From Natronosalvus halobius (GTDB lineage Archaea > Halobacteriota > Halobacteria > Halobacteriales > Natrialbaceae): a stretch of DNA of 64,000 nucleotides. The stretch spans positions 1,116,001 through 1,180,000 of the forward strand of contig NZ_CP099997.1 of the NCBI RefSeq assembly GCF_024138145.1, in the 5' to 3' direction. The notes beneath the pieces were generated by a model. The model was given only the letters and a program-made list of their open reading frames with translations, was not told the origin of the DNA and searched no databases. The position numbers and the translations under genes were made by a program. Below, in pieces: positions 1-64,000 of this stretch (position 1 is the first letter of the stretch; each line of letters begins with the position of its first letter).

Positions 1-2
1 TT

Positions 3-443
3 CCGAAACCGCTCGAGTGCTCGGACGACGACTTCCAGCGCCTCTCGTCCGCGCAGTCGGTTCGTTGGGGCGACGCGGATGCGTTCGCCATGCGCGTCGA
101 CTCGCTCGAGGTCGCTCGCGGCGAGTCGGTGTCCATCACGATGAGAAACCTCACCAGCGTCGAGCAGGGTACCGGCAACGACCGGAAATTCTCGCTCGAG
201 GTCCAGACCGAGGCTGGCTGGCAGGAGGTCCGGGGCCACCGTTCCGAACACGGCATCGGATACACGGATGAGGGCATCATACACCGACCCGGCGAGGGCT
301 TCGACTGGGAGATCGAACTCACTGAGGCGGCCGTCCAGGAGCTGTACTCCGGACTCGAGGTCTGCCCGGGGCTCCCAGCCGGCCGGTACCGGTTCGTCTA
401 CTGGCCGCTCGACCTGGCGGTGGCGTTCGACGTGCTCGAGTGA
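3..443 (+). CDS. Ig-like domain protein, C-terminal part (cut by window edge)
   Basis: The frame is open from the first bases of the window to a TGA at 441-443, so the N-terminus lies outside. An internal ATG at 90 exists, but the codons before it read as normal coding sequence. The visible 146 residues form a beta-rich domain with alternating strands, a basic turn (GTGNDRKFSLEV), a 'RPGEGFDWEIEL' stretch and a closing LPAGRYRFVYW strand. This resembles the bacterial Ig-like domain of secreted proteins in which a cosmetic 'PPGKYR' strand precedes the end. The likely place of action is the cell surface, inferred from the domain type. No catalytic motif is visible. Confidence 0.6.
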   Translation, partial: PKPLECSDDDFQRLSSAQSVRWGDADAFAMRVDSLEVARGESVSITMRNLTSVEQGTGNDRKFSLEVQTEAGWQEVRGHRSEHGIGYTDEGIIHRPGEGFDWEIELTEAAVQELYSGLEVCPGLPAGRYRFVYWPLDLAVAFDVLE

Positions 444-557
444 CCGGCCTCTAGTTGGAAAAGAGCTATCCGCCGAATTCGTTCACGAGACCCTGTCAGT
501 CACGCGTTCGTGGAATAGCATCTTTGTCGGCGCTCCCATGTAGTGGACTGGATTCAC

Positions 558-1925
558 ATGAGCGACGCGAACACCCGACGGCGCTTTCTGCGCCACCTCG
601 GAACGGGCGTCACCCTGACCGCGGCCCTGGCCGGCGAGGTCGGCGGAACTGACGGCAATCGATTCCAGGACGAGGGAAACGGCGATGGAACGGACGTCGA
701 ATCCGAAGCCGATGACGAGGGAGACGGCGACGAAGGGGACGGACTCGACGGCGAAGACGACTCGAGCGACGACCCCGCCGTGACGCAGGTCGTCGCCGGC
801 CCCGACGGCGCCTGGCGGTTCGAACCCGAGGACGTCGACATCGGTCTCGGGGAGGCGGTCGAGTGGACGTTCGCCAGCGCGGGCCACAACGTCACCTCCC
901 TTCCCGGGGCGTCGGAAAAGAATCGAAACCCGCCGAACGCGGAGCCGTTCGCCTCCTACGAGGGTGACGCCCACTTCTCGGTCGTTCCGGAGGGGAGTAC
1001 GTACCGCCACGTCTTCACCACCCCCGGCGAGTACGAGTACGTCTGCGTCCCCCACGAGAACACGATGGTCGGTACCGTGCAGGTCGACGCGTGCGCGGAC
1101 GAAACGATCACCGTCGACCCCGACGGCGACCGCCGATTCGAACCCGACGCGCTCGAGATCGGGCTCGGGGACACGGTGGAGTGGCAGTTCGAGGAGGAGG
1201 GGCACAACGTGACCGCACACCCGGACGCCTCCGACAATACGTCGGTGCCGGAGGGGGCCGAGCCGTTCGCCTCCTACGATCTCTCGAGCGGCGAGGACGA
1301 CGATGAAGGCGTAGGCGAAGACGAGGGTGAAGGCGAAGACGTGGGTGAAGAAGACGGCCAGAACGAGGCCGAGAACGAGGGTTCCGAGATCGACCACGAG
1401 GCCACCCGCGAGGCCGACGAAACGTTCGCTCACGCGTTCGAAACCCCCGGAGCGTACGAGTACGTCTGCACGATCCACGACCAGGAGATGATCGGTACCG
1501 TGGAGGTCCTGGACGAACCGGACGCGACCGTCACCGTCGCGCCGGACGGCGAGCTCGCGTTCGAACCGGAATCGGTCTCGCTCGAGGCCGGCGATGTCGT
1601 CCGCTGGACGTTCGAGGAGGAGGGACACAACGTGACCGCCCACCCGGACGCGTCCGACAACGCGTCGGTGTCGGAGGGAGCCGAGCCGTTCGCCTCCTAC
1701 GACCTCTCGGCCGACGAGGGCAAAAACGGAGGCGGAGAGGGCGAAGCCGACGACATCGACCACGAGGCCACCCGCGAAAGCGGAGAGACATTCGACCATC
1801 GCTTCGTCGCCGTCGGGCAGTACGAGTACGTCTGTGCGATCCACGACGAGGAGATGGTCGGCACGATCGAGGTCGAACCGTGTAGCGACGGTGACGACGA
1901 GTCGAGCGAAGCGGCCGACGACTAG
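558..1925 (+). CDS. Halocyanin-like protein with three cupredoxin domains
   Basis: An exported blue-copper electron carrier with three tandem plastocyanin-like domains, at about residues 75-176, 180-318 and 321-442. Each domain has a first His in 'GHNVT' and a closing Cys-x2-His-x4-Met set (for example YVCVPHENTM, YVCTIHDQEM, YVCAIHDEEM), which are the type-1 copper ligands. The N-terminus (TRRRFLRHLG followed by a hydrophobic stretch) is a Tat signal. No clear lipobox Cys is seen. Long Asp/Glu/Gly-rich spacers lie before domain 1 and inside domains 2 and 3. The ATG at 558 is preferred over an in-frame GTG at 543 because the Tat signal follows it directly. A molybdoenzyme follows at 2094, which suggests an electron-transfer partner (inference). 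Confidence 0.88.
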   Translation: MSDANTRRRFLRHLGTGVTLTAALAGEVGGTDGNRFQDEGNGDGTDVESEADDEGDGDEGDGLDGEDDSSDDPAVTQVVAGPDGAWRFEPEDVDIGLGEAVEWTFASAGHNVTSLPGASEKNRNPPNAEPFASYEGDAHFSVVPEGSTYRHVFTTPGEYEYVCVPHENTMVGTVQVDACADETITVDPDGDRRFEPDALEIGLGDTVEWQFEEEGHNVTAHPDASDNTSVPEGAEPFASYDLSSGEDDDEGVGEDEGEGEDVGEEDGQNEAENEGSEIDHEATREADETFAHAFETPGAYEYVCTIHDQEMIGTVEVLDEPDATVTVAPDGELAFEPESVSLEAGDVVRWTFEEEGHNVTAHPDASDNASVSEGAEPFASYDLSADEGKNGGGEGEADDIDHEATRESGETFDHRFVAVGQYEYVCAIHDEEMVGTIEVEPCSDGDDESSEAADD

Positions 1926-2093
1926 CCGTTTTCTCGACCTCGAGCGACGTTTCGTTCCGGACTCGAGGGGCCGAGAGCCGGTCAATCCGCACGATTCTCT
2001 ATTGGAGTGATCGGTAGACGTTTTATCGAGCGGGGAACGATGCGGCAGAATTATGTTAGCTATATCGCCACCTGTGGTGTGAGTGGGTTTGTC

Positions 2094-3506
2094 ATGCAGA
2101 GACAGTCAACGAGCGGCGGGGACGAGCAGTCGGGCGAGACCGAACGACGACGACGGCGGTTGCTCGATCGGCGAAAGTTCATGATGGCATCGGGCGCACT
2201 CGCGGGACTGAGCGTAACCGGGTCGGCGGTAGCGAGACAGGAGCAAGAGGAATCGGGGTCCGACGAGGGTGAGGGCGACGGCGGACCCGAACAGGGGACG
2301 TCCGAGTACCTGGAGGAGCACTATCCAGGATTGCGCATCTACTCACCGGATCCGGAGAACGCGGAGGCGGCGGCCCGCGAGACCTACACGAGTTACCTCA
2401 CGCCGAAGGAGGAACACTACATCCGGAATCACTACCTGTCGCCCCAGATCGACGCCGAGGAGTGGGAGATCGAACTCAGGTTGGGCGAGGAGACCGTCTC
2501 GCTCTCGATGGAAGCCCTCGAGCGCGAGTACTCGACCGAGTCGGTGGCCCACACGATGCAGTGTTCGGGCAACGGTCGATCCTACTTCGACCCCGAGGTG
2601 GCGGGCAACCCCTGGACCTTCGGCGCGGTCGGTAACACCATCTGGACCGGTGCGCCGGTGAGCGAGATCCTCGAGGCCCACGGCGCGGACACGAGCGACG
2701 GGAAGTGGCTGATGGCCGCTGGCGGGGATCACCCGGAGGGCGAGCGAATCTTCGCGCGCTCCATCCCGATGCAGAAGGTGATGGACGACTGCCTACTCGC
2801 CTACGAGATGGACGGAGAACCGTTGACGGCCGAACACGGCCACCCCGTTCGGCTCCTCGTCCCCGGATGGATGGGGAATAACAACGTCAAGTGGCTCCGC
2901 GAACTCGAGGTCATGGACATGATGATGATCGGCGAGGAGTGGGAGCAGTACCTCCACTGGCAGCAGAACTCCTACCGGATCATCCCCGAGGGCGAGGAGG
3001 CCGAGCACAACGAGACGATCGACGAGTTCGACACCTGGGCACAGATGGAAGCGGCCGCGAACGGGGAACTCGACCACCTCCCGTACATCTACGACCAGGT
3101 CGTCAAGTCGATCATCGGCTATCCCGGCGAGGAATCGACGGTGTCGCCGCGCGCCCAGGACGGCAGCGTCGAGGTGCTCGGGGTTGCCTGGGCCGGCGAC
3201 GACCACGTCGAGTCCGTGGAAGTTTCCACCGACGGTGGCGAGAGCTGGGAGGAAGCGGAGTTCTTCGGCCCCGATCTCGGCCCCGGCGGCTGGCGACAGT
3301 TCCGCTACCTCTGGGAGGCCGAATCGGGCGAGCACGTCCTCTACTCGCGAGCGACGGACGAGAACGGGTACACGCAGTTCGGTCCAATATCCGATCCCGA
3401 GGCGGGACTCGAGGCCATCTCCGACGAGCAGTTCCCGTGGAATCAGGACGGGTACGCCTGTAACGCCTACGAACCGCACGGGGTGACGGTGACCGTCGAG
3501 GAGTGA
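2094..3506 (+). CDS. Tat-exported sulfite-oxidase-family molybdopterin oxidoreductase
   Basis: A sulfite oxidase/sulfite dehydrogenase-type molybdoenzyme. The N-terminal Tat signal (DRRKFMMASGALAGL) sends it outside the membrane. The molybdopterin domain covers roughly residues 90-300, with the Mo-ligand Cys157 in 'HTMQCSGNGR', followed by 'GNPWTFGAVGN' and 'HPVRLLVPGWMG'. A Mo-co dimerisation domain with Ig-like fold fills the C-terminus ('VLGVAWAGDDHVESVEVSTD'). The ATG at 2094 is chosen because the longer in-frame extension from 2007 has no signal character. There is no heme domain, so electrons must leave through a partner; the triple-cupredoxin protein just upstream is a candidate. The substrate (sulfite or another oxo-acceptor) cannot be read from the sequence. 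Confidence 0.88.
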   Translation: MQRQSTSGGDEQSGETERRRRRLLDRRKFMMASGALAGLSVTGSAVARQEQEESGSDEGEGDGGPEQGTSEYLEEHYPGLRIYSPDPENAEAAARETYTSYLTPKEEHYIRNHYLSPQIDAEEWEIELRLGEETVSLSMEALEREYSTESVAHTMQCSGNGRSYFDPEVAGNPWTFGAVGNTIWTGAPVSEILEAHGADTSDGKWLMAAGGDHPEGERIFARSIPMQKVMDDCLLAYEMDGEPLTAEHGHPVRLLVPGWMGNNNVKWLRELEVMDMMMIGEEWEQYLHWQQNSYRIIPEGEEAEHNETIDEFDTWAQMEAAANGELDHLPYIYDQVVKSIIGYPGEESTVSPRAQDGSVEVLGVAWAGDDHVESVEVSTDGGESWEEAEFFGPDLGPGGWRQFRYLWEAESGEHVLYSRATDENGYTQFGPISDPEAGLEAISDEQFPWNQDGYACNAYEPHGVTVTVEE

Positions 3507-3527
3507 ACGGATCTCGAGGTCGAAGCG

Positions 3528-4130
3528 TCAATCCGCCTTTTCCTCGGCTGCCTCGTTCGCGTTCGTCTCGTCAGCACCCGCCTCGTCCGCATCGACCTCC
3601 TTCGACCTCGAGAGCGAGCGCTCGTCAGCGAGGAGTTCGTCCGTCGCTTCCGTCGAATCGTCGCTCACCGCCAGCACGTGGAGGTCGCACTCGATGGTTG
3701 TCCCGGCGAGTTCGTGATTGAAGTCCACGACGGCGCGTCCGTCGTCCTCGACCGCCTGTATCCACCCGGTTCGGCCGTTGTCGTCCCGGACCAGCGTCCC
3801 GGGCTCGAGATCGGACGGATCAGATGCCAGCGTTTCAGCTGGCACCTCGAGCACGCGCTCTTCGCTGTAAGCCCCGAACGCCTCCTCGGGTTCGAGTTCG
3901 ACGGTTCGTTGCTCGCCGACGGCCATCTCCCGGAGCGCACGGTCGATGCCCGGGAGGATCTTCCCCTCGCCGACCCTGACCTCGAGTGGCTTGTAGTCGC
4001 GATGGTCGTGGTAGATGCCCTCCTCGAGGGCGACGTCGACGTCGGTCGTGTCGAAGACCTCGCCTACGGCGTCCCCCTCGGCGATGCGGCCGGTGAAGTG
4101 AATCGCGGCGACGCGTCCGGGAGCTACCAT
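3528..4130 (-). CDS. FKBP-type peptidyl-prolyl isomerase (SlyD-like)
   Basis: A cytoplasmic prolyl cis-trans isomerase and folding helper of 200 residues. The start MVAPGRVAAIHFTGR at 4130 matches the usual archaeal FKBP N-terminus. The longer open frame upstream has no such character. The split FKBP domain is visible: 'GKILPGIDRALREMAVGEQ' and 'PEEAFGAYSEERV' flank an inserted flap with 'DFNHELAGTTIECDLHVL' returning to the FKBP core, as in SlyD-type proteins with an IF domain. The last 50 residues are an acidic, low-complexity tail rich in Glu, Ala, Asp and Asn. The gene faces the molybdoenzyme gene tail to tail, 21 bases apart. Two other chaperone genes (dnaK, dnaJ) are in the window but not linked to it. 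Confidence 0.9.
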   Translation of the reverse strand: MVAPGRVAAIHFTGRIAEGDAVGEVFDTTDVDVALEEGIYHDHRDYKPLEVRVGEGKILPGIDRALREMAVGEQRTVELEPEEAFGAYSEERVLEVPAETLASDPSDLEPGTLVRDDNGRTGWIQAVEDDGRAVVDFNHELAGTTIECDLHVLAVSDDSTEATDELLADERSLSRSKEVDADEAGADETNANEAAEEKAD

Positions 4131-4260
4131 GGGTCGAATAGTGCGTGATAAGTCATCGTTCGTCTTTGTGCGTACCGCACGTCTCCCACTCGTGGCGCCA
4201 TCAATCATTTCGTCAGCGCTCGTGACCGACTCGATCGCCGACTCGTGTCGTAGTTCGTCG

Positions 4261-4440
4261 ATGATCGGCGAGAGGACAGACCAGACGGAAACGACGACCG
4301 AGGCCTTGGACGATCCCCAGTTAGAAAACTTCGACACCGACGACCTGAACGACGAGACGGCTGACGAGGTCACGGACTTGATCGGGGACCTGGCCAACGA
4401 ACACTTCGAAGACACCGATTTTGGGGGGAGTGACTCGTCT
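4261..4440 (+). pseudogene. Possible gene remnant: short acidic reading frame
   Basis: From ATG 4261 the frame reads an acidic stretch (ENFDTDDLNDETADEVTDL) with codon choices typical of real genes here. After about residue 60 the composition changes abruptly and the frame runs on antisense through the HxlR gene, which is not a plausible protein end. The likeliest reading is a remnant whose 3' part was lost or frameshifted; a chance ORF is the alternative. No family is recognised. The 353-base space between the FKBP and HxlR genes holds nothing else that I can support. Confidence 0.25.
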
Positions 4441-4483
4441 CGCGTCCGGCAGCTTTCAGTCGACGTTGCGGTCCTTGTAGTCG

Positions 4484-4885
4484 CTACTCGTCCTCAGACG
4501 TGGACTCCTCGAGCCAGCTGCCTGCCCAGCACTCGATTTCGTCGAAGACCGGCTCGAGCGACCGCCCCTTCGGGGTCAAACTGTAGTAGGTTGCGATCGG
4601 CGCGTCCTCCTCGATCCGCCGGTCGACGAACCCGAGTTCGCCCAGGTCCTCGAGCACCCGCGAGAGCGTCCTGGCGTTCGCGTCGGTCGCGCGCTTGAGT
4701 TCGTTGAAGCGGTACTCGCCCTTCTGGAGTTCGTGGAGGACGGCGAGTCGCCACTGGGAGCCGATCTGCTCGATCGAATCGATGACGGGGCAGGGCGAGT
4801 CCTCGGGTTCGGATCCGACGGCGACGTCGCCGTCAGTGGACGTATCAGCGCGCTCGACCTCGAGTGGAGTGGAGTCAGATGACAT
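4484..4885 (-). CDS. HxlR-family winged-helix transcription regulator
   Basis: A 133-residue DNA-binding regulator. The diagnostic start of the HxlR fold is present (a Cys-Pro in 'DSPCPVIDSIEQIGSQW', then RLAVLHELQKGEYRFNELKR). It is followed by the recognition helix ('NARTLSRVLEDLGELGFVDR') and the wing ending in 'ATYYSLTPKGRSLEPVFDEI'. The single Cys near residue 33 sits where redox-sensing members carry theirs. The gene is divergent from a flavin-reductase-like gene at 5125, the usual arrangement for HxlR regulators and their target. An 8-bp inverted repeat (4892-4899 and 4939-4946) flanks its likely TATA region, which suggests autoregulation (inference). Confidence 0.88.
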   Translation of the reverse strand: MSSDSTPLEVERADTSTDGDVAVGSEPEDSPCPVIDSIEQIGSQWRLAVLHELQKGEYRFNELKRATDANARTLSRVLEDLGELGFVDRRIEEDAPIATYYSLTPKGRSLEPVFDEIECWAGSWLEESTSEDE

Positions 4886-4891
4886 CGTAGG

Positions 4892-4946
4892 TATCTGGTT
4901 TCTCTTCGTCTCGAAAGCCTATAGCAGTTCGGTATCGTACCAGATA
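4892..4946. promoter_or_regulatory. Inverted repeat in the HxlR promoter (candidate operator)
   Basis: TATCTGGT at 4892-4899 is mirrored by ACCAGATA at 4939-4946. Between them lies CTATAG (4919-4924), a possible TATA element for the minus-strand regulator starting at 4885. An operator bracketing its own promoter fits an autoregulated HxlR protein, but the arms are short and the role is inferred. Confidence 0.35.
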
Positions 4947-5124
4947 ACACGAGGCAATCACTAACGATGATAGCCGGCCCAACCGAGCCACCGACGACGG
5001 AACTGCACCATGTCACTAACAGCTGTACCGACGTTGAAACTACGAAGACGTTTTGCGAAGACGTTCCTGGAAGTACTTTCGTCGATCCGCGAAACGAGAG
5101 CTGCGGCGGAGGCGCTGATCAACA

Positions 5125-5742
5125 GTGATCGATTCCACGACGTCAACCGACGCGATCGAAATCGACGTCGACGAACGGGAGGGGTCGCTCTATCGAGTCC
5201 TCTCGAGTGCGGTCGTCCCGCGCCCGATTGCGTGGGTCAGCACCCGAAGCGAAGCCGGCGTCGACAACCTCGCCCCCTACAGCTTCTTCACCGTCGCCTC
5301 GGTCGAGCCACCAGTCGTCGTCTTCGCGCCGGTCGACGGTCCGGACGGCCCCAAGGACACGCCGCGGAACGTTCGCGACACCGGCGAGTTCGTCGTCAAC
5401 CTCGTGACCGAGGACCTCGCGGAAGCGATGAACGAAACCAGCGCCACCCTCGAGGCCGGCGACAGCGAGTTCGAGCACGCCGGTCTCGAGCGCGCCGAGT
5501 CGACGGTCGTCGCACCACCGAGAGTCGCGGATTCGAAGGTTGCCCTCGAGTGCACCCGCAGAGACCTGCTCGATGTTGGTGGGTCCACGCTCGTCCTCGG
5601 CGACGTTCGCTACGTACACCTCGACGAGGAGGTGACGACCGATGGGAAAATCGACGTAGCGAACGTCGACGCCGTCGGACGATTGGCCGGGAGCTGGTAC
5701 ACGAAGACCGACGAACGATTCTCCCTCGAGCGACCACCGTAG
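5125..5742 (+). CDS. Flavin reductase-like / FMN-binding split-barrel protein
   Basis: A 205-residue cytoplasmic protein of the flavin-reductase-like split-barrel family, expected to bind FMN and reduce flavin or another small acceptor. The family core is seen as 'VVPRPIAWVSTRSEAG', 'NLAPYSFFTVASVEPPVVVF', then 'KDTPRNVRDTGEFVVNLV' and a closing 'VGRLAGSWYTKT'. The start is a GTG at 5125; no better in-frame ATG exists. Divergent from the HxlR regulator, which probably controls it. The exact acceptor cannot be told; members range from ferric-chelate reductases to flavoredoxins. Confidence 0.85.
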   Translation: MIDSTTSTDAIEIDVDEREGSLYRVLSSAVVPRPIAWVSTRSEAGVDNLAPYSFFTVASVEPPVVVFAPVDGPDGPKDTPRNVRDTGEFVVNLVTEDLAEAMNETSATLEAGDSEFEHAGLERAESTVVAPPRVADSKVALECTRRDLLDVGGSTLVLGDVRYVHLDEEVTTDGKIDVANVDAVGRLAGSWYTKTDERFSLERPP

Positions 5743-5821
5743 CCGGGTTCGACGGACTCGAGCTTCGCGAACGGTCCCGGAAGAAAGCTTTTCGACGTAA
5801 CGGGGACAATCCCCGAGCAAC

Positions 5822-6370
5822 GTGAGCGACCGACGAGGCGAAGCTTCCGGCGAGACCTCGGCGGCTTCCGGGGAGACGGTCCCTCGAGCGGAGTCGTTGC
5901 CGCTCGTCGACGTCCTGGAGACGGTCGCCGTCGGCGCCGCGCCGCCGCTGGCGCTGGGGCTGTTCGCCCTGGTGGTGCCGTCCGTGCCAGTCGGCCAGGC
6001 GGTCTTCGTCGGCGTCCTGGTCGGCGCGATCCTCGCGTCGTACCGACGAGGGATCGAGGCCGTCCGAGCCGAAGACGGAGACGGGGACGGGATAACGCGT
6101 CGCCTCCGCGTGCCCGACGTCGACGACCCTCGGAGCGACGGATTCGCGCTACTCGCTCGCCTGGACGCTCGAGTCGATGGTACTGTCCTCGAGTGGGTCG
6201 TCGTCGGGGCCGTAGGAACGATCGGACTCGCTTCCGCCGTCGAACTCGCCACCGCCGGGTTTGACCGGGTTACTCCTCGAGTGCTCCTGTTCGGCCTGCT
6301 GTGTGGGTCGGCAGCCCTGTTCGCGGTCGTGGTGCGATTCGGTGCGCCGAATCGGCAGGGGCAGGGATAG
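5822..6370 (+). CDS. Uncharacterised membrane protein, four predicted helices
   Basis: A 182-residue protein starting with GTG at 5822. A polar N-terminus of about 35 residues is followed by two hydrophobic segments (around residues 37-55 and 60-78), a polar loop rich in Arg/Asp/Gly, and two more hydrophobic segments (around 121-140 and 149-168). Nothing catalytic is visible. It lies 154 bases before the ABC export genes on the same strand, so it may belong with them, but the gap leaves this open. I do not recognise the family. Confidence 0.6.
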   Translation: MSDRRGEASGETSAASGETVPRAESLPLVDVLETVAVGAAPPLALGLFALVVPSVPVGQAVFVGVLVGAILASYRRGIEAVRAEDGDGDGITRRLRVPDVDDPRSDGFALLARLDARVDGTVLEWVVVGAVGTIGLASAVELATAGFDRVTPRVLLFGLLCGSAALFAVVVRFGAPNRQGQG

Positions 6371-6524
6371 AGTTGGGATAGGTGTAGGGCTAAGGATAAG
6401 TGTAGGGATGGGGGGAGGGCTAACCGCCGCATGGGACGCCCTCGCGCTGCACAGTTTGCGCTCACTCGAATTTCGACCGGCCGCTAGCCTTTTCTGCGGG
6501 GTCTCCTTCTATCGATGCAATTGA

Positions 6525-7436
6525 ATGATTGACGTTGCGGATCTACGCAAGGAGTACGGCAGTTTCGTCGCCGTCGAAGGCAGTTCGTTCTCGATCGATC
6601 GGGGCGAGGTGTTCGGCGTCGTCGGTCACAATGGCGCCGGCAAGACCACGACGCTGAAGATGCTCGCCGGACTGATCGAACCGACTGGCGGAACCGCAGT
6701 GGTGGCTGGACACCCCGCCGGTTCCTCGGCGATGCAGCGCCGTCTCGGCTTCCTCCCCGAGGAGTCACCGCTGTACGAGGAGATGACGCCCCTCTCCTAC
6801 CTCGAGTTCTTCGCCGACCTCTACGACGTTCCAGATGACGTGGCGAGCGAGCGCATCACCGCCCTCCTGGACCGCCTCGACCTCGAGCACCGTGATCGAG
6901 AACTGGGCAATATGTCGAAGGGGATGAAGCGCAAGGTCGCCATCGCACGCGCGCTGGTCAACGACCCCGACGTGCTCATCTTCGACGAACCCGCCTCCGG
7001 ACTCGATCCCCTGACGACGAACGCCATCCTGGAGTTTACGCGGGAACTCAGCGAGGAGGGGAAGACGGTCGTCTTCAGTGCACACAACCTCTTTCACGTC
7101 GAGAGCGTCTGTGATCGCCTCGTCATCATGGCCGAGGGCGAGATCGTCGCTCGCGGAAGCATCGAGGACATCCGCTCGACTTACGGTGGGACTAGTTACC
7201 ACGTCTTCGTCTCCACCGAGGGGGACGACGTGGTGGGAAGCGACGCGATCGCCGCCCCGGTAGCCGAGATCGGTCGCGAGAACGGGGATCTTCGATACGT
7301 GGTTCGAGACCTCGATGGCGTCGACGCCGTCCGCGACGCCGTGGAGGCGGCCGGCGGCTCCGTCACCGACATTCAGACGAAGACGCCGAGTCTCGAGGAA
7401 ATCTTTCTCGACGTGGCCGGGGAGGCGGCTGCGTGA
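6525..7436 (+). CDS. ABC-2 type transporter ATP-binding protein
   Basis: The ATPase of an ABC-2 (NatA/CcmA-like) export system. Walker A is GHNGAGKT at residues 34-41, the signature is the variant 'NMSKGMKRK' near residue 130 (SKGM rather than SGGQ, common in NatA-type proteins), and Walker B is 'VLIFDEPASGLDP' near 150. A C-terminal extension of about 80 residues ends 'TPSLEEIFLDVAG', as usual for this class. The stop overlaps the GTG start of the permease-protease gene by 4 bases, indicating translational coupling. It presumably drives the two permeases at 7433 and 9312. Confidence 0.93.
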   Translation: MIDVADLRKEYGSFVAVEGSSFSIDRGEVFGVVGHNGAGKTTTLKMLAGLIEPTGGTAVVAGHPAGSSAMQRRLGFLPEESPLYEEMTPLSYLEFFADLYDVPDDVASERITALLDRLDLEHRDRELGNMSKGMKRKVAIARALVNDPDVLIFDEPASGLDPLTTNAILEFTRELSEEGKTVVFSAHNLFHVESVCDRLVIMAEGEIVARGSIEDIRSTYGGTSYHVFVSTEGDDVVGSDAIAAPVAEIGRENGDLRYVVRDLDGVDAVRDAVEAAGGSVTDIQTKTPSLEEIFLDVAGEAAA

Positions 7437-9322
7437 CGGCTGGCCCCGACTCGAGTGACGCCCAGGCCGCCAACTCAGTTGATTCGACCGATTCGACGTC
7501 CAGAACGGACGCCGTTCGCGGCTTCGTCCGCCGAACCGCCCGAATCGCCCGCTGGGAAGTCTCCCGGAGCGCCGGCACGGTCGACCGGAAGACGATTCTG
7601 ATCGTCCTCGTGCTCGCCCTCGTCGTCGGTGCAGTGGGTTTCGCGACCGTGGACGAGGGTGTGGGTCTCGAGGACGGACTCTACACCGTAGCCGTCGACG
7701 AAGAGAGCCTGTACCACGCGGTCGCGGTCGAGAATCCGACGTTCACGACCGTCGAACCGGGCACCGACGCCGACGTGCACGTATACCGCGGCGACGTCAT
7801 CGATCCTGACAGGGCACGGACCTCGAAAGAGAGGGCCGCCTACGCCGCGTTTGCCGACGCCGTCGAGGCGCAGAACGAGGAGCGAATGTACGCGGAGAAC
7901 GATCGAAGCGCCGCGTTTCCCGTCTCCGTTATCCTGACCTACCAGCAGCGATCCGGCCCTGATTCGACGAGCGACAGGAGCGACAGGAGCGACTCGAGCG
8001 ATGGCGGATCGACCGGATCCGGTGCTGGTTCGACTGACGGCGGCGACGGAACGGGTGCCGACGGCTCGAGCGACGGTAACAGCGGTGCTCCCGCGGACTC
8101 GAGCGACGGATCTGGCTCGGGCATCAGCGTGCCGGAGTTCGGCGGCGGCTCGATCGAAGAGCCGAGCCAGCCACAGACACCGGGATCGATCACGCCGCCG
8201 TTTCCCTTCCGATCGCTCGTGCTCGCGTTCCTGTTCGTCGTCCCGATGAACGTCGTGATTCAGTCCTACGGGAGCACGATCATGGACGAGCGGATCAAGC
8301 GCCGCGGCGAACTGTTGCTGGTCTCGCCCGCCTCGCGATACGAGATCGTCGCCGGGAAGACGCTCCCGTACCTGCTGGCACTCCTTGGAATCGTCGTCGT
8401 AATCGCGCACGTGATCGAGGGGAGCTGGCTGTCGGTCGCCGCCGTCGTCCCCATCGCGCTCGCCTTCCTCGCGGCCACGTTCGTCGGGGCGATGTTCGCC
8501 CGCTCGTTCAAGGAACTCACGTTCGTCACGGTGACGGTTTCGGTGGTGCTGACGACCTACGCGTTCGTGCCGGCGATCTTCACGAACGTCACGCCGATCT
8601 CGCTCATCTCGCCGCTGACGCTCGTCGTCCTGGACCTCCAGGGTGAGAGCGTCCGCTTCGGTGAGTACCTCTTCTCGACGTCGCCGCTGACTCTCGGCGC
8701 GCTCGTCCTCTTCGGACTGGGTCTCGGGAGCTACCGAGAGGAGGACATGTTCACTCAGAAGCCGATCCCATCGAAGGCGGTCGACGCCGTCGCCGCGCAC
8801 GTCCGGGGGTACGCCAGCGTGCTCGTGATGCCGGTCGTCTTCATCCCGTTCGTTTTCGCCGGCCAGTTGCTCACCGTTGCGCTCGTCTTCGCGCTACCGC
8901 AGACGGTGTCGCTCCCGGTGGTCTTCGTCGTCGCCGCGCTCCTGGAGGAACTCGCGAAGAGCCTCCACGTCTACGCGGGCTACGCCCACTCGCGGTTCGA
9001 ATCGTCCGTCCGAACGGCGGTCGTCCTCGGCGCGCTCTCGGGATTGGGCTTCTTCCTGGGCGAAAAACTCACCCACGCCGCCCAGTTCGTCGGGCTTCCC
9101 GACCTGCTCGAGGGACAGGCCGCCTTCGGTCCGTCACTCTCTGGTGCCCCCGTTGCCGTGGTGGTCGCCGTCTTCCTCGCACCCCTGGCGTTGCACGTCG
9201 TGACGGCGATCATTGGGGCGATCGGTGCCAGCCGAGGCCGGACCGCGTACGCACTCGGCCTGACTGCTGCGACGCTCGTTCACGCGGTCTACAACCTCGG
9301 GGTGATCGCGCTTGTCGCGTGA
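7433..9322 (+). CDS. ABC-2 permease fused to a PrsW-type intramembrane protease
   Basis: A 629-residue membrane protein. Residues 1-440 are an ABC-2 permease half: one N-terminal helix, a large extracytoplasmic loop ending in a Ser/Gly/Asp-rich linker (about 180-235), then six or so helices with the 'ERIKRRGELLLVSPAS' coupling helix. Residues 450-629 are a separate polytopic domain with protease motifs: E505-E506-x2-K509 ('LLEELAK'), F540-x3-E544 ('FFLGEK'), H588 and H617-x3-N621. These fit the PrsW/CPBP glutamic-type intramembrane proteases. Starts GTG 4 bases inside the ATPase gene and overlaps the next permease by 11 bases. What is cleaved or exported is unknown. Confidence 0.82.
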   Translation: MTAGPDSSDAQAANSVDSTDSTSRTDAVRGFVRRTARIARWEVSRSAGTVDRKTILIVLVLALVVGAVGFATVDEGVGLEDGLYTVAVDEESLYHAVAVENPTFTTVEPGTDADVHVYRGDVIDPDRARTSKERAAYAAFADAVEAQNEERMYAENDRSAAFPVSVILTYQQRSGPDSTSDRSDRSDSSDGGSTGSGAGSTDGGDGTGADGSSDGNSGAPADSSDGSGSGISVPEFGGGSIEEPSQPQTPGSITPPFPFRSLVLAFLFVVPMNVVIQSYGSTIMDERIKRRGELLLVSPASRYEIVAGKTLPYLLALLGIVVVIAHVIEGSWLSVAAVVPIALAFLAATFVGAMFARSFKELTFVTVTVSVVLTTYAFVPAIFTNVTPISLISPLTLVVLDLQGESVRFGEYLFSTSPLTLGALVLFGLGLGSYREEDMFTQKPIPSKAVDAVAAHVRGYASVLVMPVVFIPFVFAGQLLTVALVFALPQTVSLPVVFVVAALLEELAKSLHVYAGYAHSRFESSVRTAVVLGALSGLGFFLGEKLTHAAQFVGLPDLLEGQAAFGPSLSGAPVAVVVAVFLAPLALHVVTAIIGAIGASRGRTAYALGLTAATLVHAVYNLGVIALVA

Positions 9323-10397
9323 GCTTCGGGCGGGTGAGGATGACTCGACCCTGCACGCCCGACTCGCCATCGTCCGCCGCGAGTGGCGCTCCCTGCGCTC
9401 TGAGAAGACCATCGTGCTCGCGCTGGCCATCCAGCTGGTCATCGCCGGCTTCTCGGGCTTCCTGGTCGTCGGCCTCGTCTCGCTGTACGACCCCGGCGCG
9501 GTCGAGGGCCAGGAGATGACTGTCGCGCTCACCGGCGACGACAGGGACGCGCTACTCGAGGCCGTCCACCATCGAGAGGCCATCGAACCGCGACTCTACG
9601 ACGACCGCGGGGCCGCTTACGCCGACTTCGACCGACGAGCCGTCGCCGCCGTCGTCGAAACCAACCGCCTGGACGACGGCCGGCTCGCGATCGTGGTCAC
9701 GGCACCCGACGAGGGGATCGGGACGACGCTGTTGATCTCGGAACTCCAGGAGACGTTCCGCACGGTGGAGTTCGAGGAACGGCAGGCGAACGCCGACCGC
9801 CTCGAGTCGCCACCCCTGTCCGTGCCCTCGACGAGCGCGACGCCGTACTTCGGGTTCACCTACACCATCCTGGTGCCGCTCCTGTTGTTCCTGCCGGTGT
9901 TCATCAGCGGCTCGATCGCCGTCGACTCGCTGATCGAGGAGCGCCAGCGTGGCACGTTAGAGTTGCTCCGGGTGGCGCCGCTGTCGTTCCCCGACGTGAT
10001 CGACGCGAAACTCGTCGCGACGGCCAGCCTGGCCCCGCTGCAGGGACTCGCCTGGCTCCTCTTGCTCGCGTTCAACGGGACGGCGATCGCCAACCCAGCG
10101 GCCTTGATCGTCTTCGTCGCCGCGTTGGCGTTACTCATCGTCGCCCTCGGTATGGGTGTGGCGCTGTACGCCCCGGACCGACGACAGGCACAGTTGCTCT
10201 ACTCGGCGGGCATCGTCGGCCTCCTGGTCGTCACGAGTTTGCTGCCGGAACATCCCGCGAACACGGTCGCGAAACTGGCCATCGGGAGCGAGACGACGAC
10301 GACCTGGCTCCTGTTCGCCGGCTACGTTGTGGCCGGTCTCGGGGCGTACCTGCTGCTCCAGTGGGGGCTCGAGCGGGTCGACCAGGCGGCCCTCTAA
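9312..10397 (+). CDS. ABC-2 type permease
   Basis: A 361-residue permease. One N-terminal helix (about residues 29-52) is followed by an extracytoplasmic domain of about 130 residues with acidic sequence, then six helices beginning at 'YTILVPLLLFLPVFISGS'. The loop 'LIEERQRGTLELLRVAPLS' is the typical coupling segment that contacts the ATPase. The start is a TTG at 9312, inside the end of the previous gene; no ATG or GTG fits. It is the second half of the export channel together with the fused permease-protease. Both permeases share the layout of NatB-like Na+/drug exporters, but the substrate is unknown. Confidence 0.88.
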   Translation: MSRELRAGEDDSTLHARLAIVRREWRSLRSEKTIVLALAIQLVIAGFSGFLVVGLVSLYDPGAVEGQEMTVALTGDDRDALLEAVHHREAIEPRLYDDRGAAYADFDRRAVAAVVETNRLDDGRLAIVVTAPDEGIGTTLLISELQETFRTVEFEERQANADRLESPPLSVPSTSATPYFGFTYTILVPLLLFLPVFISGSIAVDSLIEERQRGTLELLRVAPLSFPDVIDAKLVATASLAPLQGLAWLLLLAFNGTAIANPAALIVFVAALALLIVALGMGVALYAPDRRQAQLLYSAGIVGLLVVTSLLPEHPANTVAKLAIGSETTTTWLLFAGYVVAGLGAYLLLQWGLERVDQAAL

Positions 10398-10472
10398 GGG
10401 AAGCAGGCCGTGGTTAGCACGCCCAGCGTCTCTCCACCGCCGCGACCCGAGTAGTTATACGCCACCCCGCGA

Positions 10473-12971
10473 ATGTCACCGGCCGTGAACGAAGGAATGA
10501 CGCGACGGGGCGCGCTCGCCGTGGCCGTCCTCGCGGGCGTCGCCGGCCTCTCACTCTCGTCCGCGGGCGACCTCCTCGAGCAGTTCGCGCCGCTTTCGGG
10601 GTCCGCCTGGAACGCCGCCGACCGGGAACGCCCGGAACGCGTCGAGAGTCCCTACGGCGACGCGACCGTTCGAATCGACGACGAGGGCGTTCCCCACGTC
10701 GAGGCGAACGACGAGCGGGCGGCGTACTTCGCCGTCGGCCACCTCCACGGGTTCGACCGCGGCTTCCAGCTCGACCTCCAGCGTCGACAGATGCGAGGCG
10801 AACTGTCGGCCGTCGTCGGCGAGGCCACTCTCGAGAGCGACGAGTTCCACGTCCGGATGGACTTCGCTGGAGCCGCCGAGGCAACCTGGAACGCCCTCGA
10901 GGAGACCCACGCCGGGTCGCTCATCGAGGCCTACGCCGACGGCGTGAACGCGGCGCTCGAGGGCACGACGCTCCCGCTCGAGTTCGAACTGCTCGAGTTC
11001 GAGCCGGACCCGTGGGTGCCCGCCGACACGCTCTTGATGGAGAAACAGATCGCCTGGACGCTCACGGGGAACTTCAGCGCGCTTCGACGCCGGGTGCTCG
11101 AAAATCGGCTCGACCCGGCGATTCTCGAGGCGCTGTTCCCCGAGCGGATGGACCACGACACGCCAGTACTGCGAACTGGTCCGGAACACGTCGACGACCT
11201 GGGAGAGCTTCGAGGCGTCCGTACAGGCGAGGACGGTCCAGACGCCGGCGACGACGAACCCGGGACCGACCGCACCGCGGACGCCCGCGACTCGAGTACC
11301 CCCTCCCTGGCGACGTGGCTCTCGCGATTCGAGTCGCCGCCCGGCGTCGGCTCGAACAGCTGGCTGGTCTCGGGCGAGCACACCGAGAGCGGGACGCCCG
11401 TCGTCGCGAACGATCCGCACCTCCAGTTGATGACACCGCCGCTGTGGTACGAACAGCACGTCGAGACTCCGGAAGCCTCGGTTCGCGGGGTGACGTTCCC
11501 GGGCGTCCCCTTCGTCATCATCGGTGCCAATGAGGCCGCCGGTTGGGGCTTCACGAACGTCGGCGCGGACGTCCTGGACTGTTACACCTACGAGATAGAC
11601 GACGAGAACGAGCGCTACCGGTATCGGGGCGAGTGGCGAGAGTTTGAGACCGAGGAGCGCGAAATCGCCGTCTCCGGCGGCGAGAATCGGTCGATCACCG
11701 TCAGAAAGACCGTCCATGGCCCCCTGCTCGAACGCGAGGGCGAGACGGTCGGCGTCGCCTGGACCGGACTCAGCGCGACACGGACGACCGAGGCCGTCTA
11801 CGACCTGACGGTCAGCGAGGGCGTCGACGACGCGCTCGAGGCCGCCAGCCGGTTCGATGTGCCGACACAGAACCTCGTGTACGCGGACGCGGACGGACGG
11901 ACGCTGTACGTCGCCGTCGGCCAGTTGCCGATCCGTCGGGAGGGCGACGGCTCGAGCGGCGAACCGATCGCTGGAAATCGCGTTTTCGACGGTTCCGCGG
12001 GCAAAGGCGAGTGGGAAGGCTACGAGCCCTACGACGTCTCCGATTGGGAAGCCGACGGGTTCGTCCCCTTCGAGGAACAGCCCGCGGCGATCGATCCCGA
12101 CCTGCTGGCGACGGCGAATCAGCGGACCGCGGACGACCCCGAGCATTACCTCGGTACCGCCTTCGCGATGCCTTATCGTGGTAGACGAATCTACGACGTG
12201 CTCGATGCCGCGGCCGACGAGGGCCTGGCAACCGACGTCGCCTACCATCGCGACCTCCAGACCGACCGTCGCGACGAGCGCGCCGTCGACACGGTTCCCG
12301 ACTTGCTCGACATCGGAACCGCGGCACTCGAGGACGGGACGGTCGACGATCTCAACCAATTCGAGGACGCCCTCGAAACGCTCGAGGACTGGGGTCCGGA
12401 GTACGAGATGGTGCGCGACTCCCGCGGGGCCCTGCTGTTCGCCCGCTGGTTCGAGCACCTCCGGGAGGGTGTCCTCGAGCCGATCTTCGACCCCGCCGAC
12501 CTCGGTTCCGAGTACTACCCGAACGACTGGATCGTCGCGACGCTGCCCGCCGAGAGCCCAGTCTTCGAGGGCCGCTCGCGGGAGGTGATTCTCGTCGAGG
12601 CGCTCGAGACGACCCTCGAGGAACTCGAGGCCGAAGGGTGGGATACCTACGGCGACTGGAATACCACCGGGCCCATCGGGCACCCCTTTGGCAGCGAGGC
12701 GCCGTTTCTCAGTTACGACGAGCGACCGACCGACGGGTCCCGGGCGACGGTCGACAACTACCGCGTCGAGAGTGCCGTCGGCGCCAGCTGGCGGATGGTG
12801 GTCGAACCCGGTGACGAAGCCTGGGCAATCCTCCCCGGTGGGAACTCGGGCGACTACTTCTCGGCCCACTACGACGACCAGTTCGGGCGGTGGGCCGACG
12901 GCGAGTACAAGCCGATGGACCTCGAGGCCGCCGGCGAGACGGCGACGCGGTTCGAGGGGGTGGAGCGATGA
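10473..12971 (+). CDS. Penicillin-acylase-family Ntn hydrolase
   Basis: An 832-residue amidohydrolase of the penicillin amidase/acyl-homoserine-lactone acylase superfamily. It is made as a precursor that cleaves itself: the alpha-chain region ends before Gly293 and the new N-terminal nucleophile is Ser294 in 'PGVGSNSWLVSG'. The oxyanion/binding segment 'NDPHLQL' and the 'GWGFTNVGADV' motif follow as expected. The N-terminus has a hydrophobic stretch after 'TRRGALAVAVLAG', a possible Tat or anchor signal, so it probably works outside the cell or at the membrane. The substrate is unknown. The stop overlaps the next small membrane gene by 4 bases. Confidence 0.88.
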   Translation: MSPAVNEGMTRRGALAVAVLAGVAGLSLSSAGDLLEQFAPLSGSAWNAADRERPERVESPYGDATVRIDDEGVPHVEANDERAAYFAVGHLHGFDRGFQLDLQRRQMRGELSAVVGEATLESDEFHVRMDFAGAAEATWNALEETHAGSLIEAYADGVNAALEGTTLPLEFELLEFEPDPWVPADTLLMEKQIAWTLTGNFSALRRRVLENRLDPAILEALFPERMDHDTPVLRTGPEHVDDLGELRGVRTGEDGPDAGDDEPGTDRTADARDSSTPSLATWLSRFESPPGVGSNSWLVSGEHTESGTPVVANDPHLQLMTPPLWYEQHVETPEASVRGVTFPGVPFVIIGANEAAGWGFTNVGADVLDCYTYEIDDENERYRYRGEWREFETEEREIAVSGGENRSITVRKTVHGPLLEREGETVGVAWTGLSATRTTEAVYDLTVSEGVDDALEAASRFDVPTQNLVYADADGRTLYVAVGQLPIRREGDGSSGEPIAGNRVFDGSAGKGEWEGYEPYDVSDWEADGFVPFEEQPAAIDPDLLATANQRTADDPEHYLGTAFAMPYRGRRIYDVLDAAADEGLATDVAYHRDLQTDRRDERAVDTVPDLLDIGTAALEDGTVDDLNQFEDALETLEDWGPEYEMVRDSRGALLFARWFEHLREGVLEPIFDPADLGSEYYPNDWIVATLPAESPVFEGRSREVILVEALETTLEELEAEGWDTYGDWNTTGPIGHPFGSEAPFLSYDERPTDGSRATVDNYRVESAVGASWRMVVEPGDEAWAILPGGNSGDYFSAHYDDQFGRWADGEYKPMDLEAAGETATRFEGVER

Positions 12972-13333
12972 CGGCTTCGGAGAGTAGAGACGAGACGGCG
13001 ACGACGGTCCGACCGACGTTGGCTCGAGTTCGAACCGAACGCTCGATTCACCTCCTCGCCCTGCTCCTCGCCGTCGGCCTCGGTCTCGTCCTCTCGTGGT
13101 TCCACTGGATCGGCCTCGTCGCCGGGGGCGTTCTCGTCGGCCTCGTCGCACGGAGCCTCCTGCGAGCGCTCGGCTACGGCCTCGGATTCGGCCTCGTCGT
13201 GCTCGTCGTCTTCGCGTTCGTGCTCGGTAGTGGTCGAGGCCCGGCACTCGAGATGGCGCCCGCCATCTACCTCACCGTCGGTGCGGCACTCGGACTCCCC
13301 ATACTTGGGTCGCTGGCTCGCGGCATCGTCTGA
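12968..13333 (+). CDS. Small membrane protein coupled to the acylase gene
   Basis: A 121-residue protein whose ATG at 12968 overlaps the acylase stop (ATGA). A charged N-terminus of about 27 residues leads into hydrophobic segments around residues 28-45, 47-62 and 70-90, plus a last segment near the C-terminus. There are no catalytic motifs and I do not recognise the family. The tight coupling suggests that it is made in step with the acylase, perhaps as a membrane partner (inference). Confidence 0.68.
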   Translation: MTASESRDETATTVRPTLARVRTERSIHLLALLLAVGLGLVLSWFHWIGLVAGGVLVGLVARSLLRALGYGLGFGLVVLVVFAFVLGSGRGPALEMAPAIYLTVGAALGLPILGSLARGIV

Positions 13334-13372
13334 AACGAGTGGCTATTTGGCCCCGATAGTCGATCATCCCGC

Positions 13373-14347
13373 ATGGAGTACACGACCCTCGGCTCGACCG
13401 GCATGGACGTCAGCCGCCTCTGTCTCGGGTGTATGAGCTTCGGCTCGAGCGATTGGCGACCGTGGGTGCTCGACGAGGAGGAGAGCCGCGAGATCATCGA
13501 GCGAGCGATCGACCTCGGGATCACCTTCTTCGACACGGCGAACATGTACTCACGGGGCGAGTCCGAACGGATTCTGGGGAACGCCCTCGAGGGGCACCGC
13601 GACCGGTCGGTCGTCGCCACGAAGTGCTACTTCCAGATGGACGAGGACGACCCGAACTCGGGCGGACTCTCGCGGAAGGCCATCGAGCAGGAACTGACGG
13701 CCAGCCTCGACAGGCTGGGGATGGACACGATCGACCTCTACCAGATCCACCGCTGGGACGAGGACACGCCGATCGAGGAGACCCTCCGGACGCTCGACGA
13801 CGCGGTCCGGCGAAATCAGGTTCGGTACCTGGGCGCTTCCTCGATGTGGGCCCACCAGTTCGCGGACGCGTTGCACGCGAGCGACCGACTGGGCCTCGAC
13901 CGGTTCGTCACGATGCAGAACCACTACAACCTCGTTTACCGCGAGGAAGAACGAGAGATGCTACCGCTGTGTCAGAAGAAGGTGATTGGCGTCCTCCCCT
14001 GGTCGCCACTGGCTCGCGGCTACCTGACCCGCCCGGACGAACGGGTTGATACGACGACCCGCGGCGATGCCGAGGAACAGCTGTACGCCCACCCGTACCG
14101 CGAGGGTGGCGGCCGTGAGATCAACGAACGTGTCGAGGAACTGGCCGAGGACAAAGGGCTCACGATGGCCCAGGTGTCGCTGGCGTGGCTCCTCCACCAG
14201 GAGTGGGTCGACGCGCCGATCGTCGGCACGACGAGCGTCGAGCACCTGGAGCAGGCCGTCGAGGCGCTCGACGTCTCGCTCTCGCGTTCGGACATCGAGT
14301 ACCTCGAGGAGCCGTACGAGCCGGTTTGCGTGTCCGGTCACGACTGA
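13373..14347 (+). CDS. Aldo/keto reductase
   Basis: A 324-residue NADPH-dependent oxidoreductase of the aldo/keto reductase (TIM-barrel) superfamily. The catalytic tetrad is visible as Asp54 and Tyr59 ('FFDTANMYSRG'), Lys84 ('VATKCYF') and His126 ('LYQIHRWDE'). The C-terminal cofactor segment 'DAPIVGTTSVEHLEQAV' binds the NADP phosphate side in this family. The layout resembles YajO/Tas-like members. The substrate is unknown. It is convergent with tenA, and the region just after the stop carries a 20-bp direct repeat. Confidence 0.92.
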   Translation: MEYTTLGSTGMDVSRLCLGCMSFGSSDWRPWVLDEEESREIIERAIDLGITFFDTANMYSRGESERILGNALEGHRDRSVVATKCYFQMDEDDPNSGGLSRKAIEQELTASLDRLGMDTIDLYQIHRWDEDTPIEETLRTLDDAVRRNQVRYLGASSMWAHQFADALHASDRLGLDRFVTMQNHYNLVYREEEREMLPLCQKKVIGVLPWSPLARGYLTRPDERVDTTTRGDAEEQLYAHPYREGGGREINERVEELAEDKGLTMAQVSLAWLLHQEWVDAPIVGTTSVEHLEQAVEALDVSLSRSDIEYLEEPYEPVCVSGHD

Positions 14348-14375
14348 TAGGTTCCAGTTACGACTGATAGGTTAC
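14341..14375. repeat. 20-bp direct repeat over the aldo/keto reductase stop codon
   Basis: CGACTGATAGGTTCCAGTTA at 14341-14360 is followed by a second, partial copy (CGACTGATAGGTT) from 14361. The first copy contains the last codon and the TGA stop of the reductase, so the stop region itself has been tandemly duplicated. Confidence 0.8.
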
Positions 14376-15070
14376 TGCGAGTCCACGCGGTTTCGTCCTT
14401 CGGTCGCTTCCGACAGCCCCCAGTCTTCCCGGTGGTAGGCCATCTCCCAGAACCGGTACTCGAGTTTCGCACTCGTCAGGAACGCGCGTTCCATCGCCTC
14501 GCGTTCGCCCGGATACCGTTCGCCACAGCGGTCGACGAACGCGCGCATCCAGGCGACCGAGTCGTGAAACTCGTCGCTCGTGTACTTCTCGATGAACGGC
14601 GTGTAGCGGTGCTCTTCCATTGCGAGGCCGTCCATGTGGGCCGCGATGTCGAGGTAGCCCTGCCCGCAGGGGTAAATCGCAGCGGCAATTTCGGCGATCG
14701 ACCCCTCGTAGGCCGTCCGGAGGAGGAAGTTCGTGTACGCGACGCACGTCGGCGCCTTCTCGGTTGCCTCGAGGTCCGCTCGCGAGAGGCCGTACTCCGC
14801 GGCGAACGAGCGGTGTAACTCCAGTTCGTCGTCCAGGATCGAGTGCGCGACCGAGAGCAAGTGCGCCCGCGTGTCAGGGTCTCGCGCCTTCGATCCTGCA
14901 ATCGAGAAGGTTCGCGCGTAATCGAGCAAGTACCGGTAGTCCTGACGTACCCACGCGCGGAACGCCTCATCTGCGAGCGTTCCCGCCGCGAGCTCTCGCA
15001 CGAAGGGGTGGGTCTGTTGAGCTTCCCAGATCGGGGTGCCGGTTTCGAGTAGCTGGTCGCTAAACGCCAT
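14372..15070 (-). CDS. tenA: TenA family protein (thiaminase II / aminopyrimidine aminohydrolase)
   Basis: A 232-residue all-helical enzyme that hydrolyses aminopyrimidine products of thiamin decay and so salvages the pyrimidine half of thiamin. The active-site residues of Bacillus subtilis TenA can be placed at almost the same numbers: Asp44, Tyr47, Tyr112, the Cys135 nucleophile and Tyr139 ('YPCGQGY'), Tyr163 and the late Glu204 ('LEYRFWEMAY'). The Cys marks it as the TenA-C type. No other thiamin gene is nearby. A TATA-like box lies 26-36 bases before the start. The last 15 residues are a polar extension. Confidence 0.93.
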   Translation of the reverse strand: MAFSDQLLETGTPIWEAQQTHPFVRELAAGTLADEAFRAWVRQDYRYLLDYARTFSIAGSKARDPDTRAHLLSVAHSILDDELELHRSFAAEYGLSRADLEATEKAPTCVAYTNFLLRTAYEGSIAEIAAAIYPCGQGYLDIAAHMDGLAMEEHRYTPFIEKYTSDEFHDSVAWMRAFVDRCGERYPGEREAMERAFLTSAKLEYRFWEMAYHREDWGLSEATEGRNRVDSQ

Positions 15071-15095
15071 CGTAGGGGAGTCCGTGCTGCATCGG

Positions 15096-15106
15096 GATAT
15101 AATTTA
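15096..15106 (-). promoter_or_regulatory. TATA-like box of tenA
   Basis: TAAATTATATC on the minus strand, 26-36 bases before the tenA ATG at 15070. This is the spacing expected for an archaeal leaderless or near-leaderless transcript. Confidence 0.6.
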
Positions 15107-15170
15107 GTGGTATTATTCAGTGGTGTAGTAATATCGCTCGAGTCGGTGGGAGCTCGGTCGGCCACAATAC

Positions 15171-15175
15171 TTATG
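15171..15175 (+). promoter_or_regulatory. TATA-like element before the HEAT-like gene
   Basis: ATACTTATG centred at 15171 lies about 30 bases before the ATG at 15205 and fits a leaderless start. It supports that ATG. Confidence 0.45.
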
Positions 15176-15204
15176 CTCTCGTTGTCGCAGGTGTCCAATC
15201 GTAC

Positions 15205-15765
15205 ATGTCGGGGGACGGGGACGGGGACGGAAGTCCCACGGGAGGAGACGCATCGTTCGATCTCGGAGCCGTCGTCGCGAGGCTCAGCGATCCAGATCCA
15301 GCGGTACGCGAACGGGGCGTGGCAACCGTGTGCCGAACTGTCGACACGAATCCGTCGACTTGCTTGCCGACGGTGCCGGTTCTCCGGTCGATGCTCGGAG
15401 CGTCGACCCCCGACGTCCACCGTGACGTCGCCTACTGCCTCGAGCAGTTGGCCGCCGAGTCGCCGGACGACGTGGCCCCGTCGGTACCGGGGGTCGTCGA
15501 GTTTCTCTCGGAATCGTCCAATTCGCTGGACGATGAGACGACGAATCGCCTCCTCGGTTGTCTGGAACGGGTCGCTGAGGAGCGACCGAGCGCGATCGCC
15601 GACCACGTCGAGACGGTCTCGGATATATTGCCGGACCCTGGTCAGGAGAGACTGGGGGTCACCCTCGAGTCGGACGACAGCGACGAACGCAAGGACGAGG
15701 TGACGAGCGACGAACCCGCCTCGAGCGCCGCCCCCGAGCACGTGGTGAACTATCACGTCGAGTAG
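15205..15765 (+). CDS. HEAT-repeat-like helical protein
   Basis: A 186-residue acidic protein. After a Gly/Asp-rich start ('SGDGDGDGSPTGG') come three or four amphipathic helix pairs typical of HEAT/ARM repeats: 'VVARLSDPDPAVRERGVATV', 'LRSMLGASTPDVHRDVAYCL' and 'LLGCLERVAEERPSAIADHV'. A disordered acidic tail ends it. Such proteins act as protein-binding scaffolds; a partner cannot be named. It is read away from tenA with its own TATA-like element and stands alone. Confidence 0.6.
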   Translation: MSGDGDGDGSPTGGDASFDLGAVVARLSDPDPAVRERGVATVCRTVDTNPSTCLPTVPVLRSMLGASTPDVHRDVAYCLEQLAAESPDDVAPSVPGVVEFLSESSNSLDDETTNRLLGCLERVAEERPSAIADHVETVSDILPDPGQERLGVTLESDDSDERKDEVTSDEPASSAAPEHVVNYHVE

Positions 15766-15808
15766 CCCGGAGTTAGGGGCTGTGTGCCTCTCGAGAACGG
15801 GGTGTGCG

Positions 15809-15860
15809 AGCGGTGCCGTCACGGGAGGCCGTACAAGCGGTGCTGTCACGGGGAGCCGTT
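15809..15860. repeat. Degenerate tandem duplication of about 27 bp
   Basis: AGCGGTGCCGTCACGGGAGG... at 15809 is repeated as AAGCGGTGCTGTCACGGGGAG... from 15835, with several mismatches. It lies between the convergent HEAT-like and glycerophosphodiesterase genes. Confidence 0.55.
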
Positions 15861-15891
15861 CGACGCCGCCATCACAGACCCGGATCGACGG

Positions 15892-16551
15892 CTACAGATT
15901 TAGCGGCCGATCGGCGGAGATACAATCGACGCCGCGATATCCCAATGCTCGGGCGAGAAACTCGTGTTCGATCGACCAGGCGTGAACCTCCAGGCCGAGC
16001 GCCTTCGCTCGGGGTACCAGCCGAGTAAACAGACAGCGCCAGTAGTTTGCCCCGATAACGTCGCAATCGAGTTCGATGGCGGTCGTCACCGGATGTTCGA
16101 GATGACGACTGGCCAGGAGGCCGGTCGGCTGGTCGGGATCCAGGTCGCGTATTCGTCGGAGTTCCGGGTGGAGAAACGAGGTCGTCACGACCCGGTTTTC
16201 GACTCCCTCGAGCGCCTCGAGTACGTCCGCGGCGATACCGAGTTCCTTCATCTCGAGGTTGACCTCTAGCGAGGGCGGCAGCGCCTCGAGGACTTCATCT
16301 AGCGTCGGAATCGTATCCTCGGAGTCCAGGACGGTGAGCGCTCGCAGTTCCTCGAGCGGGCGATCCGCAATGGCGCCGGACTCGACGGTGACGCGCTCGA
16401 GTGTGTCGTCGTGGAAGACGACGAGTTCGCCGGAGCCACACCGTCGGACGTCGAATTCGACGGCGTCGGCGTACTCAGCTGCCGATTGGATCGCCCCAAT
16501 CGTGTTTTCGGGGGCCGTCCGGGCGAATCCGCGGTGAGCGATGAGTCGCAT
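15892..16551 (-). CDS. Glycerophosphodiester phosphodiesterase
   Basis: A 219-residue TIM-barrel enzyme that splits glycerophosphodiesters into sn-glycerol 3-phosphate (or the archaeal 1-phosphate) and an alcohol. The signature is complete: 'LIAHRGFARTAPENT' (His6, Arg7, Glu15, Asn16), 'VEFDVRRCGSGELVVFHDD' with metal-binding Glu/Asp and the second catalytic His, and 'LEVNLEMKE' further on. There is no signal peptide, so it works in the cytoplasm on lipid headgroup debris. The start is the ATG at 16551; the long open frame upstream is not coding-like. It is divergent from the SDR gene with a repeat-rich gap between. Confidence 0.92.
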   Translation of the reverse strand: MRLIAHRGFARTAPENTIGAIQSAAEYADAVEFDVRRCGSGELVVFHDDTLERVTVESGAIADRPLEELRALTVLDSEDTIPTLDEVLEALPPSLEVNLEMKELGIAADVLEALEGVENRVVTTSFLHPELRRIRDLDPDQPTGLLASRHLEHPVTTAIELDCDVIGANYWRCLFTRLVPRAKALGLEVHAWSIEHEFLARALGYRGVDCISADRPLNL

Positions 16552-16630
16552 TGCCTGTGTGGACACACTGGACGAACGTGCTTGAAGTCTGCCCTGTCGA
16601 TTGCCGCCGTGGTCTTTCGCATCGGAGTGT

Positions 16631-16741
16631 GATTTCGGCCGTTCCGCCCTCGAGAGCGACCTCGGCCATTCCTCACCGACATTCGAGTTTGGTCGATTCG
16701 CCCTCGAGTGCGGCTTTGGTCGATTCGTCCTCGAGTGCGAT
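16631..16741. repeat. 27-bp minisatellite between GDPD and SDR genes
   Basis: TTTGGTCGATTCGCCCTCGA... at 16688-16714 and a near copy at 16715-16741 differ at about 2 of 27 bases. Two more degenerate copies (CGGCCGTTCCGCCCTCGAG and CGGCCATTCCTCACC...) precede from 16631. The array fills most of the space between the divergent genes. The 243-base gap holds no gene. Confidence 0.75.
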
Positions 16742-16794
16742 ACCCACTCTACTCGCCCTCTAGTTTGATTCGGCTGGGCGTGGACGGGTCGCCC

Positions 16795-17508
16795 ATGTCG
16801 ACACCGACACTCGAGTTCGACGGAACCGTCGCGGTCATCACGGGCGCCAGCGGTGCGCTCGGAAGCGCCGCGGTCGACCGCTTTCGGGACGCGGGCGCAA
16901 CTGTCTGTGCCGTCGACGTCGTCGAACCCGACGACGAGGACGCACAGCTCGACCCCGACGCGGACACCCACTTCTACCAGGCGGACCTCACAGACGAGTC
17001 GGCCGTCGAATCCCTGTTCGAGACGGTACTCGACGATCACGGCCGATTCGACCACCTGCTGAACATCGCCGGGACTTGGCGCGGAGGCAATTACATCGAG
17101 GAGACGCCGCTCGAGGAGTTCGAACTGCTGGTCGACGTCAATCTCAAGTCGGCGTTCCTGGCGTCGAAATACGCCCTTCCGCACCTCCAGGAGACCGGGG
17201 GTGCCATCGTGAACGTGAGCGCGCGCTCGGGGCTCGAGGGTGGGTCGGGCGACGGCCCCTATCGGATCACCAAAGCCGGCGTAAAGATCCTGACCGAGAC
17301 GCTGGCCGAGGAAAACCGCGGGGCGGTCAGGGTGAACTGCGTCCTCCCCAGCGTGATCGACACGCCAGCAAACCGAGAGATGATGCCCGACGCGGACCAC
17401 GACTCGTGGGTCGACCCGGCCGACATCGCTGCAGTCATGGCGTTTCTCTGTAGCGACGGCGCCTCAGTGACCAGCGGCGCGGCCGTTCCGGTGTACGGCG
17501 AGGCTTGA
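16795..17508 (+). CDS. SDR-family oxidoreductase
   Basis: A 237-residue NAD(P)-dependent short-chain dehydrogenase/reductase. The cofactor motif is 'ITGASGALG' (Gly17-Gly23), an Asp ends beta-2 ('VDVVEPDDED', suggesting NAD), 'NIAG' follows, and the catalytic Ser142, Tyr156 and Lys160 ('PYRITKAG') have the usual 13-residue Ser-Tyr spacing. The length is that of a classical SDR. The ATG at 16795 fits the family start; the longer frame from 16708 runs through the minisatellite and is rejected. The substrate is unknown. Confidence 0.9.
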   Translation: MSTPTLEFDGTVAVITGASGALGSAAVDRFRDAGATVCAVDVVEPDDEDAQLDPDADTHFYQADLTDESAVESLFETVLDDHGRFDHLLNIAGTWRGGNYIEETPLEEFELLVDVNLKSAFLASKYALPHLQETGGAIVNVSARSGLEGGSGDGPYRITKAGVKILTETLAEENRGAVRVNCVLPSVIDTPANREMMPDADHDSWVDPADIAAVMAFLCSDGASVTSGAAVPVYGEA

Positions 17509-17694
17509 CCGTCCGTCGGGCGTCAGCGTGATCCATTTACATGGACCGAGTGGCGACGTCGAATTACTTCGAGGGTTGTGCAACCGAGCGCGCCCGAACC
17601 GTGTATGGCGTTCGCGGTTTACGCCTTTCAACCGGGTAAACAGTTCGCCAACCCGACACTGTCTCGTGATATCGACCGCCACAAGACCGAAGAG

Positions 17695-17703
17695 TTATTT
17701 ATA
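17695..17703 (+). promoter_or_regulatory. TATA box of the liv operon
   Basis: TTATTTATA at 17695-17703 lies 35-43 bases before the livH ATG at 17738. It is a strong archaeal TATA match and supports that start over the longer in-frame ORF from 17528. Confidence 0.65.
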
Positions 17704-17737
17704 CCCGCACTCGCTTGGTTACTTGATAGCTTCACAC

Positions 17738-18868
17738 ATGGGAGGTTCAGAATCAATTACTTGGGGAGCCCGTATACGGGAGCAACCGCTTCTGTTCGTG
17801 GCGATTATTGCGGGGGTGTTACTGGCACTCGACCTGATCGCCCGTCTTGCAGGGATCGAGATTCCGTTGACCGGCAGCCGAACGTTCGGTGGGACGCTCA
17901 CGTTCGGTCGGTTCAGAGGTCTCATCTGGAACGGAATTGTGGTCGGCCTCATTTTCGGGCTCGCCGGTATCGGACTCTCGATGACGTACAGCATTCTCAA
18001 CTTCGCGAACTTCTCTCACGGTGACCTGGTGACCACTGGTGCGTTCACCGGCTGGGGGGCAGCGCTGCTGGTCGCTGGGTGGGGTACGGCAGATACGGGG
18101 TATCTGTTGCTGGTCCGATCGGGGAGCGGAGAGAACGTCAACGAGATCGGCGCCTCCATCGTGGAAGCGCCGCTCGGTATCTTACTCGGTGTCGCCGTCG
18201 CCGCGGTCGCCACCGTGATCGTCGCCGTCGCGATCGACCGACTCGTCTACAAGCCGATGCGCGGACGGGGCGGCATTTCGCTGTTGATCGCCAGCATCGG
18301 AGCCGCGCTCGCGCTTCGCTACGTGATCCAGCTCGTCTACGACGGAACTAACCGCGGTGTCACGTCGACTCGGGACGTCGACGCGGAAATTCTCAGCCTC
18401 TCGGTCGACCTTCACGAGGCGTCGCTGGTCATCGTCGCCGTCGGGTTGATGCTCGGGATGCACCTCATGCTCCAGCGGACGAAACTCGGCAAGGCGATGC
18501 GCGCGATGGCAGACAACAAGGACCTCGCGCTCGTCACGGGGATTCCGACCGAGCGCGTAGTCACGGCGACCTGGGTCATCGGCGGGGCACTCGCCGGCAT
18601 TTCCGGCTACCTGTACGTCCTCGAGCGCGGGACGATCGAGTTCAACCTCGGCTGGTTCCTCCTGCTGTTCATCTTCGCCGCGGTCATTCTCGGCGGGATC
18701 GGTTCCATCTACGGCGCCATCGCCGGTGGCTTCGTCATCGGCTTCGTTCACGAGGTGTCGCTCATCTGGATTCCCTCGGACTTCAACGCCGCCGCGGCGT
18801 TCGTCATCATGATCCTTGTCCTGCTCTACCGTCCGCAGGGCATCTTCGGCGGGGTGACGACCGCATGA
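17738..18868 (+). CDS. livH: Branched-chain amino acid ABC transporter permease LivH
   Basis: A 376-residue inner permease of a branched-chain amino-acid importer. The LivH-type core is seen from 'GLIFGLAGIGLSMTYSILNF' and 'NFSHGDLVTTGAF' through 'LIASIGAALALRYVIQL' to the coupling segment 'LGKAMRAMADNKDLALVTGI' and 'AVILGGIGSIYGAIAGG'. About eight hydrophobic segments are visible. The ATG at 17738 is set by the TATA box 35-43 bases upstream. First gene of livH-livM-livG-livF, all joined by short overlaps; the binding protein livJ is convergent at 22049-23347. Confidence 0.92.
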   Translation: MGGSESITWGARIREQPLLFVAIIAGVLLALDLIARLAGIEIPLTGSRTFGGTLTFGRFRGLIWNGIVVGLIFGLAGIGLSMTYSILNFANFSHGDLVTTGAFTGWGAALLVAGWGTADTGYLLLVRSGSGENVNEIGASIVEAPLGILLGVAVAAVATVIVAVAIDRLVYKPMRGRGGISLLIASIGAALALRYVIQLVYDGTNRGVTSTRDVDAEILSLSVDLHEASLVIVAVGLMLGMHLMLQRTKLGKAMRAMADNKDLALVTGIPTERVVTATWVIGGALAGISGYLYVLERGTIEFNLGWFLLLFIFAAVILGGIGSIYGAIAGGFVIGFVHEVSLIWIPSDFNAAAAFVIMILVLLYRPQGIFGGVTTA

Positions 18869-20157
18869 GCGTCGAACAAGAAAGCGGCGGATCGTCCGGC
18901 GCCGACGAGCCGACCGACGTTCGGGGCGTGTTGGCCCGGGAGGTGGCAGCGACTGACTTCCGGCTCGTCCTGCTCACGCTCCTCGGCGTATATGCGCTGT
19001 TTGCCATCTTTACGCTCATCTCGGGTGACGGTATGGGAGCGCTCAAATCCCGGTACACACGGTTGTCGTTCCTGTTCGCCGCCTACGCCGTGCTGGCACT
19101 GGCCCTCAACCTCCAGTGGGGGTACACTGGCCTGTTCAACATCGGCGTCGCCGGGTTCATGGCCGTTGGCGTCTACACCATGTCAGTGGTGTCGACGCCG
19201 CCTGACGCGATTTCTGGCCAGGGACTGGGCCTCCCGCTTCCGATCGGCATCATTGCGGGCATGATCGTCGCCGCGCTCGTCGGCCTCATCGCCGCGGTTC
19301 CGGCGCTTCGGCTACGCGCTGACTACCTCGCAATCGTAACCCTCGGCCTATCCGAGATTATCCGGCTCACGGCCAACTCAAAGAATCTCTCGGACTGGAC
19401 GGTGGCGACCTTCGGGTTCGGAACCGGCGGCGGCAGCGGGACGGACCTTCCCGCCCGCCCCACCGATGGCCTGGTCGAGACCTACTACGCGGCCAACAAC
19501 ACGCTGGCTCAACGCGCCGCCTGGGTTCTCGTGATGGCCGTGTTCGTCGTCGCCATCTACTGGCTCCTGGCCCGGGTGGGGAACTCCCCGTTCGGACGGG
19601 TCCTCAAGGCGATTCGCGAGGACGAACTCGTCGCACAGTCACTCGGCAAGGACACCCGCTGGTTCAAGATCAAGGTGTTCATGCTCGGGTGTGCCCTGAT
19701 GGGACTCGGCGGTATCCTCTGGCAGGGCTCCCAGAGCTACGTCAGTCCGGACTCCTTCCGACCCATCGTCACCTTCTACGTGTTCATTGCCGTCATCATC
19801 GGCGGGTCGGGATCGAACACTGGTAGCGTCATCGGATCGATCCTCTTCGTCGGACTCCTGTTCGAGGGGCCACGAACCCTCGGCAACATCGTCTCGAGCG
19901 CAGTCGACCTCGGAGTGCCACCGGGGACGTTCGCCGGCGCGGTCGAACCGCTTGCCGTCTTCAACTTCGCTCCGCTCCTGGCGTTCCTGGTCGACAACAT
20001 TTCGTCGTTCCGATTTATCCTGCTCGGCGTCGTACTCATCGTCATCATGCAACAGCGTCCAGAAGGGATGCTCGGCCACCGAACCGAATCGGCGGCTGCA
20101 GTTGGACTCGACCGCGACACCCGTGCCGGGACCACGGGGGGTGACCACGATGAGTGA
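18865..20157 (+). CDS. livM: Branched-chain amino acid ABC transporter permease LivM
   Basis: A 430-residue second permease. A polar N-terminus of about 30 residues precedes the first helix. The LivM core is visible as 'LALNLQWGYTGLFNIGVAGF', 'LRLRADYLAIVTLGLSEIIR' and 'SPFGRVLKAIREDELVAQSL' (the ATPase-contact loop), then 'VIIGGSGSNTGSVIGSILF'. It is longer than bacterial LivM in the periplasmic loop near 'GGGSGTDLPARP'. Its ATG overlaps the livH stop by 4 bases. It pairs with LivH to form the channel. Confidence 0.92.
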   Translation: MSVEQESGGSSGADEPTDVRGVLAREVAATDFRLVLLTLLGVYALFAIFTLISGDGMGALKSRYTRLSFLFAAYAVLALALNLQWGYTGLFNIGVAGFMAVGVYTMSVVSTPPDAISGQGLGLPLPIGIIAGMIVAALVGLIAAVPALRLRADYLAIVTLGLSEIIRLTANSKNLSDWTVATFGFGTGGGSGTDLPARPTDGLVETYYAANNTLAQRAAWVLVMAVFVVAIYWLLARVGNSPFGRVLKAIREDELVAQSLGKDTRWFKIKVFMLGCALMGLGGILWQGSQSYVSPDSFRPIVTFYVFIAVIIGGSGSNTGSVIGSILFVGLLFEGPRTLGNIVSSAVDLGVPPGTFAGAVEPLAVFNFAPLLAFLVDNISSFRFILLGVVLIVIMQQRPEGMLGHRTESAAAVGLDRDTRAGTTGGDHDE

Positions 20158-21010
20158 TACAACCAGTACCGACGCGGACGACGCGGCTCGAGCCGCGGGG
20201 ACGGAGGCGACGGCCGGGGACCAGTCCGAACCGGCAACCGACGTCCCGCTCCGGATCGAGAACCTTCGAAAGACCTTCGGCGGCATCGTCGCCGTCGACG
20301 ACGCGACCTTCGAGGTCGAAGCCGGATCGCTCACCGGGCTCATCGGGCCGAACGGGGCCGGCAAATCGACGACGTTCAATTGCATCGCTGGCGCGCACAC
20401 GCCCGACTCGGGGACGGTCAGCTTCCAGGGCGAGGACATCACGGGCCTCCGCCCCGACCAGGTCGCCAACAAGGGCCTCGTCAGAACGTTCCAGATCGCT
20501 CGCGAACTCGAGGAGATGACCGTCCTGGAGAACCTCATGCTCGCCCCACAGGGGCAACTCGGCGAATCGCTGTGGCGGTCGGTGACGCCGGGCGTCCGCG
20601 GAGAGGTCGTCGAACAGGAAATCGAGATCCGTGACCGGGTCTGGGAGATGCTCGACTTCTTCGAAATCGATCACATCGCTCACACGCAGGCGGGAACGCT
20701 CTCGGGCGGCCAGCGAAAACTCCTCGAGATGGCCCGGGCGTTGATGACCGATCCGGATATGCTATTGCTCGACGAACCGCTCGCGGGCGTCAACCCGACG
20801 CTTGAGGAGAAACTGCTCGATCGGGTTCACGAACTCCGAGAGCAGGGGTACACGTTCCTGCTCGTCGAGCACGACATGGACGTCATCATGGAGAACTGCG
20901 AACACGTGATCGTGATGCACCAGGGATCGGTGCTGGCCGAAGGCGAACCGGCAGCGGTCCAGAGCAACGAACGGGTTATCCAGGCGTACCTGGGGGAGAT
21001 GGACGTATGA
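20150..21010 (+). CDS. livG: Branched-chain amino acid ABC transporter ATPase LivG
   Basis: A 286-residue ATPase. After an acidic 30-residue N-terminus rich in Asp/Ala/Thr come Walker A 'GPNGAGKSTT', the long LivG insertion between Walker A and the signature ('GLVRTFQIARELEEMTVLEN'), the signature 'LSGGQRKLLEMARAL' and Walker B 'LLLDEPLAGVNP'. The ATG at 20150 lies 8 bases inside livM; upstream frame is livM shadow. It overlaps livF by 4 bases. Works with LivF to power import. Confidence 0.94.
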   Translation: MSDTTSTDADDAARAAGTEATAGDQSEPATDVPLRIENLRKTFGGIVAVDDATFEVEAGSLTGLIGPNGAGKSTTFNCIAGAHTPDSGTVSFQGEDITGLRPDQVANKGLVRTFQIARELEEMTVLENLMLAPQGQLGESLWRSVTPGVRGEVVEQEIEIRDRVWEMLDFFEIDHIAHTQAGTLSGGQRKLLEMARALMTDPDMLLLDEPLAGVNPTLEEKLLDRVHELREQGYTFLLVEHDMDVIMENCEHVIVMHQGSVLAEGEPAAVQSNERVIQAYLGEMDV

Positions 21011-21849
21011 GCGCCGATCAGCCAGAGTCACAGACACAGACGGCCGAAACCGAGACGAACCGATCGACCGAACCGAGCGCGGACGGTGATAGCGGTAGCA
21101 ACGGGGTCTCCGCACTCCGGGACCCGCTGGCGACAGTCCCCGAGAAGACGATCCTCTCCGTTCGGGACCTCGACGCTGGCTACGGCGACCTCCAGATCCT
21201 GACCGACGTCGACCTTGACGTCGGCGAGGGGGAGTACGTCACCATCGTCGGCCCGAACGGTGCCGGTAAGTCGACGCTCATGAAGTCGGTATTCGGCCTG
21301 ACGGCGTACATGGGCGGGTCGATCACCTTCCAGGACGAGGAGATTCACCCCCTCGCCCCCGAAGAGATTATCCACAAGGGCATCAGCTACGTCCCCCAGA
21401 ACGGGAACATCTTCGGCACGCTCACCGTCGAGGAGAACCTCGAGATGGGCGCGTACATCCTCGACTCGGTGCCCGAGGATCGACTCGAGGCCGTCTACGA
21501 ACGGTTCCCGGTGCTTCGGGAGCGTCGCGAGCAGAAAGCCGGGACGATGTCCGGCGGACAGCGCCAGATGGTCGCAATGGGGCGAGCCCTGATGCTCGAT
21601 CCAGATCTGCTGTTGCTCGACGAGCCGTCGGCCGGGCTTGCTCCGGACCTCGTCCAGGACATGTTCGACCGGATCGATCGGATCAACGACGACGGGACGG
21701 CAATCCTGATGGTCGAACAGAACGCCAAGACTGCTCTCAGACACTGTGACCGGGGCTACGTGCTCGCACAGGGCGAAAACAGTTACACCGACACCGGGGA
21801 TCGATTGCTGGCCGACGACGAGGTGCGTCAGCAGTTCCTCGGCGGGTAA
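21007..21849 (+). CDS. livF: Branched-chain amino acid ABC transporter ATPase LivF
   Basis: A 280-residue ATPase and last gene of the livHMGF run. An unusually long Gln/Thr/Ser-rich N-terminus of about 45 residues is followed by Walker A 'GPNGAGKSTLMKSVFGL', the LivF-type 'ISYVPQNGNIFGTLTVEENL', the signature 'MSGGQRQMVAMGRAL' and Walker B 'LLLDEPSAGLAP'. Bacterial LivF is near 235 residues, so the N-terminal tail is the extra part. The ATG overlaps the livG stop (ATGA). It is convergent with livJ. Confidence 0.94.
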   Translation: MSADQPESQTQTAETETNRSTEPSADGDSGSNGVSALRDPLATVPEKTILSVRDLDAGYGDLQILTDVDLDVGEGEYVTIVGPNGAGKSTLMKSVFGLTAYMGGSITFQDEEIHPLAPEEIIHKGISYVPQNGNIFGTLTVEENLEMGAYILDSVPEDRLEAVYERFPVLRERREQKAGTMSGGQRQMVAMGRALMLDPDLLLLDEPSAGLAPDLVQDMFDRIDRINDDGTAILMVEQNAKTALRHCDRGYVLAQGENSYTDTGDRLLADDEVRQQFLGG

Positions 21850-21902
21850 TCGGTTCCCGGCAATCGACGAATTACTCCTTTCGGCGTTTCGTGGGATTAC
21901 TC

Positions 21903-21958
21903 TTTCTCGAAGGCGGATTCAGTATCGTGGTTTCTCGGAGGCGGATCCAGTATCGTGA
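21903..21958. repeat. 28-bp tandem repeat between livF and livJ
   Basis: TTTCTCGAAGGCGGATTCAG... (21903-21930) and its near copy (21931-21958) differ at three positions; a third copy begins (TTTCTCGAAC) at 21959. It lies between the convergent livF and livJ ends. No gene is present in the 199-base gap. Confidence 0.8.
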
Positions 21959-22022
21959 TTTCTCGAACGTGCATATCGAAATCGCAATAGCCGCTACTCG
22001 AGTCGGAGCATCGACAAACGTC

Positions 22023-22028
22023 AAAAAA
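22023..22028 (-). terminator. T-tract terminator of livJ
   Basis: A run of six T on the minus strand, 21-26 bases beyond the livJ stop codon. Archaeal RNA polymerase stops at such tracts. No hairpin is needed or seen. Confidence 0.45.
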
Positions 22029-22048
22029 TCGACTGCGTCCGATCGACC

Positions 22049-23347
22049 CTATTCCGCTTCGAAGTCGATCGTGTCCTGAACCTCGATACCGCCACCCTGG
22101 TACCGCATGACGTCGTAGGCGACGCTCACCATGTCTCCATTGTCGTCGAAGTCGACGGGGGAGGAGGCGCCAACGTAGTTGATCTCCTCACCGTCGGCAA
22201 CTGCGGCGGCGGCGTCGGCGAGTTCGCTCGGCCCGTACTCGGTTCCTTCGGGGTTCGCAACCTCGGGAATGGCGTCACGGACCGCCGTGCCGTCGGCCTC
22301 GTCACCGCCCGCGGCGATCGTCGCGAGGGTGATGACCGCGGCCGCGTCGTAGGCCTGGGCGTTGAAGACTTCCGGAGCGGAGCCGAACTCCTCTTCGTAC
22401 TGGTCGGCGAAGAAGTCCGCTCCAGGACCGGCGGCACTCGGTGCGGTACCCCAGACGTCTTCCATTTCGTTCCCGACTTCGCCCGGTAGTTCCGAATCGA
22501 TGAGGCCGTCGGGGACGATGATGGAGCCGTCCCAGTCATCCGCGTAGTCGCTGTAGTAATCGCGGAAGAGCGTAATGCCGGACTGTGGGAAGCCGACGAC
22601 CATCAGCACGTCCGGCTCGTCGGCGAGGGCGTCACCGAGCTGTGAACTGTACGTGGACTGTTCGGCCTCGAACGAGACGCGGTTCGTCACCTCGCCGCCC
22701 TCCTCCTCGAACGCATTGACGTACGAATTTTCGAGTGCCTGCCCGTAGTCGTCGTTCAGATACAGGGTCGCAGTCGAAGTTCCCTCCAGGTCCTCCGAGA
22801 CGACCTGGGCCATGACGGGGCCCTGGAGTGCGTCACTCGGACACGTCCGGAAGATGAAGCCGTCGTCCTCGAGGTCCGTGACCGCCGGTGCGGTCGACGA
22901 GGGCGACATGCCGACGACCTGGTTCGGGATGAAGACCTGACGAGTCACCTGCAGGTTGACGTTCGAGGCGGCCGGGCCAACGACCGCGGGCATCCCGCTG
23001 TCGACGAGGTTCTGTGCCGACGACTGGCCGGCGGAGGGATCCGTTTCCGTGTCGCCCGTCTGGACGTCGAAGTCGAGGGAGCCACTGAGCTGGCGTTCGA
23101 CCAGCAACGCCCCGTCACGCATCGTCCCACCGAGACTGCCGAGGTCGCCCGTCTCGGGCATCAAGACCCCGTATCGAACGGTTCCATCGTAGTCGACTTC
23201 AGCGCCACCGTTGCCGTTGCCATTTCCATTGCCGTTGCCGTTCCCACCATTGCCGTCTCCCTGTCCGTCGAGACAGCCAGCAATGCCGAGTGCACCTGCT
23301 GCACCGATACCGGTTAGCACCTTTCGTCGTGGTAGCTTCTGTACCAT
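22049..23347 (-). CDS. livJ: Branched-chain amino acid ABC transporter substrate-binding lipoprotein LivJ
   Basis: A 432-residue extracellular binding protein of the Peripla_BP_6 (LivJ/AmiC) type. The N-terminus is a Tat lipoprotein signal: 'PRRKVLTGIGAAGALGIAGC' with the lipobox Cys25. A Gly/Asn linker built from GGN/GNGN units (about residues 30-50) tethers the domain. Then 'VRYGVLMPETGDLGSLGG' opens the two-lobed ligand domain; 'NDDYGQALENSYVNAFEEEG' and 'DVLMVVGFPQSG' are typical lobe motifs. It has its own promoter and is convergent with livHMGF. Ligand presumed Leu/Ile/Val or another amino acid or amide. Confidence 0.92.
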   Translation of the reverse strand: MVQKLPRRKVLTGIGAAGALGIAGCLDGQGDGNGGNGNGNGNGNGNGGAEVDYDGTVRYGVLMPETGDLGSLGGTMRDGALLVERQLSGSLDFDVQTGDTETDPSAGQSSAQNLVDSGMPAVVGPAASNVNLQVTRQVFIPNQVVGMSPSSTAPAVTDLEDDGFIFRTCPSDALQGPVMAQVVSEDLEGTSTATLYLNDDYGQALENSYVNAFEEEGGEVTNRVSFEAEQSTYSSQLGDALADEPDVLMVVGFPQSGITLFRDYYSDYADDWDGSIIVPDGLIDSELPGEVGNEMEDVWGTAPSAAGPGADFFADQYEEEFGSAPEVFNAQAYDAAAVITLATIAAGGDEADGTAVRDAIPEVANPEGTEYGPSELADAAAAVADGEEINYVGASSPVDFDDNGDMVSVAYDVMRYQGGGIEVQDTIDFEAE

Positions 23348-23376
23348 GCTTCTTGATATCGCGGGGGATACAAAGA

Positions 23377-23383
23377 CTTTATG
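23377..23383 (-). promoter_or_regulatory. TATA-like box of livJ
   Basis: CATAAAG on the minus strand, 30-36 bases before the livJ ATG at 23347. It fits a leaderless transcript separate from livHMGF. Confidence 0.5.
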
Positions 23384-23631
23384 CGTGAAATTGATCACGT
23401 TCCGATATATCACGGGGTTTCGACGAAAATAGGGCTTCCTCCCGACGATCACCGGCGGTAAATTCATGATAGACGTGGAATTGGCGGTGTTCCGATCGGT
23501 GAAGTTGTTTGGTGACACACCGAGAGGTACGGCGCCAATCGGCGACACAACCCGCAAGGGACCATCCCAGAACGCTTTTTGTGCCCCTGGTCGTTCCCTC
23601 GGGCAATGAGCGGCCACGGGTGGAACGACCG

Positions 23632-25182
23632 ATGACGATGGAAGAGCGTATCGAGGAACTCGAGTCCATGCGCGAGGAAGCGCTGCTCGGGGGCGGTGAA
23701 GAGCGAATCGAACGCCAGCACGAGAAGGGAAAGATGACCGCGCGAGAGCGCATCGAGTACTTCCTCGACGACGACACCTTCACCGAGTTCGACCAGCTCC
23801 GAACCCACGAGGAGCGCAACTTCGGGATGGAAGAGCGCAAGGTCCTCGGCGACGGCGTCGTCACCGGCTACGGCGAGGTCGACGGACGGAACGTCTTCGT
23901 CTTCGCCCACGACTTTACCGTCTTCGGTGGTTCTCTGGGCGAAGTCTTCGCCGAGAAGGTGACGAAGGTGATGGACATGGCGATGGAGGTCGGTGCCCCC
24001 ATCGTCGGCCTGAACGACTCTGCGGGCGCCCGCATCCAGGAGGGCGTCAAGAGTCTCGCCGGATTCACCGAAATCTTCCGCCGGAACCAGCAAGCCAGCG
24101 GCGTCATCCCCCAGATTTCCTCGATCATGGGGCCGTGTGCCGGGGGCGCGGTCTACTCTCCCTCGATCACGGACTTCATCTTCATGGTCGAGGACTCGAG
24201 CCACATGTACATCACCGGGCCCGGCGTCACGAAGACCGTCACCGGCGAGGACGTCACCCACGAGGAACTCGGCGGGGCGCTCACGCACGCGAACAAGACG
24301 GGCGTCGCCCAGTTCGCCTGTGAATCCGAAGAGCAGGCCCTGGATGACATCCGGCGACTGCTCTCGTACCTCCCGCAGAACAACGTCGAGGACCCCCCGC
24401 GGGTGGAGCCGTGGGACGACCCCGACCGTCGGGACGAGGCCCTCGAGTCCATCGTCCCCGACAGTCCCCAGAAGCCCTACGACATGACCGACGTCATCGA
24501 GACGGTGATGGACGAGGGCTCGTTCTTCGAGGTGGCCGAGAACTACGCGAAAAATATCGTCGTCGGCTTCTCACGACTCGACGGTCGGTCGGTCGGCGTC
24601 GTCGCGAACCAGCCGCGGGTCAACGCCGGCACGCTCACCGTCGACGCCTCGATGAAGGCGTCCCGGTTCGTCCGCTTCTGCGATTCGTTCAACATCCCCA
24701 TCGTGACCTTCGTCGACGTGCCCGGCTACATGCCCGGGACCGACCAGGAACACCGCGGGATCATCCGCCACGGAGCAAAACTGCTCTATGCGTTCTCGGA
24801 GGCATCCGTTCCTCTCCTGACGGTCATCACCCGCAAAGCCTACGGCGGCGCCTACTGCGTGATGGCCTCGAAGAACCTCGGCGCGGACATCAACTACGCC
24901 TGGCCGACGGCCGAAATTGCTGTCATGGGGCCGAAGGGCGCGGTCAACATCCTTTACCGCAAGGAACTCGCCGAGGCCGACGACCCGGACGCCCTGCGCG
25001 AGGAACTCATCGAAGAGTACCGCGAGGAGTTCGCCAATCCCTACACCGCCACCGACAAGGGCTTCCTGGACGACGTGATCCGTCCGACCGAAACCCGCCC
25101 ACGGCTGATCCGGGACCTCGAGATGCTCGAGACTAAACGCGAAGACACGCCCGACAAGAAACACGGGAACATCCCCCTGTGA
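23632..25182 (+). CDS. pccB: Propionyl/acyl-CoA carboxylase carboxyltransferase subunit PccB
   Basis: A 516-residue carboxyltransferase that moves the carboxyl group from biotin to propionyl-CoA (or acetyl-CoA). Both crotonase-like halves are present: N-terminal '[19 protein letters not shown]'-type region with '[18 protein letters not shown]' and '[17 protein letters not shown]', and C-terminal '[19 protein letters not shown]' with '[15 protein letters not shown]'. The start is ATG 23632 or 23638 ([10 protein letters not shown]). It is followed directly by pccX and, 389 bases after that, by pccA, the order described for Haloferax mediterranei. Propionyl-CoA arises from Val/Ile breakdown, which fits the liv genes beside it. 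Confidence 0.93.
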
Positions 25183-25559
25183 TGACGGCGAACGACTCCG
25201 AGGCGCTCGAGACGGAGACCGAAACCGAGACCGAGGATGACGAACCGGTCGAGGGAACGGCACTCGATGACGACGCCGACTTCGGCGCTGAACTCGACCT
25301 CGGCCTCGAAAAAGACGTCTCGATTACCCTCCCGGCGGACGCCACCAGCGAGGAGGCCGCGGCCATCGTCGCAGCGATCGGCGCCCACCTCCGGGACCTC
25401 GAGGCGGCGGCCGCCCAGACCGACGACGAGGAGACCTGGGACGGCAAGCGCTGGTCGTTCGCCGGCCGGATCGACGCCCAGCAGAGCCGAACCGTTCGCG
25501 TCCCGACTCGAGCGCCGACGAACCCCTGGGCTGCGGCCGGCCGCACCGGTCGATTCTGA
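25182..25559 (+). CDS. pccX: Small third carboxylase subunit PccX-like
   Basis: A 125-residue acidic protein whose ATG shares one base with the pccB stop. It opens with a Glu/Thr repeat ('ETETETETE'), followed by '[20 protein letters not shown]' and a helix ending '[13 protein letters not shown]'. It closes with '[15 protein letters not shown]', a Trp-rich end reminiscent of actinobacterial carboxylase epsilon subunits. In Haloferax mediterranei a third small subunit, PccX, is needed for full carboxylase activity. Position between pccB and pccA and the matching fold are the basis of the name; homology was not computed. Confidence 0.75.
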
Positions 25560-25948
25560 GGCCGTTGCGGGCGTCTCGTGTCTTTCTTCGTTACGTACTC
25601 GAGATTGGGGGGGCGTAACGATTCGATCAGTCCCGTCAGGGCGAGGAGTCGTCGTCTACTGTACCGGCCGTCCGAACGTAACCCAGTATCGGTGTGCGTG
25701 AATTCTCCGTCGAACGGGCGAATCGATCGTTTGGGCGAATCGATCGTTTCCGACAGCACTCGCGTCGTTCGTCTCGCACAGACAGACGACATTTCGAGCG
25801 AAATACTCGTCCCGTGGCGAAAATTCGCACGGTGAACGCTTGGCGTCTGCCACGCCGGGGAGGGGTGTGTTAACACGAATCCGTTTCACCGCTGACTCGT
25901 TCCGTTGCGAAAAAGTAAGGTAGGCCCCTTCCGTCGATTCGAACAGGA
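25560..25948. other. Intergenic region between pccX and pccA
   Basis: No gene is supported here. It contains a perfect 17-bp tandem duplication, GGGCGAATCGATCGTTT at 25716-25732 and 25733-25749, and near its end an A-rich AAAAAGTAAGG (25911-25921) that may serve as the pccA promoter element about 30 bases before ATG 25949. Confidence 0.55.
25716..25749. repeat. Perfect 17-bp tandem duplication
   Basis: Two identical copies of GGGCGAATCGATCGTTT in the pccX-pccA intergenic space. It includes the palindrome CGATCG. No role is known. Confidence 0.85.
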
Positions 25949-27790
25949 ATGTTCAGGAAGGTTCTGGTCGCGAACCGCGGCGAGATCGCGGTACGAGTCA
26001 TGCGGGCCTGTGAGGAATTGAACGTTGGGACCGTCGCCGTCTACTCCGACGCCGACAAACACGGTGGTCACGTCCGCTACGCCGACGAAGCCTACAACGT
26101 CGGCCCCGCTCGCGCGGCCGACTCCTACCTCGATCACGAGGCAGTCATCGAGGCCGCGAAAAAGGCCGATGCCGACGCAATCCACCCCGGCTACGGCTTC
26201 CTCGCCGAAAACGCCGAGTTCGCCGCCAAAGTCGAGGAAGTAGAGGGAATCACCTGGATCGGCCCCTCGAGCTCGGCCATGGAGAGCCTCGGCGAGAAGA
26301 CCAAGGCCCGAACGATCATGCACGAGGCCGACGTGCCCATCGTGCCCGGCACCACCGACCCCGTTACCGACCCTGACGAGGTCCGCGCCTTCGGCGACGA
26401 ACACGGCTACCCGATCGCGATCAAGGCCGAAGGTGGTGGCGGCGGCCGCGGCATGAAGGTCGTCGAGGACGAGAGCGAGGTCGACGACCAACTCGAGAGC
26501 GCCCAGCGTGAGGGCGAAGCCTACTTCGGCAACGACTCGGTCTACCTCGAGCGCTACCTCGAAAAGCCCCGCCACATCGAGGTCCAGATCATCGCCGACG
26601 AGCACGGCAACGTGCGTCACCTGGGCGAGCGCGACTGTTCACTCCAGCGCCGTCACCAGAAGGTCATCGAAGAAGGCCCATCGCCCGCGCTGTCGGACGA
26701 ACTGCGCGAACAGATCGGCGAGGCCGCTCGTCGCGGGGTCGCCGCCGCCGACTACACGAACGCCGGTACCGTCGAATTCCTCGTCGAGGAACAACTCGGG
26801 CGCGAGAGCGTCCTGGGGGCCGACGCGAACTTCTACTTCCTCGAGGTCAACACCCGCATCCAGGTCGAACACTGTGTGACCGAGGAGATCACCGGCCTCG
26901 ACATCGTCAAGCGCCAGATCCGGGTCGCCGCAGGCGAGGAACTCGACTTCGAGCAGGACGATGTCGAGATCGACGGCCACGCGATGGAGTTCCGTATCAA
27001 CGCCGAGAACGCAGCGAAGGACTTCCAACCGGCTTCTGGGGGGACGCTGACGACCTACAACCCACCAGGAGGAATCGGCGTCCGCCTGGACGACGCCCTC
27101 AGCCAGGGTGACGAACTCGTCACCGACTACGACTCGATGATCGCCAAACTCATCGTCTGGGGCGAAGACCGCGAGGAGTGTATCGAACGCTCGCTTCGCG
27201 CCCTGCGAGAATACGAGATCGAGGGCATCACGACCATCGTCCCGTTCCACCGCCTGATGCTGACCGACGAGATGTTCGTCGAGGGCCGACACACCACGAA
27301 GTACCTGGACAACGAACTCGAGCCGTCCAGGATCGAACAGGCCCAGGAACAGTGGGGGAGTGAAGAGTCCACTGGCACTGGCGCCAGCGCGGACGAGACG
27401 GTCGTCGAACGCGAGTTTACCGTCGAGGTGAACGGGAAACGCTTCGATGTCAACCTCGAGGATCGCAGCGGCGAAATTCCGCAGGCGGCCAGCAACGGGG
27501 GGTCGAGCACCGCCGGCGGACCGCCACAATCAGCCAGCAGTGACGACTCCAGCAGCGACGTCGAGATTCAGGGCGACGGCGAACGCGTCGACGCCGAGAT
27601 GCAGGGAACCATCCTCGCCGTCGAGGTCGCGGAGGGCGACGAGGTCGCCGCTGGTGACGTCGTCGTCGTCCTGGAAGCGATGAAGATGGAAAACGACATC
27701 GTCGCCTCGACGGGCGGAACCGTCTCGCAGGTAGCCGTCGAGGAAGGTCAGAGCGTCGACATGGGCGATACGCTGGTCGTCCTCGAGTAA
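25949..27790 (+). CDS. pccA: Biotin carboxylase / biotin carrier subunit PccA
   Basis: A 613-residue subunit that charges its own biotin with bicarbonate and ATP. The biotin carboxylase part (residues 1-450) has '[20 protein letters not shown]', the ATP-grasp Gly loop '[14 protein letters not shown]', '[17 protein letters not shown]', '[17 protein letters not shown]' and '[16 protein letters not shown]'. A Gly/Ser-rich linker leads to a biotinyl domain with the acceptor Lys579 in 'LEAMKMEND'. The biotin domain is fused, as in many archaeal acyl-CoA carboxylases. No biotin ligase gene is in the window. A long GGAAAC repeat begins 33 bases after the stop. Confidence 0.94.
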
Positions 27791-27822
27791 TTGGGAACGG
27801 TACTGACGTCGACATCGGCACC

Positions 27823-27942
27823 GGAAACGGAAACGGAAACGGAAACGGAAACGGAAACGGAAACGGAAACGGAAACGGAAACGGAAACGGAAACGGAAAC
27901 GGAAACGGAAACGGAAACGGAAACGGAAACGGAAACGGAAAC
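27823..27942. repeat. Twenty perfect GGAAAC hexamers
   Basis: A 120-bp microsatellite of 20 uninterrupted GGAAAC units, beginning 33 bases after the pccA stop. All six frames stay open through it (Glu-Thr, Gly-Asn, Lys-Arg and the complements), so ORF prediction here is unreliable; no gene is supported. The same hexamer encodes the Gly-Asn linkers of the binding proteins LivJ and DppA. Confidence 0.97.
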
Positions 27943-28010
27943 CGACATCGGCATCGATATCGGCACCGACACCGACACCGCTATCGCCACCGACATCGGA
28001 ACCAACTAAC

Positions 28011-28056
28011 TCGCACATCTCATCCACCCAGTGTCGCACATCTCATCCACCCAGTG
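28011..28056. repeat. Perfect 23-bp tandem duplication
   Basis: TCGCACATCTCATCCACCCA plus GTG at 28011-28033 is repeated identically at 28034-28056. It lies in the 406-base space between pccA and the next gene; apart from this and the hexamer array I see no feature there. Confidence 0.85.
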
Positions 28057-28196
28057 GCACACAAAACCAGCACGTACCGATCGGTCATCGTAGGCTCCGA
28101 CCTGGTCGAACCCGGTTGGACGACCTCGTATACCTCGGAAAACAGTCGTGGGATTTCCCGTCGAAAACCTCTCCAGGACGGAGTAGGGGAATAGGG

Positions 28197-28709
28197 CTAT
28201 TGTTTGAGCGAATCCGGGAGCAGCGGTTCGTACTCGTCGTGACGAATCGTACCGAGTACGTCACCGTTGAGTAGTTTGAAATGAGAATATAGCGCTTGTT
28301 CGTCGAGAATCGCCGGCATGACCGGCTGGAAGAAGCGTTCTTCGTACGACCCGGCGACGAGAATCGCGATTTTCGCGTCGGGGTCGAGAAGTTCCGTCAC
28401 CAGGAACGTGACGTTGTTCACCTCGTTCTGGTAGGCCTCGTACGTGGTGAAGGTTCCGCGCTCGAACGCGTCAGTGAACGCGTCGGCGTGGTTGTTCGGA
28501 ACGACGTAGATGAACCCGAACCGATCGTCGTCGCCCGAATCGCGCGAAATCACCGAGGTATGCACTGTCGGAATCGCGACGGCGTCCCATCCATCGTCGC
28601 GGCGTCCCTTGGCCATCGCTTGCATGTCCTCGTTCGTCTGCTTCCAGGCCTGTTTGGTCGCACCTGAGGTCCGACGCATGCCTAAGCTGTCATCCTCGGC
28701 CTTAGTCAT
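28197..28709 (-). CDS. Uncharacterised cytoplasmic protein
   Basis: A 170-residue soluble protein I do not recognise. Visible features are an N-terminal helical, Lys/Gln-rich segment ('SGATKQAWKQTNEDMQAMAK'), a mixed alpha/beta middle ('WDAVAIPTVHTSVISRD' and 'FGFIYVVPNNHADAFTDAF') and a C-terminal part with 'AILVAGSYEERFFQPVMPAI'. No signal, membrane segment or metal motif is seen. Normal codon use suggests a real gene. It stands alone, facing away from its neighbours. Confidence 0.6.
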   Translation of the reverse strand: MTKAEDDSLGMRRTSGATKQAWKQTNEDMQAMAKGRRDDGWDAVAIPTVHTSVISRDSGDDDRFGFIYVVPNNHADAFTDAFERGTFTTYEAYQNEVNNVTFLVTELLDPDAKIAILVAGSYEERFFQPVMPAILDEQALYSHFKLLNGDVLGTIRHDEYEPLLPDSLKQ

Positions 28710-28832
28710 AGTCCATTTCAGAGGACGAGCCTGTTAATGGTTTCGAGTGTCGAGTGGGGTTCGGGACCGAACCGACGAGCCTCGCCCCCTCTGGAAGGGC
28801 AGAATCAGTACCGAACGCGTCTCTCGGTCCGT

Positions 28833-29279
28833 TCAGGCAACGCCGAACCACGTTTCCATCAGGTACGAGACGGCGAGAACGCAGAGGCTACTCACAAACA
28901 GCTTCAGCGGTGAAGACAGTCGTGCGTCCGGTGGCGGCAGTCGAACCCATCGCAGCGGTGGGACGGCACGGACGAACGCCTGGAAAGGTGTCCGATGAGT
29001 TCTCCTCTCGACGGCCATCTGGAGGTCCGAGTGCTCCGTCGACTCGTCGGCAGTAGTCGTCGGTGACGACGGCCACAACCGAACGACCGAGTAAGCCATG
29101 AGGACGAACCCCAGCAAAAACAGGACGAACTTCCCTCGGACGAACCCGCCACCGGTTCCAATACCGATAGCGAGGGCGACGACCGTAGCGACCGCCGCAA
29201 CCACGAGTACGTACGTGAGCGTATCGATGACCACTAGACCAGCGAGGCGCGCTCGTGTACCGAGAGTCTCGCTAGCCAC
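28833..29279 (-). CDS. Uncharacterised small membrane protein
   Basis: A 148-residue protein with GTG start at 29279. Three predicted helices: residues 12-40 ('LVVIDTLTYVLVVAAVATVV'), 52-66, and a last one near 128-143. A basic/polar loop of about 50 residues lies between helices two and three, with 'PPLRWVRLPPPDARLSSPLK'. No enzyme motif is visible. It follows dppF at a distance of 6 bases, so it may be cotranscribed with the peptide transporter; function unknown. Confidence 0.62.
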   Translation of the reverse strand: MASETLGTRARLAGLVVIDTLTYVLVVAAVATVVALAIGIGTGGGFVRGKFVLFLLGFVLMAYSVVRLWPSSPTTTADESTEHSDLQMAVERRTHRTPFQAFVRAVPPLRWVRLPPPDARLSSPLKLFVSSLCVLAVSYLMETWFGVA

Positions 29280-29285
29280 GTCCGG

Positions 29286-30617
29286 TCACCGGTGACGCTC
29301 GTCCAGGACCGGGCCTGGCTCCTCGTATGCATCGTCGTGACGGTGACAGAAGCTCTTTCGCCCGGACTCACTGACGGTGTAGTATTGGGGCATGTCCTGG
29401 TCACAGACGCTGCCGAACGATTCGTTCATGATCTCGAGTGCGCTTTCCTCGTCGTTGTCGCGGACGTAGTTCGCGACGTTCGACAGGATTCGTTCGACGT
29501 CTTCGGGAACTGAAATGTCGCTAAACAATTCGTCGTAGATTTCGTCGACAGTTCCGAGGCGGGGATCCTTACCGAGCAACTCGCGGACCCGGTCACTCAT
29601 TTTTCGCTCCGTCCGTTTTCGTTCTCGGAGAATCTCTCTGAGCGTCCCCAGCTGTGTCCAGAGTTCGTCGCCGAGATGGTCGAACTCCGGTGGTCGAATC
29701 CGTGCTGGACACCGCGTGCTAAACGGACATCCATCCGGTGGGTGGCGGGGGTTTGGCGGCGTGCCGTGGAGCGTGATTCGATCTTTCTTCGCGGTCGGGT
29801 CCGGTTTGGGGATCGCAGACAGGAGCGCGTGCGTGTAGGGATTCGACGGATCAGTAAACAGCTCCTCGGTTGGCCCAATCTCCATGATGTTTCCGAGATA
29901 CATGACCGCAACCCGGTCACAGATGTGCCTGACCACGGAGAGGTCGTGGGCGATAAACAGGTACGTCAGCCCGAACTCGTCTTGCAGGTCCTCGAGGAGA
30001 TTGATGACCTCCGCCTGGACCGAAACGTCGAGGGCCGAAACTGGCTCGTCGAGAACGATGAACTCCGGCTCGAGTGTCAGCGTTCGGGCGATCCCAATCC
30101 GCTGTCGCTGTCCGCCGGAGAACTGGTGTGGATACCGAAAGTAGTGCTCACGCTGGAGCCCAACCTTCTCGAGGAGTTTGCGAACGCGTTGTCGCCGGTC
30201 CCGCGGCGTCTTCCAGTCGAATACGTCGAGTGGCTCGCGTACGATTTCGCCGACGGTCATTCGATCGTTGAGACTCGAATCCGGATCCTGGAAGACGATC
30301 TGCGCGTCTCGACGCCAGGCTTTGAGGTCGGCACCGCTCAGCGTCGTAATGTCAGTTCCCTCGAATCGAATTTCGCCGCCTGTCGCTTTCTCGAGTTGGA
30401 TGAGCGTTCGTCCGAGCGTCGTCTTCCCACACCCGGATTCGCCGACGAGACCGAGCGTCTCACCGCGTCTGATGTCGAACGAGACACCGTCGACAGCCTT
30501 GACCGGGTTGCTGCCGAAGAGACCGCCAGTATCGTAGTACGTTCGAAGGTTGTCGACCTCGACCATTACGTCCTCTTTCTGGTCCGCTCGTTCGGTTTGC
30601 ATCGCTTTCTGACTCAT
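29286..30617 (-). CDS. dppF: Oligopeptide ABC transporter ATPase DppF with an inserted C-terminal domain
   Basis: A 443-residue ATPase of a peptide/nickel-type importer. Walker A is '[18 protein letters not shown]', the signature '[15 protein letters not shown]' and Walker B '[14 protein letters not shown]'. The oligopeptide C-terminal domain begins normally ('[12 protein letters not shown]') but about 90 extra helical residues (including '[17 protein letters not shown]') separate it from the last Cys-bearing 'SFCHRH'. The C-terminal domain is usually only about 60 residues. Overlaps dppD by 4 bases and ends the operon dppA-B-C-D-F read on the minus strand. Confidence 0.9.
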
Positions 30618-31990
30618 TGGCTATCACCTGTCTCCGTCACTCGCTCGTCGCCTGCAGTATGCCACTCGAGGCGTTGCATCTCGGACTTGCCCTCCGGATA
30701 CAGCAGACACGCCGCAGTGTGGTCCTCGGATTCCTCGTCGACTGGAACCTGTATTGGATGTACCTCCTCACAGGCCTCGAACGCCTCCGGACATCGGGGA
30801 GCGAATCGGCAGTACGTTGCTGGCTCGTTTGGCGTCGGCACGTTGCCTTCGATCGTTTCGAGCCGATCACCGGTCTGATTTCCGGGAATCGACCTGAGCA
30901 ATCCCTGTGTATATGGGTGCTTTGGATCGCCAAACAGGGTTTCGACATCGGCGGTTTCGATGATCTCTCCGGCGTACATCACGTTCACGCGATCGGTGAC
31001 GTCTGCAATCACGCCCATGTCGTGTGTGATGAACATGATTGCCAGATCCCGTTCGGTCTGGAGATCCTCGAGGAGTTCGAGGATCTGGGCCTGAATTGTC
31101 ACGTCGAGAGCGGTCGTCGGCTCGTCACAGATCAGCACTTCCGGATCGCACGCCAGTGCCATCGCAATGACCGCTCGTTGTCGCATCCCGCCGGAGAACT
31201 GGTGTGGGTACTCCTCGACGCGACGCCGTGCGTCCGGAATACCGACGTCTTCCAGCAGAGAAATTGCCTCCTGGGTGGCCTCGCGCCCGCTCATCCCCTG
31301 GTGCAGTTTCAGCGCCTCCTTTATCTGGTTCCCGACGGTGTAAACCGGGTTGAGGCTCGTCAACGGGTCCTGGAACACCATTGCGATTTTGCCACCTCGC
31401 ATGGCACGCTGTGCTTCGTCCCCGAGTCGAGTGATCTCGATGAAGCCGGACGTGATCTGCTCTGGAACGCTCGCGTCGCCCTCAGTGACGAACACGAAGT
31501 CGGTTTCCTCGACGGCACCGTCCTCGGCGAGACCGAGTTCTTCACCGTACCCGGCTGCGAGGAAATCAGCGAGGGTTGCCTCCGAGGCCGACGTGTACCC
31601 GAGTGTCTCCGGCGTGACGTCGGGGAGTCGCTCGAACAGCGTCTCCGGATCGTACCGTGACTCGAGGCTCGCCACGTCGACGGTGTTGTCGTCGAACCGT
31701 TTGGCAAACTCTCGGACCGTTTCGAGATGGGTAAAGCGAATGCTACTGGCCGGATCGATTCGGCCTGGGTTATCTACCAGACCCATGAGCGACCGGGCGG
31801 TGACGCTCTTTCCAGAGCCACTCTCACCGACGATACCCACCGTCTCGCCGGGAACGATATCGAACGAGACGCCGTCGACGGCTCGAATTACTTCCTTGTC
31901 CGTGTGGAACACGGTTCGGAGATTTCGAACCGAGACGATCGGTTCTGGACGGGTCGAAACTGGATCAGCTACTGATTGCATGGACATCAT
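30614..31990 (-). CDS. dppD: Oligopeptide ABC transporter ATPase DppD with a large insertion
   Basis: A 458-residue ATPase, about 120 residues longer than usual. Walker A (GESGSGKS, residues 55-62) and the Q-loop '[13 protein letters not shown]' (Gln207) are about 145 residues apart instead of about 50. The extra part (about 75-185) is acidic and helical and has no known motif. The signature '[15 protein letters not shown]', Walker B '[14 protein letters not shown]' and the C-terminal '[19 protein letters not shown]' are normal. Both ATPase genes overlap each other by 4 bases. It works with DppF to power uptake. Confidence 0.9.
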
Positions 31991-33705
31991 CCACCACCTC
32001 CAGTGGCTGCCGCACCGGCTTCACCGCTCTCTACGTCACTCTCCGGGTCCATCGCGTCGCGGATTCCGTCGCCCAGCGCGTTGAAGCCCGTCACGACGAG
32101 GACGATCAGTAGGCCGGGAAGCGTCGAGATGTGCCACGAGGCCGTCGAGACGTACGAACGACCGTCGTTGACGATGCGCCCCCACTCGGGAGTCGGAGGA
32201 TTGATCCCTAATCCGAGGAACGACAGCGCTGCCGTCGCGATGATTGCCGCCCCGAGAAGCAACGACGCGTAAATCATGATGTACGCCGCGACGTACGGGG
32301 CCATGTGCTTTCTCATGGTCATCACGGGGGTCTGTCCGTAGCTTTTCGCGGCATCGACCCACTCCTGTTCGGCAACCTGGAGCGAGGGCCCACGTATAGA
32401 CCGCCATAGGCCCGGCCAATAGACGAGCGCCAGAATCAGTGCGATGAGTATACCACCGTCGTAGATCGTTGCGAGCGGGTGGTTCGCTTGCTGGAAAATT
32501 ACTGAAACCAGCAAGAGGAGTAAGAATCCCGGGATCGTCATGATCGTATCACTGGCCAGGACCGTCAACAGATCAGCGACGCCCTTGTAGTAGGCCGTAA
32601 CGAGCGACAGCGACAGCGCGATCAGCGTGCCGAGACCGATTGCGATGATACCGATCACCAGTGACGTTCGAGCACCGAAGACGAGGAACGTAAACAGGTC
32701 CTTCCCGCTCTGTGTCGTCCCCATCGGGGCCCAGCGATCGTACTGGTCGTAGCTCATCGGACCGACGTTATTCGATCCGCCGGTCGATTTCGTCTGCAAG
32801 TTCGCCGTCCCGTGACTGACCGTCTCGACGCTCTCTCCGTCGAGATATTCGAACTCGTGATCGTACGGGTTGTAGTGATTGTGGTCGATCGAGACGGGAG
32901 CGAGGGCCGGTGCCCAGGCCGCCATGACCACGAAAGTAAAGACGACAATCAGCCCAAAGATTCCCCAGTAATGGGTCCGAAATCGGTTGATGCTGTCGTC
33001 TCGCGGCGTCCAGTTGGCTTCACGGTAGTGGGTCCGGAAGGTTGTATACCCCTTCCAGATCCACACGAGAAGAGTGAACGCGTATGCGTAGACGACGAAC
33101 ACGCGAATCGCCCAGGCCTGTCCGGACGAGAGGCCGAGGAAGGTCCCTTCCCACCCACCATCGGGAGTTCTGTGCCCGGCGTTCGGAATCGTCTCGGTGC
33201 TGGTTATCGAGGGAAGGGTCGAGACCCACTCGGTCAGCGACGTCAACCAGCCGATGGCGACCTCGAGACCGGCTCCGAGGGGGGTAAAGACAACGAGTAC
33301 GACGCCGATAGCCAGCCCTGCGGCGACGAGGGCCCGTTCGATAACGTCGTCGGCACCGGTTCCCCGGGAGAGGCCGAACGTTTTTACGAGCGAGACGGGA
33401 ACGAAGAGCAATTTGACGAAGACCGCTGCGACGGCGATCAACAGGAGTGCCGTCAAGATAGTGCCGACGGTTCCTGCTATCGGTCCGAGTGTCCCATCGA
33501 CGTTCCTTCCAACCCAGGCCGGGATCGAAGCAGCGCCCTCGAGACCGAATCGAATTCCGCTACCGGCTTTGAGCAAGCCGCTCGCGATACGCCCGGTCTC
33601 CAGTGCGAGCAACACGAGCAACCCTGCCACCCAGACAAGGGCTGGTTGTGGGTTCGTAGCGATGCGTTCGCGAAACGTGGTGTCGTCGTATTCGTCGTAG
33701 CTCAT
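31987..33705 (-). CDS. dppC: Oligopeptide ABC transporter permease DppC with long N-terminal extension
   Basis: A 572-residue permease, nearly twice the usual 290-310. The C-terminal 270 residues form the DppC domain ('ARTSLVIGIIAIGLGTLIAL', then 'SYGQTPVMTMRKHMAPYVAA' as coupling region and 'GINPPTPEWGRIVNDGRSYV'). The N-terminal 300 residues carry at least four extra hydrophobic segments and an extracytoplasmic stretch ('EFEYLDGESVETVSHGTANL'). The overlap with both neighbours is 4 bases. The extension could be an additional membrane subdomain or a substrate-access part (unknown). Confidence 0.88.
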   Translation of the reverse strand: MSYDEYDDTTFRERIATNPQPALVWVAGLLVLLALETGRIASGLLKAGSGIRFGLEGAASIPAWVGRNVDGTLGPIAGTVGTILTALLLIAVAAVFVKLLFVPVSLVKTFGLSRGTGADDVIERALVAAGLAIGVVLVVFTPLGAGLEVAIGWLTSLTEWVSTLPSITSTETIPNAGHRTPDGGWEGTFLGLSSGQAWAIRVFVVYAYAFTLLVWIWKGYTTFRTHYREANWTPRDDSINRFRTHYWGIFGLIVVFTFVVMAAWAPALAPVSIDHNHYNPYDHEFEYLDGESVETVSHGTANLQTKSTGGSNNVGPMSYDQYDRWAPMGTTQSGKDLFTFLVFGARTSLVIGIIAIGLGTLIALSLSLVTAYYKGVADLLTVLASDTIMTIPGFLLLLLVSVIFQQANHPLATIYDGGILIALILALVYWPGLWRSIRGPSLQVAEQEWVDAAKSYGQTPVMTMRKHMAPYVAAYIMIYASLLLGAAIIATAALSFLGLGINPPTPEWGRIVNDGRSYVSTASWHISTLPGLLIVLVVTGFNALGDGIRDAMDPESDVESGEAGAAATGGGG

Positions 33706-34739
33706 GTTTCATACCCCACACGTGGGTCGAGAACAGTGTACAGCAGGTCCTGGATGATGTTCAGCGAGATGGTGATTAGCGCGAAGATAAAGATCAGTGA
33801 CCCAGCCAGTGGGAGGTCCCCCTGATAGGCAGCCAGGAAGAACAACCGTCCCAGCCCGTTGATACCGAAGATGACTTCGACGATGACCGAGCCACCGATC
33901 AGGAGGAGCGCCTCGTTCGTGATCACTGGAAGAAGGGGAATCAACGCGTTTCGGAAGACGTGCTTCCAGATGATGACGCGATTGGAGAGTCCCTTTGCCT
34001 TCGCCGTTTCGACGTAGTTCGAGTTGATCGTCTCGAGCATCGCTGTTCGGCCGATTCGAAGCTCCGTCGCCATCGAGGCGGAGCCGAGGACGATCGCTGG
34101 TGGGAGGATCACTTTAATCGCGACCGCGAGCATCCCCCCGTCGAAATAGAATCCGTTCTCAAATCCGACGAAGTTGAGAGGTGGCGTGCCGATGAGACTC
34201 CTGACGTCGGGCCCGATGGTGTACCAATCGAATCCGAGTAAGCCACCACCTTGGGTTCGGCGAAGGATCGCCAGAACCATAATAGACAGCCAGAAGTTCG
34301 GCATCGCCAACCAGACGATACCGGAGAAAGACGCGACGTAGTCGGCCCAGCTATTCTGGTTCAATCCCGCGTAGAATCCGAGCGGGATACCGATAAATAG
34401 CGGGAGCAACACGGCCCAGAACCCGAGCCAGATCGTTCGTGGGGCGTACGTCCCGATGAGGGCGTTCACCGATCGACCGGGGTGGATGACCCACGATTGA
34501 CCCAGGTCGAACGTCGCGAGGGACACAATGAAGTCGACGTACTGTTGCCAGAGCGGATCGTTCAAACCGAGTTGATCCCGAATCCGTTCCGCTTGCGCGC
34601 CACTCGCTTCCGGTCCGAGCATCGATGCAACCGGGTCGAGCGGTCCCATTCGGATAATGACGAAGATGAGCGTCATTACGAGGAAGAGGACCGGAATCAT
34701 GAGGACGACCCGCTGGAAGAAATACTTCCATCGGCTCAT
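33702..34739 (-). CDS. dppB: Oligopeptide ABC transporter permease DppB
   Basis: A 345-residue permease of the peptide importer with the standard DppB layout: an N-terminal helix ('RVVLMIPVLFLVMTLIFVII'), an extracytoplasmic region 'PLDPVASMLGPEA', then five helices including the coupling segment 'ETAKAKGLSNRVIIWKHVFR' and the closing 'LNIIQDLLYTVLDPRVGY'. The length is normal. It is the first permease gene after dppA, which lies 169 bases upstream with no gene between. Confidence 0.93.
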   Translation of the reverse strand: MSRWKYFFQRVVLMIPVLFLVMTLIFVIIRMGPLDPVASMLGPEASGAQAERIRDQLGLNDPLWQQYVDFIVSLATFDLGQSWVIHPGRSVNALIGTYAPRTIWLGFWAVLLPLFIGIPLGFYAGLNQNSWADYVASFSGIVWLAMPNFWLSIMVLAILRRTQGGGLLGFDWYTIGPDVRSLIGTPPLNFVGFENGFYFDGGMLAVAIKVILPPAIVLGSASMATELRIGRTAMLETINSNYVETAKAKGLSNRVIIWKHVFRNALIPLLPVITNEALLLIGGSVIVEVIFGINGLGRLFFLAAYQGDLPLAGSLIFIFALITISLNIIQDLLYTVLDPRVGYET

Positions 34740-34908
34740 TGAACCTCACCCGTCGTCTGATTATAGACCATATGTCGAATCTTGGAGTGGATAGGTGGTC
34801 TACTGTTATATGTATGCTGATTTCGTCGAGTCATTTGACTGTAGCGTGGAACGTTTGTTGGCACTAGAGAACCCGTGCTACCAAAAATCGAGTAACCGAG
34901 GACAGGGA

Positions 34909-36735
34909 TTACCTGTCTAGCGTAACGGTGTTGTACTGCTGGCGGTGGCCGCCGAGCGGGCCGGTCTCCGGGATGTCGACGTGATCGTACCAGAACCGCT
35001 CGTTGAGGTTGTGGAACAGCGGCAGGAGGATCATGTCGTCGCGAACGGCCTCTTCGATCTCGACGTGCGCTTCGGCACGGATGTCCTCGTCGTCGGGCGA
35101 CGGGTTGTTCTCGATCGTCTCCCAGGCGTCCGCGGCTTTCTGCATCTCTTCGGAATCTTCTTCCTGCCAGTCGAGGTAGTATCCGTTCGCCTCTCCGGGC
35201 ATATTATCCGTGTTCGTGTTCTCCGGATTGAACCCGAAGTGACCGTAGGCAGGGTCGACCCAGCTCCAGATCCAGCCGAGCGAGTAGAAGCCGAGGTCGC
35301 CGTCTTCACCGCGGCTGATGAGCGTCCCGAACTCTGCAGTTTCGATCGAGAGATCGATGCCGAGGCCAGCGACCTTGTCTCGAGTAAGGGTCGCGAACTC
35401 CTGGAACGCCTCGTTTTCGTACGTCGTGATCGTCAGCTCGAACGGATCGTCCTCCGTGTAGCCGGCCTCCTCGAGGACCTGTCGGGCCGAATCACGGTCG
35501 GTCTCGTTGGCGCTGTAGGGCCACTCGTCGACGTAGCTGTTGTACTCGTCGTTTCCGGTGGGCCACATTCCAGGCGGGGTGAAGCTGTACGCTTCCTCAC
35601 CGCGCTCTTTGAACACGTTCTCGATCAACTCCGAGTGATCGGTGACGTAGGCGATGGCCTGGCGAACCGGCTTTGGCGTCTGGGCGGCGTTGAACGCCAC
35701 GTAGAAGGTACTCATCTCGGCGACGCCGAGGTAGTTGACTTCTTCCTCGTTCTCGAGCGGACCGTAGGTACCGACCTGGCGTCCCTGGTCGTCCTCTTCT
35801 GCGTCGATGTTGTCCGGCTCGTAGAACGGCGTCGGGATGCCGAACACGTCTGCGTTCTGCTCGTTGACGTACGTCCAGATGGCGTCGTCGTCCTCGAGAA
35901 TCTGCCAGTGAACACCGTCGACGGAGGCGGCTTCGCCGTGGTAGTCGTCGAAGGCGGCAACGCGTGCTTCCGTGCCTGGCTCCCACAGGTCGTACTCGAA
36001 CGGACCGGTTCCCACCATCACGTCGGTGGAAATGTCTTCCTGCGTGTATTCGGCGTCGTCGTAGCCCTCGATGTCGTCGACGAGGCCTTCCGGCATGGCC
36101 GCGAAGGAGTCGTACGCGAGGATGTCGAGTGCTGCGGGCTCGGGGTCGGCAATGGTCACCTCGAGCGTTCGGTCGTCGACGGCTTCGACGGCGAGGGAGT
36201 CAGGGGTGACGACGCCCTCGTCGTCCACTTCGGCCTCGATGCCGAGCATGTCGGTGACGAAGTTCGCGCGCTGACTCTCCTCGGACTCGGCGAGGCGGCG
36301 CCACGCGTATTTGAAGTCGGCAGCCGTGAGTTCGCTTCCGTCGTGGTACTGCGCTTCCTTGATCGTGAAGGTGTACGTGAGGAGGTCGTCGGAAATTTCG
36401 ACTTCCTCGGCGAGCTGATTCTCGACCTCGGCTTCACCATTGGGGTAGTGAGTCAGGTTCTCGTACACCTGGCCGATAATGATCCCGGACGCGGTGTCAG
36501 TCGACTGGATGGGGTCGAGGGACGACACCGTCGAGTTGATCAGCCGAAGATCGTTGTCGGACGCACTGCTGTCCTCGCCGTTTCCGTTTCCGTTTCCGTT
36601 CCCGTTTCCAGATTCGTTACCATTCCCTTCACCGTTGCCATCTCCTCCGAAGCACCCTGCGACTGCGGCAGTCGCGGCACCTGCACCAGTTGCCTTCAGG
36701 AAGGTGCGCCGTGAATAGGCGTTTTCGTTCGACAT
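34909..36735 (-). CDS. dppA: Oligopeptide ABC transporter substrate-binding lipoprotein DppA
   Basis: A 608-residue extracellular binding protein of SBP family 5. The Tat lipoprotein signal is 'SRRTFLKATGAGAATAAVAGC' with Cys28. A Gly/Asn linker made by GGAAAC-type hexamers follows (about residues 33-50), then the type II fold: 'INSTVSSLDPIQSTDTASGI', 'YHDGSELTAADFKYAWRRL' and 'AQTPKPVRQAIAYVTDHSEL'. The end 'VDIPETGPLGGHRQQYNTV' is typical. It has its own TATA box. It should bind peptides and hand them to DppBCDF. Confidence 0.93.
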   Translation of the reverse strand: MSNENAYSRRTFLKATGAGAATAAVAGCFGGDGNGEGNGNESGNGNGNGNGNGEDSSASDNDLRLINSTVSSLDPIQSTDTASGIIIGQVYENLTHYPNGEAEVENQLAEEVEISDDLLTYTFTIKEAQYHDGSELTAADFKYAWRRLAESEESQRANFVTDMLGIEAEVDDEGVVTPDSLAVEAVDDRTLEVTIADPEPAALDILAYDSFAAMPEGLVDDIEGYDDAEYTQEDISTDVMVGTGPFEYDLWEPGTEARVAAFDDYHGEAASVDGVHWQILEDDDAIWTYVNEQNADVFGIPTPFYEPDNIDAEEDDQGRQVGTYGPLENEEEVNYLGVAEMSTFYVAFNAAQTPKPVRQAIAYVTDHSELIENVFKERGEEAYSFTPPGMWPTGNDEYNSYVDEWPYSANETDRDSARQVLEEAGYTEDDPFELTITTYENEAFQEFATLTRDKVAGLGIDLSIETAEFGTLISRGEDGDLGFYSLGWIWSWVDPAYGHFGFNPENTNTDNMPGEANGYYLDWQEEDSEEMQKAADAWETIENNPSPDDEDIRAEAHVEIEEAVRDDMILLPLFHNLNERFWYDHVDIPETGPLGGHRQQYNTVTLDR

Positions 36736-36761
36736 TTCGGCTGATAAGATCCCTTCGAACC

Positions 36762-36769
36762 GTATAAAA
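36762..36769 (-). promoter_or_regulatory. TATA box of the dpp operon
   Basis: TTTTATAC on the minus strand, 27-34 bases before the dppA ATG at 36735. A clear archaeal TATA match with leaderless spacing. Confidence 0.65.
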
Positions 36770-37054
36770 TTTGCTGTCTCGTCTGAGCCGGTATGTCAAA
36801 CCAATAGATAGGCATACACACGCTTGAAAACCGAATTTACACAATAGTACGAATATCGAATCAAGGGGCACATATCACATATGGAATAGCATACCACAAT
36901 GCCAGCGTCGCTTAGATAACCCATTTCACGATCAGCCCTCGTTCAGACGTGAGTGGTGTAGATCCAGATTTTACAACTATTAGTAGTGAGAGCGTGCACA
37001 GGGGTGCCCGGCACAGGTAAGCACGCTTAAGCGTCGTGAGGAAAAGGCTCACGT
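36770..37054. other. Divergent intergenic region dppA-hisC
   Basis: About 320 bases separate the dppA and hisC starts. The sequence is clearly richer in A+T than the surrounding genes and holds the dppA TATA box at one end and GCTTAAGC (37025-37032), a possible hisC element 23-30 bases before its ATG, at the other. No gene is seen. Confidence 0.5.
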
Positions 37055-38206
37055 ATGCACCCGCGCGATCTGTCCGACCACGTCGCCTACCAGGCGGGTC
37101 GAGGCATCCAGGAGGTCGCCCGCGAACTCGGGCGCGATCCCTCGACGTTCGTCAAACTCGCCTCCAACGAGAACGCCCACGGCCCCTCCCCTGCGGCCGT
37201 CGCCGCCATCGAAGACGCCGCTGGAAGCGTGAGTTCCTACCCGAAGGCGGCTCACGCCGATCTCACCGCCGCCATCGCCGACCGCTGGGCCATCGCGGAC
37301 GATCAGATCTGGCTCGCAAACGGCGGCGACGGTGCCATCGACTACCTCTCGAGGGCGACCCTTGAGCCGGGTGACGACGTGCTCGTTCCCGCCCCGGGGT
37401 TCGCCTACTACGGCATGAGCGCTCGGTTCCACCACGGCGACGTTACCGAGTACGCCCTCGCGCGCGAAGACAACTTTTCACAGGACGCCGAGACGGTCCT
37501 CGAGGCCTACGACGGCGAACGAATCGTCTACCTCACCAGCCCGCACAACCCCTCGGGATCGACGATCGACCTGGAGGCCGTCGCGGAAATCGCTGACCGA
37601 ACGGACGAGGAGACGCTCGTCGTCCTGGACGAGGCCTACGGCGAGTTCGCCGACGTCGACAGCGCGGTCGCTTTGATCTCCGGTCGCGACGGGTTCGACG
37701 CCCGCGACGACGTCGCCGTTCTCCGGACGTTCTCGAAGGCGTACGGCCTGGCGGGCCTGCGGCTCGGATATGCAATCGTTCCGAACGCATGGGCGGACGC
37801 CTACGCCCGTGTGAACACCCCGTTTGCCGCGAGCGAACTCGCCTGTCGGGCCGGCCTGGCCGCCATCAATGACGACGAACACGTCGAGCGAACTGTTGCG
37901 ACCGTCGCCGAGGCTCGAGCGACCATGCGCGAGGAAATCGATGCACACGTCTGGCCGAGCGACGGGAATTTCGTCCTCGTCGACGTCGGGGAGGCGACAA
38001 CGGTTGCCGAGGCGATGCAAGAACGGGGCGTGATCGTCCGCGACTGTACGAGTTTCGGGCTCCCGGGGTGCATCCGTATTACCTGCGGCACGCCGTCCGA
38101 AACCGATCGAGCTGTCGAGACGCTCAACGAGGTGCTCGAGGACCGAGGGCACCAGCGCGAACTCGGCCCCGACGGCGGAACCCAAACCGAGGTGAACGGC
38201 GCGTGA
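37055..38206 (+). CDS. hisC: Histidinol-phosphate aminotransferase
   Basis: A 383-residue PLP enzyme that converts imidazole-acetol phosphate and glutamate to histidinol phosphate in histidine synthesis. Fold type I motifs: 'KLASNENAHGPSPAAVAAI', 'LANGGDGAIDYLSRA', 'LTSPHNPSGSTIDLEA', 'VVLDEAYGEF' and the PLP-binding Lys228 in 'RTFSKAYGLAGLRLGYAI'. The C-terminal Arg region 'CIRITCGTPSETDRAV' binds the phosphate/carboxylate. First gene of a three-gene run, overlapping the kinase by 4 bases; no other his gene is nearby. Confidence 0.93.
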   Translation: MHPRDLSDHVAYQAGRGIQEVARELGRDPSTFVKLASNENAHGPSPAAVAAIEDAAGSVSSYPKAAHADLTAAIADRWAIADDQIWLANGGDGAIDYLSRATLEPGDDVLVPAPGFAYYGMSARFHHGDVTEYALAREDNFSQDAETVLEAYDGERIVYLTSPHNPSGSTIDLEAVAEIADRTDEETLVVLDEAYGEFADVDSAVALISGRDGFDARDDVAVLRTFSKAYGLAGLRLGYAIVPNAWADAYARVNTPFAASELACRAGLAAINDDEHVERTVATVAEARATMREEIDAHVWPSDGNFVLVDVGEATTVAEAMQERGVIVRDCTSFGLPGCIRITCGTPSETDRAVETLNEVLEDRGHQRELGPDGGTQTEVNGA

Positions 38207-38769
38207 GGGTCGCGATCACCGGCACCCCGGGGACGGGAAAGACAACGGCGACGACAATCCTCGAGGATCGACTCGATGACTGCCACGAGCACCAACTCGA
38301 TGACCGCCACGAGGTTCGACTCGAGGACTACGACGTGATCCACCTCAACGACCTCCTCGAACGCGAGGGGCTATACACGACCGTCGACGAAGCGCGCGAC
38401 AGCAAGGTCGCCGACCTGGATGCGCTCGAGGCGCGACTTGCAGACCGGGATGACGTCCTGATCGAGTCGCACCTCGCCCATCACCTGCCAGCGAATCGCA
38501 TTGCCGTCTTGCGGTGTGCTCCCCAGACACTCGAGGAACGACTGCGCGAGCGCGGAGAACGTGCGAACAAAGCTCGCGAGAACGCAGAAAGCGAGGCGCT
38601 CGACGTCATCCTCTCGGAGGCCGTCGACCGCCACGGCCTCGAGTCCGTCTACGAAATCGACACGACCGACCGCGAGCCGGAGGCGGTCGCCGACGAACTC
38701 GAGGCCGTCGTCCACGGTACGCGAGCACCGAGCGCCGGCGATGTCGATTTCGTGGGGTACCTGGCATGA
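38203..38769 (+). CDS. Fap7/adenylate-kinase-type P-loop kinase
   Basis: A 188-residue NMP-kinase-like protein of the Fap7/AK6 family, which in eukaryotes and archaea helps mature the small ribosomal subunit and has adenylate kinase or ATPase activity. The P-loop is 'ITGTPGTGKTTATTIL' at the very start, 'VIHLNDLLEREGLYTTVDEA' follows as the NMP-binding part, then 'VLIESHLAHHLPANRIAVLR' and the lid region 'LEERLRERGERANKARENAE'. The start is GTG 38203, overlapping hisC by 4 bases. A His/Asp-rich insert of about 20 residues near residue 25 is unusual for the family. Confidence 0.86.
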   Translation: MRVAITGTPGTGKTTATTILEDRLDDCHEHQLDDRHEVRLEDYDVIHLNDLLEREGLYTTVDEARDSKVADLDALEARLADRDDVLIESHLAHHLPANRIAVLRCAPQTLEERLRERGERANKARENAESEALDVILSEAVDRHGLESVYEIDTTDREPEAVADELEAVVHGTRAPSAGDVDFVGYLA

Positions 38770-39380
38770 CCCTCGATAAGTTCCGACCGTACGTCTCGAG
38801 GTTCCTGGATCCGTTCGTCCGTGGGTTCGACCGGATCGGGATGTCCCCCGACGGCGTGAGCGTGATCGCCGGGTTCGTGGCGATCGCCGCCGGTCTAGCG
38901 TTTTACCTCGGCGGGGTCGCTCACCCCGTCTGGTACGCCGTCGGCGCGGCACTCGTCTTCCTCAACGGCTGGTTCGACATCATCGACGGCGCGCTCGCTC
39001 GAGCACAGGGCGTCTCCTCCCCAGCGGGGGACCTGCTCGATCACGTCCTGGACCGGTATGCAGACATCGTGATCATCGGCGGGCTCGCCGCCGGCGTCGG
39101 TGACTACTGGTTGGGCTTTCTGGCGGTTACGGGTGTCGTCATGACCTCCTACCTGGGCACTCAGGCCCAGGCGGTGGGTCTCGACCGGGTCTACGGTGGG
39201 CTCGTCGGCCGCGCCGACCGACTAGCGATTATCGGAATCGTCGGCTTCCTCGCGTATCCGCTCGAGTCGTTCGACGCCGGCGGCCTCTCGCTCGTCGGCT
39301 GGCTGCTCGTCTTCCTCGCCGTCGTCGGCCACCTGACGGCGCTCCAGCGGTTCTTTTACTCCTGGAGTGCGCTCGAGTAG
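38766..39380 (+). CDS. CDP-alcohol phosphatidyltransferase (archaetidylinositol-phosphate-synthase type)
   Basis: A 204-residue integral membrane enzyme that transfers a phospho-lipid group from CDP-archaeol to an alcohol (probably inositol phosphate or glycerol phosphate). The family signature D-x2-D-G-x2-A-R-x8-G-x3-D-x3-D is complete as 'DIIDGALARAQGVSSPAGDL' continuing to 'LDHVLDRYAD'. Six hydrophobic segments can be traced. It starts with ATG inside the kinase stop. The head-group cannot be fixed by sequence reading alone. Confidence 0.87.
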   Translation: MTLDKFRPYVSRFLDPFVRGFDRIGMSPDGVSVIAGFVAIAAGLAFYLGGVAHPVWYAVGAALVFLNGWFDIIDGALARAQGVSSPAGDLLDHVLDRYADIVIIGGLAAGVGDYWLGFLAVTGVVMTSYLGTQAQAVGLDRVYGGLVGRADRLAIIGIVGFLAYPLESFDAGGLSLVGWLLVFLAVVGHLTALQRFFYSWSALE

Positions 39381-39517
39381 CGCCGACTTCGAGGGACTTC
39401 TGGTGGTCTTCCCGTCATCTTTTCGTCAGATTTTCGTCGTGCTCCCGCCATCTTCCCGTCTCCAGGAGTCCGTGGCCTCGTTCGATACACGACCCGTCCA
39501 GGCCGCCGGCGCCGTAC

Positions 39518-39525
39518 CCTTTATC
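39518..39525 (+). promoter_or_regulatory. TATA-like element of the MBF1 gene
   Basis: CTTTATCA-like box (39518-39525), 25-32 bases before the ATG at 39550. It supports that start; the longer frame from 39367 is not needed. Confidence 0.45.
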
Positions 39526-39549
39526 ACGCGTGGTGCGTTAGACCCGATC

Positions 39550-40095
39550 ATGGTTCAGTGCGAGATGTGTGGCGCCGAGACGTCGTCCCCGAAGACCATC
39601 AAAGTCGAAGGCGCGAAGCTGGACGTGTGTTCGAACTGTACCGACTTCGGCACCGAGGTGAAGACAGCCTCCGCTTCGAGCACGTCGACGAAGTACTCGA
39701 CGGGCTCCGGGTCGGGGTCGGGGTCGGGCTCTGGATCCGGCGGCGGTACCTCGAGCGGCGGTCGCTCCTCGGGGTCCGGTGGCTCGCGTCGTCGCGACAT
39801 GTTCGACGAGATGGACGAGATCGTCACCGACTACGACGACCGTATTCGTCGGGCGAGAGAGAAGAAGGACCTCAGTCAGTCCGACCTCGCGAACGAACTC
39901 AACGAGAAGGCGAGTCTGATCCGCAAACTCGAGCGCGGGGATACCTTGCCCAGCGACCGCGTCCAGAGCAAACTCGAGCGATTCCTCGAAATCAGCCTCA
40001 CCGGTGGATCCGGGTCGAGCGAGGACAGTGACTGGGATGGTGGCTCCTCGAGCGGGAGTTACACGCTCGGTGACGTCGTCAAGCGCAAGGATTGA
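39550..40095 (+). CDS. Multiprotein bridging factor 1-type zinc ribbon/HTH protein
   Basis: A 181-residue archaeal MBF1 relative. An N-terminal zinc ribbon ('CEMCGAETSSPKTIKVEGAK' then 'CSNCTDFG') is joined by a Gly/Ser-repeat linker (about residues 57-85, made by GGGTCG-type hexamers) to a Cro-like helix-turn-helix ('IRRAREKKDLSQSDLANELN', then 'ASLIRKLERGDTLPSDRVQS'). Archaeal MBF1 associates with the ribosome and affects translation. A second Gly/Ser/Asp tail precedes 'YTLGDVVKRKD'. It stands alone after the lipid-enzyme gene. Confidence 0.9.
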   Translation: MVQCEMCGAETSSPKTIKVEGAKLDVCSNCTDFGTEVKTASASSTSTKYSTGSGSGSGSGSGSGGGTSSGGRSSGSGGSRRRDMFDEMDEIVTDYDDRIRRAREKKDLSQSDLANELNEKASLIRKLERGDTLPSDRVQSKLERFLEISLTGGSGSSEDSDWDGGSSSGSYTLGDVVKRKD

Positions 40096-40138
40096 TCGTC
40101 GCCCGACCAGCGGTTCCTTTCCTGGACGCCCGTGCTGC

Positions 40139-41122
40139 TCACCGCGACCCGGTGTCCACTCGAGGATCGAGGAGTGAGTACGCCAGGTCCTGAACGACGT
40201 TGCCGACGATGCCGAAGGCGACGATGACGACCGTCACGCCCATCATGACGGGGAGGTCGCGCGCCCAGACGGCGTTGTAGAAGAGCGAGCCAAGCCCCCC
40301 GATGCCAAAGACCGCTTCGATGATGATCACCGAAATCGCGAGCAGTGCGAGCGTCTCGGCGAACACGAGCGAGAGCAACGGGATCGCCGCGTTTCGTAAC
40401 ACGTGTCTGGCGACGTCGAGCCGTCCACCGCCTTTCGCGCGAACGAGTTTGGTGAGGTCCGCGGTGTAGTACTGGCGGGCGTACGCTCGAGCGTAGCTGA
40501 CGATTGCAGCGAGTAGCGTCGTCGTCACCAGGACGACCGGAAGCACGCGCCCGTAGAGAAACGGTAACTCGGTCTCGACGATCCAGTTGAACTCGCTTCC
40601 CCACCTGAAGGTAGCGCCGGCAGTCGCGGACGCGCTCAGGATGAGGAAGCCGGCCCAGAAGTTCGGGATCGCAAACAGCAGGTACACGATTCCCATGGCT
40701 CCGTTGCCGCGAATCGAGCGCACGTTCATGGCGGCGTAGACGCCGACTGCCAGCCCGAGCGTCGTCGCCAGCACGATTGCCGGGACGACGTACAGCGCCG
40801 TCTCGAGGGTGGCCTCGCGGACCAGCGGAAACACGGCCTCGCCGCTCTGGAAGGAATTGCCCCACTCCAGGGTGATCATGTTTCCCATCCAGTCGACGTA
40901 CTGCTCGGTGAGCGGTCTGTCGAGCCCTCGGTTGGCGAGGTACGACTGGCGAATAGACTCGAGTTCGTCGGGGTCAGCACCGCCGTAGGCCGCGAGCGCG
41001 AGTCGTCTGTCGAGCACCCAGTCTTCGGTCGCGGCGAACAGTGCGAACATCACCGTGAGCACGGCCCAGGCGGCAATCGCCCCCAGCGCGAGACGCTGAG
41101 CCAGAATTCGCCCCAATCTCAC
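40139..41122 (-). CDS. Oligopeptide-type ABC permease (DppB-like), second system
   Basis: A 327-residue permease with GTG start at 41122. DppB layout: N-terminal helix ('ALGAIAAWAVLTVMFALFAA'), extracytoplasmic region 'ADPDELESIRQSYLANRGLD', then helices with the coupling loop 'LVRAKGGGRLDVARHVLRNA' and the closing 'GNVVQDLAYSLLDPRVDT'. It is read divergently from the DppC-type gene at 41273, with 150 bases between. In most systems dppB and dppC are neighbours in one operon, so the split is unusual. No binding-protein gene accompanies it. Confidence 0.9.
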   Translation of the reverse strand: MRLGRILAQRLALGAIAAWAVLTVMFALFAATEDWVLDRRLALAAYGGADPDELESIRQSYLANRGLDRPLTEQYVDWMGNMITLEWGNSFQSGEAVFPLVREATLETALYVVPAIVLATTLGLAVGVYAAMNVRSIRGNGAMGIVYLLFAIPNFWAGFLILSASATAGATFRWGSEFNWIVETELPFLYGRVLPVVLVTTTLLAAIVSYARAYARQYYTADLTKLVRAKGGGRLDVARHVLRNAAIPLLSLVFAETLALLAISVIIIEAVFGIGGLGSLFYNAVWARDLPVMMGVTVVIVAFGIVGNVVQDLAYSLLDPRVDTGSR

Positions 41123-41234
41123 CGGTGATCACCTGCGAGTGGCATAGACGTGACGACGAGATCGCGAATCACGAGTACAGCACACGTGTCAGCCAGGGAT
41201 ATATGAGTGTTGCGATTGTGACGGAACAGAAACA

Positions 41235-41240
41235 CTTATT
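41235..41240 (+). promoter_or_regulatory. TATA-like element of the second peptide-transporter operon
   Basis: CTTATT in AACACTTATTCG, 33-38 bases before ATG 41273. It may drive the permease-ATPase-ATPase operon. The 150-base region also starts the opposite permease gene. Confidence 0.4.
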
Positions 41241-41272
41241 CGCAGAGGCGACAGGTTCCTGCACGACTCGCA

Positions 41273-42511
41273 ATGACGGAATCGGGATCGAACGGCCCCT
41301 CCAGAGACGATCCAACGGGGCAGGCGGACGTCGCGGCGCTCGAACAGATCGACTGGGATCGGGTCGACTCGGCGTCGCGTCGGTTTTCGCTCGAACGAAT
41401 CGCGCTCGTTGTCGGCGTGCTCGCGGTTGGACTGGCCTACCTCTACTACCGATGGAAGGACAGCATCTTTCTCGTCGCTCGATGGTACGTCGGTCCCGAG
41501 GACTGGCTGCTGTTGCTCGCGCTGGTCGTGGTCGTCGCCTACGGCGCCGTCCCGATGATCGTCGACCCGTCGCACGGCCATCGACTCCTCGCTCGGCTTC
41601 GGCGACGGTGGGCGACGGTTGCCAGCCTCGTGGTTCTCGGTGCCGTCGTCCTCACGGCGTTCTACGCGATGATAACGGGGCTCCAGCCCCGATTGACGCT
41701 CGAATCGGGGACGGCTGGAACCGACAAACTCCAGCCACCGGTCGGCTTCAGCGGTTCCTACCTGGAGACGGGACAGGACTGCGTCGGTTCGGTTACCGGT
41801 GACTCGGTCTACGACCAGCAGTGTCACGGGAGCTGGGAGTACGTGCTCGGAACCGACCGCTGGGGGTACGAGATGGTCGACCTCCTCGTGGTCGGCGCTC
41901 GACCCGTGGCCTACGCCGTGCTCGTTACGGTCGGCATTATCGTCCCGCTGGCGACGATCGTCGGTCTCGTCGCGGGGTACTACGGCGGCTCCGTCGACGA
42001 CCTCCTGATGAGCTACGTCGACGTCCAGCTCAGCATCCCGGCGATCGTCATCTACATGATCGCGTACCTGTTCATCGGGGACTCGTTTTTCGTCCTGCTC
42101 GCCGCATTCGGCCTGCTTTCGTGGGGCGGGATCGCCCGGATCGTCCGGAGCGAGACGCTGCAGCGACGCGAGGAGGGATACGTTCTCGCCGCCAGAGTGC
42201 TCGGCGCCTCGAGGCCGTACGTTTTGCGTCGACACGTCCTGCCGAACATCACCAACAGCGTGATCCCGGCGGCGTTCCACCTGATGGCCGTGCTCGTCCT
42301 GACCGAGGCCGCACTCGCGTTCCTCGGCTTCCACGCCACGTTCCAGTCGTGGGGCATGACGATGGGTGAGGGGCTGTTCAGGGCAGCCCCGCTCGACACG
42401 TGGTGGGTCTCGACGCTCCCAGCCATCGCCCTGGGACTGACCGTCGCGGCGTTCAAGGTGGCCGGCGACGGACTGCGAGACGCGCTCGATCCACGAGGGA
42501 CTCATGACTGA
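41273..42511 (+). CDS. Oligopeptide-type ABC permease (DppC-like), second system
   Basis: A 412-residue permease, longer than usual by an N-terminal polar part of about 45 residues and extra hydrophobic segments near residues 45-65 and 80-97 and 113-133. The DppC core lies in the last 230 residues: 'YAVLVTVGIIVPLATIVGLV', the coupling loop 'ARVLGASRPYVLRRHVLPNI' and 'AALAFLGFHATFQSWGMTMG'. The pair 'DCVGSVTGDSVYDQQCHGSW' in the external loop has two Cys that could form a disulfide. Overlaps the next ATPase gene by 8 bases. Confidence 0.9.
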   Translation: MTESGSNGPSRDDPTGQADVAALEQIDWDRVDSASRRFSLERIALVVGVLAVGLAYLYYRWKDSIFLVARWYVGPEDWLLLLALVVVVAYGAVPMIVDPSHGHRLLARLRRRWATVASLVVLGAVVLTAFYAMITGLQPRLTLESGTAGTDKLQPPVGFSGSYLETGQDCVGSVTGDSVYDQQCHGSWEYVLGTDRWGYEMVDLLVVGARPVAYAVLVTVGIIVPLATIVGLVAGYYGGSVDDLLMSYVDVQLSIPAIVIYMIAYLFIGDSFFVLLAAFGLLSWGGIARIVRSETLQRREEGYVLAARVLGASRPYVLRRHVLPNITNSVIPAAFHLMAVLVLTEAALAFLGFHATFQSWGMTMGEGLFRAAPLDTWWVSTLPAIALGLTVAAFKVAGDGLRDALDPRGTHD

Positions 42512-43550
42512 CACGGACCCACTGCTCTCCGTCGACGACCTGCACGCCCACATCGCGACCGCCGCCGGTCCCGTTCGGGCCGTCGACGGCGTGAACTTCG
42601 ACGTCCAGGCGGGAGAAACCGTCTGCCTCGTCGGCGAGAGCGGGAGCGGGAAGACGCTGACCTGCGATTCGATCACCGGCCTGGTCTCGAGTTCGCAGGT
42701 CGACGTCTCCGGCTCGGTGACGTTCGAGGGCGAGGAGTTGCTCTCGGCCGACGAAAGCCTACTTCGATCGATCCGCGGCAACCGGATCGCGTACCTCTTC
42801 CAGAACGCCCAGAACGCGCTGGATCCGGTGTACACCGTTGGCGATCAGCTCGTCGAAGCGATCACGTTCCACCGGGACGTCAGCGACGAGTATGCACGGG
42901 GGCGAGCGATCAACCTCCTACAGACCGTCGGCCTCTCGCGACCGGCGGATCGGCTCGACGCCTACCCGCACGAGTTTTCCGACGGGATGCGCCAGCGCGT
43001 CCTGATCGCCATCGCCCTGGCCGCCGAGCCTGACCTGCTCATTGCCGACGAACCGACCTCCGCGCTGGACGTCACGATCCAGTCTCGGATCATCGACCTG
43101 ATCGACGACATCCGACGAGAGCGGGAACTGACGCTGTTGCTCGTCACCCACGATCTCAGGGTCGTGGCCTCGCTGGCCGACCGCGTCGTCGTCATGTACG
43201 CCGGGAACGCCGTCGAGAGCGGCCCGGTCGAAGCCGTCCTGGAGCGACCAGGACACCCCTACACCCAGTCGTTATTCCGGAGTTTCATCGGCCAGGGTGG
43301 AACGGACGGGCCGGATCGCCGTACTGATACCGTCGACCGGGACGACTCAATCCCGTCGGACGGCTGTCGCTTCCGTCGGGAGTGCCCACACGCCGTCGAG
43401 GCGTGTCGAGTCGACGAACCGCCGTTCGAACCGGTCGACGGCGTGGACGCCCACCGCGCGGCGTGTATCTACCACGGCGACCGAAAAGACGCGAGGACGG
43501 TCCTCGACACCGCTCCAGAACTCGGCGTCGGCGGGGTTGACCGACGATGA
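42504..43550 (+). CDS. Oligopeptide-type ABC ATPase (DppD-like), second system
   Basis: A 348-residue ATPase of normal size. Walker A 'GESGSGKTLTCDSITGL', Q-loop 'IAYLFQNAQNALDPVYTVG', a signature variant 'FSDGMRQRVLIAIAL' (Asp in place of the second Gly of FSGG), Walker B 'LLIADEPTSALDVT'. The C-terminal domain has 'GCRFRRECPHAVEACRVDEP' and a last Cys in 'HRAACIYHGD'. The distance Walker A to Q-loop is the normal one, unlike in the first system's DppD. It overlaps both neighbours (8 and 4 bases). Confidence 0.92.
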   Translation: MTDTDPLLSVDDLHAHIATAAGPVRAVDGVNFDVQAGETVCLVGESGSGKTLTCDSITGLVSSSQVDVSGSVTFEGEELLSADESLLRSIRGNRIAYLFQNAQNALDPVYTVGDQLVEAITFHRDVSDEYARGRAINLLQTVGLSRPADRLDAYPHEFSDGMRQRVLIAIALAAEPDLLIADEPTSALDVTIQSRIIDLIDDIRRERELTLLLVTHDLRVVASLADRVVVMYAGNAVESGPVEAVLERPGHPYTQSLFRSFIGQGGTDGPDRRTDTVDRDDSIPSDGCRFRRECPHAVEACRVDEPPFEPVDGVDAHRAACIYHGDRKDARTVLDTAPELGVGGVDRR

Positions 43551-44893
43551 CTGAGGCCGATCCGCTGCTCTCAGTCAGGAACCTCGAGAAGCACTATCCG
43601 ATCACCGAGGGACTGCTTCGGCGCGAGATCGGGACCGTTCGGGCCGTCGACGGCGTGAGCTTCGACGTCCAGCCCGGCGAGGCGTTCGGGCTCGTCGGCG
43701 AATCCGGCTGCGGGAAATCCACGACCGCGCTGTCGGTACTCCGCCTCGAGGAACCGACCGGCGGCGACGTTCGGTTCGACGGTGACGACGTTCGCGCGTA
43801 CGACGGCGACGAACTGCGCCGCTTTCGCCGGCGCGCACAGCTCGTGATCCAGGATCCGGACTCGGCACTCAATCCTCGTCAAACGGTCGGCGAGTCCGTG
43901 GAGGAGCCCCTCAGCATCCACGGCTTGCACGGTTCCCAGCGGCGCCGACACGTCGTCGAGGACACGCTCGAGCGGGTCGGGCTCTCCGCCGCCGCGGCCG
44001 ACCAGTACCCACACGAGTTCTCCGGCGGGGAAAAACAGCGCATCGCCATCGCTCGGGCGCTGGTGTTGAACCCGGATCTGCTCGTCGCGGACGAACCGGT
44101 GAGCGCGCTCGACGGCCGAACCAAGGCCGACGTCCTCGAGTTGCTGGGGCGTCTCCAGCGCGAGTTCGACGTCGCAATCGTCTTCATCAGTCACGACGTC
44201 GAACTCGTGCGCCGGTTCTGTGACCGCGCAGCAGTGATGTATCTCGGCGAAATCGTCGAGCACGGCGCGGTCGACGACGTCTTCGAGGACCCTCTTCACC
44301 CGTACACGCAACTGCTCGTGTCGTCGATTCCCAGCCTCGATCCGAACGCACCGCGGGCGGGCGTCGAGCCCCTGACCGACGACCTCCCCGACGCGTCCGA
44401 CCCGCCGACCGGGTGCCGATTCCACCCCCGGTGTCCGGCGATCATCCCGCCTGCCGGCGTGACCATCCCTCGTGATCAGTGGCAAGGGCTCGTGCAGTTC
44501 CGATTCCGCCTCGAGAACGAGTGGACGACCGCAGATGACGTCCGTGCCGCCGTCGCCGTCGCTGGCGCCGGACGTGGACCGGACGGCACCGATCACGCGG
44601 CTACCGGGTCTATCGCCACCACCGACGACGCCGTTCGATCGACGTTCGACCTACCCGCGGAACTCGCGGATCCTGACCTCGAGGCGGCGCTCACGGCGGC
44701 CGTCGAATCCATCGACGACGGCGATTTGGAAGCGGCTCGAGATTACCTCGCGGCGTCGACCGAGACCGTCTGTGAGCGCGAGTCGCCGACGCTCGAGACC
44801 CGTCCGGACGGCCGACCGGTTGCCTGCCATCGATACGATCCGTCGGTACCCGGCGAACCCGAGACGGACCTCGAGACGACGACCACTCGGTAA
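43547..44893 (+). CDS. Oligopeptide-type ABC ATPase (DppF-like) with inserted C-terminal domain, second system
   Basis: A 448-residue ATPase. Walker A '[18 protein letters not shown]', signature '[15 protein letters not shown]', Walker B '[14 protein letters not shown]'. The C-terminal domain starts '[20 protein letters not shown]' but about 125 residues separate it from the last Cys pair ('ETVCERESP' and 'PVACHRY'). The insert contains helical segments and '[20 protein letters not shown]'-like repeats. The first system's DppF has an insertion at the same place. Fourth and last gene of the run. Confidence 0.9.
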
Positions 44894-44924
44894 CTATTTT
44901 GGTCGCGAGGGTCTCCTCTCGAGC

Positions 44925-45569
44925 ATGTTCGTTCTGATCAACCTCAAGACGTATCCGTGTGATCCCGTCGCCGTCGCCGAAGCCGCCCGCGACGTCGACG
45001 AGACGACCGACGCTCGCATCGCCGTCGCCCCGCAGGCGACGCACCTCGAACGGGTCGCCGAGACGGGCGTCGAGACCTGGGCCCAGCACGTCGATCCGAT
45101 CGACTACGGGAGCAATACCGGGCACACACTCGCGGAGGCGGTCGCGGACGCGGGCGCGGCGGGCACGTTGATCAACCACTCCGAACGCCGCCTGAAACTC
45201 GCCGACGTCGACGGCGCGATCCGGGCGGCCGACCGCGCCGGCCTCGAGACCGTCGTCTGCGCGAACAACCCGGCCCAGATCGGGGCGGCCACGGCGCTCG
45301 GACCCGACGCCGTCGCCGTCGAACCGCCGGAACTGATCGGCACCGGGACGCCGGTCAGCCAGGCCGATCCGGACGTGGTCGAGGATGCCGTCGACGCCGC
45401 CGCTCGGGTCGACGAGGACGTCACCGTGCTCTGTGGCGCGGGGATCAGCACCGGCGAGGACGTCGTCGCCGCCGCCGACCTTGGCTCGAGCGGCGTCTTG
45501 CTCGCCAGCGGCGTCGCCAAGGCCGACGACCCAGCGGTGGCGCTCGCCGATCTGGTCGAGCCCCTGTAA
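44925..45569 (+). CDS. tpiA: Triosephosphate isomerase (archaeal short type)
   Basis: A 214-residue TIM-barrel enzyme interconverting glyceraldehyde 3-phosphate and dihydroxyacetone phosphate. Catalytic residues can be placed: Lys8 ('LINLKTY'), His85 ('LINHSERR') and Glu133 ('[11 protein letters not shown]', the flexible-loop region). The phosphate-binding end '[11 protein letters not shown]' and '[14 protein letters not shown]' are present. It is about 30 residues shorter than bacterial TIM, as usual for Archaea. It is the only glycolytic gene here. Confidence 0.95.
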
Positions 45570-45676
45570 GTGGGACCGGACCAAAGACGGAACGGGGCGG
45601 AGACGATGATGACGCGAGAGCAGGCCGGTGAGCCGGACGCTTTTTGTCCGTCGCCAGCGAACTCGAATCAGTACCG

Positions 45677-46069
45677 ATGAGCGACGACGAGACCCGCCCG
45701 AGCGCCGACGACACGTCGACCGCACACCCACTCGAGGTCACCCTCGAGAACCGCCTGATGAGCCAGGGCGTCTACGCCACATCGCTAGAGCGAACCGACG
45801 AGCGAACGCGACTCGAGTACGAAATGGTGCACAACGTGCCAGGCGTGACCACCCACGAGGTCAGTACCGTCGTTCGAATCGTCCTGGACGTCGCGGAGGA
45901 ACGCGAGTGGGAGCCGGGAACGCTCGAGGCAGTGTCTCGATCCACCGATGGGGACCGGCGCGGGACGTGGCGAGTCGAACGCGAGTGGTTCGATCGGCTG
46001 GGGGACGACCTCTCCGATATCGAGTTCTCGGATCTCGTTCTCGATACAATTACACACGCCGAAGGGTAA
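45677..46069 (+). CDS. Uncharacterised small acidic protein
   Basis: A 130-residue soluble protein I do not recognise. After a disordered start ('SDDETRPSADDTSTAH') it reads as alternating strands and helices: 'LEVTLENRLMSQGVYATSLE', 'TRLEYEMVHNVPGVTTHEV', 'VVRIVLDVAEEREWEPGTLE' and 'WRVEREWFDRLGDDLSDIEF'. No Cys, signal or membrane segment. A T-rich element (TTTTTGTCC around 45641) lies about 30 bases before the ATG. It is followed 52 bases later by the TIR-domain gene on the same strand, so the two may share regulation. Confidence 0.6.
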   Translation: MSDDETRPSADDTSTAHPLEVTLENRLMSQGVYATSLERTDERTRLEYEMVHNVPGVTTHEVSTVVRIVLDVAEEREWEPGTLEAVSRSTDGDRRGTWRVEREWFDRLGDDLSDIEFSDLVLDTITHAEG

Positions 46070-46121
46070 GAAGTAGGTACATTCATTACGGATTGCTGTC
46101 TTCGGGTTCGTAGAGCTACCG

Positions 46122-46742
46122 ATGACCGGAGAGCAGGTGTTCGTCTCCCACGCACCCGTCGACATCGACCTCGTGCAGGAGCTGTTCTCGACGGTCAAGA
46201 ACTTCCCGTTCGGCGTCCACATCGCCCTCGAAGAGATCGAATCCGGCCGAACGCGCAAGCGACTCGAGGGCCGACTCGCCAACAGCGACGTCGTCGTCGC
46301 CGTACTCACCGAGGCGTCGTCGACCAGTCCCTGGGTCAACCAAGAGATCGGGTACGCGCTCGCGAAGGGGATTCCAGTTCTCCCGCTGTACGACGAGGAG
46401 GCGTTCCGCGGCGGGTTCATCGCCGACGTGGAAGGGGTCGCCATCGATCGGGAGAACCTCTCGTTCACGATCTTCAACCTGCTCTGTCGGCTTCGGAGCG
46501 AACTCTCTCCACTCGGGGCGCTGTCGGTCCCCAACTGGTACGTCCGGTTCCCGTGTACGATTCCGGACTGCGGCCACCCGGTGACGCTGGACATCACGCA
46601 GGGGCAGACGAAACTCTGGAAACTCTCGGAACACGGCCAGTTGCTCGAAGCCAGCTGCGAGGTCTGTGACGCCGCCTACGCTTTCGATCCGGCGACGATC
46701 GGGTTCGTCAGGCGCATGGACGGACTCGAACGGACGGCGTGA
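46122..46742 (+). CDS. TIR-like domain fused to a zinc ribbon
   Basis: A 206-residue protein. Residues 5-120 look like a TIR domain: 'QVFVSHAPVDIDLVQELFST', 'LEEIESG', 'LEGRLANSDVVVAVLTEAS' and 'WVNQEIGYALAKGIPVLPLY', with Glu75 at the position of the NADase Glu of catalytic TIRs. Residues 140-190 form a ribbon with Cys145, Cys150, His152, Cys179 and Cys182, likely zinc-binding. TIR domains in prokaryotes either cleave NAD+ or make signalling nucleotides. No effector, Thoeris or Argonaute partner is beside it, so a defence role is only a possibility. Confidence 0.72.
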   Translation: MTGEQVFVSHAPVDIDLVQELFSTVKNFPFGVHIALEEIESGRTRKRLEGRLANSDVVVAVLTEASSTSPWVNQEIGYALAKGIPVLPLYDEEAFRGGFIADVEGVAIDRENLSFTIFNLLCRLRSELSPLGALSVPNWYVRFPCTIPDCGHPVTLDITQGQTKLWKLSEHGQLLEASCEVCDAAYAFDPATIGFVRRMDGLERTA

Positions 46743-46778
46743 TTCCCGCGTCTTCAGGCGCGCGAGGACGTCAACACG

Positions 46779-47468
46779 TTACTTCAGCCGGTCGTAGGCT
46801 TCTTTGACGAGTTTGAATGCCGACTCACTCCCGCTCTTCTTGTCGGGGTGGGCGTGCTTGATCTGGGTCAGGAAGGCTTCACGAAGCTCCCGGCTCGTCA
46901 CGTCGTCGCCGACGCGAAGGATCTCCCGCGCCTCCGACTTGCGCATCTTGACGCCGCTGACGACGCCTTTCTCCTCGGCAAGTGCCTTGCAGTCAGGACA
47001 CAGCTCCTCGGTCCGGCCGTCGATCGTCGTCACGTGGTAGAGTTCTTCGTCGACGTACTCGTGACACTGACTACAGAGCGTTCGACGGGTCGCGAGGTGG
47101 GTCGTCTCCGCCGGTTCGTCGGCGGACGTTCCGGTACCGTCGTCTAGCCCATCCGATGCCGAGGTTCCCGCATCCCCATGGCCGGGAACTTCCTCGAGGC
47201 AGTCGGGACAACACGTTATCACCGCTCCATCGGGCAACACGACGTCCTCGAGGTCGTCTCGCGGAAAGCTCGAGCGACAGCCACCACAGGTCCCGCGCGG
47301 CCGGTCGATCGACTCGAGTTTTCGGGCGGCCTCGCGGGCGTGGGGCGCACACGTCGGGCAGCAGGCCAGGCGTTCCCCATCGGGCATCGTCACGGTGGTC
47401 AGGTTCTCGAGCGCGACGGCCCGTCCGCATCCATCACACCGTTCGCGGCGTTGGTCGACCACGGCCAT
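46779..47468 (-). CDS. Three zinc ribbons with a C-terminal J domain
   Basis: A 229-residue protein. Three Cys4 zinc ribbons come first: 'CDGCGRAVALENLTTVTMPD' with 'CCPTC'; 'CGGCRSSFPRDDLEDVVLPD' with 'CCPDC'; and 'CSQCHEYVDEELYHVTTIDG' with 'CPDC'. An acidic linker separates the second and third. The C-terminus is a J domain with His207-Pro208-Asp209 ('QIKHAHPDKKSGSE'), which should stimulate the ATPase of DnaK. The J domain is at the C-terminus instead of the usual N-terminus. Its client is unknown. It is convergent with the TIR gene, 36 bases apart. Confidence 0.85.
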   Translation of the reverse strand: MAVVDQRRERCDGCGRAVALENLTTVTMPDGERLACCPTCAPHAREAARKLESIDRPRGTCGGCRSSFPRDDLEDVVLPDGAVITCCPDCLEEVPGHGDAGTSASDGLDDGTGTSADEPAETTHLATRRTLCSQCHEYVDEELYHVTTIDGRTEELCPDCKALAEEKGVVSGVKMRKSEAREILRVGDDVTSRELREAFLTQIKHAHPDKKSGSESAFKLVKEAYDRLK

Positions 47469-47546
47469 CTGTCACATCGTTTGTATTCGGACTATATTAT
47501 TGTAGTCATCTCCTGAAACGCACGGCGGACTGTTCGAGAGCCACGG

Positions 47547-48065
47547 GTGACGCGGAGCGAACCTGATGACACCGATGCAAGGCCAGAAACCGTGACAGCA
47601 ATACGGGCTCCGCCCCGACCGATGGGCATGGGAGCGCTACCTACCGCATTCGATACCGATCGTCCTGGACAGCGAGCCGTTGCGCTGGTCGGGGCGGTCG
47701 ACCTCGCCCTCATTACGACGATCATGCTGATCGGCCGACGCCAGCACGGCCTGCCGATCGCGAGCGAACCGGGAGCCGCCCTCGAGACCGCCCTGCCGTT
47801 TCTCGTCGGCTGGACGGTCGTCGCCCTCCTGGCCGGGGCGTACGCTCGACGAGCGATCACGTCGACGAAGACCGCCGGCGTCGTCACGACCGTCGCCTGG
47901 GTTGGTGGAGCGAACGTCGGCCTCATTCTTCGCTCGTCCCCGTTCTTCGACGGCAACTCGCTGTGGGCGTTCAACGTCGTCATCACCGGTATTGGGCTGC
48001 TCGTGCTCGGGACCTGGCGTGTCGGGCTCTCGGTGGGACTCCGTAAAGTGGGCTGGCTCGAGTGA
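47547..48065 (+). CDS. DUF3054-type four-helix membrane protein
   Basis: A 172-residue membrane protein of the DUF3054 type. Four hydrophobic segments around residues 45-62 ('VALVGAVDLALITTIMLIG'), 82-99, 110-127 and 139-156, with 'FLVGWTVVALLAGAY' as second helix. The N-terminal 40 residues are polar; GTG 47547 is taken as start, but the internal ATG near 47622 (MGMGALPT) is equally possible. Function unknown. It is divergent from the J-domain gene. Confidence 0.75.
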   Translation: MTRSEPDDTDARPETVTAIRAPPRPMGMGALPTAFDTDRPGQRAVALVGAVDLALITTIMLIGRRQHGLPIASEPGAALETALPFLVGWTVVALLAGAYARRAITSTKTAGVVTTVAWVGGANVGLILRSSPFFDGNSLWAFNVVITGIGLLVLGTWRVGLSVGLRKVGWLE

Positions 48066-48080
48066 TCTCCGATTAGATAC

Positions 48081-48212
48081 TCACGCCTCGGGTATCGTCA
48101 GGTCAGTGACCAATGTCTCGAGTGCAGGCCGACCCGGACCGAATCGGTCGCCGAAGTGGTCGACGATTCGAAATCGGCCGTTTGCGGCCGTGTACATATT
48201 GAATTCGACCAT
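48081..48212 (-). CDS. Possible 43-residue protein or gene fragment
   Basis: From ATG 48212 on the minus strand reads 'MVEFNMYTAANGRFRIVDHF' and ends in 'VTDLTIPEA'. Codon use resembles that of real genes here. A longer frame to 48293 exists but looks non-coding. It could be a small protein or the 3' end of a lost gene. No family is recognised. Confidence 0.3.
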   Translation of the reverse strand: MVEFNMYTAANGRFRIVDHFGDRFGPGRPALETLVTDLTIPEA

Positions 48213-48341
48213 ACCAATTTTGAGAGGGGGTTTCGAACCAGGACATTTTCGCCGGTCGGAACCACGCCATAAGTTATGGCGATAATCGCCCATCTATACG
48301 AATCAGGGACAAATTCAATATCGGCTAATTATGGGAAACGC

Positions 48342-48348
48342 TTATATG
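48342..48348 (+). promoter_or_regulatory. TATA box of the small membrane protein gene
   Basis: TTATATG at 48342-48348, 28-34 bases before ATG 48376. The region is A+T-rich. It supports a leaderless transcript. Confidence 0.6.
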
Positions 48349-48375
48349 CCTATTCCTCATAGAATGTAATAGATT

Positions 48376-48591
48376 ATGGCTGGCTATTACGACCTTGTTC
48401 TCGGACTTATCCCGGTCGCACTGCTCGGAATCACCGCTGCCCTGACCGTCGTCGGTGTCTCGTTGACGGCGGCAGTCCCAATTAGCGCCACCGTCGCAAT
48501 CGGCGTCATCGGACACGCGATGTTCGTCAACGGTCCCGTCGATACTATCGAGGACGCCCCAGCCACGCACCCGACGATCAACTCCGAGTAA
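48376..48591 (+). CDS. Small two-helix membrane protein
   Basis: A 71-residue protein with two hydrophobic segments (about residues 5-28 and 31-50) joined by a short turn and followed by a polar tail 'NGPVDTIEDAPATHPTINSE'. The strong TATA box 28-34 bases upstream shows that it is very likely expressed. No known motif; conserved small membrane proteins of this kind are common in haloarchaea. It precedes the ornithine-cyclodeaminase-family gene by 43 bases. Confidence 0.68.
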   Translation: MAGYYDLVLGLIPVALLGITAALTVVGVSLTAAVPISATVAIGVIGHAMFVNGPVDTIEDAPATHPTINSE

Positions 48592-48634
48592 CCCCAGCCA
48601 CGCGGTTTTTATCTCTTGGTCTCCTCGTGGGAGT

Positions 48635-49639
48635 ATGACCGACGTCCTGTTTCTCACCAGTGAAGAGACGGTAGGTCTTGCCTCGCCCGCCGACTACGTC
48701 GATGCCGTTCGTGACGGGTACCGCCAGCGCGGCACCGGCGCGCCCGCCGAACCCAGAACCAAACTCTTTCGTGCCGATCCGGGTGGACTCCTGACGACCT
48801 ACTCCGCCGTACTTCCGGAAACCGGCGCGATGGGGGGTTACATGTACAGCGCCGGGTTCGGCTCGGGCGACGCCTGGTTCGTCACGCCCCTGTTCGACGC
48901 CGACAGCGGCGAACCAATCGCCCTGCTCGACGGTGCTCACATGAACCCATTCAAGACCGGCGCCGCCGGCGCAGTCGCTGTCGACGAACTCGCTCGCCAG
49001 GACGCCGATACCCTCGCCGTGATCGGCACCGGCCCGCAGGCGCGCGGACAGGTCCACACGACGGCTACCGTTCGCGATTTCGAGACGGTTCGCGTCTTCT
49101 CGCCGACCGAATCGAATCGCGAGGCGTTCGCCGCCGAGTTCGACGACGAACTCGCCGCCAGCGTCTCGGCCGTCGACTCGAGCGCCGCCGCCGTCGACGG
49201 TGCCGACGTCGTGATCACGGCGACGACGGCGAGTGACCCCGTCTTCGACGGCTCAGTCCTCGAGCACGGAACCCACGTCACCGCGATGGGGCAGTACCAC
49301 CCGAAGAAGCGCGAACTCGACGTGGAAACGATCGAACGGGCCACCTACGTTCCCGACCTTCGGGACCGGGCGACCTACGACGGGGGCTCGTTCCTCGCGG
49401 CGCTCGAGGCCGGTGCGATAGCCGAAGATCACGTCCAGGCCGAACTGGGCGAGATTGTGGCCGGCGAGGCGCCCGGACGAACGAGCGACGACGAGATCAC
49501 GGTGTTCGACAGCGGCGGGACCGGGATCGAAACCGTCGCGGCCGCGGCGATGTTGTACGAACGGGCGACGGAGGAGGGACTCGGCTCGACCATTTCGTTC
49601 GCACCCGCGAGCGAGGCACTGACGGGGCGGCGTTCCTGA
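48635..49639 (+). CDS. Ornithine cyclodeaminase / mu-crystallin family protein
   Basis: A 334-residue NAD(P)-dependent enzyme of the ornithine cyclodeaminase/alanine dehydrogenase (mu-crystallin) family. The Rossmann motif is 'LAVIGTGPQARGQVHTTATV' with 'RVFSPTESNREAFAAEF'. The substrate region has 'RTKLFRADPGGLLTTYSAVL', 'MNPFKTGAAGAVAVDELARQ' and 'ITATTASDPVFDG'. Possible reactions are ornithine to proline, reduction of imino acids, or alanine dehydrogenation; sequence reading cannot decide. The gene ends 113 bases before the pilin-like gene's stop, separated by a heptamer array. Confidence 0.88.
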   Translation: MTDVLFLTSEETVGLASPADYVDAVRDGYRQRGTGAPAEPRTKLFRADPGGLLTTYSAVLPETGAMGGYMYSAGFGSGDAWFVTPLFDADSGEPIALLDGAHMNPFKTGAAGAVAVDELARQDADTLAVIGTGPQARGQVHTTATVRDFETVRVFSPTESNREAFAAEFDDELAASVSAVDSSAAAVDGADVVITATTASDPVFDGSVLEHGTHVTAMGQYHPKKRELDVETIERATYVPDLRDRATYDGGSFLAALEAGAIAEDHVQAELGEIVAGEAPGRTSDDEITVFDSGGTGIETVAAAAMLYERATEEGLGSTISFAPASEALTGRRS

Positions 49640-49676
49640 AAGAGACAGGGAAATAGCTGGCGCGCGAACGGCCGGT

Positions 49677-49760
49677 CACCCGTCACTCGCCACTCGTCAC
49701 TCGCCACTCGCCACTCGTCACTCGCCACTCGTCACTCGCCACTCGCCACTCGTCACTCGC
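49677..49760. repeat. Heptamer microsatellite CACTCGY, 12 copies
   Basis: Eleven perfect CACTCGC/CACTCGT units at 49684-49760 preceded by a variant (CACCCGT) at 49677. C and T forms alternate in a pattern (C-T-C-C-T-C-T-C-C-T-C) that suggests higher-order duplication. The array runs into the stop codon and last codons of the minus-strand pilin-like gene (49753). Confidence 0.95.
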
Positions 49761-51285
49761 GCTCGACGGCAACTTCGTGGACGACGACGGTCAGGTGGTT
49801 CAGTTTCGGCGGTAAGTGCTCCGGCGGGATCGCGATCGTCGGCTCGACGGTCGAAAGCGACGGATCGTACGTCAACTTCGCGTTCTGGGCGATCGACATC
49901 GGGCCCGAGATGATCGATCCCGTGAAGTCGACGCTCCCCGTTCCAATGCAGACGTCGGCCCAGTCGGCGTCTGGCGAGCAGTCGGCGTTGTTCAGGTACT
50001 CGTCGACGAGTTCGTTCGTCCCCTCGGCCGGCTCGTCCCGTGGTGCGTAGATGGTTCCCGTGAACGTCCCCTGACCGATCGCGAACTTCATCTCCGAGGT
50101 TCCGTAGAGCTGAAAGTGCCGGGGATCGTCGGATTCGACGGTGACGCCGCCGCTACCGCCTCCAATAGCTACGTCGCCGGTCGTGTACACCCTCGCGACG
50201 TGTTCCGTTCCCGCACCGTCGACGACCTCGATCTTCGCGTTGTCGAGTCCGATGTTCCCATCGACGAGGATGGTTACGTCCCCCTCGCTCAGATCGATCT
50301 CGAAGCCGTCTCCCTTCGCGAGGAGCAACTCGTCCGCGTAGTAGGTCCCGTTCTCGAGGGTCGTCCCGTCGATAGAGCGGGCGTCCTCCGCCGACGTCTC
50401 GAACAGGTACGCGATGTCGTCGTCGAGCGGCCGAAGGTCGACCGCTTCGCCGCCCGTACAGTTGGCAGGTGCTTCACAGGTGATACTCACGTTTCCGGTC
50501 GCCGAGATCGAGCCGTTCACAGAGGGGTTCCCGCCGTTATCGAGTACGTCCCCAACGGCGGTGACCGCTCCGTCGTAGGACCCGTCGGGATTGGGCTGTC
50601 CGAGCAGGATGGTGACCGTCCTGTTCGCGTGATCGACCGTCACGTACTTGTCGCCGACCTGTCGCTCGTAGTGGGTCGCCCAGCCGGCGTAGTACGGGCT
50701 CTCGATCGTGATCGTGACGAACCGACCCGCGACGCTCGGGCTATCGCGGGTCGGCCGATCGCTCCGTACTTTCGAGAGGCGAATCCGGTCGTTCGATACC
50801 GATTCGACGCCCTCGAGTCGCGTGATCGGTAGTCGGAAGGCGTCCTGACGGTACTCGGCCTGTGGTGCGGAGACGAGTCTCGCCTGGGCACCCGTGGCGC
50901 GGAAGACGGCACCGCCCTCGTAGGCGACGACCGTATCGCCGTCACGATACTCGATCGCTCGCATCGGTTCGTCGATTATGGGGTCCTCGAGGCCGGACGC
51001 AGTCACCGTAATGTGGCCCGAATCCACGAGAGAAACCTGGCCGTTGGCGTCTGCCAGGCCGAGCGCGACCGACCGCGTGTCGTCGCTCGAGGCGGCGACC
51101 GTGTTCAGTTCCGAGCCGAGGTTGACGAACGACTGTTCGACGCGCTCATCCTGGAGCTGGTCCGAGGACGTCGTGAGCGCCCCGGTTCCGACGAGGACGA
51201 TGCCAATGCTGGCGACGGCGACCATGCCGATGATGATCGTCAGGGCGAGTACCGGCGTCAGCCCCCGGTCGGCGCGGTCGATCAT
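49753..51285 (-). CDS. Archaeal pilin-like surface protein
   Basis: A 510-residue protein with an N-terminal class III signal-like segment: a short charged start 'MIDRADRGLTPVLALTIIIG' and one long helix, as in haloarchaeal type IV pilin-like proteins cleaved by PibD-type peptidase. The rest is extracytoplasmic and beta-rich: 'VALGLADANGQVSLVDSGHI', repeats with 'VTILVDGNIGLDNAKIEVV', 'GDVAIGGGSGGVTVESDD' and 'GTFTGTIYAPRDEPAEGTNE'. Three Cys pairs may form disulfides. It is too long for a major pilin and is probably a minor or surface-attached protein. It stands alone. Confidence 0.75.
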   Translation of the reverse strand: MIDRADRGLTPVLALTIIIGMVAVASIGIVLVGTGALTTSSDQLQDERVEQSFVNLGSELNTVAASSDDTRSVALGLADANGQVSLVDSGHITVTASGLEDPIIDEPMRAIEYRDGDTVVAYEGGAVFRATGAQARLVSAPQAEYRQDAFRLPITRLEGVESVSNDRIRLSKVRSDRPTRDSPSVAGRFVTITIESPYYAGWATHYERQVGDKYVTVDHANRTVTILLGQPNPDGSYDGAVTAVGDVLDNGGNPSVNGSISATGNVSITCEAPANCTGGEAVDLRPLDDDIAYLFETSAEDARSIDGTTLENGTYYADELLLAKGDGFEIDLSEGDVTILVDGNIGLDNAKIEVVDGAGTEHVARVYTTGDVAIGGGSGGVTVESDDPRHFQLYGTSEMKFAIGQGTFTGTIYAPRDEPAEGTNELVDEYLNNADCSPDADWADVCIGTGSVDFTGSIISGPMSIAQNAKLTYDPSLSTVEPTIAIPPEHLPPKLNHLTVVVHEVAVERE

Positions 51286-51605
51286 CGCGTGCCTCGCGAT
51301 AGAACACTACACTGCTCGCGGTTTCGTCGTCCCCGCTGACCGCCCAGCGTGCTCCCTCCCTCCCCCCGGAGCTGATGGAGCAATTGCGTCATACACGCAT
51401 TCATGACCGTCACCGATAATGACGTTTCCTATACGTTCCAGTTGCTGAACACGAACGTGGTCCATTACCCAGAACATCGTCTATCCGTTCACCAGGGGCG
51501 ATTGTCGACCGTTTTCCCGGTTCGCGTCTCCAGGTTCGGTGCTGACCAGAACCCGGCGGGCCACGAACCGAAACGGTTAGGAACGCATTCGACCACCGAC
51601 AGGAC
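51286..51605. other. Intergenic region before the 51.6 kb membrane gene
   Basis: No gene is supported here. An open frame from 51403 (MTVTDNDVSYTF) runs into the next gene in another frame and does not look coding beyond its first residues. The divergent promoters of the two flanking genes should lie here. Confidence 0.5.
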
Positions 51606-52007
51606 GTGGTTCGAGGTGAGACCGCAAGCAGTAACCGTTCACGCCGACTGGCGGGAGCGATGGTACTCGTCGTCGCCGGCGGACTCGCGATGTTCGTCCC
51701 GGCCGTTCGACTTCTGCTGGCCGGACTCGTCCTCCTCGCCGGACCGCTGTCGATTTACGGGGGCCTCCTCGCGTTCCTCAGGGGCAACCTCGGGATGCGC
51801 AGCGCGTCCCGGCTCGTCCTGGGGCTGGCGGCCGGGACGCTCGCTCCGATGTTGCTCGCCCTGGCGCTGATCGGGTCGGGGACGGTCGCGTTAGTTGTGG
51901 GCGTCCTCGGTGGATCGTGTAGCGTGCTGGCACTCGTGTTCGCGTCGACCGCGTTCAGTCGCGAACGAACGCCGGCCGAGCGGTACGTCCCGCCGACCGA
52001 CGGTTGA
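51606..52007 (+). CDS. Small four-helix membrane protein
   Basis: A 133-residue protein beginning with GTG at 51606; ATG 51660 (MVLVVAGG) is an alternative start. Four hydrophobic segments are seen: residues 19-35, 36-58, 69-87 and 91-113. A polar C-terminus ends 'RERTPAERYVPPTDG'. No catalytic motif. I do not recognise the family. It is convergent with the AMP-ligase-like gene, 46 bases apart. Confidence 0.62.
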   Translation: MVRGETASSNRSRRLAGAMVLVVAGGLAMFVPAVRLLLAGLVLLAGPLSIYGGLLAFLRGNLGMRSASRLVLGLAAGTLAPMLLALALIGSGTVALVVGVLGGSCSVLALVFASTAFSRERTPAERYVPPTDG

Positions 52008-52053
52008 CGGCTGACGTCGAACAGGGTGATACGGCCGAGAAAATGAACGACGT

Positions 52054-52815
52054 CTACTCGAGTTGGATCGCAAACAGCGGCAGAACGGGGACCGCTGTGT
52101 GAGAATGTTCGCCTTCGGTCGTAACGACGAAGTCGACGTCCGTGCCGACGTTCTCGGTCAGAGGCTTCGAACCCGAGACCGAATCGGAGAGCACGGTGAC
52201 CGCATCCACGAGCAACGGCGCGACAACACCCCCGACGACCGCCCGCGGATCCGAGAGGGGCGCCTGCAGCGCGACGCGGTCGCCGGACTCGATTCCCCAC
52301 TCGTCGACGACGTCTCGGGCCGCCTCGAGCACGGACCGGTGACTGTACTCGCGTCGGTCGGCAACGAGCAGCGGCGTCTCGGGATCGACTTCGAGGGGCG
52401 GAAACGACGGATTCTCGCTCCAGAGGCCGCTCTCCAGGTGACGGACCCCTGGATCGTCGGGGCGGTCGCCGTAGCCGACCCGCTGAGCGCCTTCGGGGAG
52501 GTCGTACCCGTCGAGATCGCTAACCGGTGCGACGAGCGTTCGGAAGCCCTCGCTCCCTCGCAGGTCGCGGGGCGGATCGAACCTGGTCCGGGACTCGAGC
52601 AACGCCGCTCCAAAAAACGAGAGCAGGGGCAGTGGACCCGATCCAACGACGCCAACGGTGACGCCCCGTCGAACGCCCGTGTGGCGCAGAAAGTTTCCGG
52701 CCTTCCAGGACGAGGTGCGAAGCCAGTGGGCATCGTATGTTCGGCCGGTTCCGTCCTCGAGTGCCAGCCGCTCACTCCGCCGCTCGCGTTCGAAACACGC
52801 AGCCAGCGTCTCCAT
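52054..52815 (-). CDS. Degenerate AMP-dependent ligase-like protein
   Basis: A 253-residue protein shaped like the N-terminal part of acyl-CoA synthetases: 'LAACFERERRSERLALEDGT', 'RTSSWKAGNFLRHTGVRRGV', 'SFFGAALLESRTRFDP' and a late 'VDEWGIESGDRVALQAPLSD'. At the place of the ATP-binding P-loop ('TSGTTGxPK' in the family) it has only 'LLVADRREYSHRSVLEAARD', so the loop is missing. The C-terminal lid domain is also absent. It is probably non-catalytic. ATG 52815 fits the family start better than 52833. Confidence 0.62.
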   Translation of the reverse strand: METLAACFERERRSERLALEDGTGRTYDAHWLRTSSWKAGNFLRHTGVRRGVTVGVVGSGPLPLLSFFGAALLESRTRFDPPRDLRGSEGFRTLVAPVSDLDGYDLPEGAQRVGYGDRPDDPGVRHLESGLWSENPSFPPLEVDPETPLLVADRREYSHRSVLEAARDVVDEWGIESGDRVALQAPLSDPRAVVGGVVAPLLVDAVTVLSDSVSGSKPLTENVGTDVDFVVTTEGEHSHTAVPVLPLFAIQLE

Positions 52816-52930
52816 ACCCGTCTTACTCACCACGATTACAAAAGCGCCGCCACTTCCGCGTCGGCTCGAGGGTCCAGGAATTAGAAGTTCGAAGGTAGAG
52901 GTTCGAAGTTTGAGATTCGAAAACTAGAAC

Positions 52931-54100
52931 CTAGAAACTCCGCTTGATCTTCTCGAAGAACCCCTCGCTCACGTCGATCTCCTCACCGCCGGCCTCGGCA
53001 AACGCCTCGAGCGCCTCCCGCTGCTCGTCATTGAGTGACTCCGGCGTGACAATCTGCGCGCGCACGTAGAGGTCCCCCTGGCCGTACCGTCGCAGGCGCG
53101 GCATTCCCTTCCCCTCCAGGCGGAACGTCTCGCCGCTCTGGGTTCCCTTCGGCACCTCGAACTCGACGGATCCCTCAAGCGTCGGTACCTGGACGGTGTC
53201 GCCGAAGGTGGCCTGCGGGAACGAGATCGGTAGCCGATAGTGGAGGTCGTCGCCCTCGCGTTCGAACTCGGGGTGGTCGACGATCGAGATGTCGATCAGC
53301 AGGTCTCCGTGGGGTCCACGGTTCGGACTCGGGGCCCCCTCGCCCTCCATCCGGAGGGTCTGGCCGTCGTCGATGCCCGCCGGAATCTCGACGGACAGCG
53401 AGGCTTCGTTGCGCACGTACCCCTCCCCGCGACAGTCGTCACAGGTTTCGGAGTACAGCGTGCCTTCGCCCTCACACCGACGGCAGGTCGTCGTCTGCTG
53501 GACCCGGCCGAGCGGCGTCTGCTGGACCTGGGTCACCTGGCCGCGACCCTGACACTCCGGACAGGTCGACGCCTCGGCCTCGGGCGGATGGCCCTCGCCG
53601 TCGCAGGTCTCACACGCTTCCGGGCGCTCGACTGTGAACTGCTTTTTGACGCCCTCGAACGCCTCCTCGAGATCGATCTCGAGGCCCGTCCGGAGGTCCC
53701 GGCCCTTGCGGGGCCGATTGCGACCGCGGCCGCGGCCACCGCCGCCGCCGAAGACCTGCTCGAAGATGTCGCCGAGGCCGCCGCCCATTCCACCACCCAT
53801 ACCGCCCATGCCGCCGAACGGATCTCCGCCCATTCCACCCGGGCCGCCACCGCCGGCGTCGAACCCGTGTTTCTCGGCCTGTTCGAATCGGTCGTGGCCC
53901 ATCCGGTCGTAGGCCTGGCGCTTCTCCTCGTCGGTGAGCACCTTCTTCGCCTTCTGGATCTTCTTGAACTTCTCTTCGGCGTCCGGATCGTCGCTGACGT
54001 CCGGATGGTACTCCGTGGCCTTCTTCCGGTACGCCTTCTTGACCTCCTCGGCAGAGGCATCCTGGCTCACGCCGAGCACGTCGTAGAAGTCCTCACTCAT
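52931..54100 (-). CDS. dnaJ: Chaperone DnaJ (Hsp40)
   Basis: A 389-residue full-length DnaJ. J domain with His32-Pro33-Asp34 ('TEYHPDVSD'), Gly/Phe- and Gly/Met-rich region ('[20 protein letters not shown]'), four CxxCxGxG zinc repeats ('CETCDGEG', 'CPECQGRG', 'CRRCEGEG', 'CDDCRGEG') and the substrate-binding C-terminus with '[20 protein letters not shown]'. It delivers unfolded proteins to DnaK and triggers its ATPase. It lies 407 bases downstream of dnaK, same strand; no grpE is between. Confidence 0.97.
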
Positions 54101-54507
54101 TCGTTATCCACTGGTATACCGTTGAGACACTTGAAACGACCGTTCTGCGTTCACTACTCGAGTGAGGGTAACGTCGTGAGAGCGAACCGGCAAGGGCTCG
54201 AACTCGAGTCTCCCGACTTCGGATCGAGTTTCCCAATCTTCGGATCGAGTCTTTCAACTCTTTAATTGAACCACCTACCTTCCAGGCCGAGCCTCAGCCC
54301 TCAGACGGCGCCCGGGAGCCGCTCTCTCTCAGGCACGTAATCAGGCACGTAACTAAGCTCGTAATCAGGCACGTAACTAAGCTCGTAATCAGGCACGTAA
54401 CCAGGCTCGTAACGGACGCAAGTACTGGGCTGACGAACACCGATTCGCATCGTCCTCGACAGCGAAAATCAGCGCGTTGACGACGGCCGATTCAGCGTTG
54501 TTCCCCG
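54101..54507. other. Repeat-rich intergenic region between dnaK and dnaJ
   Basis: No gene is seen. It contains a 12-bp tandem array (54330-54413) and a 20-21-bp direct repeat (54211-54251, TCCCGACTTCGGATCGAGTT and a near copy). The dnaJ promoter must lie at its lower end. Confidence 0.6.
54330..54413. repeat. 12-bp tandem repeat, seven copies
   Basis: CAGGCACGTAAT/C units alternate with TAAGCTCGTAAT units (54330-54413); every copy contains CGTAA. It lies between dnaJ and dnaK. Confidence 0.95.
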
Positions 54508-56436
54508 TTACTCGTCGTTGTCTTCGTCGACGTCTTCGTCAACGTCTTCGAAGTCAGCGTCGACGAACTCTTCGCCCTCGTCGTCACCGGCCGCACCGTC
54601 GGGGCCGGGGTTCGGGCCGCCGCCCATACCCGCGCCGGCTCCAGCGGCGCCCGCACCGCCTGCGCCACCCGCGCCACCGGCACCCGCCGCAGCCGCCTCC
54701 TGGTAAATCTGCTTGCCGATCTCCTGAAGCTCCGTGCTCAAGTCTTCGGTCGCCGATTCGATCGCCTCGGCGTCGGCGTCCGAATCGTCGATCGTTTCCT
54801 CGAGGTCGTCTACCGCGGCCTCGATGCTCTCGCGGAGGTCGTCGTCGACGTCGTCGTTCTCCTCGAGGAGCGTTTCCGCGCGCTGGATCGTCGCTTCGGC
54901 CGTGTTCCGGGCCTCGATACGGTCGCGACGCTGCTTGTCCTCCTCGGCGTGTTCCTCGGCCTCGCGCTGCATGCGATCGATCTCGGCGTCGGAGAGTCCC
55001 GCGCCGCCCTCGATGGTAATCTCCTCGCTGGTCCCGGTGCCCTTGTCCTCGGCGCTCACGTTGACGATGCCGTTCTCGTCGATGGAGAACGTGACCTCGA
55101 TCTGTGGCGTTCCCGCGGGTGCGGGCGGGATGCCGGTCAGGTGGAACTCGCCGAGCATTTCGTTCTTGTTCGCGAGTTCGCGCTCACCCTGGAAGACCCT
55201 CACCTGGACGGACGTCTGGTTGTCCGCCGCGGTCGTGAAGATCTTCGACTCCTCGGTCGGGATCGTCGTGTTCTTCTCGATGAGGCGTTCGAAGAGGCCG
55301 CCCTTGACCTCGATCCCCAAGCTCAGGGGAGTGACGTCCAGGAGGACGATGTCGTCGACCTCGCCGCCCAGGACGCCACCCTGGATCGCCGCGCCCAGCG
55401 CGACGGCCTCGTCGGGGTTGACGTTCTTCTGGGGCGCCTCGCCGATCAGTTCCTCGACCTGCTCGCTAACCTGGGGCATCCGGGTCGAACCGCCGACCAG
55501 AATGACCTCGTCGATGTCCTCCTTCTCGTAGCCCGCGTCCTGGAGGGCCTGTTCGGTCGGTTCGACGGTTCGCCCGATCAGGTCCGAGGTGAGTGATTCG
55601 AACTTCGCACGCGTGAGGGACTTCTCCAGGTGGATCGGGCCGTCGTCGGTGGCCGTGATGAACGGGAGGTTGATCTCGGTCTCCTTTCGCGAGGAGAGTT
55701 CGATCTTTGCCTCCTCGGCTGCGTCCTTGAGCCGCTGGAGGGCCTGTCGGTCCTCGCGGAGGTCCATACCGTGTTCGTCCTCGAACTCCTCGGCCAGCCA
55801 GTCGATGATCGAGTGGTCCCAGTCGTCGCCACCGAGGTCGTTGTCCCCGTTGGTCGCGACGACCTCGTAGACGCCCCCACCCAGGTCGAGGATGGAGACG
55901 TCGAAAGTGCCGCCACCGAGGTCGTAGACGAGTACCGTCTGGTCGGAGTCGTCGTCGAGACCGTAGGCCATCGACGCTGCCGTCGGCTCGTTGATGATGC
56001 GCTCGACGTCGAAACCGGCAATTTCGCCTGCGTCTTTGGTCGCCTGGCGCTGGGTGTCGGAGAAGTACGCCGGGACCGTAATGACGGCCTTCTCGACGTC
56101 GTCACCGAGGTACTCCTCGGCGTCGCGCTTGATCTTCTGGAGGATCATCGCCGAGATCTGCTGGGGCGTGTACTCCTCGCCCTCGATCTCCACGGTGTAG
56201 TCCTCCTCGCCCATGTGGCGCTTGATCGACGCGATGGTCTTCTCCGGGTTCTGGATCGCCTGGTTCTTCGCTGGCTTTCCGACGAGGCGCTCGTCGTCGT
56301 CAGTGAACGCAACGACGGAGGGCGTCGTTCGGTCGCCCTCCGCGTTGACGATGATCTCCGGATCGCCGCCTTCCATCACCGCGAAGGCGCTGTTCGTCGT
56401 TCCGAGGTCGATTCCGAGAATCTTGTTACTCGCCAT
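54508..56436 (-). CDS. dnaK: Chaperone DnaK (Hsp70)
   Basis: A 642-residue Hsp70. The ATPase domain has '[20 protein letters not shown]', '[20 protein letters not shown]', '[20 protein letters not shown]' and '[20 protein letters not shown]'. The substrate domain and helical lid follow, then a Gly/Ala/Pro- and Asp/Glu-rich tail from about residue 575 ('[20 protein letters not shown]'). The start is ATG 56436; the 7-residue upstream extension is not needed. A TATA-like box is at 56463-56468. dnaJ follows at 54100; grpE is not in the window. Confidence 0.97.
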
Positions 56437-56462
56437 CTGTTCCCCACTTGTGCGCACTTTGG

Positions 56463-56468
56463 TTTAAA
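56463..56468 (-). promoter_or_regulatory. TATA-like box of dnaK
   Basis: TTTAAA (within CCTTTAAACC on the minus strand) 27-32 bases before the dnaK ATG at 56436. Leaderless spacing. Confidence 0.5.
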
Positions 56469-56894
56469 GGTTACTACACGCCACGAGGTGTCGAATATAA
56501 TCTCCGTTAAGCCGCAAATTCGCCGGCTGACAGTGGGCTACGAGTAACAGACGGCCGGTAAAACGCCGTCGACCTATTCTCGAGAAGATGGTGTTCCTAC
56601 CAATGAGATAATACTCACCAAACGATTGTCAGTGGGTGCTGTAATGCGGATTAGACAGGTTCGTTCGCCACGAGAGAACTACCGCAAGAACAGTCCCATT
56701 CTCGTGGAATTATATTCAGAAATCCCGAGTATTTCGGTGCTAATCGCCCGGAGGGACCGTCTACAATAGTTCAGTAGTTTTTGTAAGTATGGCTTAATTA
56801 ATGGCCACTCATTCACACATCGTTGAATATCAAAACAAATACCCAATTATTGGACGAGAAAGTTTATGTATCATTGGTAATCTCTCCTGACTGT
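56469..56894. other. A+T-rich divergent intergenic region before the beta-helix gene
   Basis: About 460 bases separate the dnaK and beta-helix starts. The half nearest the beta-helix gene is much richer in A+T than the rest of the window. It contains TTTATG (56863-56868), a TATA-like element 27-32 bases before ATG 56895. No gene is supported. The composition suggests acquired or weakly constrained DNA (inference). Confidence 0.5.
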
Positions 56895-59087
56895 ATGGCA
56901 CGCGACACTCCGGTCGACTCGAGTAGCGATCAGCTACCTGAACGTAACCAGGCCCAAACGGCCGATAGAATCCTCCATCGGCGTTCGTATCTCAAACTCG
57001 CCGGCACAACCGCCGGTCTCGTCGCCGGGACGGGAACGGCGGCGGCCGGCGCTGACATCGACGCTGACGTCAACATCGTAGATGCCGGTGCCGATAACTC
57101 CGGAAACACGCCGATCAACGCCGTTCTCGAATCCGTTCACGGCAATGGTACGACGATTTACTTCCCACCAGGAGAGTATCGTCTCGATTCCTTTCGGAAC
57201 GGAGCGAACGACTGGACGTGGTACGGCGAGGACGCGACGTTCGTCGTTCCATCCCACGTCACCGAAGGATACCTCCACCTGACGGGCAACGGCTGGACCA
57301 TCGATGGCATCGACGTCGATTTGTCCGCTGACGGCGCGGCTCCGGTCAACTTCCTCCACGGCGGCGACTGGACGTTCAGGAACGTCGAGTTCGTCGGGCG
57401 GATGAGCGACCCCTCGAGCCGCGCTAACTCGGAGCTCCTCTACCTGGACGCCCACCGCGGCACCCAGGGGCTCGTCGAAAACGTCCGTGCGATGGACGGC
57501 TCTGCGGCCGTCGACGAATCGTCAAACCGTGGGGGACTACAAATCGTCGGCTCTGAGGGTGACCTGACGCTGCGAAACGTGGCGGTCTCGGGCTTCGCCA
57601 ATAACTCGATGTACTTTCACAATATGCCTGGTCACCTGCTGATCGACAACTGCTACCTCGAGGACACGAACACGGGCGTCAGAATCGGCGGGAACACGAC
57701 GGTGCGGGATACCGTGTTCAACCAGTCGCAAGCTCCGCCAGCGAGGTGGTCCGGTGCGAGCGCGGCACGCGGTATCTGGATCAACTCGAATAGCTCGACT
57801 TCGGGCGACATCACCATCGAAGGCTGCGAATTTGTGATGGGCGATCCGAGGGGCGCCCACGCGATATATACGTCGAACTCCCACGAGGGAATCGAGATTC
57901 GTGATTGCGTGATCCGCCAGGATAGCGACTTCTACGCCGTTCAGCTCGACGAGGGCGGCTCGGGACGAACGATCATCGATAACGTCTCGATCACCGGCGA
58001 CTCCTCGAAGGCAGGCATCTACCTCAGTGGTCGGAGCGGCGCCCGACTGCGCAATCTCTGTCTCCAAAAGGCTGGAGACGGCGTCCGCGTTCGGAACTCG
58101 AGCGACGTTCGGATCGAGAACTCGACGATCAACGTCACCGGAACGAGCGTGAGCGGAAGCCCGTCCACAAGCGGCATCTCGAACAGCGGGACGTGTCCAG
58201 TGCCAGATGGCGACTGGGCACCCGAGGAGACGAGTGACGAAAATAGCGAGAACGACGACGAACGGGAAGAAGCGACGGATCCCGACGGAACCCCGATCCG
58301 TCTCGAGGGCGAAGGCGAGTACCAGATCGCCGTCAGCGGCGACATCCAACCGGCGCCTGAGATCGCTCAGTGGGTGACCGAAGGCGAACAGTACGGCGAC
58401 GGCCAGGTCGACTGGTACCTCACCGGCTCCTGGACCGAGTGGTACTTCACCGGCGAGGTCGAAGCATTCGAACTCGAGAACGTCGAGGAGATCAGTGTTT
58501 ACCTCGATGGAGAGGAGGTCGACCCGGATGCTCTCGGAGCGTCTAACGACGCCGAACCGGCGGAGAAGACTCTCCGACTCGAGGGCGAGTGCGACTACCT
58601 GATCGCCGTCAGCGGCGACATCCGCCCGGACGAGAAGATCGCTCAGTGGGTGACCGAGGGCGAACAGTACGGCGACGGCCAGGTCGACTGGTACCTCACC
58701 GGCTCCTGGACCGAGTGGCACTACACTGGCGAAATCGAGACGTTCGAGGTCGACTCGACCGACGACCTCCGGGTCTTCGTCGACGGCGAGACGGTTGACC
58801 CCAACAGTCTGGACACGTCGAGTCGGGCGGACGCGGAGTCCGTGTTGCGACTCGAGGGAACTACAGAATACTTCGTCGAAGTGAGCGGCGACATCCGCCC
58901 AGACGAGAAGATCGCTCAGTGGGTGACCGAGGGCGAGCAGTACGGCGATGGGCAGGTCGACTGGTATCTCACCGAATCCTGGACCCAGTGGTACTTCACT
59001 GGCGACATCGAAACGTTCGAAGTGAGCTCCACCGACGACCTTCGAATTTTCGTCGACGGGATCGAAGTGAACACGAACTCGCTGTAA
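56895..59087 (+). CDS. Tat-exported right-handed beta-helix protein with three C-terminal repeats
   Basis: A 730-residue secreted protein. The Tat signal ('HRRSYLKLAGTTAGLVAGTG') is preceded by a 30-residue polar stretch. Residues 60-430 form a pectate-lyase-like beta-helix with repeated strands ('NGWTIDGIDVDLSADGAAPV', 'GDLTLRNVAVSGFANNSMYF', 'GIEIRDCVIRQDSDFYAVQL', 'RIENSTINV'). After an acidic linker come three 85-residue repeats (about 469-555, 561-640, 652-730), each with 'AQWVTEGEQYGDGQVDWYLT'. The repeats look like a surface-attachment or sugar-binding module (inference). The beta-helix suggests a polysaccharide target. ATG 56895 is set by a TATA element 27-32 bases upstream. Confidence 0.82.
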   Translation: MARDTPVDSSSDQLPERNQAQTADRILHRRSYLKLAGTTAGLVAGTGTAAAGADIDADVNIVDAGADNSGNTPINAVLESVHGNGTTIYFPPGEYRLDSFRNGANDWTWYGEDATFVVPSHVTEGYLHLTGNGWTIDGIDVDLSADGAAPVNFLHGGDWTFRNVEFVGRMSDPSSRANSELLYLDAHRGTQGLVENVRAMDGSAAVDESSNRGGLQIVGSEGDLTLRNVAVSGFANNSMYFHNMPGHLLIDNCYLEDTNTGVRIGGNTTVRDTVFNQSQAPPARWSGASAARGIWINSNSSTSGDITIEGCEFVMGDPRGAHAIYTSNSHEGIEIRDCVIRQDSDFYAVQLDEGGSGRTIIDNVSITGDSSKAGIYLSGRSGARLRNLCLQKAGDGVRVRNSSDVRIENSTINVTGTSVSGSPSTSGISNSGTCPVPDGDWAPEETSDENSENDDEREEATDPDGTPIRLEGEGEYQIAVSGDIQPAPEIAQWVTEGEQYGDGQVDWYLTGSWTEWYFTGEVEAFELENVEEISVYLDGEEVDPDALGASNDAEPAEKTLRLEGECDYLIAVSGDIRPDEKIAQWVTEGEQYGDGQVDWYLTGSWTEWHYTGEIETFEVDSTDDLRVFVDGETVDPNSLDTSSRADAESVLRLEGTTEYFVEVSGDIRPDEKIAQWVTEGEQYGDGQVDWYLTESWTQWYFTGDIETFEVSSTDDLRIFVDGIEVNTNSL
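58299..59087 (+). repeat. Three coding repeats with near-identical DNA cores
   Basis: The three C-terminal repeats of the beta-helix protein begin at about 58299, 58570 and 58845. In each, a stretch of about 90 bases coding 'AQWVTEGEQYGDGQVDWYLT' and its surroundings is almost identical at DNA level, silent sites included, while the flanks have diverged. This points to recent duplication or gene conversion. Confidence 0.8.
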
Positions 59088-59153
59088 CCGCTGCATTGGT
59101 ACCCGAACGTTCCTTCTGTCCTTCGAATCGCTCTGTGAAATCCCCGAACTCGA

Positions 59154-59645
59154 TTGACACATGATCGACAAGTCGGTGCTATCTCGGTCCTACAGATGCT
59201 CGCCCTGTTCGCTATCCTCCAGGCCGTGACCAAGCTCACAAGTAACGGCCTAGACTACCTCGGTCGCGCGCACTCTCGAGCCCTCGTCAAGGGATTAACC
59301 GCCATCCTAAATGTCGGCCTCAACGTTCTCTTGATTCCGACGATGGGCGTCGTTGGCGCCGCAATCGCCACCATCATTACGTACTCGATGTATACTCTCG
59401 CCAACGTCTACATCATCCACCAGGAGTTCTCACTCCGTGTGGGTTTCCTGGCTCGGCGACTCGCCGCCATTTGCGCTATCACCAGCGTCATGGCGATAGT
59501 CGTCTTCGCCGTCACCGACTACATCACCTCGATTCCGTCACTCCTCCTCGCTGTCGCCCTCGGCGTGGCCGTCTGGGCGGTGCTCTCGGTGGCGACCGGA
59601 TTACTCGATATCGCCGACGTTCGCTCGAATCTGCAGCATTCCTGA
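59154..59645 (+). pseudogene. Truncated polysaccharide flippase (Wzx-like), C-terminal part
   Basis: The frame encodes only the last 160 residues of an oligosaccharide flippase: 'LFAILQAVTKLTSNGLDYLG', 'KGLTAILNVGLNVLLIPTMG', 'VGAAIATIITYSMYTLANVY' and a final polar tail. Full proteins have about 470 residues and 12-14 helices; here about five remain. There is no proper start (only a TTG at 59154) and the sequence before it is not coding in this frame. The gene has lost its 5' two-thirds, probably by recombination near the tRNA-Lys gene about 260 bases beyond its stop. Confidence 0.75.
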
Positions 59646-59706
59646 AATCGTCCCGGAATCGATCGTTCCCGGCCACCGCCAGCTCTCGAGCGCCCATGAC
59701 ACTCTA

Positions 59707-59862
59707 GTGTGATTTGAACAGTTGTCGCTCGATCGTGCGCCGTATCTCTCGAAATCTATACTCCTCGAATTATCGGGCTCGAGGCGGGCCGGGTGCGATT
59801 TGAACCCACGGTCGGCCGTGCTCACTGCGTTGCGCGCGACTTCCCTGCGTTCAAATCACACC
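59707..59862. repeat. Inverted repeats related to the tRNA-Lys 3' end
   Basis: GTGTGATTTGAAC at 59707-59719 is matched in reverse by GTTCAAATCACAC at 59849-59861 (perfect 13-bp arms). A further direct copy, GGTGCGATTTGAAC, lies at 59792-59805. All copies resemble the T-arm/acceptor end of the tRNA-Lys gene just beyond. They may be remains of integration sites. Confidence 0.65.
59784..59805. repeat. Copy of the 3' end of the tRNA-Lys gene (att-like)
   Basis: These 22 bases match 59907-59928, the 3' end of the tRNA-Lys gene, at 21 of 22 positions and in the same orientation. Duplicated tRNA 3' ends are the usual trace left by integrase-driven elements. No integrase gene is visible nearby. Confidence 0.65.
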
Positions 59863-59907
59863 GGTTTCGTTACCTGTCGATCACGGGTTTGTTCGTGAGG
59901 AGCAAAG

Positions 59908-59981
59908 CGGGCCGGGCGCGATTTGAACACGCGACCGTCTGATTAAGAGTCAGACGCTCTGCCTAACTGAGCTACCGGCCC
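59908..59981 (-). tRNA. tRNA-Lys (anticodon CUU)
   Basis: Read on the minus strand: acceptor GGGCCGG pairs with CCGGCCC, D-arm GCTC/GAGC with AGTTAGGCA, anticodon stem TCTGA/TCAGA with loop CTCTTAA (anticodon CTT), T-arm GCGTG/CGCGC with loop TTCAAAT. G is the discriminator base and CCA is not encoded. No intron. All arms pair, so the gene should be functional. Confidence 0.95.
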
Positions 59982-60096
59982 TATGCATTCGAGTTTTTGC
60001 CCGTCGCTCAAATAGGTTTCCTTTAGAAGGCAATGTGGCACGCACGAACACGCCGTCGGCCGGACAGTGCAACGACAACCGTAACCGTCTTCGGGA

Positions 60097-60127
60097 ACGT
60101 TAAGTACAGTCGGTTCAACCGGACTGT
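60097..60127 (+). promoter_or_regulatory. Promoter and dyad of the RCK-DHH gene
   Basis: CGTTAAGTAC (60097-60106) is a TATA-like element 25-34 bases before ATG 60131. It is followed by an imperfect 22-base dyad (60106-60127: ACAGTC-GGTT...AACC-GGACTGT) that includes CGGTTCAACCG. The dyad sits where a repressor or an RNA hairpin would control initiation. Confidence 0.45.
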
Positions 60128-60130
60128 CAC

Positions 60131-61573
60131 ATGAGTACGGGGGTTACAATTTCGTCGATCTCGGACTACGCGATCCTCGGGTGCGGGAGCGTCGGCTACG
60201 CCGTCGCCGAGGAACTCGCCGAACAGGGAAAAGACGTCCTGATCATCGATCGCGACGAAAACCGCGTCGAGTCCCTCCGCGACCAGGACCTCGACGCCAG
60301 AACCGCCGACATCCGCGAGGTCGAGGCCGCCGAACTCGTCGCCGACCGCTCAGTCGTCCTCATCCTCGCCTCCGACGTCGAGGCCAACAAACAGGCCGTC
60401 GAGCGCATCCGCGACACCAACGGCGACCAGTTTATCGTCGCGCGCGCGAGCGATCCCGTCTCCGGCGACGAACTCGCCGACCTCGGGGCCGACATCGTCA
60501 TCAATCCCTCGACTGTCATCGCCGACTCCGCGCTGCGAGCCCTCGAGTCCGGCGAACTCGAGCACAACGCCGCAACGCTCGCTGGCCTGCTCGAGGAGAC
60601 GACCGGCCGGCTGGCGATCGTCACCCAGCCCAGTCCCGACCCCGATTCGATCGCCAGCGGAGCGGCGTTGCAGGCGATTGCAGCCCACCTCGGCATCGAA
60701 TCCGACATTATCTACCTCGGAGACATCGGCCACCAGGAGAACCGGGCGTTCGTCAACTTGCTCGGCATCGACCTCCTGCAGTGGGACGACGTCCAGGACC
60801 AGTCAGTCTACGACACCGTCGCGCTCGTCGACCACACGAGCACCGAGGACCTCGAGCTCGAGGTCGACGTGCTGATCGACCACGCCGAACCCGAAGAGGA
60901 CATCGAGCCTTTCTTTACCGACATTCGACCCAACATGTCCTCGACCTCGACGATCATGACGAAGTACATCCAGGAGTTCGACATGAACGTCTCCGAGGAA
61001 GTGGCGACGGCGCTGCTCTACGGCATCCGGGCCGAAACCCTCGACTTCAAACGCGATACGACGCCCGCGGACCTCACCGCCGCCGCCTACCTCTATCCCT
61101 TCGCGAACCACGACACGCTCGAGCAGGTCGAGTCGCCCTCGATGTCGCCCGAGACGCTGGACGTGCTGGCCGAGGCCATCGCGAATCGGGACGTCCAGGG
61201 GAGCCACCTCGTCTCGAACGCGGGATTCGTCCGCGACCGGGAGGCGCTGATGCAGGCCGCGAATCACCTCTTGAACCTCGAAGGGGTGACGACGACGGCC
61301 GTCTTCGGGGTGGCGGAGGAGACCATATTCCTCGCCGCTCGCTCGAAGGACATCCGAATGAACATCGGGAGTGTTCTGGCCGACGCCTACGGCGAGATCG
61401 GCGAGACGGCGGGTCACTCGACGCAGGCCAGCGCGGAGATTCCTCTCGGGATCTTCACGGGAATCGAAATCTCCGACGACACGCGCGAGACGCTCCTGAC
61501 GCTGACTGAGGAGGCAGTGAAGCGAACGCTGTTCGATGCGATGGGTGTCGAGGGCGAAGGAAACGGGAGTTAG
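60131..61573 (+). CDS. RCK (TrkA-N) domain fused to a DHH phosphoesterase
   Basis: A 480-residue cytoplasmic protein. Residues 10-125 are an RCK/TrkA-N Rossmann domain ('YAILGCGSVGYAVAEELAEQ' with 'VLIIDRDENRVESLRDQDLD') that binds NAD(H) or a nucleotide. Residues 155-470 are a DHH-DHHA1 phosphoesterase ('SPDPDSIASGAALQAIAAHL', 'TVALVDHTSTEDLELEVDVL', 'IDHAEPEED'). The family includes nanoRNases and cyclic-dinucleotide phosphodiesterases. The fusion occurs widely in Euryarchaeota; the substrate is unknown. Confidence 0.9.
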   Translation: MSTGVTISSISDYAILGCGSVGYAVAEELAEQGKDVLIIDRDENRVESLRDQDLDARTADIREVEAAELVADRSVVLILASDVEANKQAVERIRDTNGDQFIVARASDPVSGDELADLGADIVINPSTVIADSALRALESGELEHNAATLAGLLEETTGRLAIVTQPSPDPDSIASGAALQAIAAHLGIESDIIYLGDIGHQENRAFVNLLGIDLLQWDDVQDQSVYDTVALVDHTSTEDLELEVDVLIDHAEPEEDIEPFFTDIRPNMSSTSTIMTKYIQEFDMNVSEEVATALLYGIRAETLDFKRDTTPADLTAAAYLYPFANHDTLEQVESPSMSPETLDVLAEAIANRDVQGSHLVSNAGFVRDREALMQAANHLLNLEGVTTTAVFGVAEETIFLAARSKDIRMNIGSVLADAYGEIGETAGHSTQASAEIPLGIFTGIEISDDTRETLLTLTEEAVKRTLFDAMGVEGEGNGS

Positions 61574-61655
61574 AGCGACGACGGCCCGCTCTCGTCAGGA
61601 TAGATAGAAGCGGATTCGTGTATTGTGTCCGCGTCAGCGTCCGCGTCCCGCCAGC

Positions 61656-61949
61656 CTACGCGACCAGTTCGTCTTCTTCCTCGTCCGGTTCCTTGACCCG
61701 TTCGACGACGTCGGTCACGAGGATGATGTCGCCGACGGATCGCACCCAACGGTACGGCAGGATGACGCCGCGTGCGGTGTTGACCTCGTCGCCGAAGAGT
61801 TCGTAGTTGAGTCCGCCGAGTGCCAGTCCGGTGACGGCTTCGCCGCCGACGTTCAGTCGCAGGTCCTCGACTTCGCCGACGAAGACGCCGTTGTTCGAGT
61901 AGACCTCGCGTCCGACGAGCGAGGTAATCTCCTGTGGAGTGTCGTCCAT
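61656..61949 (-). CDS. PRC-barrel domain protein
   Basis: A 97-residue cytoplasmic protein with a PRC-barrel: 'TSLVGREVYSNNGVFVGEVE', 'LRLNVGGEAVTGLALGGLNY' and 'RGVILPYRWVRSVGDIILVT'. A short acidic tail ends it. PRC-barrel proteins in Archaea include RNA-linked and cell-division (CdvA/CdpB-like) factors. ATG 61949 is preferred; 61961 would add four residues. It is convergent with the RCK-DHH gene. Confidence 0.85.
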   Translation of the reverse strand: MDDTPQEITSLVGREVYSNNGVFVGEVEDLRLNVGGEAVTGLALGGLNYELFGDEVNTARGVILPYRWVRSVGDIILVTDVVERVKEPDEEEDELVA

Positions 61950-62030
61950 GTACCCACCCATGCACGGCGGACTCTTAATTCTTAGTCAGACAGTCCGGCG
62001 TTCGAGTGGGTGTCCGCCGACAAAATCGTT

Positions 62031-62094
62031 CGATCACTCGATCACTCGATCACTTGATCACTTGATCACTCGATCACCCGATCACTCGATCACT
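62031..62094. repeat. Octamer repeat (C/T)GATCACT, eight copies
   Basis: Eight tandem units, CGATCACT or TGATCACT with one CGATCACC, at 62031-62094. Each contains the palindrome TGATCA or the GATC site. It lies between the PRC-barrel start and the HD gene. Confidence 0.95.
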
Positions 62095-62159
62095 TGAGTT
62101 CGCACGACCGACCGAACCGTCGGTCGTTCCCGAACGATTTTGCCGGCGGCCACGAACGA

Positions 62160-62888
62160 ATGCCCATGAAACGAGTGCCCATGAACGACGTTCTCGAGCA
62201 GGTTCGCCCCATCGCCAGATCCTACTTCGACGAAGCGGTGGCTCCGGCCCACGACTGGCACCACGTCAGGCGCGTCGAGACGAATGCGCGCCGCCTCGCC
62301 GCCGAGCGGACGGACGTCGATCAGGACGTACTACTGTTGGCTGCGGTCCTCCACGACATCGGCCGACCGAAGGAAGATGCGGGCACCATCGACGACCATG
62401 CCGAGTGGGGTGCCCGTGAGGCCCGGACGATCCTCGAGTCGCTCGACCAGCCTCCTGAGTCGGTCGACGCCGTCGCCCACTGCATCCGCGCGCATCGCTT
62501 CTCGAACGACGTCGACCCCCGGACGACCGAGGCACGCCTCCTCTCGGATGCCGACAACCTGGACGCGCTCGGAGCCATTGGCCTCGCGCGCACGTTCTCC
62601 TACGGGGGCGAACTCGGAACGACGATTTACGACTCCTCCCTCCCGCCGGCCGAAGACGATACGCGGGCCGGCGCAACCAGTGTCAATCACGTTTACAAGA
62701 AGTTGCTGCGATTGCCCGACCGAATGTACACGCCAGAGGGGCGGGCAGTTGCCGAGGAACGCGCGAAAGTCGTCGATTCGTTCCTCGAGACGCTCGAGTG
62801 TGAGGTGAGCAGCGAGCCAGCAGAACGCGAGGTGAGCGAGGTGCCGATAGAACGCGACTCGAGCGAGGAACAAGGAGAGGGAGTGTGA
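62160..62888 (+). CDS. HD-domain phosphohydrolase
   Basis: A protein of about 240 residues with an HD domain. Metal-binding motifs: His in 'HDWHHVRRV', the His-Asp pair in 'LAAVLHDIGRPKED', His in 'CIRAHRFSND' and Asp in 'DADNLDALGA'. This order is that of the small HD family of nucleotidases and phosphodiesterases (YedJ-like). The acidic, Glu/Ser-rich tail after residue 205 is disordered. Possible starts are ATG 62160, 62166 and 62181; the last gives the usual family N-terminus. It ends 4 bases before the cyclase-family gene, suggesting co-translation. Confidence 0.85.
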   Translation: MPMKRVPMNDVLEQVRPIARSYFDEAVAPAHDWHHVRRVETNARRLAAERTDVDQDVLLLAAVLHDIGRPKEDAGTIDDHAEWGAREARTILESLDQPPESVDAVAHCIRAHRFSNDVDPRTTEARLLSDADNLDALGAIGLARTFSYGGELGTTIYDSSLPPAEDDTRAGATSVNHVYKKLLRLPDRMYTPEGRAVAEERAKVVDSFLETLECEVSSEPAEREVSEVPIERDSSEEQGEGV

Positions 62889-62892
62889 GTCG

Positions 62893-63711
62893 ATGCCCGT
62901 CCACGACCTCTCGTACCCGCTCGAGACTGGCATGCCCGTCTATCCGGGCTCGCCGCCGGTCGCGGTCGAACCCGCGGCGACGGTCGAAGACGACGGCTAC
63001 GCGACCACGGGTCTGTCGTTCGATTCTCACACGGGGACGCACATCGACTCGCCCGCGCACATGCGGTCGGATGGCCCAACGCTCGACGACTTCGACGTGG
63101 AGCGGTTCCGATTTAGGGCCGTTCTCGCAGATTGCCGTCCGCTCGAGCCTCGAGAACCGATCGGGGCGGACGACCTCGAGCGGGCGGTGGCTGCCGTTGC
63201 GGACGCAGACGTGGACGTGGACGTGGACGTGAACATGAACGTTGACGCAGACACGAACGCGAACGCGGACGTTGAGGCGGATACGGATGCAGACATTGAC
63301 GCAGGCGCCGATACGGATGCGCACGTTGACGCGACCACGACCGGAGACGAAAACGGAGATCCCGACCTCCTCATCTGCCAAACCGGCTGGGAAACCCACT
63401 GGGGAACCGACCGAGCGTTCGACCACCCCTACCTGACCGCGGCGGCCGCCGACTGGCTGGTCGAGCGCACCCTCGACCTCGGCATCGACGCGATGAACGT
63501 CGACCCGACGCCGGGAAGCGAACCCGTCCAGGACGAACCCGACAACTACCCCTTCCACCGAACGATGTTCGCCGACGACCGGCTCCTCCTGGAGAACCTC
63601 AGGGGGCTCGAGGCGCTTCCCGCCGGCGAGGCGTTCACCGTCCACGCGTATCCGCTCGCGGTCGCGAACGGGGACGGCGCCCCGGTTCGGGCGGTCGCCG
63701 TGCTTGGGTGA
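62893..63711 (+). CDS. Cyclase-family (kynurenine-formamidase-like) hydrolase with acidic insert
   Basis: A 272-residue metal-dependent hydrolase of the cyclase/kynurenine formamidase family. The N-terminal motif 'DLSYPLETGMPVYPGSPPVA' and the metal motif 'SHTGTHIDSPAHM' (H-x-G-T-H-x-D-x-P-x-H) are complete; 'CQTGWETHWG' and 'FTVHAYPLAVANGDGAPVRA' close the fold. A region of about 50 residues (roughly 100-155) consists of Asp/Val/Ala repeats from hexamer-like DNA and has no place in the family. The enzyme may hydrolyse N-formylkynurenine or another amide. Follows the HD gene by 4 bases. Confidence 0.82.
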   Translation: MPVHDLSYPLETGMPVYPGSPPVAVEPAATVEDDGYATTGLSFDSHTGTHIDSPAHMRSDGPTLDDFDVERFRFRAVLADCRPLEPREPIGADDLERAVAAVADADVDVDVDVNMNVDADTNANADVEADTDADIDAGADTDAHVDATTTGDENGDPDLLICQTGWETHWGTDRAFDHPYLTAAAADWLVERTLDLGIDAMNVDPTPGSEPVQDEPDNYPFHRTMFADDRLLLENLRGLEALPAGEAFTVHAYPLAVANGDGAPVRAVAVLG

Positions 63712-63755
63712 GGTGGTCGCCGTGCTCGAGTGAGGTGGTCGCCGTGCTCGAGAGC
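63691..63755. repeat. 22-bp tandem repeat over the cyclase stop codon
   Basis: GCGGTCGCCGTGCTTGGGTG... (63691-63712) contains the last codons and TGA of the cyclase gene. A second copy (63713-63734) and a partial third copy (from 63735) follow. Each copy again encodes a Val-Ala-Val-Leu end. Confidence 0.9.
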
Positions 63756-63805
63756 GAGCCGTCGTCTCAGAACGCTTTTCCCCCGATCGGCCCTTGATCG
63801 AGGTG

Positions 63806-64000
63806 ATGGCACTTCCCGCCCAGTTCGTGGTCGCCCTCGTCGGCGCTGTTCTCATCGGCGCCGTCACTATCGTCGTCTACCGGGACGCCGACCGCCTCGA
63901 GTTCGAGCGTCCGTGGCTGTGGGCCGCCGTTGTGGCCGTTCCGATGCTCTTCGCGCTGTCGCTGCACGTCGTGCTCGGGACCGTCCCGATCCCGGGCCTT
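63806..64000 (+). CDS. Uncharacterised membrane protein (start only)
   Basis: From ATG 63806 the frame is open to the window edge (65 residues). Two hydrophobic segments are seen (residues 6-24 and 37-58) with a charged loop 'YRDADRLEFERPWLW' between. The rest is outside the window. I do not recognise the family. Confidence 0.55.
   Translation, partial: MALPAQFVVALVGAVLIGAVTIVVYRDADRLEFERPWLWAAVVAVPMLFALSLHVVLGTVPIPGL

Follow-up and report, generated by a model that had tools for sequence, protein, structure and literature searches.

A putative PrsW-type intramembrane protease fused to an ABC-2 permease in a three-gene module of Archaea

PrsW is a regulatory site-1 protease that acts on RsiW in B. 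subtilis. In archaea, a review of the membrane proteases of H. volcanii gives HVO_0408 as the sole PrsW-like entry (PMC9263693). Precedents for pairing an intramembrane protease with an ABC transporter come from bacteria. In S. aureus, release of lipoprotein-leader peptides needs both Eep and the ABC transporter EcsAB, with Eep making the peptides and EcsAB exporting them (PMC7157817). Loss of EcsAB also inhibits cleavage by RasP, and removal of peptides from the membrane ("membrane cleaning") has been proposed as the function involved (PMC2996298). During TMcin synthesis, cleavage is carried out by the S2P-clan protease TmcP; the proposed role of the type V exporter TmcBC is to extract and secrete the transmembrane peptide (PMC13252029). 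Taken as analogies, these precedents for coupling consist of two separate proteins, and their proteases are S2P-type metalloproteases rather than PrsW.

The locus described here carries an ABC-2 permease and a putative PrsW-type protease in one polypeptide. It lies in a window of 64,000 nucleotides of Natronosalvus halobius DNA (contig NZ_CP099997.1), where its genes and their parts are placed as follows.

6525..7436, forward strand: ABC transporter ATPase, DrrA/NatA-like, 303 aa (PF00005, 105.9 bits; PF13732, 37.8 bits)
7433..9322, forward strand: fusion of an ABC-2 permease with a putative C-terminal PrsW-type intramembrane protease, a 629-aa ORF with a GTG start (orthologues; AlphaFold2 model)
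7586..8731, forward strand: ABC-2 permease part of the fusion, residues 52-433 (PF12698, 17.7 bits; model helices; positive-inside loops)
8735..9319, forward strand: putative PrsW-type protease part of the fusion, residues 435-629, comprising the REED cytosolic linker and TM7-TM11 (PF13367 match; separate model)
9312..10397, forward strand: second ABC-2 permease, 361 aa, lacking a protease domain (PF12698, 57.8 bits)

A permease and a putative protease in one chain

The fusion ORF shares a few bases with each of its neighbours, at one end with the ATPase (6525-7436) and at the other with the second permease (9312-10397). In the AlphaFold2 model of the full protein (mean pLDDT 80.4), the permease part begins with TM1, continues into an ectodomain (residues 76-258) that includes a Ser/Asp/Gly-rich low-complexity linker, and ends with TM2-TM6. 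Positive charge falls on alternate loops, which fits a 6-TM permease followed by five protease TMs with buried catalytic residues. The permease part scores under the PF12698 cut-off of 31.6 bits in the whole-protein Pfam scan. The features of a type V (ABC-2) exporter are nonetheless all present: a 6-TM permease, a coupling segment (ER..RRGELLLVSP, residues 286-301) that is strongly conserved among orthologues, and a cognate ATPase with intact Walker A (GHNGAGKTT), signature (MSKG) and Walker B (VLIFDEP) motifs. Foldseek searches of the full model against the PDB returned only insignificant matches, to ABC-2 proteins such as ABCG5/8 and NosFY, and neither single-sequence nor profile searches recovered a PDB relative by sequence.

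The protease half was assigned by searching the C-terminus separately. Residues 435-629 alone match the PrsW-protease family PF13367 (E = 1.3e-7; 31.8 bits, above the cut-off of 23.5), a PF13367 search of the whole genome also recovers the fusion protein, and half of 44 orthologous C-termini match the family individually (best E = 9e-10). Whole-protein Pfam and NCBIfam scans of the fusion report no PF13367 match, whereas the C-terminus alone passes the cut-off, so fused proteases like 7433-9322 can escape annotation pipelines. The CPBP family PF02517 gave no match to the fusion at E up to 1 or to the 44 orthologous C-termini at E up to 0.1, and NCBIfam searches of those C-termini yielded noise only. 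In the separate AlphaFold2 model of the protease part (mean pLDDT 89.5, pTM 0.85), as in the model of the full protein, every protease motif sits in its own long helix; Foldseek found no significant PDB match to the C-terminal model.

The genome also encodes one strong standalone PrsW (146 bits; L001:1174-2208, near 2206934 of G000:C1), which is perhaps the counterpart of HVO_0408. It is the only other PF13367 protein of the genome. When the fusion C-terminus is aligned with it by hhalign (E = 1.1e-5), four motifs fall in register, pairing EELAKS with EEAVKL, GFFLGEK with GFAAIEN, the H588 helix with GHVIYSA, and HAVYN with HATYN. Judged from profiles and alignment, the last ~170 residues of the fusion are a PrsW-type protease domain and not a CPBP domain. 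The first-pass annotation had read the protein as an ABC-2 permease fused to a PrsW/CPBP-type protease, beside an ATPase and a second permease, and had called for a profile search of the C-terminal residues. That search supports the fusion and, with the PF13367 score above its cut-off, the PrsW half of the family claim, while the CPBP half falls away with the lack of any PF02517 match. The eight residues it named (E505, E506, K509, F540, E544, H588, H617 and N621) are all present at the positions given, and they group into four motifs, listed here with their conservation among 116 homologues drawn from haloarchaea and other sampled lineages of the phylum.

8945..8959, forward strand: catalytic motif 1, E505-E506-x2-K509, invariant in 116/116
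9050..9064, forward strand: catalytic motif 2, F540-x3-E544, with E in 116/116 and F in 115/116
9194..9196, forward strand: catalytic motif 3, H588, invariant in 116/116
9281..9295, forward strand: catalytic motif 4, H617-x2-Y620-N621, with H in 116/116 and N in 111 (D in 5)

Pairwise identity in the protease part is as low as 17%, and the invariance of the catalytic residues despite this divergence suggests that catalysis itself is selected. This conservation of the motifs goes beyond chance, and its pattern is the one that selection on a catalytic site leaves.

The three-gene module and its distribution

The fusion is accompanied almost everywhere by the same two genes. In 114 of 115 loci it is adjoined, in the same orientation, by the second permease, likely its heterodimer partner; the ATPase adjoins it in 108 of the 115, with none found nearby in six. 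Of the 80 haloarchaeal loci, 79 have the ATPase next to the fusion and in the same orientation. This co-directional arrangement is shared by one other genome (L131, G318), whereas in 28 loci of other classes (within L097-L130) the ATPase is divergently transcribed from the fusion; the change in orientation is an operon rearrangement, perhaps near the base of the haloarchaea. Pairwise distances of the ATPase, the second permease, the permease half and the protease half correlate at r = 0.92-0.95 (0.75-0.87 within haloarchaea), values that are uncorrected for shared ancestry. As a pattern in sequence distances, this correlated divergence shows vertical co-inheritance, not physical contact. When neighbourhoods were compared using filtered ORFs, no additional gene proved to be conserved alongside the module in different lineages, and among the adjacent ORFs of at least 70 aa there was no conserved precursor gene.

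In the window, the three genes are followed by two others.

10473..12971, forward strand: penicillin-acylase-type enzyme, a local neighbour (PF01804, 617.8 bits)
12965..13333, forward strand: small TctB-like membrane protein, a local neighbour (PF07331, 19.4 bits, below cut-off)

Of 79 haloarchaeal loci, seven, all from Natrialbaceae, have the acylase next to the module, as do none of the 20 loci scanned from other classes; the TctB-like protein travels with it, again in few haloarchaeal loci and only in Natrialbaceae. The first-pass annotation had proposed a survey of the five genes at 6525-13333 as a cluster in which the acylase might take part. Its three-gene core was recovered at nearly every locus, but the acylase drops out as a part of the system, its link to the module being incidental. 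The five-gene cluster was rejected as a unit in favour of three core genes and two local ones.

Upstream of the module, the window holds a small HxlR-type-looking regulator (4484-4885, reverse strand); in 40 haloarchaeal loci its relatives are found close to the module but separated from it by other genes. For a small membrane protein encoded upstream of the ATPase (5822-6370, forward strand), blastp at 1e-5 detected no homologue in the fetched haloarchaeal loci. Outside Halobacteria, two genomes belonging to a single family, probably Methanosarcinaceae, have next to the permease, on the same strand, a gene for a membrane-anchored surface protein with Ig-like domains of the BatD/DUF11 and CARDB/TRAP-beta types (L097:9294-11108 and L098:3500-5332), which might be a substrate of the module or a partner to it.

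The fusion itself is widespread. A scan of one genome per species gave 181 relatives, and the best 80 of these 181 loci, all haloarchaeal, were fetched. The C-terminal profile matches 223 of 292 Halobacteria genomes, about 211 of them strongly; the remaining ~12 matches are weak (E > 1e-10) and are probably standalone PrsW proteins. In a sample of 197 genomes from the whole phylum, the full-length profile matches 98. Of these, 73 do not belong to the Halobacteria sample, and they include lineages that we take to be methanogen-type from the known make-up of the phylum. The protease half is joined to the permease half in every one of the 116 homologues, with no case of fission, and the fusion occurs in the genus Haloferax. 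Halorussus salinisoli carries, besides a complete module (L024), a second copy of the fusion that lacks ATPase and permease neighbours and has intact protease motifs (L028). A plasmid search found the fusion on one haloarchaeal plasmid only.

The module is lacking in about 28% of Halobacteria and in half of the sampled phylum, which indicates that its task is not universal. Comparison of its profile with that of archaeosortase A (ArtA) is uninformative, since ArtA is near-universal, occurring in 192 of the 197 genomes against 98 for the fusion. The fusion module is ancient, real and under-annotated.

Cutting, export and the alternatives

Conservation of the pairing from haloarchaea to presumed methanogens suggests that cutting and export of the resulting piece take place in one machine. 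From the fused domains and their motifs we infer a type V (ABC-2) export complex that would comprise two ATPase subunits, the plain permease and the permease carrying an active PrsW-type glutamic protease. The protease would cut a membrane-anchored substrate within the bilayer; what is left of a signal peptide, the leader of a lipoprotein and the anchor of a surface protein are all candidates. The attached ABC motor would then take the cleavage product as its cargo, extracting this hydrophobic fragment from the bilayer and exporting it, which may keep the protease unclogged, free the fragment, or both. Such a mechanism is plausible. By analogy, the chances seem evenly balanced that the fusion is a one-piece version of Eep/RasP with EcsAB and of TmcP with TmcBC, in which cutting is followed by ABC extraction. 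More tentatively, the module may be an ancient archaeal unit in which PrsW-type proteolysis inside the bilayer feeds the freed TM peptide directly into ATP-driven type V extraction, by which members of this archaeal phylum would generally clear membrane peptides or secrete them.

The main rival to export-coupled proteolysis is a signalling device, in which the permease would sense or bind a ligand through its large ectodomain and the ATP cycle would switch on the fused protease for site-1 cleavage of a membrane-bound regulator, with little being transported. An ectodomain of about 180 residues would suit this role, and other PrsW domains are fused to the signalling domains PilZ, cNMP-binding and FHA (PMC3482391). 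However, the ATPase motifs and the coupling segment are intact, and the strong conservation of the latter is that of a functioning transporter. Nor is any regulator or anti-regulator conserved next to the module from one lineage to another, so that we regard signalling as unlikely, though worth serious consideration.

Two further readings, both improbable, divide the protein differently. In one, an active protease is merely tethered to an unrelated exporter, for instance of lipids or ions, and the fusion serves only expression or stoichiometry. The ABC-2 family does include drug, lipid and ion exporters, but a fusion that is never split in 116 proteins across the phylum, and whose parts diverge in step, argues against simple tethering. 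In the other, the PrsW domain has no catalytic role and serves the transporter as a scaffold or gate, like APH-1 in gamma-secretase. The closest structural neighbour that could be recognised for the C-terminal model is indeed APH-1, although it appears among the noise (TM 0.38-0.43, E 2.8-3.8). Pseudo-enzymes usually lose some of their catalytic residues, whereas the catalytic-type residues here are all invariant (116/116). Less credible again is the earlier idea of a lipopeptide or amide exporter, read here as a system in which a small molecule would be exported, the acylase would trim it and the protease would remove a leader peptide: a penicillin-acylase gene does lie downstream of the operon in the window, as it does in seven further Natrialbaceae loci, but 72 of 79 haloarchaeal and 20 of 20 scanned other-class loci have none next to the module, and no biosynthetic genes were seen nearby.

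For export-coupled proteolysis, the preferred reading, the natural fusion in Haloferax, where genetics is routine, makes the link between protease and exporter testable by single-residue mutants. It also bears on a puzzle posed by separate proteins in bacteria, namely how the cleaved TM products of intramembrane proteases are disposed of and why EcsAB-like exporters are needed.

Comparison with known systems

We found no study of this ABC-2/PrsW fusion in the open-licence literature. Published lists of archaeal membrane proteases seem not to include it, since whole-protein scans overlook its protease half and an orthologue is annotated as a permease; the RefSeq label of that orthologue, WP_227356692.1, is only "ABC transporter permease subunit".

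Members of the PrsW family (PF13367), such as PrsW of B. subtilis and HVO_0408 of H. volcanii, share with the fusion the EExxK, FxxxE, H and HxxYN motifs in separate TM helices. They have about eight TMs, however, whereas the fusion has five predicted TMs after its linker, joined to an ABC-2 permease and encoded beside an ATPase and a second permease. EcsAB with RasP or Eep, and PptAB with Eep, in Firmicutes likewise comprise an ABC exporter that works with an intramembrane protease on peptides (PMC7157817, PMC2996298), but these are separate proteins with an S2P-type metalloprotease and a single permease gene, and the EcsB family PF05975 gave no match to the fusion at E up to 1. TmcP with TmcBC resembles the proposed mechanism in its order of events, an intramembrane cut followed by type V ABC extraction of a transmembrane peptide (PMC13252029), and differs in its separate proteins, its S2P-clan protease and its dedicated peptide gene cluster. 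PCAT-type exporters (cited in PMC13252029) do place peptidase and exporter in one polypeptide, but theirs is a cytosolic C39 cysteine peptidase on a type IV exporter, and the folds are unrelated.

The nearest model by name is NF041647, an ABC permease/CPBP fusion, which likewise joins a permease to a glutamic-type intramembrane protease in a single polypeptide. It gave no match to the fusion at E up to 1 (cut-off 435 bits), and the second permease matches its permease part at 24.5 bits against that cut-off; the protease here is of the putative PrsW type, not CPBP. Both halves of the protein are of known kinds, and their fusion here differs from the modelled ABC/CPBP fusion.

Follow-up and report, generated by a model that had tools for sequence, protein, structure and literature searches.

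The perfect GGAAAC array found between two converging genes of Natronosalvus halobius is very probably an ordinary, if long, hexanucleotide microsatellite, specific to this species and devoid of a function of its own, which would have grown in place by slippage. It was analysed within a window of 64,000 nucleotides, i.e. the whole stretch of contig NZ_CP099997.1 from position 1,116,001 to 1,180,000, and positions are given in window coordinates. The array matters little alone; its analysis corrects a tempting tie between a non-coding repeat and the linkers of lipoproteins.

A perfect array in a convergent spacer

The spacer and its two flanking genes comprise the following features.

25949..27790, plus strand: biotin carboxylase gene with a C-terminal biotin-lipoyl domain, named pccA in the preliminary description (Pfam)
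27791..27821, no strand: left flank with a weak 6-bp periodicity (lag-6 identity 0.50 over 27791-27822)
27822..27942, no strand: perfect period-6 array, unit GGAAAC, 20 copies from 27823 (direct repeat inspection)
27943..28010, no strand: right flank, a degenerate 6/12-bp-periodic tract, ACCGACATCGGC-like (TRF period 12, 72% matches)
28011..28063, no strand: 23-bp unit in 2.3 tandem copies, adjoining the period-6 region (TRF, 93% matches)
28197..28709, minus strand: DUF7529 gene, convergent, on the far side of the spacer (Pfam PF24373, E 1.5e-54)

The preliminary description placed 20 perfect copies of GGAAAC at 27823-27942, outside any gene, and both statements are confirmed. The coordinates are exact, the maximal period-6 run reported by TRF covering 27822-27942 (121 bp, 100% matches), and the array sits between the stop codon of the carboxylase gene (27788-27790) and the convergent gene end at 28197, within an intergenic spacer of 406 bp flanked by two converging gene 3' ends. 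Pfam assigns Biotin_carb_N, CPSase_L_D2, Biotin_carb_C, and Biotin_lipoyl domains to the carboxylase. Depending on the frame, GGAAAC reads Gly-Asn, Glu-Thr, or Lys-Arg and, through its composition, the array is free of stops in all six frames. Folding of the array strand was compared with 200 shuffles, 186 of which are at least as stable (z +1.27), and a DNA hairpin or other structure at this site was accordingly dropped.

Background expectation was derived from 20 even stretches of this genome, which add up to 400 kb and to ~11% of contig 1. In this sample, perfect period-6 runs extend to 36 bp at most, and no more than four are 24 bp or longer; 20 order-5 Markov sequences of 400 kb each return longest runs of 15-22 bp. 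The 121-bp array is far outside both the sample and the Markov expectation. It therefore displays what is required of a microsatellite, namely a unit of at most 6 bp repeated head to tail beyond chance.

The right flank (27943-28010) exhibits a lag-6 identity of 0.61, a value reached in the 400-kb sample by 35 out of 23,526 overlapping windows. We read this tract as the probably older, decaying part of a single period-6 region, the perfect core of which would be young. A DNA search with positions 27943-28196 over 125 family genomes, own included, reports similar low-complexity tracts in 32 of them; in the own genome, the matches are only the query itself and a Thr-Asp coding tract (81% over 63 bp). 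Among seven matches inspected, some lie inside long open frames and some between genes. A mobile-element origin was also considered and is without support in what was inspected, the period-6 tract and the 23-bp tandem duplication being the only features seen in the spacer.

Other repeats are present in the window. Eleven copies of the 7-mer CACTCGC (49684-49760) occupy the same type of setting, a spacer between convergent ORFs (48635-49639, plus strand, and 49753-51285, minus strand). A 273-bp unit repeated 2.6 times (58360-59059; TRF, 80% matches) is probably a coding repeat. Lastly, the 8-mer TCGATCAC is repeated about eight times, nearly perfectly, at 62030-62094 between divergently read ORFs, a minus-strand one with its 5' side at 61961 and a plus-strand one, HD-domain-like by eye, starting at 62094 or somewhat later. 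Its period, not divisible by three, and its likely promoter location make this last repeat a more promising candidate for expression switching than the GGAAAC array.

Distribution of GGAAAC arrays

The GGAAAC unit is special neither to this locus nor to the clade, but an intergenic location is unusual for a haloarchaeal array. GGAAAC arrays of at least 36 bp are found in 4 of the 125 family genomes, as are, likewise, arrays of at least 36 bp of the control unit ACCGAC (4/125). At a threshold of at least 48 bp, GGAAAC arrays are present in two of 391 genomes that sample a larger set of the class evenly. A scan of the genome collection with the same threshold, which may omit the window's own record, returns 57 stretches across many phyla, two of them haloarchaeal, with Myxococcales, Necropsobacter, Deefgea, Salinicola, Planctomycetaceae, and others as source groups. 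All four other haloarchaeal genomes with an array in the family and class scans have it within a long open frame, where it reads Gly-Asn in three cases and Glu-Thr in the fourth, two of the Gly-Asn tracts being preceded by a lipobox-like sequence; in a stretch from a Haloferacaceae MAG (L129), it closes an open frame of 203 codons, again as Gly-Asn. For this clade, these open-frame cases weaken the idea that such an array can arise anywhere. The present array is the longest among the Halobacteria examined, and the only clearly intergenic one.

The comparison with congeners covers eight genomes, one per species. The carboxylase orthologue ends with the residues DTLVVLE and the stop codon in all eight, own included, with protein identities of 87-98% among congeners, and the DNA of the gene is 93% identical to that of the nearest relative. 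No GGAAAC dodecamer is present within ~1.5 kb after the orthologous carboxylase gene in any of the seven other congeners, and the own genome is the only one of the eight to contain a GGAAAC array of at least 36 bp anywhere, one of the seven other assemblies being only 66% complete. Since it is missing after a conserved gene in seven congeners, the array is private to Natronosalvus halobius in this 8-genome sample, i.e. its presence is restricted to one lineage and no conserved orthologous array accompanies it. The spacer is too diverged to align reliably with that of the relatives: an alignment of the ancestral site was attempted and proved untrustworthy for this reason. The DUF7529 gene is located beside the carboxylase gene in six of the eight genomes, and its product, 43-49% identical at the protein level in the other genomes, diverges much more rapidly than the carboxylase.

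Gly-Asn linkers and the origin of the array

Two Gly-Asn linkers of binding proteins are encoded in the window.

23208..23262 (about), minus strand: Gly-Asn linker of a LivJ-like binding protein, without any GGAAAC unit (sequence reading, Pfam)
36580..36640 (about), minus strand: Gly-Asn linker of a family-5 solute-binding lipoprotein, DppA (sequence reading, Pfam)

GGAAAC had been proposed to build both linkers. This holds in part for DppA, the linker of which contains four GGAAAC units (one single and one run of three), and fails for LivJ, which uses GGCAAC, GGCAAT, GGAAAT, and GGGAAC. Counted genome-wide, as the preliminary description had suggested, at least three GGAAAC in a row occur at four sites, i.e. 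the array, DppA, C1:326618, which belongs to a second lipoprotein linker, and a tract at C1:1402921. Outside the array, the whole genome contains 15 Gly-Asn tracts of at least four units (only tracts of four or more were counted), and their 75 units, in a tally merged by hand, include 19 GGAAAC, 22 GGCAAC, and 13 GGGAAC. Linker DNA is codon-mixed, and the array is not. The DppA orthologue of congener G003 possesses one GGAAAC and eight GGTAAC units, that of congener G001 also uses GGTAAC, and the other orthologues shown are mixed. The supposition that coding linkers can lengthen by 6 bp is borne out by 6-bp length steps between species, in the DppA orthologues as well as in a Thr-Asp coding tract of another gene. 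The latter tract (ACCGAC unit; L185, G000:C1:1506315-1509377, positions ~1500-1600) exceeds its counterpart in congener G004 (L158) by 22 residues. Judged from these comparisons, the 6-bp expansion in coding linkers is real, with different loci and species amplifying different units, which fits local slippage and not the copying of one linker DNA.

It had been suggested that the array comes from duplicated linker DNA; in such a scenario, a Gly-Asn linker gene, e.g. dppA, would have provided the seed through duplication or gene conversion, and expansion would have followed. Although the DppA linker, with its run of three GGAAAC and one more unit, is only 8.6 kb away, this origin is very unlikely. 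In the search over the 125 family genomes, the right flank matched, in the own genome, only itself and a Thr-Asp coding tract, and no Gly-Asn linker; linker-type flanks (GGCAAC, GGTAAC) are missing around the array. GGAAAC accounts for just 19 of the 75 linker units and for none in LivJ, and the array, read in the frame of the upstream gene, gives Glu-Thr rather than Gly-Asn. The preliminary description had itself taken unrelated units in other copies of the linker as evidence against its proposal, and mixed or different units are largely what the linkers contain. Haloarchaeal genomes carry many 6-bp-periodic tracts, and the likeness of the array to Gly-Asn linkers is probably a convergence.

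In the slippage reading that we prefer, a GGAAAC proto-repeat within the older period-6 tract would have been the starting point. It would then have been amplified by slipped-strand replication, or by unequal exchange between copies of the polyploid chromosome, presumably after Natronosalvus halobius split off. The array would be tolerated because the spacer is located downstream of both genes, where neither a promoter nor a coding sequence is disturbed. Recent expansion by slippage, one of two explanations offered earlier for the perfect copies, agrees best with an array that is private among the eight congeneric genomes. The other one, active maintenance, is not needed: haloarchaeal mutation-accumulation lines, in the accessible text of PMC9997560, accumulate substitutions at 3.15e-10 to 3.99e-10 per site per generation, and from these rates we calculate one expected substitution in 120 bp per ~20-26 million generations. 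Gene search identifies NucS and several MutS-type genes in the genome, the stop counted inside the NucS match being the gene's own end. According to PMC8228993 (available passages), NucS does not correct indels, and hexamer slippage would thus be left to other repair. The locus would be a clear example of a young, perfect core within an older, decayed 6-bp tract, in an archaeon with NucS and MutS-type genes. It would be handy as a length marker for typing Natronosalvus halobius isolates, and slippage in a haloarchaeon could be measured on it as a natural substrate.

A variable-number contingency locus, tuning the carboxylase operon or the convergent gene, e.g. via 3'-end formation or antisense transcription, would suit a position in the 3' region of both genes and a 121-bp perfect tract that should be unstable in length. 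However, the array is upstream of neither gene, its strand folds no better than shuffles, and it is missing in all seven congeners despite the kept carboxylase gene, which makes such tuning highly improbable. Nor is it sited in a coding frame or a promoter as a phase-variable repeat would be, since it lies between convergent 3' ends and a 6-bp unit cannot shift the frame. That the tract codes for a short Glu-Thr-rich protein, or for a readthrough tail of the carboxylase, is extremely unlikely. After the TAA, 72 further codons are indeed open, the first being a TTG that immediately follows the stop, and their translation is LGTVLTSTSAP(ET)n...TDIGTN, but an open frame across the array is uninformative because all six frames are stop-free by composition. 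Moreover, the carboxylase stop is kept in 8/8 congeners with no similar tail after it elsewhere, the sole Pfam match is low-complexity (Trypan_PARP, 26.3 bits versus a cut-off of 100), and the coding Gly-Asn tracts of this genome mix synonymous codons, which the array does not. Over the eight congeners and Pfam, it belongs to no conserved or family-assigned reading frame. As for an assembly artefact affecting the copy number or the array itself, many database arrays of GGAAAC stop at contig ends, which indicates that assemblers stumble on them. The present array, however, lies far from the ends of a 3.5-Mb contig, one of three in the assembly, and is bordered left and right by non-repeat sequence; its copy number is given as assembled, and an artefact is exceedingly improbable.

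Intergenic arrays of the GGAAAC type might also be imagined as a nursery from which haloarchaeal proteins acquire new tails, acidic or flexible, a role that we regard as highly doubtful. In frame with the carboxylase stop, the array would read ~20 Glu-Thr repeats and then a Thr/Asp-rich end; read one base earlier than the Glu-Thr frame, GGAAAC yields Gly-Asn, as in the lipoprotein linkers. If the idea were true, the loss of one stop codon, or readthrough, would provide the carboxylase with a ready-made halophilic tail, since the array is stop-free.

Comparison with known repeat systems

Among the titles and abstracts listed on haloarchaeal tandem repeats, prokaryotic SSRs, GGAAAC, and lipoprotein linkers, none concerns the present array. 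In the accessible text of PMC2945643, the linker wording amounts to three glycine passages, none of them on Gly-Asn linkers. A tree-of-life survey reports archaeal genomes as low in short tandem repeats (PMC12699852, available passages).

The Gly-Asn linkers of haloarchaeal lipoproteins share GGAAAC with the array only in part (four units in DppA). Unlike the array, they mix synonymous codons, follow a lipobox, and change their unit between species. The available part of a survey of prokaryotic satellites describes the short-unit satellites of Halobacteria as mostly multiples of three that probably code for amino-acid repeats (PMC6749651). Within the limits of that text, the array resembles them in having a unit that is a multiple of three in a haloarchaeon; GGAAAC codes for Gly-Asn or Glu-Thr tracts in other haloarchaea, whereas the present copy is outside genes. 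The closest likeness is with the prokaryotic microsatellites of period 1-9 that arise from slipped-strand mispairing, with which the array shares a short, perfect, head-to-tail unit, a species-specific occurrence, and a non-coding location, and from which it differs by its length, 121 bp being unusually long for the Natronosalvus halobius genome.
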